Positions 1 through 32,733 of a stretch of DNA of 32,733 nucleotides are shown piece after piece. Under the pieces are notes generated by a model. It made no database searches. It was given only the letters and a program-made list of their open reading frames with translations, and was not told the DNA's origin. The stretch is from Actinomycetes bacterium (GTDB lineage: Bacteria > Actinomycetota > Thermoleophilia > Solirubrobacterales > Solirubrobacteraceae). The first letter of the stretch is position 1; every line of letters begins with the position of its first letter. The stretch spans positions 1-32,733 of the forward strand of contig JAKAED010000025.1 of NCBI GenBank assembly GCA_021820105.1, read 5' to 3'. Position numbers and translations under genes: made by a program.

Positions 1-348
1 CTCCGGGCGCACAATTCCACGGCAACCCTCACCGCTCGGCCAGGCGCGTCTCGCGCTCGTTCATCCCCAGGCTCCGACTTGCGTCACTCGAGACCTGCAA
101 CGCGCGCGGGGTGCGTGGCCGAGCAATAGCCAGAGTCCGTGCTGCTCGGGCGACTGTTCGTAGTCAGATCCGTGCGCGGAGCGGGCCCGCTCCGGCGACT
201 CTCCCGCGTCGTCATCCGATGCCGATCCAGGCCTACGGAGCTGACGAGGAGCGGCGACCAGAGATGCAATGCCGCACTTACGCGCCTCGGGGGTTCTAGG
301 ACTGGTGGCGGGCTCATCTCGTGAACACAGCGGCACCCCTGAACTAGC
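1..348. other. Left-edge stretch without a supportable gene
   Basis: Open frames here on both strands are short, arginine/serine-rich and resemble no family I know, so I call none of them coding. On the minus strand a GTG at 32-30 could be the first codon of a gene leaving the window; with only about ten codons visible this cannot be judged. The stretch contains an 18-bp perfect palindrome (177-194), listed separately. I saw no RNA gene in it. Confidence 0.5.
177..194. repeat. 18-bp perfect GC-rich palindrome
   Basis: CGGAGCGGGCCCGCTCCG reads the same on both strands. It could fold as a short hairpin or serve as a dimeric protein site. No T-run follows on either strand and no gene is adjacent, so its role is unknown; in GC-rich DNA it may be chance. 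Confidence 0.5.
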
Positions 349-372
349 AAACCCCCGACTTTGAGGGGGTTT
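349..372 (-). terminator. Intrinsic terminator of the tRNA-Gln gene
   Basis: AAACCCCC (349-356) pairs with GGGGGTTT (365-372) around an 8-base loop. It begins 8 bases beyond the 3' end of the tRNA on the minus strand. The descending arm ends in only three T residues, so the U-tract is weak, but the position directly after a tRNA supports a terminator. Confidence 0.7.
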
Positions 373-379
373 CACGGCA

Positions 380-451
380 CTGCGGGACAAGGACTCGAAC
401 CTTGAATACCAGGGCCAGAACCTGGCGTGTTGCCAATTACACCATCCCGCA
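380..451 (-). tRNA. tRNA-Gln (anticodon CTG)
   Basis: Read on the minus strand, the 7-bp acceptor stem TGCGGGA/TCCCGCA closes a 72-base cloverleaf. The D arm carries GTGTAATTGGCAACAC. The anticodon stem is CCAGG/CCTGG with loop TTCTGGC, giving anticodon CTG for codon CAG. The T arm carries TTCGAGT between AAGG and CCTT. The discriminator base is G, as is usual for glutamine tRNAs. CCA is not encoded, so it must be added by nucleotidyltransferase. A TATACT box lies upstream and a hairpin terminator downstream, so this looks like a stand-alone tRNA transcript. Confidence 0.95.
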
Positions 452-464
452 ATTGGAATGGGCG

Positions 465-470
465 AGTATA
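465..470 (-). promoter_or_regulatory. Candidate -10 box for tRNA-Gln
   Basis: TATACT on the minus strand ends 13 bases before the tRNA 5' end, which would give a leader of about seven bases before RNase P cleavage. I see no convincing TTGACA-like -35 element at the usual spacing, so this is a partial promoter call. Confidence 0.5.
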
Positions 471-518
471 GCCAGGGGATCTGTGAGCTGCTTTGACTTG
501 CTGTAGGGTGCGGCAATC

Positions 519-1919
519 GTGACGGCCCTCGTTTGGTTCAGGCGCGATCTGCGCCTTCATGACAACCCGGCTCTGAGCGCGGCCCAGGCCGAGCATGAGC
601 AGCTGATTCCCGTTTTCTGCCTGGACGAGAGACTGTTGGCTGGCGCACACCGCTCGATCCCGCGGACCGCATTCATGCACGGATGCCTGCGCGAACTCAA
701 CGATGACCTGCGGGCGCTGGGCTCTAGGCTCATCGTGCGCAGCGCACGCCCGGAGGTGGCGCTGCCACAACTGGCTGAGGAGACCGGCGCCGACACCGTC
801 CTGGCGGCAGCGGACGTGAGCCCGTTTGCGCGACGCCGCGACCGTGCAACTGCCGCGGCACTTGACGAGCGGGGCGTGCGCCTGAGGCTGCTTCCCGGAT
901 GCTTCGCAGTGGACGACCTGGGCCCGATCATGAGCGGCGCCGGCACGCCGTACACGGTGTTCACGCCGTTCTACAAGCGCTGGCTCCAGGCGCCGCGACG
1001 AACGGTCTACGGCGCCCCGCGACAACTGCCTGTTGTGCCGGCAGAGATCGAATCAGCAGCTCTGCCGGAACCGCTCGGAGCACCTCCGAGCTCAGGCTTC
1101 GCTCCAGGCGAGGCGGCGGGTCGCGAGCGGATGCTGCAGTTCGTGGAGACCGGGTCGCAGGGATACGCCCAGAACCACGACCTGGTTGCCGAGCACGGCA
1201 CCTCAGGGCTCTCCCCATACCTGCACTTCGGTTGCGTCTCAGCTCGAGAGCTGGAGAGCCTGCTACCCGACACGGACGACGCCGCAGCTGCACGCCGACA
1301 ACTCTGCTGGCGCGACTTCTACGCGCATGTGCTTCTGCACCATCCCGGTAACGCGCACCACGAGCAACAGGAGCGCCTGCGGCGGCGAATCAAATGGAAT
1401 CGCTCGATGAGCCTGTTCGACGCGTGGCGCGAGGGACGCACGGGATATCCGCTCGTGGATGCCGGGATGCGAGAGCTGGCAGCCACCGGATACATGCACA
1501 ACCGCTCACGTCTGGTCGTCGGCTCCTTCCTGGTCAAGGACATGGGCATCGACTGGCGCTGGGGCGAGCGCTGGTTCATGCGCATGTTGCTGGACGGCGA
1601 CGAGGCCAACAACAACGGCAACTGGCAGTGGATCGCCTCGGTCGGCGTGGATCCGCAGCCGCCGTCGCGTCGCATGTTCAACCCGACCCTGCAGCAGCGC
1701 AGGTTCGACCCCGACGGCCGCTACGTCCGGCTCCATGTCCCGGAGCTGAGAAATGTCCCCGATGAATACCTGGCCGAGCCCTGGACGATGCCCGACGAGA
1801 TACAGCGTCGGTCCGGATGCATAATCGGGAAGGACTATCCGGCGCCTGTCCTGGATCACGCGCAGGCACGGCTGGAGGCGATTGCTCGTTACGCCGAGGC
1901 AGTTCAGCGCGAGGCGTGA
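519..1919 (+). CDS. phrB: Deoxyribodipyrimidine photolyase (DNA photolyase/cryptochrome family)
   Basis: This flavoprotein uses blue/near-UV light to split cyclobutane pyrimidine dimers in DNA. The 466-residue product is close to the family's usual length (E. coli PhrB is 472). The N terminus (TALVWFRRDLRLHDNPAL) is the antenna-binding alpha/beta domain. The C-terminal FAD domain carries GYPLVDAGMREL, the NNNGNWQW segment near the flavin and MFNPTLQQRRFDPDG. A GTG start is used with no strong Shine-Dalgarno sequence. The gene diverges from tRNA-Gln, and its end overlaps the DUF1295 gene by 16 bases, tail to tail. Its place beside the MerR-DICT lipid operon fits light- or singlet-oxygen-responsive islands known in other bacteria. 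Substrate type (CPD rather than 6-4) is inferred from overall similarity. Confidence 0.93.
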   Translation: MTALVWFRRDLRLHDNPALSAAQAEHEQLIPVFCLDERLLAGAHRSIPRTAFMHGCLRELNDDLRALGSRLIVRSARPEVALPQLAEETGADTVLAAADVSPFARRRDRATAAALDERGVRLRLLPGCFAVDDLGPIMSGAGTPYTVFTPFYKRWLQAPRRTVYGAPRQLPVVPAEIESAALPEPLGAPPSSGFAPGEAAGRERMLQFVETGSQGYAQNHDLVAEHGTSGLSPYLHFGCVSARELESLLPDTDDAAAARRQLCWRDFYAHVLLHHPGNAHHEQQERLRRRIKWNRSMSLFDAWREGRTGYPLVDAGMRELAATGYMHNRSRLVVGSFLVKDMGIDWRWGERWFMRMLLDGDEANNNGNWQWIASVGVDPQPPSRRMFNPTLQQRRFDPDGRYVRLHVPELRNVPDEYLAEPWTMPDEIQRRSGCIIGKDYPAPVLDHAQARLEAIARYAEAVQREA

Positions 1920-2710
1920 TCATTCGACGGGCGCGCGGGCGGCAGCGGCAGAAAGCCGGAGGTGCGCCGCACGTAATCTGCGTAACCGGGACGCCGCTCA
2001 GCGATGTCCCGTTCGAGCAGGCCCTTGCCTGAGACTCGTACCAGCAGCAGCGACATGACCAGCGGTGAGACAACGGTCCACCAGCTGCCGCCCGCCTGGA
2101 GCGTCACCAACCAAAGCCCCCACCAGACGCAGGCGTCGCCAAAGTAGTTGGGATGGCGCGTGTATCGCCAGAGCCCACGATCCATCACCTGGCCTCGGTT
2201 CCCTGGATCCGCCTTGAAGCGCCGGAGCTGCTCATCTCCAACGGCCTCGAAGCCGAGGCCCAGGGCGAATAGTGCAAGCCCGGGAATCGCCGCCCAACCA
2301 AGCCCGGTTGTGCGCTCGGCGGCCACCTGCAGCGGCAGCGAGATGATGAGCACCAACAGCGCCTGCACCAGGTAGACGTAGACGAGGCTCCAGACCGCGA
2401 AGTTGGCCGGGTGCGCAGTCCGCATGGCCGCGTAGCGACGATCCTCGCCGGGCTCGTGGAGCTTACGCCTGGTCAGATGGAGCGTCAGTCTGAGCCCCCA
2501 AACGGCCGTGAGCCCGAGCAGCAGCCACCTGCGGGCCGGGGCACCATCGCCCGTAAGCGCTGCCACAGCCGCAACACAGACGAATGCCGCCCCCCAGACC
2601 GGGTCGATCACGGAGGCATCCTTCAGCCTCAAGCTGAGCAGCCACGTGGCCAGGATCAAGACTCCCACCACTGCCGCCGCCCACGGCAGCACAACCCCGG
2701 GTCCGCTCAT
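1904..2710 (-). CDS. DUF1295 family integral membrane protein (steroid 5-alpha-reductase/ICMT-like fold)
   Basis: A multi-pass membrane protein of 268 residues. Hydrophobic segments run from the N terminus (VLPWAAAVVGVLILATWLLS) onwards. The C-terminal half has the family signature RYTRHPNYFGDACVWWGLW, also found in isoprenylcysteine methyltransferases and sterol reductases, where it binds cofactor. The function of DUF1295 proteins is not established; a lipid-reducing or lipid-modifying role is inferred from the neighbours. I chose the ATG at 2710 because it overlaps the upstream methyltransferase stop as ATGA. An in-frame start at 2755 would lie inside that gene and add a non-hydrophobic leader. 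It is the last gene of the merR-led operon. Confidence 0.85.
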   Translation of the reverse strand: MSGPGVVLPWAAAVVGVLILATWLLSLRLKDASVIDPVWGAAFVCVAAVAALTGDGAPARRWLLLGLTAVWGLRLTLHLTRRKLHEPGEDRRYAAMRTAHPANFAVWSLVYVYLVQALLVLIISLPLQVAAERTTGLGWAAIPGLALFALGLGFEAVGDEQLRRFKADPGNRGQVMDRGLWRYTRHPNYFGDACVWWGLWLVTLQAGGSWWTVVSPLVMSLLLVRVSGKGLLERDIAERRPGYADYVRRTSGFLPLPPARPSNDHASR

Positions 2711-3762
2711 GAGGCACCCAGCGCCGGGCGGAACCGGTAGTGGCTGACAAGCCAACGGTTACCCGCGTCTCTCCCCCAGATGACAGCTGTCGAGATCAAG
2801 AAGAGCCGCCACGTCGCGAGCAGGCGCTGTGCATCTCTGGTTGAACGTCCGTCGGCCGCGAGCACGGCGAGCGCCTGCTCTCGATTGTCGTCGAGACGCT
2901 CCAGCCAAGCACGCAACGTGCTTGCGTAGTGCGTGCCAGGGACGGCCCAGCGCTCCTCCAACGTCAGGTGTCGCTGAAAGTGAAGCGGAAGCTCATGACT
3001 CGGCATCAGCCCCGCCGTGAAGAAGCGCTCGGCGGCCCAGGTGCCCTCGAACAGGTAGGGAACGGTTCGATGCGAGAACACATGCATGAAGAAGCGTCCA
3101 TCCGGTTTGAGCCAGCCCGCGACTCGCCGCAGCAGCTCATGCCAGTTGCGCATGTGTTCGAACATCTCGATGGAGAGCACGCGGTCAAAGGTTCCGGTTG
3201 GCACAAAGCCGTTCACGTCAGCTGTGACCACACGCAGGTTTCGCAGCTGCAGATCACGCGCCCGAGACTCGATGAAGCGACGCTGGCTGTCGGAGTTGGA
3301 TACCGCCAGCACCTCACAGGCGGGATAGTGCTCCGCCAGCCAAATCGATAGCGATCCCCAGCCACAGCCCAGGTCAAGCAGGCGCATACCGTCCCCGATC
3401 TGCGCACGCTCACAGGTAAGCTCGAGCATCGCCTGCTCAGCCTGCTCGAGCGTATCCACACCCGCGGGCCACAGGCAGCCCGAGTATTTGCGGCGCGGCC
3501 CCAGAAACAGTCCGAAGAAGTCGGCGGGAAGCTCATAGTGCTGCTCGTTGGCCGTGTCCGTGGCCTCAGCGATCGGTCCTCCCCGCATGCGGTCGAGCAA
3601 CTGCTGCAGTCGCTCCTCCTGGCCCGCCACGCCTCCGCGCAGCTCTCTGCGCTCGCGCAGCTCAGCACCAACGAACGACCCCAGCCGCAGGAGCGGGTCG
3701 GGGAGCAGTCCGCGAGTCAGCGCGATGTCCAGAAGCGGGTAGGCGACACGCTCACGCCACAT
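2707..3762 (-). CDS. SAM-dependent methyltransferase, CFA-synthase superfamily, coclaurine N-methyltransferase-like
   Basis: A 351-residue class I methyltransferase. The SAM-binding motif LLDLGCGWGSLSIWLAEHYP lies near residues 128-147. NEQHYELPADFFGLFLG, the KYSGC segment (Cys96) and SIEMFEHM (about 197-204) follow the cyclopropane-synthase superfamily pattern. FMHVFSHR and FFTAGLMPS with GTHYAST closely follow plant coclaurine N-methyltransferases. Here it lies next to a second CFA-type enzyme, so lipid methylation is as likely as amine methylation; the substrate is unknown. The ATG at 3762 has a strong GGAGAGGAG sequence seven bases upstream; an ATG at 3780 would place that ribosome-binding site inside the gene. 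It overlaps the upstream gene by 11 bases and the DUF1295 gene by four. Confidence 0.85.
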   Translation of the reverse strand: MWRERVAYPLLDIALTRGLLPDPLLRLGSFVGAELRERRELRGGVAGQEERLQQLLDRMRGGPIAEATDTANEQHYELPADFFGLFLGPRRKYSGCLWPAGVDTLEQAEQAMLELTCERAQIGDGMRLLDLGCGWGSLSIWLAEHYPACEVLAVSNSDSQRRFIESRARDLQLRNLRVVTADVNGFVPTGTFDRVLSIEMFEHMRNWHELLRRVAGWLKPDGRFFMHVFSHRTVPYLFEGTWAAERFFTAGLMPSHELPLHFQRHLTLEERWAVPGTHYASTLRAWLERLDDNREQALAVLAADGRSTRDAQRLLATWRLFLISTAVIWGRDAGNRWLVSHYRFRPALGAS

Positions 3763-4996
3763 GCTCGAACTCCTCTCCATGTCTCATCGAGTGCGGCGCC
3801 ATGGAGGCGCGCCGCCTGAATGCGGGCTTCCCGAGCAGCAGCTGCACATCGCCTATCCGCCGCTCCGCGAATCCTCCCTCGCAATAGGCCAGATAGAGGT
3901 TCCAGATGCGCCGGAAGCGCTCGTCATACCCCCGCTCAGCGAGCGCCTCGGCATTTTCCGTGAAGCGCCCCCGCCACCGCCTGAGCGTCTCCACGTAGTC
4001 CTCGGTTATGTCCTGCAGGTCAAGGACGCTCAGGTCCGTGCGTCGCGCAAGCGCGCGGGTCAGGATCGACAAAGAAGGCAGCGCCCCGCCAGGGAAGATG
4101 TACTCCTTGATGAAGGAACGGCTGGCCTTCTCCACGGCATAGGCACGATCGTCGATCGTGATCGCCTGCAGCAGCATCGCACCGTCCGGCACCAGCAGGT
4201 TCGAGCAGTGGTTGAGGAAACCGCCGAACCCACGCCATCCCACGGCCTCAATCATCTCGATCGACACCAGCTTGTCGTAGGAGCCGCGTAGGTCCCTGAA
4301 ATCATTGTCAAGCACGGTGATCCGCTCGCCAAGGTCGGATGCTCGCACCCGCTCTTTGACGTAGCGGTACTGCTCACGAGAGATCGTCGTGGTGGTGACG
4401 TGACAGCCGCGAGTGGAGGCGGCATGGATCGCGAATGAGCCCCAGCCGCTGCCGATCTCAAGCACCCGGTCGCCCGAATTCAGCTCCAACTGCTCACACA
4501 CACGCTCCAGCTTGGCGAGCTGTGCCTCCTCCAGGGAGAGGCTCGGATCCGAGAAGATCGCGCACGAGTAGGTCATGGTCGGGTCGAGCATCAGCGAGAA
4601 GAGCTCGTTGCCGAGGTCGTAATGTGCAGCTATGTCGCGGCGACGCTGATCGCGGCCCGAGGGCCTGGCGGCGGCACGCGCCAGCTCAATCGGGCGCAGC
4701 ACTGGCGCACTCACGGTGCGCAGGCGGTCCAACAGCGGCATCACCCGAGCGCCGAGTCGAACCAGCGCGACCAGATCCGGTGACTCCCACAGCCCGTCAG
4801 CGTAGACATCCGCCAGCCCCAGACTGCCGCGGAGAAACGCGGTCCATACCTCCGGTGAGTGAATGACCATGGTCGCTTGGGGGGTACCTCGCCCGTGGGT
4901 CTCGCGCCGGCCATCAGGTTCGACGATCGTCAGCGAACCCGCTGCGAGTCCACGCAGTGCCGCCTTCACGAACACCCGGGCAAGCTCCGGCTTCAT
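3752..4996 (-). CDS. Cyclopropane-fatty-acyl-phospholipid synthase family methyltransferase
   Basis: A 414-residue enzyme that should transfer a methyl group from SAM to the double bond of an unsaturated phospholipid acyl chain. Visible are DIAAHYDLGNELFSLMLDPT, the SAM motif VLEIGSGWGSF (178-188), MTYSCAIF with Cys145, SIEMIEAVG with Glu247 and EDYVETL with Tyr334. These match the bicarbonate-site Cys, Glu and Tyr of E. coli CFA synthase. The bicarbonate-binding His of that enzyme is replaced by Gln277 (LLQAI instead of LLHTI). That change is familiar in the subfamily found beside DUF1365 and FAD oxidoreductase genes, and may mean a methyl-branched or furan precursor rather than a cyclopropane product. 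The ATG start overlaps the DUF1365 stop by four bases. I avoid the symbol cfa because of the altered site. Confidence 0.88.
   Translation of the reverse strand: MKPELARVFVKAALRGLAAGSLTIVEPDGRRETHGRGTPQATMVIHSPEVWTAFLRGSLGLADVYADGLWESPDLVALVRLGARVMPLLDRLRTVSAPVLRPIELARAAARPSGRDQRRRDIAAHYDLGNELFSLMLDPTMTYSCAIFSDPSLSLEEAQLAKLERVCEQLELNSGDRVLEIGSGWGSFAIHAASTRGCHVTTTTISREQYRYVKERVRASDLGERITVLDNDFRDLRGSYDKLVSIEMIEAVGWRGFGGFLNHCSNLLVPDGAMLLQAITIDDRAYAVEKASRSFIKEYIFPGGALPSLSILTRALARRTDLSVLDLQDITEDYVETLRRWRGRFTENAEALAERGYDERFRRIWNLYLAYCEGGFAERRIGDVQLLLGKPAFRRRASMAPHSMRHGEEFEHVA
3770..3778 (-). promoter_or_regulatory. Ribosome-binding site that decides the methyltransferase start
   Basis: GGAGAGGAG on the minus strand sits seven bases before the ATG at 3762 and inside the 3' end of the preceding CFA-like gene. 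It favours 3762 over the alternative in-frame ATG at 3780. Confidence 0.7.
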
Positions 4997-5718
4997 GCCC
5001 CACCTCGCTGCGGGTGCGAAAAGTGCCGCACACCCGCCAACTTGAGTCCGATGGCGTGCCCGTAGATCAGCGCCAGCGTGCGCATGGTGGCAAAGGGATA
5101 ACGAGCCGTGACACGCCGGACGGTTGCGGTGGTCAACTCGATCCTGGTCAGCGCGAGCGCGGCCGCAAACTCCCGTCGACCTTCGCGGTGGTTCTCGATG
5201 GAGACCGACACCCGCTCCCCAGGATGGGTCGTGTGACAGACGTAAACCTGGTCCATCGGCATGAAAGGCGAGACGTGCATGAGTTTCTCAAAGCGGCCCG
5301 TGTCACCGGCGATCACATAACCCTGACGCTCGCCCCATGGTGTGTTTGTCACCTCGGCCAATACAGCCTGCACACGCGACCCCCCATCATCAAAGCAGTA
5401 GTAGAAGGTGACGGGGTTGAAGCAGTGGCCCAGTGAACGGAGGTTGGTCAGCATGCGCACTGGACCGGTTGGCCGCAAACCAGTTTCCTGCTCGACCGTT
5501 TGGCGCACTGCCTCATCCAGTGACAGGTGCGGATCTCCGTGATAGTCCGCGCGCCGGAAGCGCATCAGACCGGGCCCCTTCTGTAGCAGGCGCCCTCCAA
5601 GCAGCGTCGGCAACTCGTAGAGGTCCACGTAAGCCATGGCCACGCGGTGGGTGAAGGTGCGCTCAGGGCGGTCGCGGCGGTGGGTGAGCGTGCCCTCATA
5701 CAGGCAACTTGCGGTCAC
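4993..5718 (-). CDS. DUF1365 domain-containing protein
   Basis: 241 residues covering the whole family length. Recognisable segments are SCLYEGTLTHRR at the N terminus, RTFTHRVAMAYVDLYELP, RFRRADYHGDP, GHCFNPVTFYYCFD and FMPMDQVYVCHTTHPGERVSVSIENH. DUF1365 proteins have no firmly assigned reaction, but they are nearly always encoded between an FAD oxidoreductase and a CFA-type methyltransferase, so a role in the same acyl-chain modification is inferred. The start is GTG at 5718, overlapping the FAD oxidoreductase stop (GTGA). The end overlaps the next start (ATGA), so translation is probably coupled in both directions. Confidence 0.9.
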   Translation of the reverse strand: MTASCLYEGTLTHRRDRPERTFTHRVAMAYVDLYELPTLLGGRLLQKGPGLMRFRRADYHGDPHLSLDEAVRQTVEQETGLRPTGPVRMLTNLRSLGHCFNPVTFYYCFDDGGSRVQAVLAEVTNTPWGERQGYVIAGDTGRFEKLMHVSPFMPMDQVYVCHTTHPGERVSVSIENHREGRREFAAALALTRIELTTATVRRVTARYPFATMRTLALIYGHAIGLKLAGVRHFSHPQRGGA

Positions 5719-6962
5719 AGGTTCGCTCCGAACTCCGCGGCCACCCGCAACGCACTCCTGACACCGTCCTCATGGAAGCCCCAGCCCCAGTAGGCACCGC
5801 AAAAGTGAGTCCGTTGCTCCATGCCGGAGATCTCAGCGATCCGACGCTGCGCCGCCACCCCGGCAGATGTGAACACGGGGTGCGCGTACCGCAGCCTGCT
5901 GATCACGGTGTCCGGTCGGATGCGCTCGGAGAGGTTGAGCGTCACGCAGAACTGCGTGTCGGAGCGCAGCCGCTGAAGCCGATTGAGGTGGTAGGTCACA
6001 GCAGCGCCGCCACGGTGGTCCGAGAGCAGGTGATAGTTCCAGCTACTCCAAGCCCGCCGTCTGGCGGGCAGCAGCGTTTGGTCGCTGTGGAGCACAACAT
6101 CGTTCTCCTGGTACGGAATGGCCCCGAGGATATCTCGCTCGTTTGCGCTGGCATCACCGAGCAGCGCAAGTGCCTGATCCGAATGCGTGGCCAGCACCAC
6201 CTGTTCAAAGTACAACGGCTCTGAACCATCGACGGTGAGTTTCACACCGTCGCCCTCGCGGGTGATGGATCTGACCGGGCTCCCCAACCTGACCCGATCC
6301 TGGAAGCCGGAGGCGAGCGCCTCCACATAGCGAATTGACCCGCCGCTGATCGTCCTCCAGGCTGGACGGTCCCGCAGGCTCAGCATCCCGTGATTGTCAA
6401 AGAAGCGAGCCAGGAAGAGCGCCGGGAAGCTCCACATCTGGCTGGGGTCAGCCGACCAGACGGCCGCGGCCTGCGGCACGATCAGACGCTCGACGAAGCT
6501 GTTTGAGAAGCGCTGCTCTCGGAGCCAGGCGCGCAGTGAGAGCTGCTCGTCGGGCTCACGCAGGAGCGCGCGGGCGGCGCGTTGGAAACGCGGCACCTCA
6601 GCGACCATCCGCAGGAAGGCCGGGTTCAGCGCGTTGCTGCGAACGGCGAACAGACCGTCGAGCGAATTGCTGGCGTACTCAAATGATCCGACGTCATCAC
6701 TCACGCTGAAGCTCATATCCGAAGGTTGAGTCGTGACACGCAAGCGCGCCAGCAGTTTCTCGAAGTTCGGATAGTTGCGGTCATTGAAGACGATGAAACC
6801 GGTGTCCAGATCATGCGTCTGATCGGGCGCCTCCACCCTCACCGTGTGGGAGTGCCCGCCGAGTCTGGGCTCCGCCTCGAAGACAGTGACCTCATGGTTT
6901 CCATGCAACAGGTAGGCGACGGTGAGACCGGATATTCCGCCACCGACCACGGCGACTCTCAT
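5715..6962 (-). CDS. FAD-dependent NAD(P)/amine-oxidase-like oxidoreductase (COG2907 type)
   Basis: 415 residues opening with a Rossmann FAD-binding fold, MRVAVVGGGISGLTVAYLL, followed by EAEPRLGGHSHTV and DTGFIVFNDRNYPNF. Further hallmarks are FLARFFDNHGMLS, the GGSIRYVEAL segment and the C-terminal GAYWGWGFHEDGVRS, where the flavin ring is bound. Members resemble amine oxidases and phytoene-desaturase relatives and occur with DUF1365 and CFA-like genes. Acyl-chain dehydrogenation or desaturation is the likely role, by analogy with the methylated furan fatty acid pathway of alphaproteobacteria; this is inference. An AAGGAG ribosome-binding site lies five bases before the ATG. It follows merR by 33 bases. 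Confidence 0.88.
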   Translation of the reverse strand: MRVAVVGGGISGLTVAYLLHGNHEVTVFEAEPRLGGHSHTVRVEAPDQTHDLDTGFIVFNDRNYPNFEKLLARLRVTTQPSDMSFSVSDDVGSFEYASNSLDGLFAVRSNALNPAFLRMVAEVPRFQRAARALLREPDEQLSLRAWLREQRFSNSFVERLIVPQAAAVWSADPSQMWSFPALFLARFFDNHGMLSLRDRPAWRTISGGSIRYVEALASGFQDRVRLGSPVRSITREGDGVKLTVDGSEPLYFEQVVLATHSDQALALLGDASANERDILGAIPYQENDVVLHSDQTLLPARRRAWSSWNYHLLSDHRGGAAVTYHLNRLQRLRSDTQFCVTLNLSERIRPDTVISRLRYAHPVFTSAGVAAQRRIAEISGMEQRTHFCGAYWGWGFHEDGVRSALRVAAEFGANL

Positions 6963-6967
6963 GAAAG

Positions 6968-6973
6968 CTCCTT
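6968..6973 (-). promoter_or_regulatory. Shine-Dalgarno sequence of the FAD oxidoreductase gene
   Basis: AAGGAG on the minus strand lies five bases before the ATG at 6962, in the 33-base gap after merR. It is a near-consensus site, in contrast to the merR gene itself, which has none. Confidence 0.7.
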
Positions 6974-6995
6974 ACGCATCGTGAATCACCGCGGA

Positions 6996-7832
6996 TCAGG
7001 ACAGCAGACTCAGCGTCCGGTTGACGACGGCAGCCGTCAGCCGGACCTGCTCAGCCGGAACGGACGCAGAGTCGACCGTGAGTGCCAGCTCGGCGCGGCG
7101 GCCCAGATCCGGTGAGGCATCGCGGATCAGCATGATGCCAATTCGCGCCAATGCCCGAACCGCTTCAGGATCCACTGTCCAGAGCAACTCGAACTCACGC
7201 TCCGCCGGGGACGTGTTGACGTTTGAGCCAGCCAGCTCACGCGCGACCATGCAGATGGAAGAGCGCCCGCCGTAGAGCACGAGGGCCCACTCGCGAGCGA
7301 TCTGCCGCCAGCGACCGATCGGAATCTCGGAGGGACCGATTTCATACTCGCACGGCTGCGCGAAGTCCGCGAACACAGCCGCCACCCGCGCAGTTGATGC
7401 CAACTCCCGCCAGCGAGCCTCCGAGTCCCGGTAGAAAGCTTCCCGTTGGAAGCTGGCGAGCATGATGCGAGCATCCGCTCGGACCAGCATCTCGTCCTCG
7501 ATCGCGTGGCTGAGCGCCGTCAGGATGGGTTTTCGCACAGCGCGAGCATCGAGCTCGGGACGCAGCGTGCGCAGCGCCGAGAACATTGAGGTCTCCTCCG
7601 GATCCGGAGGTGTCTGCGCACGCGCAATCGCCGCCGGCAGTGAGAGACCGGCGTCCCGCAAGGCGAGGACCTGTTCCACCACGGCCACCTGATCGTCGGA
7701 GTAGCGGCGGTGTCCGCTGTCTGTGCGGCGTGGTTCGGGGAAGCCGTAACGCCGCTCCCACATGCGGAGAGTCGGCTCCGGAATCCCGGTGCGAGCCACA
7801 AAGTCGCCGATACTGAGAACAAACCTGGACAA
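6996..7832 (-). CDS. MerR-family transcriptional regulator with C-terminal DICT sensory domain
   Basis: 278 residues. The N terminus is a MerR winged helix-turn-helix (LSIGDFVARTGIPEPTLRMWERRYGFPEPRR, about residues 6-36, then SGHRRYSDDQV). The C-terminal half looks like a DICT domain: ALSHAIEDEML, LASFQREAFYRDSEARWREL, VAAVFADFAQP, PIGRWRQIAREWALVLYG and FELLWTVDPEAVRALARIG. DICT domains have been linked to light signalling and are joined to MerR in actinobacteria; the ligand is unknown. There is no cobalamin-binding domain, so it is not a CarH/LitR photoreceptor, although it occupies the same genomic role. The only in-frame start is TTG at 7832, since a TAG lies just upstream. With no ribosome-binding site, a leaderless mRNA is likely. 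It heads the lipid operon and probably controls both directions. Confidence 0.9.
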   Translation of the reverse strand: MSRFVLSIGDFVARTGIPEPTLRMWERRYGFPEPRRTDSGHRRYSDDQVAVVEQVLALRDAGLSLPAAIARAQTPPDPEETSMFSALRTLRPELDARAVRKPILTALSHAIEDEMLVRADARIMLASFQREAFYRDSEARWRELASTARVAAVFADFAQPCEYEIGPSEIPIGRWRQIAREWALVLYGGRSSICMVARELAGSNVNTSPAEREFELLWTVDPEAVRALARIGIMLIRDASPDLGRRAELALTVDSASVPAEQVRLTAAVVNRTLSLLS

Positions 7833-7833
7833 C

Positions 7834-7851
7834 GTGTATAAGCTTATCTAC
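7834..7851. promoter_or_regulatory. Palindromic operator/promoter between merR and the SDR gene
   Basis: Only bases 7833-7851 separate the divergent start codons. They contain a perfect palindrome ATAAGCTTAT (7838-7847) inside a wider imperfect dyad GTGTATAAGCTTATCTAC. TATAAG (7837-7842) is a plausible plus-strand -10 box and GATAAG (7848-7843) a minus-strand one. Either would start transcription at or within a few bases of its start codon. A MerR dimer bound here would occlude both promoters or remodel them. The -35 elements are not recognisable. Confidence 0.65.
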
Positions 7852-8775
7852 ATGGCACGTATAGTTGTTTCCGGAGCGAGCGGCACGATCGGCAGCGCCG
7901 TCTGCCGCGCGCTGAGCGAGCGGGGCGACCAGGTGATCGCACTTTCACGCGAGCCGCAACGCGCGGCGTTTGGCCTTCCAGACGGGATTGAATGCCACGG
8001 CTGGAGGGATCCTGCAGCAACTCCGCCGCCGGCTCCGGCCCTGGCAGGCGCAGACGCCGTGATTCACCTGTTGGGTGAACCGGTGTCACAGCGCTGGAGC
8101 CCGGCGGCCAAACAGCGGATCCGCGACTCACGCGTCCTGTCCACCCGGCACCTGGTCTCGGCGATCGAGTCGCTCGCCGAGGAGGACCGGCCGGCCGTGC
8201 TGGTTTCGCAATCGGCCACCGGTTACTACGGCCCTCGGGACGACACGAAGCTTGATGAGGACGCTCCTGCCGGCGGCGATTTCCTGGCGGAGGTCGTGCG
8301 TGACTGGGAGCAGGAGGCGCTCCGGGCGGAGTCCCTCTGCCGCGTTGTCGTAACCCGCACCGGCGTGGTGCTCTCACCCACCGGCGGCGCCCTTGCAAAG
8401 ATGCTGCCCTTTTTCCGAGCCGGGATCGGCGGGCCGGTCGCCGGTGGCCAACAGTACGTCCCGTGGATACACCTGGACGATGTCGTCGGCGGGCTGCTCT
8501 TCTGCGTAGATTCACCCACGGCCAGCGGCGCCATCAACCTGACGGCCCCACGGCCCGTGGACAATGCCGAGCTGTCACGGGCACTCGGTCGCGTCTTGCA
8601 CCGGCCAGCGGTCCTGCCCGTACCGGGATTTGCGCTGAAGCTGCTCTACGGTCAAATGTCGGAGATAGTGCTCACCGGTCAACGAGCGCTTCCCCAACGC
8701 CTGATCAAACTCGGCTTCAGCTTCAGGCATCCCGAGGTTGAGCCGGCCCTGCGTGACGTGCTGGTGAGCGGATGA
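7852..8775 (+). CDS. TIGR01777 family epimerase-like SDR protein
   Basis: 307 residues with the extended short-chain dehydrogenase fold. The NAD(P)-binding motif is VVSGASGTIGSAVCRAL at the N terminus. VIHLLGEPVSQRWSPAAKQRI, SQSATGYYG (active-site region), RTGVVLSPTGGALAKMLPFF and QYVPWIHLDDVVGGLLF are characteristic of the TIGR01777/YfcH group. The reaction is unknown. The true start is ATG at 7852; the open frame extends 90 bases upstream, but that part is antisense to merR's N terminus. The end overlaps the SRPBCC gene (ATGA). TIGR01777 and SRPBCC genes are often neighbours or fused, and both recur in light- and stress-induced photolyase islands. Confidence 0.9.
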   Translation: MARIVVSGASGTIGSAVCRALSERGDQVIALSREPQRAAFGLPDGIECHGWRDPAATPPPAPALAGADAVIHLLGEPVSQRWSPAAKQRIRDSRVLSTRHLVSAIESLAEEDRPAVLVSQSATGYYGPRDDTKLDEDAPAGGDFLAEVVRDWEQEALRAESLCRVVVTRTGVVLSPTGGALAKMLPFFRAGIGGPVAGGQQYVPWIHLDDVVGGLLFCVDSPTASGAINLTAPRPVDNAELSRALGRVLHRPAVLPVPGFALKLLYGQMSEIVLTGQRALPQRLIKLGFSFRHPEVEPALRDVLVSG

Positions 8776-9245
8776 GCGTGCACCTGTACAGGGCGGAGCA
8801 ACGGGTCAAAGCGCCGCTACCGGAGGTCTTTGACTTCTTCTCCAGGGCAGCGAACCTAGAGCGGATCACTCCGCCCTGGCTGAGCTTCTCCATCCTGGGA
8901 ACACATCCTGAGCAGGTCGTCCCGGGTACCGTGATCCCCTACCGCCTGAGGCTGCACGGGATCCCGCTGATCTGGGTTTCACAGATAGAGCAGTTCGAGC
9001 CCAACCGCATGTTTGAAGACCGCCAGCTGGTCGGACCTTATAAGCGCTGGGACCACCGTCATGAGTTCGAGGGAGATGGCGAGCACACGATCATCCGGGA
9101 CGCGGTCAGCTACGAACTTCCGCTAGGTCCGCTTGGCGACGCCATCAATCAGCTCTTCGTGCGCAGGGACATTGAGCGGATCTTTGAACACCGCCGCCAG
9201 ACCATCGAGCGGCTGCTGCAGAGTCAGCTGCGGGCAGTCGACTAG
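8772..9245 (+). CDS. SRPBCC family protein (START/polyketide-cyclase-like fold)
   Basis: 157 residues beginning YRAEQRVKAPLPEVFDFFSRAANLERITPPWLSF, the usual opening of a ligand-binding SRPBCC (Bet v 1-like) domain. It continues with RLHGIPLIWVSQIEQFEPNRMFEDRQLVGPYKRWDH-type core strands. This family binds hydrophobic ligands in a deep pocket. The ligand is unknown; a lipid or aromatic product of the neighbouring enzymes is possible. It is translationally coupled to the SDR through an ATGA overlap. Its TAG stop shares the palindrome CTAG with the stop of the convergent TrkA gene. No membrane segment or signal peptide is visible, so it is probably cytoplasmic. Confidence 0.87.
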   Translation: MSVHLYRAEQRVKAPLPEVFDFFSRAANLERITPPWLSFSILGTHPEQVVPGTVIPYRLRLHGIPLIWVSQIEQFEPNRMFEDRQLVGPYKRWDHRHEFEGDGEHTIIRDAVSYELPLGPLGDAINQLFVRRDIERIFEHRRQTIERLLQSQLRAVD

Positions 9246-9919
9246 GCCGACGTGCCCGCACCGGCGGGCGAGAACAGCGCAGTGATCTGACTCTCAAGAC
9301 CGGGATCGAGGATCAGCAGAACCTGGTCACCGGCCGCGATCACAGAATCAGCCTTGGGAACGAAGCCGCGGCCCGCACGCAGCACCGAGATGATCAGGGC
9401 TCCCTCCGGCAGCGAGATCTCGCGGACCTGCATCCCAACCACCTGTGAGTTCTCCAGAACCTCCAGCTCGATGATCTCCAGGTGCTCTTCCTCAAGTGCC
9501 AGCAGCTGCACCAGACCGTACTCCGGGACCTCATGCTCGATCAAACGCATGATCAGGTCGGTCGCAGACACGGCCGGCTGCACCCCGAGCATCTTGAAGT
9601 GAGTGAGGTTGCGCGGGTTGTTGACGCGCGCGACGATCCGCTGTACGCCGTACTTGTCCTTGGCCACCTGCCCGATCAGGATGTTGTCCTCATCGTCCCC
9701 GGTCACAGCGATCACGAGGTCCGCGCGCTGGATCCCAGCCCGCTCCAGCACCCAGAGCTCGGTCGCATCGCCGTATTGAACGGCGTGCTCGAGCTCCTCC
9801 TCAACCACTCTGAAGCGGTCGTGGTTGCACTCAATCAGGGTCACCTCGCGGTCTCGTGCGATCAGCTCACGCGCAAGGTTCCAACCGACCTTGCCGGCCC
9901 CGGCGATGATCACGTACAT
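9242..9919 (-). CDS. TrkA/KtrA-type potassium channel regulatory subunit (RCK_N + RCK_C)
   Basis: 225 residues. The N-terminal RCK domain binds NAD(H) or ATP through YVIIAGAGKVGWNLAREL, the acidic end of strand two (TLIECN) and AVTGDDEDNILIGQVAK. A C-terminal TrkA-C domain follows from about residue 137 (EEHLEIIELEVLENSQVVG to AGDQVLLILDPG). Such proteins gate Trk/Ktr potassium channels from the cytoplasmic face. No channel subunit (TrkH/KtrB) is encoded in the window. It follows a second, shorter RCK_N gene by 24 bases, giving a two-subunit pair reminiscent of the CeoB/CeoC pair of mycobacteria. GGAG lies ten bases before the ATG. Confidence 0.9.
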   Translation of the reverse strand: MYVIIAGAGKVGWNLARELIARDREVTLIECNHDRFRVVEEELEHAVQYGDATELWVLERAGIQRADLVIAVTGDDEDNILIGQVAKDKYGVQRIVARVNNPRNLTHFKMLGVQPAVSATDLIMRLIEHEVPEYGLVQLLALEEEHLEIIELEVLENSQVVGMQVREISLPEGALIISVLRAGRGFVPKADSVIAAGDQVLLILDPGLESQITALFSPAGAGTSA

Positions 9920-9943
9920 CTGTGCTTGTCTCCAGTCGTTGTG

Positions 9944-10366
9944 CTAGGGGGCGAGCAGAACCTGCTCGGCCTGGTCAATCGCCACCTGCGTGGGGCAGAT
10001 GGTCTGCAGTCCCTGCTCCGCATACCAGGCGGCGCGAGCGGGGTCGGCCACCCTGACAACAACCCTCGGGACCCTGAAGCGGCGCTGCGCGATCTGCGAG
10101 ATCACGAGGTTCGTGTTGTCGCCGCTGGTCGCAGCCATGAAGACATCGGCCTGCTCGATCCCAGCCTCGATCAGACCGTCTATCTCCAGCGCCGTGCCCA
10201 CGGTGAAGCGCCCTCCGGCGTCCTCCCAGGTGGATGTCTGATCGCGATCCAGACGCTCATGCGAGAGCGGGTCGCGATCCATCACGGAGACCTCATGGCC
10301 GGCGTCGAGCGCGCGTTTGGCGACCGCGGATCCCACGCGGCCACATCCGACAATCAGGATGAACAT
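9944..10366 (-). CDS. Short TrkA-N (RCK_N) NAD-binding protein lacking the C-terminal domain
   Basis: 140 residues: a single Rossmann domain starting MFILIVGCGRVGSAVAKRAL, with SVMDRDPLS at the second strand and ATSGDNTNLVISQIAQRRF later. The protein stops after VAIDQAEQVLLAP, where a TrkA-C domain would normally begin, so it is roughly 80 residues shorter than a full RCK subunit. The ATG at 10366 is chosen because the fold begins right there; the open frame continues upstream across the DUF1844-like gene region without similarity. No Shine-Dalgarno sequence is visible. Probably a partner of the full-length RCK protein next door. Confidence 0.85.
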   Translation of the reverse strand: MFILIVGCGRVGSAVAKRALDAGHEVSVMDRDPLSHERLDRDQTSTWEDAGGRFTVGTALEIDGLIEAGIEQADVFMAATSGDNTNLVISQIAQRRFRVPRVVVRVADPARAAWYAEQGLQTICPTQVAIDQAEQVLLAP

Positions 10367-10385
10367 GGCTGCAATGTATCGACCA

Positions 10386-10835
10386 TCACTGTCCGGGGAT
10401 CCAGAGCCTGCCGCTGCGCTGGGCAGGCCCCGGGCCATCCGCCTGCTGCTGCTCAGGAGCCGCGGTTTCAGGCGGCGAGGGCGCGCCACCACCCGCACCG
10501 GCATCCGGCGTTGCCTCCCCACCCCCATTGGCTTGCACAAACGCCATCTGCAGCTGCGAGAGGGCATCTCGGATCGGTGCCACCTGTTGTGGCGCGACCT
10601 GCTCCAGTTGCGGCATCAGCGATCTCACCGACTCGATTGCGAGCTGCACCTGGGCCAGGTCACGCTCGTCTTCGGTTCCCGGCATCAGGCCCGTCCTGCG
10701 CATACCGAGGTTCACCATCGTCACGACGTTCTCGAGCAGCACGTGCTCAACGCGAACACGCTTGATCTCCTGCTCGTAGGCCGCCCGGAGCTGCTCCTCG
10801 GAGAGCTGCCCAGGATCGGGGATATCCGCTGCCAT
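10386..10835 (-). CDS. DUF1844-like protein with Pro/Gly/Ala-rich C-terminal tail
   Basis: 149 residues. An N-terminal helical part (SEEQLRAAYEQEIKRVRVEHVLLENVVTMVNLGM, then DLAQVQLAIESVRSLMPQLE and PIRDALSQLQMAFVQ) resembles DUF1844 proteins, small helical proteins of unknown function. Residues from about 103 are low-complexity (Gly, Ala, Pro, Gln) and end in SGRLWIPGQ. No signal or membrane segment is seen. It overlaps the upstream carboxylate-amine ligase by one base (TGATG), so it belongs to the long tsa-rex operon. The family match is by eye. Confidence 0.72.
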   Translation of the reverse strand: MAADIPDPGQLSEEQLRAAYEQEIKRVRVEHVLLENVVTMVNLGMRRTGLMPGTEDERDLAQVQLAIESVRSLMPQLEQVAPQQVAPIRDALSQLQMAFVQANGGGEATPDAGAGGGAPSPPETAAPEQQQADGPGPAQRSGRLWIPGQ

Positions 10836-11998
10836 CAGTTCACCTCCACGGTGCGTTGGGCACTTTCAGCATAGGTCGCACGGGTGGCGTCCAGCGTCGC
10901 GGCATAGACCTCTGGCAGCGTCATACCCTGCGCGAGCAGGGCACGCTGACGTTGCGCACCGTTCGCAGCCGGAAACTCTGGCCGCAGCCCCAGCTCTGCC
11001 CGGATCGGCCCGGTCCACTCCAGCAGCCTGTCGATCGCCGCGCGAGCGGGGAACGGCTCACCCCGCTCCAGATCCAGCAGTTCACCGTCAAGTCCGTGGC
11101 GGATTGCGCGCCACATGTTCTCCTCAATCAGACGCGGCGGCAGGTCCCGGCACGGGCGCCGTTCATCCAGGTCGCGAGCCGCCTGCGCAACGCAGGCGAC
11201 GATCAGCGCCGACAGCGCGGCCGATTCCGCGGCCGTCTGCTGGGTGTCGCAGATACGCACCTCGACGGTTCCGAAGGAGAGGTGGGGCCGAACCGACCAC
11301 CATACCTGCGTGTACTCCACGATCGACCGCGTGCGGACCAGAAAATCGATGTAGCGAGCGAACTCATCCCAGCCTCCGAAAGCGTCTGGCACGCCACATC
11401 GCGGAAAGCTCTTGGTGAAGATCTGGGACCGCATGCTGTGCAGCCCGGCATCCCGCCCCTCCAGGAATGGCGAGTTGGCTGAGATCGCCAGCAGGAGCGG
11501 CAGCACGGGACGCAAGCGATCGCAGACCCGCACCGCGCGGTCAGCGCCCCTGATGCCAACGTGCACATGGGTTGAGAACGTGTTGTTGCGCCAGGCAACG
11601 TACTTGAGCCCCTCCTCCACCCGGTGGTAGTGCTCCGTGTCGATGATGCGCTGGTCCCGATAGTCAGCCCAGGGGTGGGTCCCTGTTGCGCCGAGCAACA
11701 CGTTCTGGGACGCCGCCAGCGCGAACAGCCGCCGACGGGCCTCACGTTGCAGGCGCAGCGCGTCGGCGTGGTTTCGCCCACGGCCCGAGCGGATCTCGAT
11801 CTCCGATGAGATCAGCTCGCCGGCGATTGACTCGGCGAGGATCGGGTCGGAGCCGGCGGCGTCGCGCAGCTCCTCGAACCGCTGAGCCAGGTCGAGATGA
11901 ATGGGGTCGAGGATCGCGAACTCCTCCTCAAGCCCGACGGTGAAGTCGGTCGCCTGCTCAAAGAGGGCGTACCCGAGGTCCAGATCGATGTCGGTCAA
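10835..11998 (-). CDS. Carboxylate-amine ligase, glutamate-cysteine ligase type 2 (GCS2/YbdK) family
   Basis: 387 residues of the ATP-dependent GCS2 family, which joins a carboxylate (typically the gamma-carboxyl of glutamate) to an amine. Diagnostic segments are FTVGLEEEFAILDP near the N terminus, SEIEIRSGRG, GATGTHPWADYRDQ, RNNTFSTHVHVGI (metal/ATP site), ANSPFLEGRDAGLHSMRSQIF and SFGTVEVRICDTQQT. The substrate cannot be told from sequence. The start is TTG at 11998, whose TTGA overlaps the rex stop; no better start is available. Its place directly after a glutaredoxin and Rex suggests a thiol or redox role, which is inference. In many actinobacteria hemA occupies this position instead. Confidence 0.87.
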   Translation of the reverse strand: MTDIDLDLGYALFEQATDFTVGLEEEFAILDPIHLDLAQRFEELRDAAGSDPILAESIAGELISSEIEIRSGRGRNHADALRLQREARRRLFALAASQNVLLGATGTHPWADYRDQRIIDTEHYHRVEEGLKYVAWRNNTFSTHVHVGIRGADRAVRVCDRLRPVLPLLLAISANSPFLEGRDAGLHSMRSQIFTKSFPRCGVPDAFGGWDEFARYIDFLVRTRSIVEYTQVWWSVRPHLSFGTVEVRICDTQQTAAESAALSALIVACVAQAARDLDERRPCRDLPPRLIEENMWRAIRHGLDGELLDLERGEPFPARAAIDRLLEWTGPIRAELGLRPEFPAANGAQRQRALLAQGMTLPEVYAATLDATRATYAESAQRTVEVN

Positions 11999-12645
11999 GC
12001 CAGATAGAAGTAGAGCGCGTACAGGAGATCGACAGCCGGACTGGACGCGTGAACCGTGACCTCCGGCGGGGTCTGCAACAGCGCCTCGGAGTAGTTGAAG
12101 ATCACTCTGACCCCAACCTCAACAAGGTCGTCGGCCAAGCGCTGCGCGACGCTTGAGGGTACTGCCAGGACAGCGACAACCACGTCCTGCTCGGTCACCA
12201 CCGCGCGCATCTCCTCGTAGTGGCGCACGGTCAGGTTCCCGACCTGCGTGCCGACCTTTACCGGGTCGGTGTCGAACAGAGCGACAACACTGAACCCGTG
12301 GTCAGCGAAGATGTCCGAGCCGGCGATCGCCGTGCCGAGATTGCCGGCACCGAACAGGGCGATGTTGTGCCGCTCCGAGGTCCGCAGGATCGTCCTGATC
12401 TCGCCGATCAGCGCGTCCACGTTGTAGCCGACGCCACGCTTGCCGAACTTCCCAAAGCCGGACAGGTCTCGCCGAATCTGGGTCGAGTTCACATGCGTGT
12501 AATCCGCGAGTTCCTGCGAGCTGATCGTGTCCTTCCCCATCTTGCGCGCCTGGGTCAGGACCATCAGGTAGCGCGACAGCCTGGCGGCCACCCCGATGCC
12601 AAGCTTTTCACCAGCCTGCTGCAGTTCCTGTCCCTCGGTCGTCAT
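11995..12645 (-). CDS. rex: Redox-sensing transcriptional repressor Rex
   Basis: 216 residues, the usual Rex length. The N-terminal winged helix (RLSRYLMVLTQARKMGKDTISSQELADYTHVNSTQIRRDLSGFGKFGKRGVGYNV, about residues 22-76) contacts DNA. The C-terminal Rossmann domain starts at IALFGAGNLGTAIAG (about 95-109) and binds NADH or NAD+. Rex represses fermentation and respiration genes while NAD+ dominates and leaves DNA when NADH rises. The ATG at 12645 overlaps the glutaredoxin stop (ATGA). The grx-rex order is conserved in actinobacteria. I could not identify a Rex operator near the window's promoters. Confidence 0.95.
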   Translation of the reverse strand: MTTEGQELQQAGEKLGIGVAARLSRYLMVLTQARKMGKDTISSQELADYTHVNSTQIRRDLSGFGKFGKRGVGYNVDALIGEIRTILRTSERHNIALFGAGNLGTAIAGSDIFADHGFSVVALFDTDPVKVGTQVGNLTVRHYEEMRAVVTEQDVVVAVLAVPSSVAQRLADDLVEVGVRVIFNYSEALLQTPPEVTVHASSPAVDLLYALYFYLA

Positions 12646-12932
12646 GAGCGCTGAACTCTACTCAAGCGGAGCTCCAACTGCCGCTCGTCGACAAACAGTT
12701 CGAACGCCTCCTCACCATTGATCACCACAACTGGAATCCGCTCCAGATAGCGCGCCAGCAGCTCGTCGTCGGCGTCGATGTCGCGCTGCTCGAGCGTGAA
12801 TGGGATACGCGCACGGACCCGCTCGACTACAGCGACAGCATCCGCACAGAGATGACACCCGGGCCGCCCGTAGACGGTCACGTTCAGTCCGGGTCCGGTC
12901 CCGCTGGACCCGGACCCGGAAGCAGCGCTCAC
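12642..12932 (-). CDS. Glutaredoxin-like (DUF836) thioredoxin-fold protein
   Basis: 96 residues with a thioredoxin-fold core: VTVYGRPGCHLCADAV carries a CHLC redox pair (Cys26, Cys29), followed by RDIDADDELLARYLERIPVVVINGEEAFELFV with the expected cis-proline at IPV. A Ser/Gly-rich leader of about 15 residues precedes the fold. It probably reduces disulfides; partners are unknown. The GTG start at 12932 overlaps the tsaD stop (GTGA), and its own stop overlaps rex. Start choice is slightly uncertain because the leader is low-complexity. Confidence 0.88.
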   Translation of the reverse strand: MSAASGSGSSGTGPGLNVTVYGRPGCHLCADAVAVVERVRARIPFTLEQRDIDADDELLARYLERIPVVVINGEEAFELFVDERQLELRLSRVQRS

Positions 12933-13936
12933 GTCCTCGGCTCCCCGGTCGCGTACACATCCAGGCTCAGATACTGCGGAAAGCAGAGAGCCGGCGTGAA
13001 ACGGGCAGCGCTGGCAATCATCGCCGCATTGTCGGTGCAGAGCGCGCGCGGCGGGATGTCCAGCTCGACTCCGAGCGACCCGAGTGCCTCGCGCAGCGGC
13101 CCATTGGCAGCAACGCCGCCGCCGACGGCCAGCCTGGTGGCACCGGTCGCCCGCAGCGCGCGTTTGACGCGCAGCAGGAGGGACTCCACGATGGCTCGTT
13201 GATAGGCAGCCGCCAGGTCTGCCCGCCTGCGCAGAGCCTCCTCCTCCCCAAGTTCCCGCACCTTGTAGAGCAGCGCCGTTTTGAGTCCGGCAAATGAGAA
13301 ATCGAGACCGGACATACGCTCGGCGGTGGGGAAGGCAAAGGCCTCCGGATCACCGTCCGCGGCCAGGCGCTCCATGGCAGCCCCACCCGGGTAACCCAGA
13401 CCGAGCAGGCGAGCCCCCTTGTCAAAGGCTTCGCCCGCGGCATCGTCCAACGTCTGCCCGAGCAGACGCAGCTCCGGACCGTGGTCGCGCACGTCCGCCA
13501 GCAGTGTGTGCCCCCCGCTTGCGATCAGTGCCAGGAACGGGGGATTGAACTCTGACGGGCGCAGGAAGCTTGCGGCGAGGTGACCGTGAAGGTGGTCAAC
13601 CGCCGCGAACGGCAGCTCGCGCGCGGCCGCCATGGCCTTCCCGGCGGAGAAGCCAACGAGCAGCGCCGCCACCAATCCCGGCCCACGGGTGGCTGCGACC
13701 AGGCCCACATCGTCTAACGTGATCGCGGCCAGTCGCAGAGCCTCGTCCAGGACCTTCGGGAGCAGGGTCAGATGTTGGCGAGAGGCGATCTCCGGTACGA
13801 CGCCGCCGAACCGGTCGTGGACCCCCTGGGAGGAGATGACGTTCGAGAGGATCTCTCCGTCAGCGGTGACCACTGCCACACAGGTGTCGTCGCAGCTGGT
13901 TTCGATGGCGAGAATATGGCCGGAGTAGGTGCTCAA
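12929..13936 (-). CDS. tsaD: tRNA N6-threonylcarbamoyladenosine transferase TsaD
   Basis: Transfers the threonylcarbamoyl group to A37 of tRNAs that read ANN codons, working with TsaB and TsaE. The ASKHA fold begins HILAIETSCDDTCVAVV. The metal-binding HLHGH motif lies near residues 115-119, and GGGVAANGPLRE and CTDNAAMIA near the C terminus. I use the TTG at 13936, which forms a TTGA overlap with the rimI stop and has GGGAG five bases upstream, giving 335 residues. A start at 13969 would overlap rimI by 37 bases. Translation is probably coupled within the tsaE-tsaB-rimI-tsaD block. Confidence 0.94.
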   Translation of the reverse strand: MSTYSGHILAIETSCDDTCVAVVTADGEILSNVISSQGVHDRFGGVVPEIASRQHLTLLPKVLDEALRLAAITLDDVGLVAATRGPGLVAALLVGFSAGKAMAAARELPFAAVDHLHGHLAASFLRPSEFNPPFLALIASGGHTLLADVRDHGPELRLLGQTLDDAAGEAFDKGARLLGLGYPGGAAMERLAADGDPEAFAFPTAERMSGLDFSFAGLKTALLYKVRELGEEEALRRRADLAAAYQRAIVESLLLRVKRALRATGATRLAVGGGVAANGPLREALGSLGVELDIPPRALCTDNAAMIASAARFTPALCFPQYLSLDVYATGEPRT

Positions 13937-14421
13937 GGTGTCTCCCACGGTGTCCCCAGCGCGCGCCACATGATCAGCGCGTCCTCACCGTTGTCGGCGT
14001 AGTAGCGGGGCCTGGTGCCAACCCCACGGAAGCCATACCGCTCGTACAGCGCGATCGCGCCCGCATTCGATATGCGAGCCTCAAGCGTGTAGCTGGCGTC
14101 CTCCCCCGCGCGCTGGATCAGGCCGGCCAGCAGCATGCTTCCGACGCCTCTGCGGCGATGGTCCGGATCGACCGCGATGTCCATCACGTGAAACGCCTCG
14201 TCATAGCGAGCGCAGACTATGTAGCCGAGGATGCGCCCGGCCTCAGAGGCGACGAGGCTGATGCCGGAGGGCTTTGACAACTCGAGCACGAACATTGAAA
14301 GCGACCATGGGCTCGGGAAGGAACGCCGCTCGATCGCGATCACCTGTGGCAGGTCGGTGAACGTGAGCGGCCTCACCGACAGGATGGTCGCGCGACCGCC
14401 TGTTCGCTCGCCATCGCTCAT
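13933..14421 (-). CDS. rimI: Ribosomal-protein-alanine N-acetyltransferase RimI
   Basis: 162 residues with a GNAT fold. The acetyl-CoA pyrophosphate loop is DPDHRRRGVGSMLLAGLI, followed by ARISNAGAIALYERYGFRGVGTRPRYYADNGEDALIM, a typical RimI ending. RimI acetylates the N-terminal alanine of ribosomal protein S18, though homologues can have other targets. It lies between tsaB and tsaD, a classical arrangement in actinobacteria and firmicutes. The start ATG overlaps the tsaB stop (ATGA). About 15 extra N-terminal residues (SDGERTGGRATILSV) precede the fold. Confidence 0.92.
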   Translation of the reverse strand: MSDGERTGGRATILSVRPLTFTDLPQVIAIERRSFPSPWSLSMFVLELSKPSGISLVASEAGRILGYIVCARYDEAFHVMDIAVDPDHRRRGVGSMLLAGLIQRAGEDASYTLEARISNAGAIALYERYGFRGVGTRPRYYADNGEDALIMWRALGTPWETP

Positions 14422-15143
14422 GGTTGTGCCAGCTCCGCATCGGAGGGGCGAAGGTATTCCGGCTCGACGCGCCGGGTCGGGTCGGCCGCCCCGAAAGCCG
14501 CCAGCCGACAGTGCTCACGGGCCGCGACCAGATGAAGTGGAGAGTTCGGAGCGGGCACAGAGGCACCACCGCGCTCGAGCTCATCTCGGAACTTCAGTGC
14601 GCCGTCCCCAACCGCAAGTACGCGAGTGCCACTTGTGGCGGCCACCCGGACGAGTTGGTCGGGGCGCAACACGCGCGCAGACAACTCCGGTCCGGCGGCG
14701 AGCGGATCCGAGCCTGATCCCCAACCGGCGACGAACGCCTCACCACGACGCGCGTCGATCACCGCCAGCTTGGCGCTGTCAGGCTCTCGCTCATGTGCAC
14801 CGAGTGCCAGCGACCGCAGCGTCGAGATGCCCAGCAGCGGCGTGCTGGTCGCGTAGCCGAGTGCCTCCGCGGTGGCGATCCCGATCCGCAATCCGGTGAA
14901 GGTTCCGGGCCCCACACCAACCGCGATCCGATCGACCGCGTCCCAGCCGGCGCCGGCCTGCTCGAACAGCTCGTGGATCATGACCAGGAGACGCTGTGCG
15001 TGGCCGGGGCGCGCGCCCGGAGGCGGATCATCAGCCAGGGCGAGGTCGACCACCGCAGCCAGGCAGACGTTGTCCTCGGTTTCAAGGTCTCTGAGCGCCA
15101 CGGTGGTGCGCGCTGTGGCGGTGTCAAAGGCGACCACCCTCAT
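14418..15143 (-). CDS. tsaB: tRNA threonylcarbamoyladenosine biosynthesis protein TsaB
   Basis: 241 residues. The ASKHA opening MRVVAFDTATARTTVALRD is followed by the conserved VGPGTFTGLRIGIATAEALGYATSTPLLGISTL. TsaB lacks catalytic metal ligands and acts as the scaffold partner of TsaD and TsaE. The ATG at 15143 overlaps the tsaE stop (ATGA) and places the fold at residue 1. The open frame continues 114 bases further upstream, but only through tsaE in another frame. Confidence 0.93.
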   Translation of the reverse strand: MRVVAFDTATARTTVALRDLETEDNVCLAAVVDLALADDPPPGARPGHAQRLLVMIHELFEQAGAGWDAVDRIAVGVGPGTFTGLRIGIATAEALGYATSTPLLGISTLRSLALGAHEREPDSAKLAVIDARRGEAFVAGWGSGSDPLAAGPELSARVLRPDQLVRVAATSGTRVLAVGDGALKFRDELERGGASVPAPNSPLHLVAAREHCRLAAFGAADPTRRVEPEYLRPSDAELAQP

Positions 15144-15595
15144 GCGAGAGCCTGCCTGATCGTAACTCTGCGGCGGTCTTCGCCCGCGTGTGCGAGCTCC
15201 ACCCGGCAGGCGATCCGTCCGACCTGGCTCAGTTCCTCCGCGCCCGCGTCCGGCCACTCCACGAAGGTGATGGTGTCGGCACCGACATAGTCCGCAAGCA
15301 GATCGGGATCCTCATCCCGCAGCGAGGCGAGACGGTAGAGATCCACGTGCGCCACGTGCGCCACCGCACCAGCCGCCGGATAGCGCTGGCCGATCGTGAA
15401 GGTTGGGCTGGTCACCGGCACGCTCACGCCGAGCGCCCGCGCGGCGCCGCGGACGAAGGTCGTCTTGCCCGCGCCGAGCTCACCGCTGATCAGGACCACG
15501 TCACCTGGCGCGAGCGCCTCTGCCAGAAGCGCCCCCAGCGCCTCCGTCTCGGTTGCCGATCCCGTCTCCTGGCCCTGAGCCAACTCGCGCTCCAT
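15140..15595 (-). CDS. tsaE: tRNA threonylcarbamoyladenosine biosynthesis ATPase TsaE
   Basis: 151 residues, the family's normal size. The Walker A motif SGELGAGKTTFVRG is followed by TSPTFTIGQRYP and VAHVDLYRL, and TFVEWPD marks the Walker B/Trp region near the C terminus. TsaE hydrolyses ATP to recycle the TsaB-TsaD complex. The ATG at 15595 lies 19 bases after the LPXTG gene, so that small gene may be co-transcribed. No good Shine-Dalgarno sequence is seen. Confidence 0.94.
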   Translation of the reverse strand: MERELAQGQETGSATETEALGALLAEALAPGDVVLISGELGAGKTTFVRGAARALGVSVPVTSPTFTIGQRYPAAGAVAHVAHVDLYRLASLRDEDPDLLADYVGADTITFVEWPDAGAEELSQVGRIACRVELAHAGEDRRRVTIRQALA

Positions 15596-15614
15596 GAGCC
15601 CGAGTCTAGGTCTC

Positions 15615-15893
15615 TCAGCCCGTCCGGGAGCGCCTGACGAAGACGCCCATGCCGGTCCCGATCAGCACCAACCCCAGCGCGGTCTCCGGCACCAGGTCAT
15701 AGCCCGTGTTGGGCAGCGTCGCCGGGTGCTGGGTGACGGTCACCGGGGTTGTGGACGTCGTGGTCAAGCGCGACGGTGGCGTCGGCGTGATCTGTGACGC
15801 GGCGGTCGTCGATCCGGCCGCAGACGCCCAGGCGGGCGTGGCGAGCGAGATCCCGACCGAAGCAATGGCGGCGGCAAACCTGAAGGGCTTCAC
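15615..15893 (-). CDS. Small secreted protein with LPNTG sortase-type anchor
   Basis: 92 residues. An N-terminal signal peptide (KPFRFAAAIASVGISLATPAWASAAG, likely cut after ASA or nearby) is followed by a Thr/Ser/Pro-rich stretch of about 30 residues. Then comes LPNTG, a hydrophobic segment (ALGLVLIGTGMGVFV) and a basic tail RRSRTG. This is the classical LPXTG layout for covalent attachment to cell wall by sortase, but the exposed part is far too short for an adhesin; it may be a spacer or a precursor peptide. The start is GTG with no ribosome-binding site. No sortase gene is in the window. Confidence 0.75.
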   Translation of the reverse strand: MKPFRFAAAIASVGISLATPAWASAAGSTTAASQITPTPPSRLTTTSTTPVTVTQHPATLPNTGYDLVPETALGLVLIGTGMGVFVRRSRTG

Positions 15894-15940
15894 GGGAGGA
15901 TGGAATTTAGAGGATCGACGCTTATCAAATCACCCAGACG

Positions 15941-15965
15941 GAACATCCCGCAAATTGGGATGTTC
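15941..15965. promoter_or_regulatory. 9-bp inverted repeat in the divergent LPXTG/flippase intergenic region
   Basis: GAACATCCC (15941-15949) and GGGATGTTC (15957-15965) are perfectly complementary around a 7-base loop. The site lies between divergent genes, so it is not a terminator for either. It may be a repressor site or a 5'-UTR hairpin. It ends two bases before a TTG that could start the flippase, which would make that TTG hard to initiate from. Confidence 0.6.
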
Positions 15966-16000
15966 TCTTGAACACTGCCGACGAGTATCGTCCCGAACGG

Positions 16001-17320
16001 ATGCCGATTCGGATCTCCACGGTGTTGGGGCGCCTGCGCGACTCAGAGAACAGTCGGGCCGCAGGGCTCGCGGGAGCGATGATCATAAATAACGTCATCG
16101 CGCTCATCTCGTCGGTCGCGTTCGCACGACTGCTGTCGGACTACGGCGCGTTGGCGGCCCTGGTGAGCTATCTCATCATCCTCACGGTCGCCGGGCAGGC
16201 CGTGCAGGTCGCCACCGCGCGAGAGGGAGTGCTCGGCAAGCTGGGTACGGAGGAGGCACTGCTGGCTACGCTCGAGCGCTGGGCGCGGGCGCTGGCAGTG
16301 TTCACGCTGATGGCGACTGTGGTCTCCGTCTTGGCACGGCACCCAATTGCCGCAGCTGTCGGAGTCCCCCACTTCAGCTGGGCTGCCGCCACCGGAATCC
16401 CCGCGGGCTGCATCTACCTTTGGCTGTGCACGCTGCGCGGTGCGCTTCAGGGAGTCGGTGACTACCGGTCGGTCGGAATCAGCCTGATCGGCGAGCAGGC
16501 CGTGCGACTGCTCGCGGGCGCACTCCTCGCTGCCGCCGGGTTGGGAGTCGCCGGCGCTTACCTCGGTTCGCTGCTCTCCTATGCCGCGATGGCCACCTAC
16601 TGCACAGCCCGCATCTACCGCAGCCAAGCGGGACCGGGTTACCCGCGCTGGCATCTAAGACAGGCTGCAGCGGGCGCGTACAGCCTCAGCCGCCACATCT
16701 GGTCGGCTGCCGTTCCGATCACGGCGCTAGCAATCATCCAGTTCCTACAGAACATCGACCTGATTACCGCCAAGCACCAGTTCTCCAACAGCGTTGCAAG
16801 CTCCTACGCGGTGGCCGCTGTTGCCGGCAAGGCGCTCATCTGGGTCGCGATGGGAGCCAGCTTCTATCTGGTTCCGGAAACCTCACGGCTGAGCTCACAG
16901 GGAGCGGATACGCGACGAGTGCTGCTGCGCACGCTGGCGATCGTGCTGCTCTGCTCCGCGCCGGCGCTGCTCATCTTCGCCTTCCTGGCGCATCCGCTGC
17001 TGGCCACCGTGTTCGGTGCCGGCCGGGCAATCGCTTCCGCCTCGCTGCTGCCCCTGGGAGCGGCATTCACGGTTCTCGCTGCGAGCTATCTGGCGGTGCA
17101 ATACCTGCTGGCGCTCAAGCGGGTCTGGTTCCTGCCCGCGATCGGGCTCGTCGCCGCCATCGAGCCGGTCCTGCTGGTGCAGGCGCCAAGGGACCCGGCA
17201 GCGTTCGCGACCGTGGTGCTGCTCGTACAGTTGATCGGCGCCGTGGTGGCATTCACCGCAGCGCTTGCACTCCGCACCGCGATCCCCGACCACGTCAGCG
17301 CCGGCTCAGAAGAGCCCTAG
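16001..17320 (+). CDS. Polysaccharide biosynthesis/flippase membrane protein (MOP superfamily, Wzx-like)
   Basis: About 439 residues with roughly a dozen hydrophobic helices spread along the whole chain, starting with AAGLAGAMIINNVIALISSVAFARLL. The layout and polar spacing match oligosaccharide flippases that turn lipid-linked sugars across the cytoplasmic membrane. No close substrate clue is present, and no glycosyltransferase genes are nearby. I prefer the ATG at 16001; an in-frame TTG at 15968 would add 11 residues but directly abuts a strong hairpin. Neither has a clear ribosome-binding site. The 3' end overlaps the convergent UDG gene by 15 bases. Confidence 0.85.
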   Translation: MPIRISTVLGRLRDSENSRAAGLAGAMIINNVIALISSVAFARLLSDYGALAALVSYLIILTVAGQAVQVATAREGVLGKLGTEEALLATLERWARALAVFTLMATVVSVLARHPIAAAVGVPHFSWAAATGIPAGCIYLWLCTLRGALQGVGDYRSVGISLIGEQAVRLLAGALLAAAGLGVAGAYLGSLLSYAAMATYCTARIYRSQAGPGYPRWHLRQAAAGAYSLSRHIWSAAVPITALAIIQFLQNIDLITAKHQFSNSVASSYAVAAVAGKALIWVAMGASFYLVPETSRLSSQGADTRRVLLRTLAIVLLCSAPALLIFAFLAHPLLATVFGAGRAIASASLLPLGAAFTVLAASYLAVQYLLALKRVWFLPAIGLVAAIEPVLLVQAPRDPAAFATVVLLVQLIGAVVAFTAALALRTAIPDHVSAGSEEP

Positions 17321-18001
17321 CTGCTGCACTTCCGGCCCAGGCCGCGGGTGCGTCTCCCGAACGGGCTCTGGCTCCGGATCCGGCTCTGGCTCGACAGGGG
17401 CCGCACCCTGATCCGGTGGACCCAGTGCGAGCAGTTCCGGTATGCGGAGAAAGTCGGCTCTCAGCAGCTCCAGCGTGGATGGTGTGTACAGCGCCGCGGC
17501 CGGATGGTATAGCGGATATAGCCTCACCGTTCGCGGACCGATCGTGCGCTCCTCGTGCTGACCGTGGATTCTTGAGATCCCGGTGGGCTCCCCGCGCAGC
17601 AGCTTGGTGGCGAAATTGCCAAGCGTGCAGATCATGGTCGGCTGGATCAGCTCGAGCTTCTCAAACAGGAAGTGGCGACAGGAGTCCAGCTCATGGGGAT
17701 ATGGGTCGCGGTTCCCTGGAGGACGGCACATGAGCGTGTTGGCGATGAAGACATCGCCACGTTGCATCCCTATCTCCCCCAGCAGCTGCTCCAGCAATCT
17801 GCCGGCCTGCCCTACGAACGGCACCCCCTGCTGATCCTCGTTGGCGCCGGGGGCTTCACCCACGAACATCAGCTCGGCGTCGGCGTTGCCGGCGCCGAAG
17901 ACGACATTGGTACGGCTCTCATGCAGCGCACACGCGACGCAGACCCGCGCCCGCTCATAGGAGGCCTTCAACTGCTCTCGACGCTCACCGGCTGACGTCA
18001 C
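17306..18001 (-). CDS. Type-4 (UdgA) uracil-DNA glycosylase, 4Fe-4S, with C-terminal clamp-binding-like motif
   Basis: Removes uracil from DNA in base excision repair. Motif A is MFVGEAPGANEDQQG, and the C-terminal catalytic loop is YPLYHPAAAL. Four cysteines at the expected spacings (CVAC near the N terminus, then NTLMC and DSC) would hold the iron-sulfur cluster. I use the GTG at 18001 (231 residues, MTSAGERREQL), which fits family N termini; a TTG at 18028 is possible. After the catalytic domain comes a Pro/Glu-rich linker of about 25 residues ending in QLGLF, which matches the bacterial beta-clamp-binding consensus QL(S/D)LF. The gene diverges from the pantothenate operon. Confidence 0.93.
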   Translation of the reverse strand: MTSAGERREQLKASYERARVCVACALHESRTNVVFGAGNADAELMFVGEAPGANEDQQGVPFVGQAGRLLEQLLGEIGMQRGDVFIANTLMCRPPGNRDPYPHELDSCRHFLFEKLELIQPTMICTLGNFATKLLRGEPTGISRIHGQHEERTIGPRTVRLYPLYHPAAALYTPSTLELLRADFLRIPELLALGPPDQGAAPVEPEPDPEPEPVRETHPRPGPEVQQLGLF

Positions 18002-18082
18002 GCTGCCGATGCTAACTGAGCACGTCAAGCAGTTACCATTCGGTACAGGCCGTCACCTTCCGTAGGGATGGACCCGTAAGAG

Positions 18083-18838
18083 ATGCCCGAGACTCACCCC
18101 ACGCCAGGAGTCATCAAGCTCGCGATCGTCGGCGCCGGCCGGCTGGGCAACGCGCTCGCCACGGCCCTGCGCGCCGAGGTTACGCACGGGCGCCGGGCCC
18201 GGAGTCTTGATCTGATCGGACCGCTAGGTCATGGCAGCAGCGCCGCGGGTTGCACCGCCGCGCTGCTCTGCGTGCCGGACCGGGAGATCGCCGCCGCTGC
18301 GGCACTGATCGACCCGGAGGTGATCGTGGGCCACTGCTCAGGAGCCACGGGACTAGAGCCGCTGAGCGGACACGAGGCCTTCTCCCTGCACCCGCTCATG
18401 ACCATCACCGCTGGTGGGGCTGAGTTCGCTGGGGCCACAGCTGCGGTCGCTGCCAGCACCGAGCGTGCCCTTGCGCTTGCCTCAGAGATCGCCGGCCAAC
18501 TGGGCATGACGATCGTCAACGTGAAGCCTGAGGACCGGACCGCCTACCATGCTGCGGCCTCAATCGCCTCAAACTTCCTTGTGACCCTCGAGGCCGCCGC
18601 CGAGCGGCTTGCGCAGACGGCGGGCGTCAGCCGCCAGATGCTTGTACCGCTCGTGCGCGCCACCGTCGATAACTGGGCGGCACTGGGGCCGCAGCAGGCG
18701 CTGAGCGGCCCGGTCGCACGCGGTGACGAGGCGACCGTGCAGCGTCAACGCGACGCGATCAGACTGCGGGCTCCCGAGCTCATCGAACTCTTCGACGCGC
18801 TGACATCAGCCACGCGTGAACTGGCGGTCCGGCGATGA
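18083..18838 (+). CDS. Rossmann-like/DUF2520 oxidoreductase, candidate ketopantoate reductase
   Basis: 251 residues. An N-terminal Rossmann domain (IKLAIVGAGRLGNALATAL, then CTAALLCVPDREIAAAA) is joined to a C-terminal DUF2520 helical domain (EDRTAYHAAASIASNFLVTLEAAAERL, then PLVRATVDNWAALGPQQALSGPVARGD). The conserved HCSGATGLEPLSG and SLHPLMT lie between them. It is translationally coupled to panC (ATGA). In mycobacteria a DUF2520 gene also precedes panC. As I recall, the PanG type of ketopantoate reductase belongs to this fold group, so it is the best candidate here for making pantoate. This function is inferred from context, not shown by a diagnostic motif. Confidence 0.88.
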   Translation: MPETHPTPGVIKLAIVGAGRLGNALATALRAEVTHGRRARSLDLIGPLGHGSSAAGCTAALLCVPDREIAAAAALIDPEVIVGHCSGATGLEPLSGHEAFSLHPLMTITAGGAEFAGATAAVAASTERALALASEIAGQLGMTIVNVKPEDRTAYHAAASIASNFLVTLEAAAERLAQTAGVSRQMLVPLVRATVDNWAALGPQQALSGPVARGDEATVQRQRDAIRLRAPELIELFDALTSATRELAVRR

Positions 18839-19689
18839 GGACGCTGCGGACCGTCAGCGAGGTTCGTGCTGCGCTCAGGCGCCCCCGCAGTGAAGGCCGG
18901 CGCATCGGTCTGGTTCCGACGATGGGCGCCTTTCACGAGGGTCACGCATCGCTGTTCCGCCGCGCGCATCAGGACTGTGATGAGGTGGTGGTGTCGCTGT
19001 TTGTCAACCCGGCCCAGTTCAACGATCGGGCGGACCTGGTCGCCTACCCGCGCGATGAGCGCCGTGATGCTGCGATCGCGGCCGAGCTGCGCGTCGATTA
19101 CCTGTTCGCCCCAACGGTCGAGGAGATCTACCCGCACGGCTTCAGCACCTCCGTCAGCGTCGGCGCCATCAGTGAGGTGCTTGAGGGCGAGCATCGCGGG
19201 CGCGAGCACTTCGACGGAGTCGCGACGGTCGTCACCAAGCTCTTCAACATCATCGCTCCCGACATCGCCTACTTTGGCCAAAAGGACGCACAGCAGACAC
19301 TCGTGATCAGGCGCCTTGCCGAGGACCTCAACCTACCGGTGGAGGTAGAGGTCTGCCCAACCGTGCGCGAGCCGGACGGCCTGGCGATGTCGAGCCGAAA
19401 CCAATTGCTGAGCCCCGGTGACAGGGCTCGCGCAGCAGCGCTCAACCGCTCCCTACAGACAGCGCAGGCGCTGGTTGCAGCCGGGCAGGCTGACGTTAGG
19501 CTGATCACCGCAGCGGCCGAGACGGAACTGCGCAACGCGGCGATCCAGCCCGAATACGTACAGATTGTGGATCCCGACACCTTTGCACCGCTCGCGCGGA
19601 TCGACCGCCCCGCCCTGGCGGTGGTGGCGGCACGGGTCGGCACCGTCAGGCTGATTGACAACCAGATGCTCTCCCCCAGTCCCAGATAA
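18835..19689 (+). CDS. panC: Pantothenate synthetase (pantoate-beta-alanine ligase)
   Basis: Joins pantoate and beta-alanine with ATP to form pantothenate. 284 residues, the normal size. The nucleotidyltransferase HIGH-type motif is VPTMGAFHEGHASLFRRA. SLFVNPAQFN contacts pantoate and ATP, YFGQKDAQQ follows, and MSSRNQLLS is the KMSKS-like loop. The ATG at 18835 overlaps the DUF2520 stop (ATGA), so translation is coupled. panB follows 11 bases later. panD, which makes beta-alanine, is not in the window. Confidence 0.96.
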   Translation: MRTLRTVSEVRAALRRPRSEGRRIGLVPTMGAFHEGHASLFRRAHQDCDEVVVSLFVNPAQFNDRADLVAYPRDERRDAAIAAELRVDYLFAPTVEEIYPHGFSTSVSVGAISEVLEGEHRGREHFDGVATVVTKLFNIIAPDIAYFGQKDAQQTLVIRRLAEDLNLPVEVEVCPTVREPDGLAMSSRNQLLSPGDRARAAALNRSLQTAQALVAAGQADVRLITAAAETELRNAAIQPEYVQIVDPDTFAPLARIDRPALAVVAARVGTVRLIDNQMLSPSPR

Positions 19690-19693
19690 GGAG
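19688..19693 (+). promoter_or_regulatory. Shine-Dalgarno sequence of panB
   Basis: AAGGAG lies seven bases before the ATG at 19701 and starts within the panC stop codon. It supports that panB start. Confidence 0.7.
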
Positions 19694-19700
19694 CAGCCGT

Positions 19701-20618
19701 ATGTCCTCACACCCATCCCACATAGCCGTGCTGGACGATGCCGCGCGGCTGCCGGTCAGCATCGCCATGCTCAACGAGCGCCGCCGGATCGGCCAGCGGC
19801 TCGTGATGGTCACCGCCTATGACTTCCCAAGCGCACGCGCAGCTGAGGCGGCCGGTGTTGATCTCGTGCTGGTTGGCGACTCAGGTGCCATGACCGTCCT
19901 GGGCTATCCCTCGACGATCGAGGTGAGCACCGAGGAGATGCTGATGCTCACCCAGGCGGTGCGCCGTGGGCTGCGCAGCCCGCTGCTAGTGGCGGACCTG
20001 CCCTTTGGCTCGTATGAGGAATCGGATGAGCAGGCGGTACGCACGGCCGTCAGGTTCATCAAGCAGGGGCGCGCCGACGCCGTGAAGCTCGAACGTGGCA
20101 GCGTCACCTCCCAGGCGCGAGCCGCCGCGATCGTGCAGGCCGGGATCCCGGTGATGGGCCACGTCGGCCTCACGCCCCAGACAGCCACAGCGCTGGGCGG
20201 CTACCGTGCCCAGGGCCGGAGCTCGGGCAGCGCCATCCGGATCGCAGAGGAGATGCTGGCTCTGCAGCGCGCCGGCTGCTTCGCGGTCGTGCTGGAGGCG
20301 GTGCCCGCGGCCGTCACGGAGGCACTGATGCCGCTGATGGACGTGCCGGTGATCGGCATCGGCGCGGGCCCTGCAACCGACGGGCAGGTGCTCGTGTTCC
20401 ACGACCTGCTGGGTATCCGCGAGGGTCGCGGCGCGCGGTTCGTGCAACGGTACGGCGACCTCCAACAGGAGATGAACGCCGGTGTTGCCGCTTACGCAGC
20501 CGACGTGCGCGCCGGTCACTACCCCGCTGCTGAGCACTGCTATTCGATCGACGCGGACGAGCTTGCAGCATTCCGTGCTGAGCTCGCTGCCCTGGGCGGC
20601 GAGATCACGGGACATTGA
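19701..20618 (+). CDS. panB: 3-methyl-2-oxobutanoate hydroxymethyltransferase (ketopantoate hydroxymethyltransferase)
   Basis: First committed step of pantothenate synthesis: adds a hydroxymethyl group from methylene-tetrahydrofolate to 2-oxoisovalerate. A (beta/alpha)8 enzyme with VMVTAYDFPSARAAEAAGVDLVLVGDS near the N terminus, MTVLGYPSTIEVSTEEM, VADLPFGSYEES, VKLERGS, VMGHVGLTPQTATALGGYRAQGR and the catalytic-Glu region VVLEAVPAAV. At 305 residues it is somewhat longer than E. coli PanB (264) because of a leader of about 25 residues and a C-terminal extension. A consensus ribosome-binding site fixes the start. Confidence 0.96.
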   Translation: MSSHPSHIAVLDDAARLPVSIAMLNERRRIGQRLVMVTAYDFPSARAAEAAGVDLVLVGDSGAMTVLGYPSTIEVSTEEMLMLTQAVRRGLRSPLLVADLPFGSYEESDEQAVRTAVRFIKQGRADAVKLERGSVTSQARAAAIVQAGIPVMGHVGLTPQTATALGGYRAQGRSSGSAIRIAEEMLALQRAGCFAVVLEAVPAAVTEALMPLMDVPVIGIGAGPATDGQVLVFHDLLGIREGRGARFVQRYGDLQQEMNAGVAAYAADVRAGHYPAAEHCYSIDADELAAFRAELAALGGEITGH

Positions 20619-20625
20619 CAGGACC

Positions 20626-20647
20626 GGTCGCGATCACGACCGCGACC
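20626..20647 (+). terminator. Hairpin between panB and the DUF47 gene
   Basis: GGTCGCG (20626-20632) pairs with CGCGACC (20641-20647) around an 8-base loop, within the 36-base gap after panB. No T-run follows and the next start codon is only seven bases away, so it is as likely an mRNA-stability or processing hairpin as a terminator. Confidence 0.35.
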
Positions 20648-20654
20648 CAATAGG

Positions 20655-21290
20655 ATGCCGGTTGTGACACGCATCACACAGGTCTTCGCGCCCCGGGATC
20701 GCATCTACTTCGAACTCTTTGAGGAGGCCGGCAACAACGTCCTGCGCGCGGGAGAGCTGCTGGAGCAGTTGCTGGCGACCTACCCGGACAGCCGCAGCCT
20801 CGCGGGTGACATCCGTGACTGCGAACACGAGGGAGACCGGATCACGCACGAGATCCTCGATCGGCTCAACCACACCTTCGTGACACCGATCGACCGTGAG
20901 GACATCCTCGCGCTGGCCTCAGCGCTGGATGACATCGCGGATTACATCGAGGAGGTCGCAGACTACCTCGGGCTCTACAAGATCGAGGCGCCGATGGACC
21001 AGGCGATCCGGCTCTCGGAGGTGCTGCATAAGGCGGTCCAACACATCGCCCAGGCCATCCCCCAGCTGCGCGGTTTCAGCGACATCTCCACGCACACGGT
21101 CGAGATCAACCGGCTCGAGAACGAGGGTGACCGGATCACTCGTGAGGCAATCGCCTCACTCTTCGACGGTGGCATCGACCCGATGGTCGTGATCCGCTGG
21201 AAGGATCTGTTCGAGCGGTTGGAGGACGCGATCGACGCCGCCGAGCACGTGGCTCACATTCTTCAGGGCATCGTCATCAAAAACTCATAG
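20655..21290 (+). CDS. DUF47 family (PhoU-like) phosphate transport regulator
   Basis: 211 residues, all helical, as in PhoU-like DUF47 proteins. Typical segments are FAPRDRIYFELFEEAGNNVLRAGELL, CEHEGDRITHEILDRLNHTFVTPIDREDILALASALDDIADYIEE, and the repeated second half INRLENEGDRITREAI to RWKDLFERLEDAIDAAEHVAHILQGIVIK. Both E(H/N)EGDRIT motifs, which bind metal in PhoU proteins, are present. These genes usually precede a Pit phosphate transporter; none follows here. The ATG at 20655 is given, but GTG at 20664 (MTRITQVFAPRD) matches family N termini better and has TAGGATG seven bases upstream. Confidence 0.9.
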   Translation: MPVVTRITQVFAPRDRIYFELFEEAGNNVLRAGELLEQLLATYPDSRSLAGDIRDCEHEGDRITHEILDRLNHTFVTPIDREDILALASALDDIADYIEEVADYLGLYKIEAPMDQAIRLSEVLHKAVQHIAQAIPQLRGFSDISTHTVEINRLENEGDRITREAIASLFDGGIDPMVVIRWKDLFERLEDAIDAAEHVAHILQGIVIKNS

Positions 21291-21473
21291 GGGCAAGAAC
21301 CCAGCGAGGTATGTCGCCGTCTCCGCCTCGGTGAGTCCACCGTGGTGCCCCTGAAGACCTGCTCCAACCCGGCCGCGGCACGTAGCGTCCAGCAGGATCA
21401 GCATCACCCGCTCGCCGGCCGCCACCCGTGCACGCACGGTGGCCGGAATCGAGGTGAAGGATCCTTGGGTCAT
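21285..21473 (-). CDS. Small hypothetical protein, coupled to the acyltransferase gene
   Basis: 62 residues ([20 protein letters not shown] to GHHGGLTEAETATYLAGFLPL). Its ATG overlaps the stop of the upstream acyltransferase as ATGA, the same coupling seen at real gene junctions around it, and it fills the space up to the convergent DUF47 gene, overlapping it by six bases. I do not recognise a family. The HGGLT ending loosely recalls the C-terminal region of alkaline-phosphatase-superfamily proteins, so it might be a remnant of a larger gene. Composition alone does not prove coding. Confidence 0.45.
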   Translation of the reverse strand: MTQGSFTSIPATVRARVAAGERVMLILLDATCRGRVGAGLQGHHGGLTEAETATYLAGFLPL

Positions 21474-22075
21474 CGATCTCCCTCCGGGGTTGACGCGTGG
21501 TAGTCGATGGCGTGCAGCACCCGCGCAGGCGCTCCGGCAGCCACCGAAAAAGCCGGGATATCAGTGGTCACCACCGAGTTGGCGCCAATCACGCAGCGCT
21601 CACCAACAGTCACGCCGCTGCTGATCACAACGTGCGCGCCGCACCAGACGTTATCTCCGATGCGAGTCGGGCCCTTGCTCGTGAACCCCTGCCAGGGGAC
21701 CGGGCGATCCGGATCGTCAAAGCGATGGTTCGCGTCGGTGATCAGGCAACCGTTGGCGAACATGCAGTGCTCGCCGATCTCCACCAGCTCCAGCGCTGCC
21801 ACCATCACGCCGAGGTTGAACATGCTGCCGCCACCGATCCGAATCCGAGCCGGTGCCGGCATCGTAATCCAGACTCCCGGCTCGAGCAGAACGTGCGGGC
21901 CTATCTCCAGCCGCCCATCCTGCAACGCCTCCAGCGCATCTCCGTGAAGTGGCCAGCGTGCAAATGCCTCCCGGCGAGCAAGTTCGTAGTGCAGCCTCGC
22001 ACGGCGCCACGGCAATGAGTTGCGCTCATACCAGCGCCACTTCTGCAGCCACAGTCGCGTCTGCGCGAGCGTCAA
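21470..22075 (-). CDS. Left-handed beta-helix (hexapeptide repeat) acyltransferase
   Basis: 201 residues. A helical N terminus ([32 protein letters not shown]) precedes hexapeptide coils from about residue 55: [39 protein letters not shown] with the catalytic-type histidine, then [37 protein letters not shown]. This is the maltose/galactoside O-acetyltransferase-like (LbH_MAT) fold; the acceptor is unknown and may be a surface sugar. The start is TTG at 22075, whose TTGA overlaps the uvrA stop. It is therefore probably read from the uvr transcript. Confidence 0.88.
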
Positions 22076-24951
22076 GCTTCAACCATGGTCTTGGATCGCC
22101 GAGACCGCCCGGCTGAAGCGGTGCGACCAGCCAGGAGCGGCTTGAGAAAGCTGCCCGTGTACGACTCCGAAACCGACGCGACGTCCTCAGGAGTACCAGC
22201 AGCGATCAGATTGCCGCCCTCATCGCCGCCCTCGGGGCCAAGGTCAATGAGGTGATCGGAGACCTTGATCACGTCGAGGTTGTGCTCGATCACGACGATT
22301 GAGTTCCCGGCGTCCACCAGACGCTGGAGCACCTCGAGCAACCGTTGGATATCGGCGAAGTGCAGGCCGGTCGTCGGCTCATCGAGGATGTAGATCGTGC
22401 GGCCCGTGGCCACCTTGCAGAGCTCCGCCGCGAGCTTGACGCGCTGTGCCTCACCACCGGAGAGCGTCGTGGCCGGCTGCCCCAGACGCATGTAGCCGAG
22501 TCCGACGTCATTGAGCGTCTGCACCCGCCGGTTGATCTTGGGAATGTGCGCGAAGAACTCAAGCGCCTCAGCAATGGGCATCTCCAGTACGTCGGCGATC
22601 GTCTTGCCCTTGAAGCGCACCTCCAGCGTCTCCCGGTTGTAGCGCTTGCCATGGCACTGCTCGCAGGGCACGTACACGTCTGGCAGAAAGTGCATCTCGA
22701 TCTTGATCTGTCCGTCACCCTTACAGACCTCGCAGCGCCCGCCCTTCACGTTGAAGGAGAAGCGACCCGGCTTGTAACCGCGGGCACGAGCCTCGGGCGT
22801 GTGCGCGAACAGGTCACGGATCTGATCGAACAGGCCGATGTAGGTGGCGGGGTTCGAGCGCGGCGTTCGGCCGATCGGTGACTGATCAACGGCGATGATC
22901 TTGTCCAGTTGCTCCAGCCCGTTGATTGAGCTGTGCGCGCCGGCGCGGGTGCGCGTGGAGCTCAGCCGATTGGCAACCGCCTTGTACAGAACCTCGTTGA
23001 CCAGTGTCGACTTGCCCGAGCCCGATACCCCGGTGACGCTGCACAGCACTCCAAGCGGAACCCGCACATCGATCCGCCTGAGATTGTTCTCAGCGGCTCC
23101 CTTGATTTCCAGGTAGCCGCTCGGCTTGCGCCGCTTGGCAGGGAGCTCGATCCGGCGCGTGCCGGCCAGGAACTGGCCGGTCAGAGAATCCGGCACCGCT
23201 GCCACCTCCGCCGCGGTGCCCTGCGCCACCACCCGACCACCGTGCTCGCCGGCCCCGGGACCGATGTCGAGGAGATGGTCAGCCGCCCGCATCGTGTCCT
23301 CGTCGTGCTCCACCACCAGGACCGTGTTGCCCAGATCCCGCAACCGCTCGAGCGTCGCGATCAACTTATGGTTATCCCGCTGATGCAGCCCGATCGAGGG
23401 CTCGTCGAGGATGTAGAGCACGCCCACCAGCGAGGAGCCGATCTGTGTTGCCAAGCGGATCCGCTGCGCTTCACCGCCGGACAGCGTCGCGGCGGCGCGC
23501 TCCATGCTCAGGTAACCGACGCCGACGTTCTCCAGAAAGCTCAGCCGCTCCTCAATCTCCCGCAGGATGAGGTGAGCGATACGCCGATCATGCTCTGAGA
23601 GCTGCAGTGCCTGGACCCAGCTCAGCGCTCTCCGTGCTGAGAACGCGGCGAACTCGTTGATCGCGAGCCCGTCGACCAACACCGCCCGCGATTCCGGGCG
23701 CAACCTCGCGCCCTTGCACTCGGGGCAAGGACGGAGCGTCATGTACTCCTCGATCTTCTCCTTGACGAACTCCGAGTCCGTCTCGCGGTAGCGGCGCTCA
23801 AGCCCCTTCACGATGCCCTCGAACGCGGTGGTGTAGTTACGCCTGCGGCCGAAGCGGTTGCGATAGGCCACCTGAAAGCGCTCGCCGCCCGTTCCATGCA
23901 TGAAGAAGTCGCGTTGGTCCGCGGACAGCTCTCCCCAGGGCACGCCGGTATCGATCCCGTAGCGCTCGGAGATCGCCTGTGTCAACTGCTCGTAGTACTC
24001 GGAGGCGCTGGCCGTCCATGGAGCGATCGCTCCCTCGGCAATGGAGAGTGCCGGGTCCGGCACCACCAGCTCTGGATCGATCTCCATCTGCGAGCCCAAG
24101 CCGGTGCAGCGCGGGCAGGCGCCATGCGGCGAATTGAAGCTGAAGATCCGCGGCTCCAGTTCGACGAGGCTCGGGCCGTGCTCGGGACATGCGAACTTCT
24201 CGCTGTACAGGGTGAGCTCACCACTGTCCACCTGCTCGATCTCAACCAATCCGCCGGCGAGCGACACCGCGGTCTCAACAGAGTCGGCAAGGCGCTTGCG
24301 GAGGTCATCCTTCATCACCAGGCGATCGACGACGATCGAGATGTCGTGCTTGAACTTCTTGTCAAGCACGATCTCCTCATCGAGGCGGCGCAGTTCCCCA
24401 TCGATCTTGGCGCGCGTGAAACCCTCGCCGCGCAGCTCCTCCAACTGCTTGCCGTACTCCCCCTTGCGGCCACGGACGATCGGCGCCATCACCATGAAAC
24501 GGGTCCCGGCCGGCAGCTCCAGGACCTGGTCGATGATCTGCTCAGCCGACTGGCCGCTGATCGGTCGTCCGCAGATGTGACAGTGCGGCTTGCCGATTCG
24601 CGCCCACAGCAGCCGCAGATAGTCGTAGATCTCGGTGACCGTGCCCACCGTCGAGCGAGGGTTGCGAGAGGTCGTCTTCTGGTCGATCGAGATGGCAGGC
24701 GAGAGGCCCTCGATCGAATCGACGTCAGGCTTGTCCATCTGTCCGAGGAATTGGCGGGCGTAGGCGGACAGCGACTCCACGTAGCGCCGCTGGCCCTCCG
24801 CGTAGATCGTGTCGAAGGCGAGTGACGACTTGCCCGACCCCGAGAGGCCGGTGATGACAGTCAGCGAGTCCCGCGGGATCGAGACGCTGATGTCCTTCAG
24901 ATTGTGCTCTCGGGCCCCTGTGACGATGAGCTGATCCACAGCATGGATCAT
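22072..24951 (-). CDS. uvrA: Excinuclease ABC subunit A
   Basis: Damage-recognition ATPase of nucleotide excision repair; loads UvrB onto lesions. 959 residues, normal for UvrA. Two ABC ATPase modules are visible. The first has [34 protein letters not shown] (P-loop about 35-43), zinc-binding CHICG and CPEHG...CPRC, and [34 protein letters not shown]. The second has [16 protein letters not shown], the zinc module CEVCKGDG...[10 protein letters not shown], and [16 protein letters not shown] with [10 protein letters not shown]. The start is taken at ATG 24951 ([19 protein letters not shown]), 28 bases after the DivIVA-like gene; the frame stays open a further 57 bases upstream, overlapping that gene. 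Confidence 0.97.
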
Positions 24952-24979
24952 ATTGGACCGAACAGACGTTCGCCCGGAA

Positions 24980-25756
24980 TCAGTCCGCCACGGAGGCGTA
25001 GACCTCATCCAACAGCTGAGCGCGATCCTCGAGCTCGAAGTTGGCCGCCAGGTAGCGGTCGGTCTCCTCGCGCGGCGTACCGTTGAGCGCCATGTTCAAT
25101 GCGACCAGACGGGCGCCCTCAATGTCGTCCCGTGGCGGCTCCTCGTCAAAGGCGGCGGATGGCGGCTCGGTCGACGGCTGAACGGATTCGACGGTCGCCG
25201 GTGGCGCCTCAGCGCCGTCGGTGGCCAGCGGGCCAACGACGGCGGGGCTCGGCTCATGCGCAAACTGCGCGCGCGGACCGACCGTATCCCGCACGTTCTC
25301 GAAGTTACCCTCAAGCAGCTGCAGATCGGCGTTCAGCCGGTTGGCGCCGGTCCGCAGACCGTCGATCAGCGAGGAGAGCTCCGACTCCATCGCGTTCAGG
25401 CGCTGCAGCATCACGGTTGTGGATTCGGACACGCGACCGACGTAGTCGCGCGCCTGCGTGGTGGCGTCGGTGCGAGCAGACTGCGCTTCCTGAGCCGCTT
25501 CGGTACGGATCTCGCGTGCTTCCGCCTCGGCCTGACGGAGGATCTCGGCCGCGCTGGCCTCGGCCGCTTCGATGATCGCACGCACCTGCTCGCTGGCGGA
25601 CGAGGCGAGCGACTCAGAGTGCCTCCGCGCGGTCAGACGCAGCTCCTCCACCTGTGTCGCGACGTCAGCGAGGTGAGCGTCCACGGCGGCAGGATCGTAG
25701 CCACGACGACCGATCGGAAAGTCACGCTTCTCGATGCTCTGCCTGTCAAGCGCCAT
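24980..25756 (-). CDS. DivIVA-domain coiled-coil protein
   Basis: 258 residues. The N terminus [29 protein letters not shown] is the DivIVA membrane-targeting motif. A long Ala/Glu/Arg-rich coiled coil follows (about residues 30-145), then a Pro/Ala-rich linker and a conserved-looking C-terminal block ([46 protein letters not shown]). DivIVA/Wag31 proteins sit on curved membrane at poles or septa and organise wall growth. A protein of this kind between uvrB and uvrA is unusual outside this lineage. The ATG lies 12 bases after the uvrB stop, so it is probably co-transcribed. Confidence 0.88.
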
Positions 25757-25768
25757 TGGCGCCGTAGC

Positions 25769-27784
25769 CTACCGAACGCGGCCCTCGGCCACCGCCAGGT
25801 CGAGCTCTCGCTTGAGATCGCGGATCTCGTCGCGCAGCCGGGCCGCATATTCAAAGCGGAGATCCTCAGCAGCGGCCAGCATCTCCTCCTCAAGCTCCAC
25901 GATCTTACGTTCGATCTCCGCCGGAGCGAGCGTACCGGCCGCCTCGCGCTGCCGGCGTCGGCGGGACTTTGGCACCTTGGCCTCGCCCTGCAGGAACTCG
26001 GCGATGTCTGAGATGCCCTTGGTGATCGTCTCCGGGGTGATGCCGTGCTCCTGGTTGTAGGCGAGCTGAATCTCGCGTCGGCGATCGGTTTCGTCGATGG
26101 CTGCTCGCATCGCCGCGCTCTCCTTGTCGGCGTACATCAGCACCCTGCCGCCGACATTGCGCGCCGCACGACCAATCGTCTGGATCAATGACGTTGCACC
26201 ACGCAGGAAGCCCTCCTTGTCGGCGTCCAAAATCGCCACCAGGCTCACCTCCGGAAGATCCAGACCCTCCCGCAGGAGGTTCACGCCAACCAGCACGTCA
26301 AACTCACCCAATCTGAGTTCACGGATGATCTGGATGCGCTCGAGCGTGTCCACCTCGGAGTGCAGGTAGCGAACCTTGAAGCCCATCTCGAGCAGATAGT
26401 CGGTCAGGTCCTCCGACATCTTCTTGGTGAGCGTCGTGACCAGCGTGCGCTCGTCACGGTCGACTCGCGCCCTGATCTCGTTCATGAGATCGTCGATCTG
26501 GTTCTTGGTCTCGCGCACCTCGATCTCAGGGTCGACGATGCCGGTCGGTCGAACGATCTGTTCGACGACCCGCGTCGAATGGGTGCGCTCGTACTCACCG
26601 GGAGTGGCCGAGACGAACACGATCTGCGGGGTGATGCTGAGGAACTCCTGGAAGGTCTGGGGACGGTTGTCCATCGCACTCGGTAGGCGAAAGCCGTAGT
26701 CCACAAGCGTCTGCTTGCGCGAGCGATCGCCCTCATACATGCCGCCGATCTGCGGAACCGTCTGGTGGGACTCGTCGATGAAGCAGACAAAGTCGTCCGG
26801 GAAGTAGTCGAGCAGGCAGTAGGGCCGCTCGCCGGGCTTGCGGCCGTCAAGGATGCGACTGTAGTTCTCGATGCCGCTGCAGAAGCCCATCTCCCGCAGC
26901 ATCTCCATGTCGTATTGGGTTCGCTGCCTGAGACGGTGTGACTCCAGGAGCTTGCCGCTCGCCTCCAGCTCGGCGCAGCGCTCGTTCAGTTCGGCGCCGA
27001 TCTGAGCTACGGCGTCCTCAATCTGGCCCTCGCGGACGTTGTAGTGCGAAGCGGGCCAGATCGCGACATGCTCCAGGTCGTCCTCGATCAGCTCTCCGGT
27101 CACCGGATCAAAGTGCTGCAGGTGTTCGACCTCATCCCCAAACATGCTGATCCGGTAGGCGGTTTCGGCGTACGCGGGCCAGATCTCGAGCGTCTCGCCG
27201 CGGACCCTGAAGGTGCCACGCGCCAGCGCGGTGTCGTTGCGGCTGTACTGGATGCTCACCAGCTTCCTCAACAGACCGTCGCGATCAATCAGTGCACCCC
27301 GGGTGAGGGTCTGGAGGTTCTCGTCGTAGACCTCCGGAGAGCCGAGGCCATAGATGCTGCTCACGGAGGCCACGATCAGGACGTCCCGGCGGGCGAACAG
27401 AGCTGCCGTGGCAGCGTGTCGCAGGCGGTCAATCTCCTGGTTGATCGCCGAGTCCTTCTCGATGTAGAGATCCTTGCTGGGCACGTAGGCCTCGGGCTGG
27501 TAGTAGTCGTAGTAGGAGACGAAGTACTCAACCGCATTGCGCGGGAAGAACGTGCGGAACTCATTGCACAGCTGCGCGGCCAGCGTCTTGTTATGTGCGA
27601 TCACCAGAGCCGGCCGGTTGACCTCGGCGATGGTTGCGGCCATCGTCATCGTCTTGCCGGTGCCGGTGGCGCCGAGCAGAGTCATCATCCGCTCACCGTC
27701 ACGCAGGCCGTCAGCGAGGCTTGAGATCGCCTCTGGCTGGTCGGCGGTGGGGCTGAAGGTTGCGTCCAGTTCGAATCCGGGCAC
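25769..27784 (-). CDS. uvrB: Excinuclease ABC subunit B
   Basis: Helicase-like damage-verifying subunit of nucleotide excision repair. 671 residues. The Walker A motif is [17 protein letters not shown] (about 37-53). The DNA-clamping beta-hairpin is [33 protein letters not shown] is the DEAD-box equivalent, [30 protein letters not shown] and QTIGRAARN are motifs V and VI, and the C-terminal UVR motif ([27 protein letters not shown]) binds UvrC. The start is GTG at 27784. It leads a uvrB, DivIVA-like gene, uvrA and acyltransferase transcription unit. Confidence 0.97.
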
Positions 27785-27826
27785 TTGCGTCGATCCTAGC
27801 GGCGTGAGCGGTGGCTGCGGGCTCGT

Positions 27827-28810
27827 CTATCCGCTCGCCTGATCCACCAGGAGCGCTGCGCCGAGCGCTCCACCCAGGTCACCCAGGGCGACCAACTGCA
27901 CGTCCGGCATCGTGTGACCGGGAAAGAGGTGCTTGCGCATGGCCTTCCTGATGCGCTCGACGTAGCCCTCGCCAAAGCGCACACCCAACCCGCCGCCGAT
28001 CACCACCGCCTCGACGTCAAGCAGGTTCACCGCTGAAGCTGCTCCCGCAGCGAGGGCCTCAACAGCACCGTCGATCAGCTCGACCGCCAGCTCATCACCC
28101 CGGTCCACCGCCGTCTCCCAGACAGCGCTGGTGAAGCGCTCGCGCTGCTTGTGCTGCATGATCTCGAGCAGCGCAGATCGGCGTCCCCCCTCAATCTCGC
28201 GGCGCGCATGTGCCTCCATCGCCGCGCGCCCGGCGTAGGCCTCCACGCACCCCTCATTTCCGCAAGGGCAGCGGCGCCCGCCGCGCCGAATCACCATGTG
28301 CCCGATCTCCCCCGCGCCGCCGCGTCCTCGCCAAGGCTTGCCTGCGAACACCAGGCCGCCTCCCACACCTGTGCCCCAGAAGATGCCGAGCAGCGATGAG
28401 TACGACCGACCGACCCCGAGCTTGAACTCGCCTGCGGTCGCCACCTGGACGTCATTGCCGATCGCAACCCTGGTGCCGAGCCTGTGGCTGAGCTCGTTAC
28501 CGAGCTCATAGCTTCCGTCCCAGCCGGGAAGGTTGCGCGCGCTTGAGACGGTTCCGGTCGTGGCGTCAACCGACCCGGGGGACCCAACGCCAACCCCGAT
28601 GAGCGCAGAGGTGGTGGTACCGGCTGCCTGCGCCGCTTCGGTGATGGCCTGAGACATCTCTGCTGCAACGTCCTGCGGTGTGCCCCGGATCGGCGTCGGA
28701 TGGCGCGAAGAACCGAGCACTCTATTGGCCGCATCTACGACGATCGCCTCGATCTTGGTGCCGCCGAGGTCGATCCCGCCGCGCAGGCCAGCTTCCGTGG
28801 TGTGGGTCAT
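27827..28810 (-). CDS. ROK family sugar kinase (glucokinase-like)
   Basis: 327 residues. The phosphate-binding opening GIDLGGTKIEAIVVDA is followed by VGSPGSVDATTGTV, NDVQVATAGEFKLGVGR, GTGVGGGLVFAGKPWRGRGGAGEIGHMVI and the ROK zinc cluster CPCGNEGCVEAYAGR. It should phosphorylate glucose or a related hexose with ATP or polyphosphate; there is no DNA-binding domain, so it is a kinase and not a NagC-type repressor. The ATG at 28810 is preferred over a GTG directly before it. It ends 42 bases before uvrB on the same strand. Confidence 0.92.
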   Translation of the reverse strand: MTHTTEAGLRGGIDLGGTKIEAIVVDAANRVLGSSRHPTPIRGTPQDVAAEMSQAITEAAQAAGTTTSALIGVGVGSPGSVDATTGTVSSARNLPGWDGSYELGNELSHRLGTRVAIGNDVQVATAGEFKLGVGRSYSSLLGIFWGTGVGGGLVFAGKPWRGRGGAGEIGHMVIRRGGRRCPCGNEGCVEAYAGRAAMEAHARREIEGGRRSALLEIMQHKQRERFTSAVWETAVDRGDELAVELIDGAVEALAAGAASAVNLLDVEAVVIGGGLGVRFGEGYVERIRKAMRKHLFPGHTMPDVQLVALGDLGGALGAALLVDQASG

Positions 28811-29042
28811 CACCGGATTATTCAGCCTCCGGGGGCGACCGTGCGGGGGTCACCCCTTGGCGCAAAGCCGCCGGCACCGCGGTGTCGCGCAGAACAGCGC
28901 ACATCAGGCAGGTTAGGCGCGGCTTACTCCGGATGGCAGGAGAGCAGGCGCGGCGGTACGTTGTGCTGGCATCGTCAACAATAAGCGGACTGCACGGGAT
29001 TGTTCCCGCCGCACGCCCGCCGAACGATGAAAGGAGCGCATC
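28811..29042. other. Divergent intergenic region, ROK kinase / membrane protein
   Basis: 232 bases that must hold the promoters of both flanking genes. Open frames crossing it are short and show no family features. TTGTGC (28961-28966) followed by an AT-richer ACAATA could belong to a plus-strand promoter, but the spacing is poor. I make no firm regulatory call. Confidence 0.3.
29031..29036 (+). promoter_or_regulatory. Shine-Dalgarno sequence of the small membrane protein gene
   Basis: AAGGAG lies six bases before the ATG at 29043, a near-ideal site that supports this otherwise unrecognised gene as real. Confidence 0.7.
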
Positions 29043-29459
29043 ATGCGCCTGCACTTCATCTCACGGCTGGCTCTGTTGATCACAGGCAGCTTCTTGGTGG
29101 TGGCAACTCAGGAAGCCGCCTGGGCCGGGGGCACCATGAAGTGGTTGTTCATCGGCGGAGGCGCGATCGCAATCGCCGTTGCGGCAGCCGATTCGCTGCT
29201 TGAGTCGTTCGAGCAGCGTGGCATCGACGCCCTGACCGCGCTGATCGGCGCGTGGATGGTCATCGAGGCAGCAGTACTCGCTCAGGCCGACGTCAAATGG
29301 TGGTCGTTTGGATCCGCCGTTGCGATCGCGCTCATGAGCGCGGCCGGGCTCGTGTTCCACGAGTGGAGCACGGAGCGTGTTGTGCATGAGCTGCGCGTGA
29401 CTCATCACGAGGAGGCTCGCCGCGAGGCCGAGGAACGGCCCCCGGTGATGGTCGCGTAG
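29043..29459 (+). CDS. Small hypothetical membrane protein with about four transmembrane helices
   Basis: 138 residues. Hydrophobic stretches lie at about 8-22, 34-50, 62-80 and 88-106, followed by a charged, His/Glu/Arg-rich cytoplasmic-type tail (VVHELRVTHHEEARREAEERPP). The family is unknown to me. A strong AAGGAG site and a hairpin terminator directly downstream argue that it is a genuine single-gene unit. It converges with the lytic transglycosylase gene. Confidence 0.75.
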   Translation: MRLHFISRLALLITGSFLVVATQEAAWAGGTMKWLFIGGGAIAIAVAAADSLLESFEQRGIDALTALIGAWMVIEAAVLAQADVKWWSFGSAVAIALMSAAGLVFHEWSTERVVHELRVTHHEEARREAEERPPVMVA

Positions 29460-29479
29460 CGCCAGAGAAAGCGGGGCGC

Positions 29480-29512
29480 AGCGGGGCCGACGCAGTCAGC
29501 GCCGGCCCCGCT
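29480..29512. terminator. Bidirectional hairpin terminator between convergent genes
   Basis: AGCGGGGCCG (29480-29489) pairs perfectly with CGGCCCCGCT (29503-29512) around a 13-base loop. It sits between the stop at 29459 on the plus strand and the stop at 29531 on the minus strand. No T-run is present on either side, as is common in high-GC actinobacteria. Confidence 0.6.
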
Positions 29513-29530
29513 TGCAGACCAGTTCAAGCG

Positions 29531-30181
29531 TCAGCCGTAGCCGAGCTGGCGCGCATAGCGCCTGCGGTAATCACGCTGCTTATCCAGCACCTCAGCAACG
29601 TAGGCGCGCGTCTCCAGTAGCGGAATCGTGCTGACCGTGAAGCTGCGGTGGCGAGCGCGATCGGCGGCCAACCAGTTGAGGACGTTGGTTTCGCCGCCGT
29701 TGTAGGCGGCCAGGGCCAAGACCTTGCTGCCCTTGAAGGTGTCGAGCAGATAGCGGAGGTAGTAGCTCCCGTAGGCGATGTTCACGCTCGGCGTGGCCAG
29801 GTCTGTGAGGCTGAACGCATAGCCGTTGGAACGGTGCGCGAGGAACCTGGCCGTGGCAGGTTCGATCTGCATCAGCCCCTCAGCGCCGGTCGGCGATGTT
29901 CTCGGTCTGAAGCGGGTTTCCGCGTAGATGACAGCCGCGATCAGAGCCGGATCCAGCCGCTTCTCGGCAGCCTGTTGGCGAATGATCGCGGAGTACTTGA
30001 GCGGCAGCCCGAAGTGGGCGATCGCCCTCCGCATCAGCGGCAGCAGCGCCACGGTGCCGAGGCCCAAGGCGATCAGGCCGATCAGCAGGAGCAGCCTACG
30101 GCGACGCACCCTCGCGCTTGACCGCCGTCGGTGCGTCGCGTAGTGGCGGGTCGGGCCGCTCGTGCGTCCCGCGGTACTCAT
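29531..30181 (-). CDS. Lytic transglycosylase (SLT/Slt70-type domain), membrane-anchored
   Basis: 216 residues. A basic N terminus (HRRRSSARVRRRR) is followed by one transmembrane or signal-anchor helix (LLLLIGLIALGLGTVALLPL, about 30-49). The catalytic domain follows: IRQQAAEKRLDPALIAAVIYAETRFRPRTSPTGAEGLMQIEPATA, where Glu88 is the likely catalytic acid, then VNIAYGSYYLRYLL and LALAAYNGGETNV. It should cut peptidoglycan glycan strands, forming 1,6-anhydro-MurNAc ends, outside the membrane. The ATG at 30181 overlaps the coaE stop (ATGA), so it is translated from the coaE mRNA. Confidence 0.91.
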   Translation of the reverse strand: MSTAGRTSGPTRHYATHRRRSSARVRRRRLLLLIGLIALGLGTVALLPLMRRAIAHFGLPLKYSAIIRQQAAEKRLDPALIAAVIYAETRFRPRTSPTGAEGLMQIEPATARFLAHRSNGYAFSLTDLATPSVNIAYGSYYLRYLLDTFKGSKVLALAAYNGGETNVLNWLAADRARHRSFTVSTIPLLETRAYVAEVLDKQRDYRRRYARQLGYG

Positions 30182-30765
30182 CGCTCAAGGATGTCAAGAA
30201 TCGACGACAGTTCCGATTCCAGCTGCTCGATGGAGCCGTTGTTCTCAACCACAAACGTGGAACGTGCGGCCTTTTCCTCCTGGCTGAGCTGGCGCGCGTC
30301 GCGCTGAGCGAGCGCCGCGTGGCCTCGGCTTCCGGCTCGCTCCGCGCGCAGCTGTTCATCGGCGACAACGGCCACCGTCGCATCATAGGTCTGCTCTGCC
30401 CCCGCCTCGAACAGGAGCGGGATCTCAACGACCAACGCCCGTGGCGGGGGCTGCAGCAGGGAAACGCGTGCGCGCCATGCCTCCACCTGGCGCCGGACCA
30501 GCGGCCAAAGCAGTTGCTCAAGCCACGCCCGATCCGGCGTGGAGGCGAAGATCCGCCGCGCAAGGCTCGCCCGATCAACCACTCCACCCGGCGCGATGTC
30601 CGCACCGAAGCGCGCGGTCACAGCATCACGAACCTCCGGGGCGCTGTAGAGGTCGTGGACAACGGCATCAGTTGAGATGACGGCTGCGCCCAGGCGCTCG
30701 AGAGCTGCAAGCGCTGTGGACTTTCCAGCGCCCATTCCTCCGGTCAAAGCGATGAAGGGCGGCAC
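30178..30765 (-). CDS. coaE: Dephospho-CoA kinase
   Basis: Final step of CoA synthesis: phosphorylates the 3'-OH of the dephospho-CoA ribose. About 195 residues from the GTG at 30765 (MPPFIALTGGMGAGKSTALAALERLG, with the P-loop). STDAVVHDLYS, VVEIPLLFEAG and TVAVVADEQLRAERAGSR are conserved family blocks. A TTG at 30792 would add nine residues. The GTG lies within a 14-bp hairpin and no ribosome-binding site is clear, so the start is uncertain. It follows rpsA by 68 bases and is coupled to the lytic transglycosylase gene. Confidence 0.94.
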   Translation of the reverse strand: MPPFIALTGGMGAGKSTALAALERLGAAVISTDAVVHDLYSAPEVRDAVTARFGADIAPGGVVDRASLARRIFASTPDRAWLEQLLWPLVRRQVEAWRARVSLLQPPPRALVVEIPLLFEAGAEQTYDATVAVVADEQLRAERAGSRGHAALAQRDARQLSQEEKAARSTFVVENNGSIEQLESELSSILDILER

Positions 30766-30787
30766 GGCGCTAACCGTACCGCCCTTC
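30754..30787 (-). promoter_or_regulatory. 14-bp stem-loop covering the coaE start region
   Basis: On the minus strand, GAAGGGCGGTACGG (30787-30774) pairs with CCGTGCCGCCCTTC (30767-30754) around the 6-base loop TTAGCG, with one G-T wobble. The descending arm contains the GTG start of coaE at 30765. No U-tract follows. It may end or process the rpsA transcript, or limit coaE translation. Confidence 0.6.
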
Positions 30788-30833
30788 AGCAAGATGGGCC
30801 TTTCAGCTGAGTGCGGCGCAGGCCCGCGTTGCG

Positions 30834-32234
30834 CTACTCAGCGGCGGGTTCCTCCGACTCCTCGTCAGCCTCGGCAGCCTGCTCGTCGCCCGCGGCGACC
30901 GGCTCGTCGTCTGCGGTCTCTTCGTCGGCTGCGGCAACTTCGTCGGCTGCGGAAACTTCACCGAGGCTCTCCTCGGCAACCTCGACCTCTGCCGGCATCG
31001 CCACCGCATCGGCGAAGACATCCTCGGACAGCCCGAGATCAGGGACGTCCTCCATCTCATCAGCCGCGGGCGCGATGATCGGGCGCACCGGGAGCACCTG
31101 ACCCTCGACCCGCTTGATTGAGAGCGAGAGCCGGCGCCGCTCAGAGTCGATCTCAAGGATCTTCACCCGAACCGGATCGTCCGGCTGGATGATCTCCCGC
31201 GGGTTCTCAACGTGATGCTGAGCGAGCTCCGAGATGTGGACAAGGCCCTCCACGCCATCGAGGATCTCCACGAACGCGCCGAAGGTGACGACCTTGGTGA
31301 CGATTCCCTCGAGCTCATCGCCGATGTTATAGGTGTCAACCACGCGCTGCCACGGATCCTCCTGCGTCTGCTTGAGACCCAGGGAGATGCGCTGACGCTG
31401 ACGGTCTATGTCCAGCACCTTGACCGAAACGGTGTCGCCGATGTTGAGGATCTCAGACGGATGGTTGACGTGTGACCACGAAAGCTCTGAGATGTGGATC
31501 AGACCGTCAATCCCGTCAAGATCGACGAACGCACCGAAGTCAACGATGTTGGAGATGACACCCTCCACGACCTGGCCGGGCTGCAGACGGTCGAGGATGC
31601 GCTCGCGGTCCTCCTTGCGCTGCTCCTCAAGCACCGCCCGACGCGAGAGCACGACGTTGTTGCGTGAGCGGTTGAGCTCTATGACCTTGCACTCAATCGT
31701 CGTGCTCATGTACTCATCGAGGTTCGGAACACGACGGATATCAACCAGCGACGCGGGCAGGAAGCCACGCACGCCGAGGTCGATGATCAGACCGCCCTTG
31801 ACGACCTCAATGACCGATCCCTCAACCGGTTCGCCTGACTGCGCGGCGGCCTCAATGCGGCGCCATGCCTTCTCGAAGCGGGCCCGCTTCTTGGAGAGAA
31901 TCAGGCGACCATCCTGGTCCTCCTTGGTGAGAACCAGCGCGTCCACTTCCTCCCCGAGCGACACCTCCTCGCTGGGGTCGACCGACTTGCGGATCGAGAG
32001 CTCGTTGGCGGGAATGACGCCTTCAGACTTGTAGCCGATATCGACGAGGACCTCGTCGTTGTCGATGCGCACGACGTGACCCGTGACGACATCGCCCTCG
32101 GTGAAGGGATGGATGGTGGCGTCATAGTTAGGCACGATCGTGCCATCCGGGTGCTGCAGGAGCAGGCCGTTCGAACCTTCGACAACCTTGAGTTCCGACA
32201 GTTCGTTGGGGGTGGGAGCGGTAATCGTTGACAT
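30834..32234 (-). CDS. rpsA: 30S ribosomal protein S1
   Basis: 466 residues with four S1 RNA-binding domains, at about residues 45-115, 130-200, 217-287 and 302-372. The last two are the strongest (GVISNIVDFGAFVDLDGIDGLIHISELSW; GIVTKVVTFGAFVEILDGVEGLVHISELA). It helps ribosomes bind mRNA. A C-terminal tail of about 75 residues is highly acidic and Ala/Glu/Asp-rich (AADEVAAADEETADDEPVAAG is within it). Four domains plus an acidic tail is the actinobacterial form, rather than the six domains of E. coli. The start is ATG at 32234 with AGGGG six bases upstream; the open frame extends a further 57 bases without similarity. Confidence 0.96.
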   Translation of the reverse strand: MSTITAPTPNELSELKVVEGSNGLLLQHPDGTIVPNYDATIHPFTEGDVVTGHVVRIDNDEVLVDIGYKSEGVIPANELSIRKSVDPSEEVSLGEEVDALVLTKEDQDGRLILSKKRARFEKAWRRIEAAAQSGEPVEGSVIEVVKGGLIIDLGVRGFLPASLVDIRRVPNLDEYMSTTIECKVIELNRSRNNVVLSRRAVLEEQRKEDRERILDRLQPGQVVEGVISNIVDFGAFVDLDGIDGLIHISELSWSHVNHPSEILNIGDTVSVKVLDIDRQRQRISLGLKQTQEDPWQRVVDTYNIGDELEGIVTKVVTFGAFVEILDGVEGLVHISELAQHHVENPREIIQPDDPVRVKILEIDSERRRLSLSIKRVEGQVLPVRPIIAPAADEMEDVPDLGLSEDVFADAVAMPAEVEVAEESLGEVSAADEVAAADEETADDEPVAAGDEQAAEADEESEEPAAE

Positions 32235-32245
32235 GTGGACCCCTG

Positions 32246-32251
32246 AGTGTA
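32246..32251 (-). promoter_or_regulatory. Candidate -10 box of rpsA
   Basis: TACACT on the minus strand lies 11 bases before the rpsA ATG, which would give a very short leader that excludes part of the AGGGG site. No matching -35 element is evident, so a longer leader from a promoter further upstream is also possible. Confidence 0.3.
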
Positions 32252-32315
32252 GCCAGCCAAGCTGGACCCGCGAGCACGGGGCGTCAGCCAAGGGCGATGC
32301 CTATCATGCGGCGCC

Positions 32316-32733
32316 ATGCCGATTCGTGCCACCAAGCGCGGGGACGAGCGGACCCCGATCGATCGTGATTGCGATGTCCTGATCTGCGGAGCCAGCTTTG
32401 CCGGGCTCGCGGTGGCACAAGAGCTCACCAGCAGCGGCGCAAGGGTGATGATCGTTGACCGCTATGAGATCGGTGAGCGCCAGACATCCGCGTGCGGGAT
32501 CCCGACCACCTGGCTGCAGGCGCTGGACCTGATGGGCGCGCACCAGCAGACGTTCGGGGAACTGGTGATCCACACGCCCCACGCGACCGCGAGCTACCAA
32601 CTGCCCTGGACCTTCTCCACCTTTGATTACCGGCGGCTCTGCGGATTGCTTGCCGACCGGCTCCCGAACGAGCACTTTGAGTTCGAGACGGCCAAGGTGG
32701 ACGGCGTCAGCACGGCGGACGGGCGGCACGTGG
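32316..32733 (+). CDS. FAD-dependent oxidoreductase, geranylgeranyl-reductase-like (partial, runs off the window)
   Basis: The first 139 residues are visible. After about 18 leader residues, DCDVLICGASFAGLAVAQEL is a Rossmann FAD-binding motif and ARVMIVDRYEIGERQTSACGIPTTWLQAL is the second conserved block. The (T)SACG segment is typical of geranylgeranyl reductases and related flavoproteins, which saturate isoprenoid double bonds. The substrate is not determinable from this fragment. The gene diverges from rpsA. TATCAT (32302-32307) eight bases before the ATG and the absence of a ribosome-binding site suggest a leaderless mRNA. Confidence 0.85.
   Translation, partial: MPIRATKRGDERTPIDRDCDVLICGASFAGLAVAQELTSSGARVMIVDRYEIGERQTSACGIPTTWLQALDLMGAHQQTFGELVIHTPHATASYQLPWTFSTFDYRRLCGLLADRLPNEHFEFETAKVDGVSTADGRHV

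What the first reader, a model, noticed from the sequence alone, without database searches (positions are those of the whole stretch)
7833..7851. 19-bp divergent control region with a perfect palindrome and probable leaderless starts on both sides
The merR TTG and the SDR ATG are only 19 bases apart. Between them lies ATAAGCTTAT within a wider dyad, overlapping candidate -10 boxes on both strands. There is no room for Shine-Dalgarno sequences, so both mRNAs are probably leaderless. One dimeric site would control both halves of the island.
Basis: partly seen in the sequence, partly recalled or inferred. Interest (0 to 1): 0.55.

Follow-up and report, generated by a model that had tools for sequence, protein, structure and literature searches.

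The report
MerR-DICT operator on back-to-back promoters
In a soil actinobacterium, a gene-control protein related to known bacterial light sensors appears to bind one short DNA site, lying over two back-to-back gene starts and its own first codons, to switch itself and a neighbouring membrane-lipid gene cluster.

Summary
The 19-bp spacer, ATAAGCTTAT and the absence of Shine-Dalgarno sequences are real. The HindIII-type palindrome is not the conserved element: its 10-bp form is perfect in 1 of 6 compact loci. The conserved element is a 25-bp dyad, AAACCTGGACA-acg-TGTATAAGCTT, at 7821-7845. It is centred on 7833 and runs into merR codons 1-4. Across 28 genomes of the genus, its consensus occurs once in each of 9 genomes and reversed controls never. 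Seven sites lie on merR-DICT starts and two before a DUF1990 gene. Two relatives whose regulator is detached from the amine-oxidase operon carry extra dyads before that operon and the DUF1990 gene. It is therefore most likely the regulator's own operator. Half-sites contain the TnnACA core of CarH operators, but inverted with a 3-bp gap. TAAGCT -10 boxes on both strands overlap inside it, 13-14 bp from each start, where this genus shows a leaderless-promoter peak. When the SDR gene lies 72-73 bp away (2 relatives), it has a Shine-Dalgarno and no such box, while merR keeps its own. Best reading: one MerR-DICT dimer represses a near-leaderless bidirectional promoter. Binding, transcript starts, sign of control and signal are untested. 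No copy lies upstream of the photolyase.

The parts
7821..7845 (.). 25-bp inverted repeat AAACCTGGACA-ACG-TGTATAAGCTT, proposed operator of the MerR-DICT regulator
   Evidence: consensus with up to 2 mismatches found once in each of 9 of 28 genus genomes, reversed-pattern control 0.
7841..7846 (-). Proposed -10 box (TAAGCT) of the merR promoter, starting 14 bp before the TTG
   Evidence: TANNNT at -14 in 7 of 8 loci; TANNNT peak at -15 to -12 of start codons in two genomes of the genus.
7839..7844 (+). Proposed -10 box (TAAGCT) of the SDR promoter, starting 13 bp before the ATG
   Evidence: TANNNT at -13/-15 in 6 of 6 compact loci, absent in the 2 loci with a 72-73 bp spacer, where an SD appears instead.
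7838..7847 (.).
   Evidence: present, but perfect in 1 of 6 compact loci.
6996..7832 (-). merR-DICT regulator, TTG start; codons 1-4 (TTG TCC AGG TTT) hold the right half-site
   Evidence: Pfam MerR_1, DICT; Arg3 AGG in 6 of 6 orthologues; DNA-binding domain nearest CarA/LitR/CarH.
7852..8775 (+). Divergent SDR-type epimerase (Epimerase + DUF1731)
   Evidence: five of six compact loci have an in-frame stop just upstream of this ATG.
8772..9245 (+). Polyketide_cyc/SRPBCC-type protein, overlapping the SDR gene end; likely same transcript
5715..6962 (-). FAD amine oxidase, first gene after merR; preceded by AAGGAG Shine-Dalgarno by direct reading
4993..5718 (-). DUF1365 protein (domain of UfaO of furan fatty acid synthesis)
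   Evidence: PMC7380195 passages.
1904..4996 (-). Two CMAS-type methyltransferases and a DUF1295 protein, overlapping reading frames
519..1919 (+). DNA photolyase, convergent with the operon; no operator copy upstream

Best explanation
The spacer is a compact bidirectional promoter whose two near-leaderless mRNAs start about 20 bp apart from overlapping -10 boxes. It is covered by the single high-scoring operator of the MerR-DICT regulator found here. A regulator dimer binds the 25-bp inverted repeat 7821-7845 (half-site AAACYTNNACA, 3-bp gap), one arm of which is encoded by the regulator's own first four codons. Binding blocks RNA polymerase at both -10 boxes, giving autorepression of merR with its downstream amine oxidase-DUF1365-CMAS operon and repression of the SDR-SRPBCC pair. 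A signal sensed by the DICT domain (plausibly light or oxidative stress) releases it. Shown by sequence comparison: the dyad, its conservation, its recurrence at the same targets in relatives, the -10 positions, the lack of SD. Inferred: protein binding, transcript starts, repression rather than activation, the signal.
For: Dyad consensus once in each of 9 of 28 genus genomes, 0 reversed controls: 7 at merR-DICT, 2 upstream of a DUF1990 gene. A matrix from the 7 merR sites finds dyads at -37/-38 of the DUF1990 gene in 5 of 8 genomes, 3 of them new. It finds p<0.02 dyads in 24 of 58 other MerR-DICT upstream regions, about 1 expected. ACA-N3-TGT occurs in 11 of 58 against a shuffled mean of 0.9; gaps 0-2 and 4-8 give 0-3. 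L034 and L035 carry extra sites 70-72 bp before the amine-oxidase start. Rare codon AGG (6.6% of Arg codons in 14 window genes) is kept at Arg3 in 6 of 6 orthologues. TANNNT/SD switch between compact and long-spacer loci. Leaderless peak in G011 and in the own genome, ATG 14 of 171 against 0 of 743 internal. DNA-binding domain nearest CarA/LitR/CarH.
Against: TTG starts show no clear leaderless enrichment (4 of 112 in G011, 2.0 expected off-peak; 2 of 74 in G000, 0.8 expected), and the merR locus itself lies inside both samples. L004 merR lacks TANNNT. No -35 is recognisable for either direction. G025 has the DUF1990-side dyad although no full-length MerR-DICT match was found in that 89%-complete genome. 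34 of 58 other MerR-DICT upstream regions lack a p<0.02 dyad, and some hits lie far from the start. A sequence-blind dyad test at gap 3 (23 of 58, against shuffled mean 13.7, max 21) is only modestly above shuffles. The regions are related to each other, so counts are not independent.
Confidence: 0.6

Rival explanations
1. SoxR-like split control: the dimer activates the SDR direction by distorting the promoter while blocking merR.
For: The dyad centre (7833) lies about 19 bp before the SDR start (21 in the other compact loci) but at the merR start. SoxR does this at PsoxS/soxR, also a bidirectional promoter (PMC12825309).
Against: The SDR -10 lies inside the dyad, no -35 is visible at a 19-bp distance, and the same -10-over-dyad layout recurs at merR of L009/L010 and at the amine-oxidase sites of L034/L035 (direct reading).
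Confidence: 0.2
2. The site is purely the autoregulatory operator of merR; the SDR gene is merely packed against it and is not regulated.
For: In L007 and L008 the dyad stays at the same place relative to merR while the SDR gene sits 72-73 bp away with its own SD.
Against: In compact loci the SDR -10 lies inside the dyad; L008 keeps an extra half-site AAACCTAGACA in the spacer; the DUF1990 and amine-oxidase sites show the dyad is not only autoregulatory.
Confidence: 0.12
3. Only a symmetric bidirectional promoter: the dyad is a by-product of two back-to-back -10 boxes with no regulator.
For: -10 symmetry alone yields divergent starts 7-25 bp apart, with 18, 10 and 23 common (PMC10268837, PMC12825309).
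Against: The conserved half AAACCTGGACA lies outside the -10 boxes, inside coding sequence with a rare codon, and the dyad recurs in front of other genes.
Confidence: 0.05
4. ATAAGCTTAT itself is the operator, as first proposed.
For: Perfect palindrome, unique in the window.
Against: Perfect in 1 of 6 compact loci; relatives have AAGATT, AAGTTT or AGTTTT at that place.
Confidence: 0.03

Closest known systems
CarH/CarA/LitR (MerR-type light-dependent repressors)
   Same: Closest solved DNA-binding domains (2jml CarA E 3e-13, 3whp, 5c8d CarH; Foldseek top hits CarH). Half-site contains their TnnACA; CarH operators overlap -35 or -10 elements (PMC9304148 passages).
   Different: Sensor is DICT, not B12-binding. 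Half-sites are inverted with a 3-bp gap, not tandem 11-bp direct repeats, and carry a longer AAACY arm.
SoxR at the E. coli soxS/soxR bidirectional promoter
   Same: MerR-family regulator on one site within a bidirectional promoter between its own gene and a target (PMC12825309 passages and one section).
   Different: SoxR is an activator of soxS with a 19-bp spaced promoter (its Fe-S cofactor is recalled); here there is no visible -35, the dyad covers the -10 boxes, and starts appear leaderless.
Symmetric bidirectional promoters
   Same: Overlapping -10 boxes on both strands, predicted starts 20-22 bp apart, within the 7-25 bp definition (PMC10268837).
   Different: Both transcripts appear leaderless, so the start codons themselves are 20-22 bp apart.
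Furan fatty acid genes of Rhodobacter (ufaM, ufaD, ufaO)
   Same: The operon holds a DUF1365 protein (UfaO domain), CMAS-type methyltransferases and an FAD oxidase.
   Different: Control here is by a MerR-DICT protein, whereas the Rhodobacter genes respond to loss of ChrR; the pathway product here is untested.

Membership tests
MerR family regulator | N-terminal MerR winged helix-turn-helix | tested here: met
   Pfam MerR_1 57.7 bits against cut-off 21.6; AlphaFold model pLDDT 91.7.
MerR family regulator | Dimeric inverted-repeat operator | tested here: inconclusive
   25-bp dyad recurring at regulator and proposed targets; binding itself not testable here.
MerR family regulator, classical activator type | Operator within an over-long -35/-10 spacer | tested here: not met
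   No -35/-10 pair found in 7600-8100 (that scan covers spacers 16-18 only; at 19 bp I saw no -35 by eye); -10 boxes lie inside the dyad.
CarH/LitR light-dependent repressors | B12-binding C-terminal domain | tested here: not met
   C-terminal part is DICT, no B12-binding match.
CarH/LitR light-dependent repressors | Tandem 11-bp direct repeats with TnnACA | tested here: not met
   TnnACA present but as an inverted repeat with N3.
DICT-domain sensor protein | DICT domain | tested here: met
   Pfam PF10069, 54.4 bits against cut-off 23.8.
Leaderless gene | -10 box 6-9 bp before the start codon and no SD | tested here: met
   with census.
Leaderless gene | Mapped 5' end at the start codon | not testable with these tools
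   No transcript data held.
Bidirectional promoter | Divergent transcript starts 7-25 bp apart sharing -10 sequence | tested here: inconclusive
   Predicted starts 20-22 bp apart with overlapping TAAGCT boxes; starts not mapped.

The most novel reading that the evidence does not exclude
MerR-DICT proteins are a B12-free branch of the CarA/CarH repressors that reads inverted rather than tandem TnnACA half-sites. They control a furan-fatty-acid-like and photoprotection regulon, and in the most compact form the operator is written into the regulator's own first codons and doubles as a near-leaderless bidirectional promoter.
Probability: 0.4. Interest if true: 0.6.

Novelty: new variant of a known kind. 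Interest (0 to 1): 0.46.

Why it matters
DICT is a Pfam domain predicted, not shown, to respond to light (cited so in PMC8612252). Full-text searches of the held library for DICT with MerR or photolyase returned no paper, and DICT domain alone two that do not treat a MerR regulator's operator (listing; one read in passages). A concrete 25-bp motif with three recurring targets gives a first handle on what such regulators bind and control, and links them to lipid genes related to furan fatty acid synthesis. The locus is also a clean natural comparison for leaderless bidirectional promoters: when spacing opens, the SDR gene has a ribosome site and no -10 box at the leaderless distance.

Tried and rejected
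ATAAGCTTAT as conserved operator: rejected on the spacers of 12 loci. A TGTA-N6-TACA reading of the spacer was considered and dropped because it fits only some compact loci and not the distant ones. The pattern TGTATAAGNTTA was unique in the own genome, so it showed no regulon. AAACCTNGACAAC with one mismatch gave 16 hits against 9 controls, no use alone. The genome-contig scan for names gave 5 useful Solirubrobacterales/Actinomycetes loci, one Nocardioides, and otherwise only weak MerR-domain matches, mostly proteobacterial. The phylum-wide draw found few MerR-DICT genes (8 of 396). Literature searches for CarH with LitR repeats, and for MerR with leaderless and divergent promoter, returned nothing. 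A sequence-blind dyad test was weak.

Full report
Observation. The 19-bp spacer between the merR TTG (7832, minus) and the SDR ATG (7852, plus) is as described, and ATAAGCTTAT lies at 7838-7847. Ten-base perfect palindromes are common in this window (64, shuffles 50.9), so the palindrome alone is weak evidence. The regulator is a MerR-DICT protein, the divergent gene an epimerase-type SDR with DUF1731, followed by an SRPBCC-type gene; on the merR side follow an amine oxidase, DUF1365, two CMAS-type methyltransferases and DUF1295, with a photolyase convergent at the far end. The nearest named relatives are Solirubrobacterales metagenome genomes.

Comparison of spacers. Twelve loci with a divergent SDR gene, the window's own included, were laid side by side. 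Six (the window and L002-L006) have spacers of 19 or 21 bp; L007 and L008 have 73 and 72; four more distant ones 62-108 by alignment-derived starts. The 10-bp palindrome is perfect only in the window, AAGCTT occurs in two of the six compact loci. What is conserved is AAACCTGGACA-N3-TGTATAAG(A/C)TT, a 25-bp inverted repeat at 7821-7845 (L004 deviates, AAACCTAGACA-like with TGTATAGTTTT). L007 and L008 keep it at the same distance from the merR start although the SDR gene has moved away, though in L008 the right arm is degenerate.

Is the dyad more than chance. The consensus AAACYTNNACANNNTGTNNARGTTT with up to 2 mismatches was sought in 28 genomes of the genus: 9 genomes hold exactly one site, the reversed control pattern none. 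Seven sites lie on the merR-DICT start (G000, G007, G011, G012, G017, G020, G024). The other two (G003, G025) lie at the same place upstream of a DUF1990 gene. A matrix from the seven merR sites found dyads at -37/-38 of that gene in 5 of 8 genomes that have it; 3 (L155, L158, L159) lack one. In the window the runner-up scores 2.5 bits against 35.5. With a wider matrix no other site above 9.3 bits was seen in 12 further stretches of the own genome, about 203 kb.

Regulon logic. In G003 (L034) and G009 (L035) the regulator is detached from the amine-oxidase operon. Both loci carry three dyads: at merR, at DUF1990, and 72 or 70 bp before the amine-oxidase start. The DUF1990 sites were in that matrix by construction; the amine-oxidase and merR sites of L034 and L035 were not. 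In the window, where merR heads the operon, one site suffices. This ties the dyad to the regulator and to the lipid operon better than anything inside the window could.

Breadth. In 58 MerR-DICT upstream regions not used for the matrix (60 given, 2 duplicates dropped), 24 have a dyad at p<0.02 by shuffling; 34 do not, and some hits lie far from the start. ACA-N3-TGT occurs in 11 of 58 against 0.9 in shuffles; other gaps from 0 to 8 give at most 3. Arms differ between subgroups. A Nocardioides relative has two AAACCTCGACA half-sites in another arrangement (direct reading).

Coding constraint. The right half-site lies in merR codons 1-4. Arg3 is AGG in 6 of 6 compact orthologues, while AGG is 35 of 533 Arg codons in 14 window genes. 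Among 40 invariant Leu/Arg/Ser columns only 5 keep one codon in all six, two of them codons 1 and 3. Codon 1 is the start codon, so its constancy is not independent evidence.

Starts. Neither start has an SD-like word. In 400 kb of G011 the motif TANNNT peaks at -15 to -12: 38 of 245 ATG candidates against 3 of 1149 internal ATGs, 21 of 362 GTG against 6 of 2887, but TTG only 4 of 112 against 0 of 470 internal, with 2.0 expected from off-peak positions. The own genome (236 kb including the window) agrees: ATG 14 of 171 against 0 of 743, TTG 2 of 74. Gene starts in these counts are candidates from a simple codon model, not annotations. In the compact loci TANNNT stands at -13 or -15 of SDR in 6 of 6. 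At -14 of merR it stands in 7 of 8 loci (L004 lacks it). In L007 and L008 the SDR gene has an SD (GGAGG, AAGGA) and no such box. So leaderless or near-leaderless starts are well supported for SDR. For merR a leader of up to 3 nt is as likely, since TTG is a poor leaderless codon here; L005 has an in-frame ATG directly before the TTG and L007 and L008 use ATG.

Mechanism. The two TAAGCT boxes overlap on opposite strands; predicted starts are 20 bp apart (22 in the other five compact loci). Bidirectional promoters are defined by starts 7-25 bp apart, 18 most common, 10 and 23 also common (PMC10268837 and PMC12825309, passages). The proposed operator covers both boxes and the merR start. The same layout, a -10-like TANNNT inside the dyad, is seen by eye at merR of L009 and L010 and at the amine-oxidase sites of L034 and L035. 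Covering -10 boxes favours repression, as for CarH operators overlapping -35 or -10 (PMC9304148, passages). SoxR-like activation of SDR with repression of merR remains open (PMC12825309, passages and one section). The signal is unknown; DICT has been predicted to respond to light (stated in PMC8612252, passage).

Family. The DNA-binding domain is closest to CarA (2jml), 3whp and CarH (5c8d) by sequence and Foldseek ranks CarH first; the label LitR for 3whp is recalled. The DICT part gave no convincing match among the 50 listed. The half-site AAACYTNNACA contains the CarH TnnACA. It is not a CarH: no B12 domain, no direct repeats. The lipid operon resembles ufa genes because UfaO carries DUF1365 (PMC7380195, passages); likening the amine oxidase to UfaD and the CMAS proteins to UfaM is inference.

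Verdict. New variant of a known kind; interest moderate.

Noticed in passing
L034:7502-8233 (-), L035 around 10599, L153, L154, L156, L157, L160: A DUF1990 gene recurs as second target of the dyad; by eye its start is preceded by a GGGTA box, also in the three genomes that lack the dyad.
   Followed up: partly
window 1904-6962: Amine oxidase, DUF1365, two CMAS-type and DUF1295 genes resemble a furan fatty acid pathway in an actinobacterium, next to a MerR-DICT regulator instead of ChrR.
   Followed up: partly
L117:2325-2858 and 1441-2328 (-): In another family the MerR-DICT gene overlaps the end of an ORF that reads like an ECF-type sigma factor (by eye), and no operator is seen upstream; several other loci (e.g. 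L111, L114-L116) look similar.
   Followed up: partly
L015, L027, L185 merR fronts: More distant MerR-DICT genes have GTTAC-type arms around the same 3-bp-gap geometry, suggesting recognition variants within one family.
   Followed up: no
window 379-452 (-): tRNA-Gln (CTG) gene just upstream of the photolyase gene, on the opposite strand.
   Followed up: no
L008/L033 spacer: A lone half-site AAACCTAGACA sits near the SDR gene in the locus with the 72-bp spacer.
   Followed up: no
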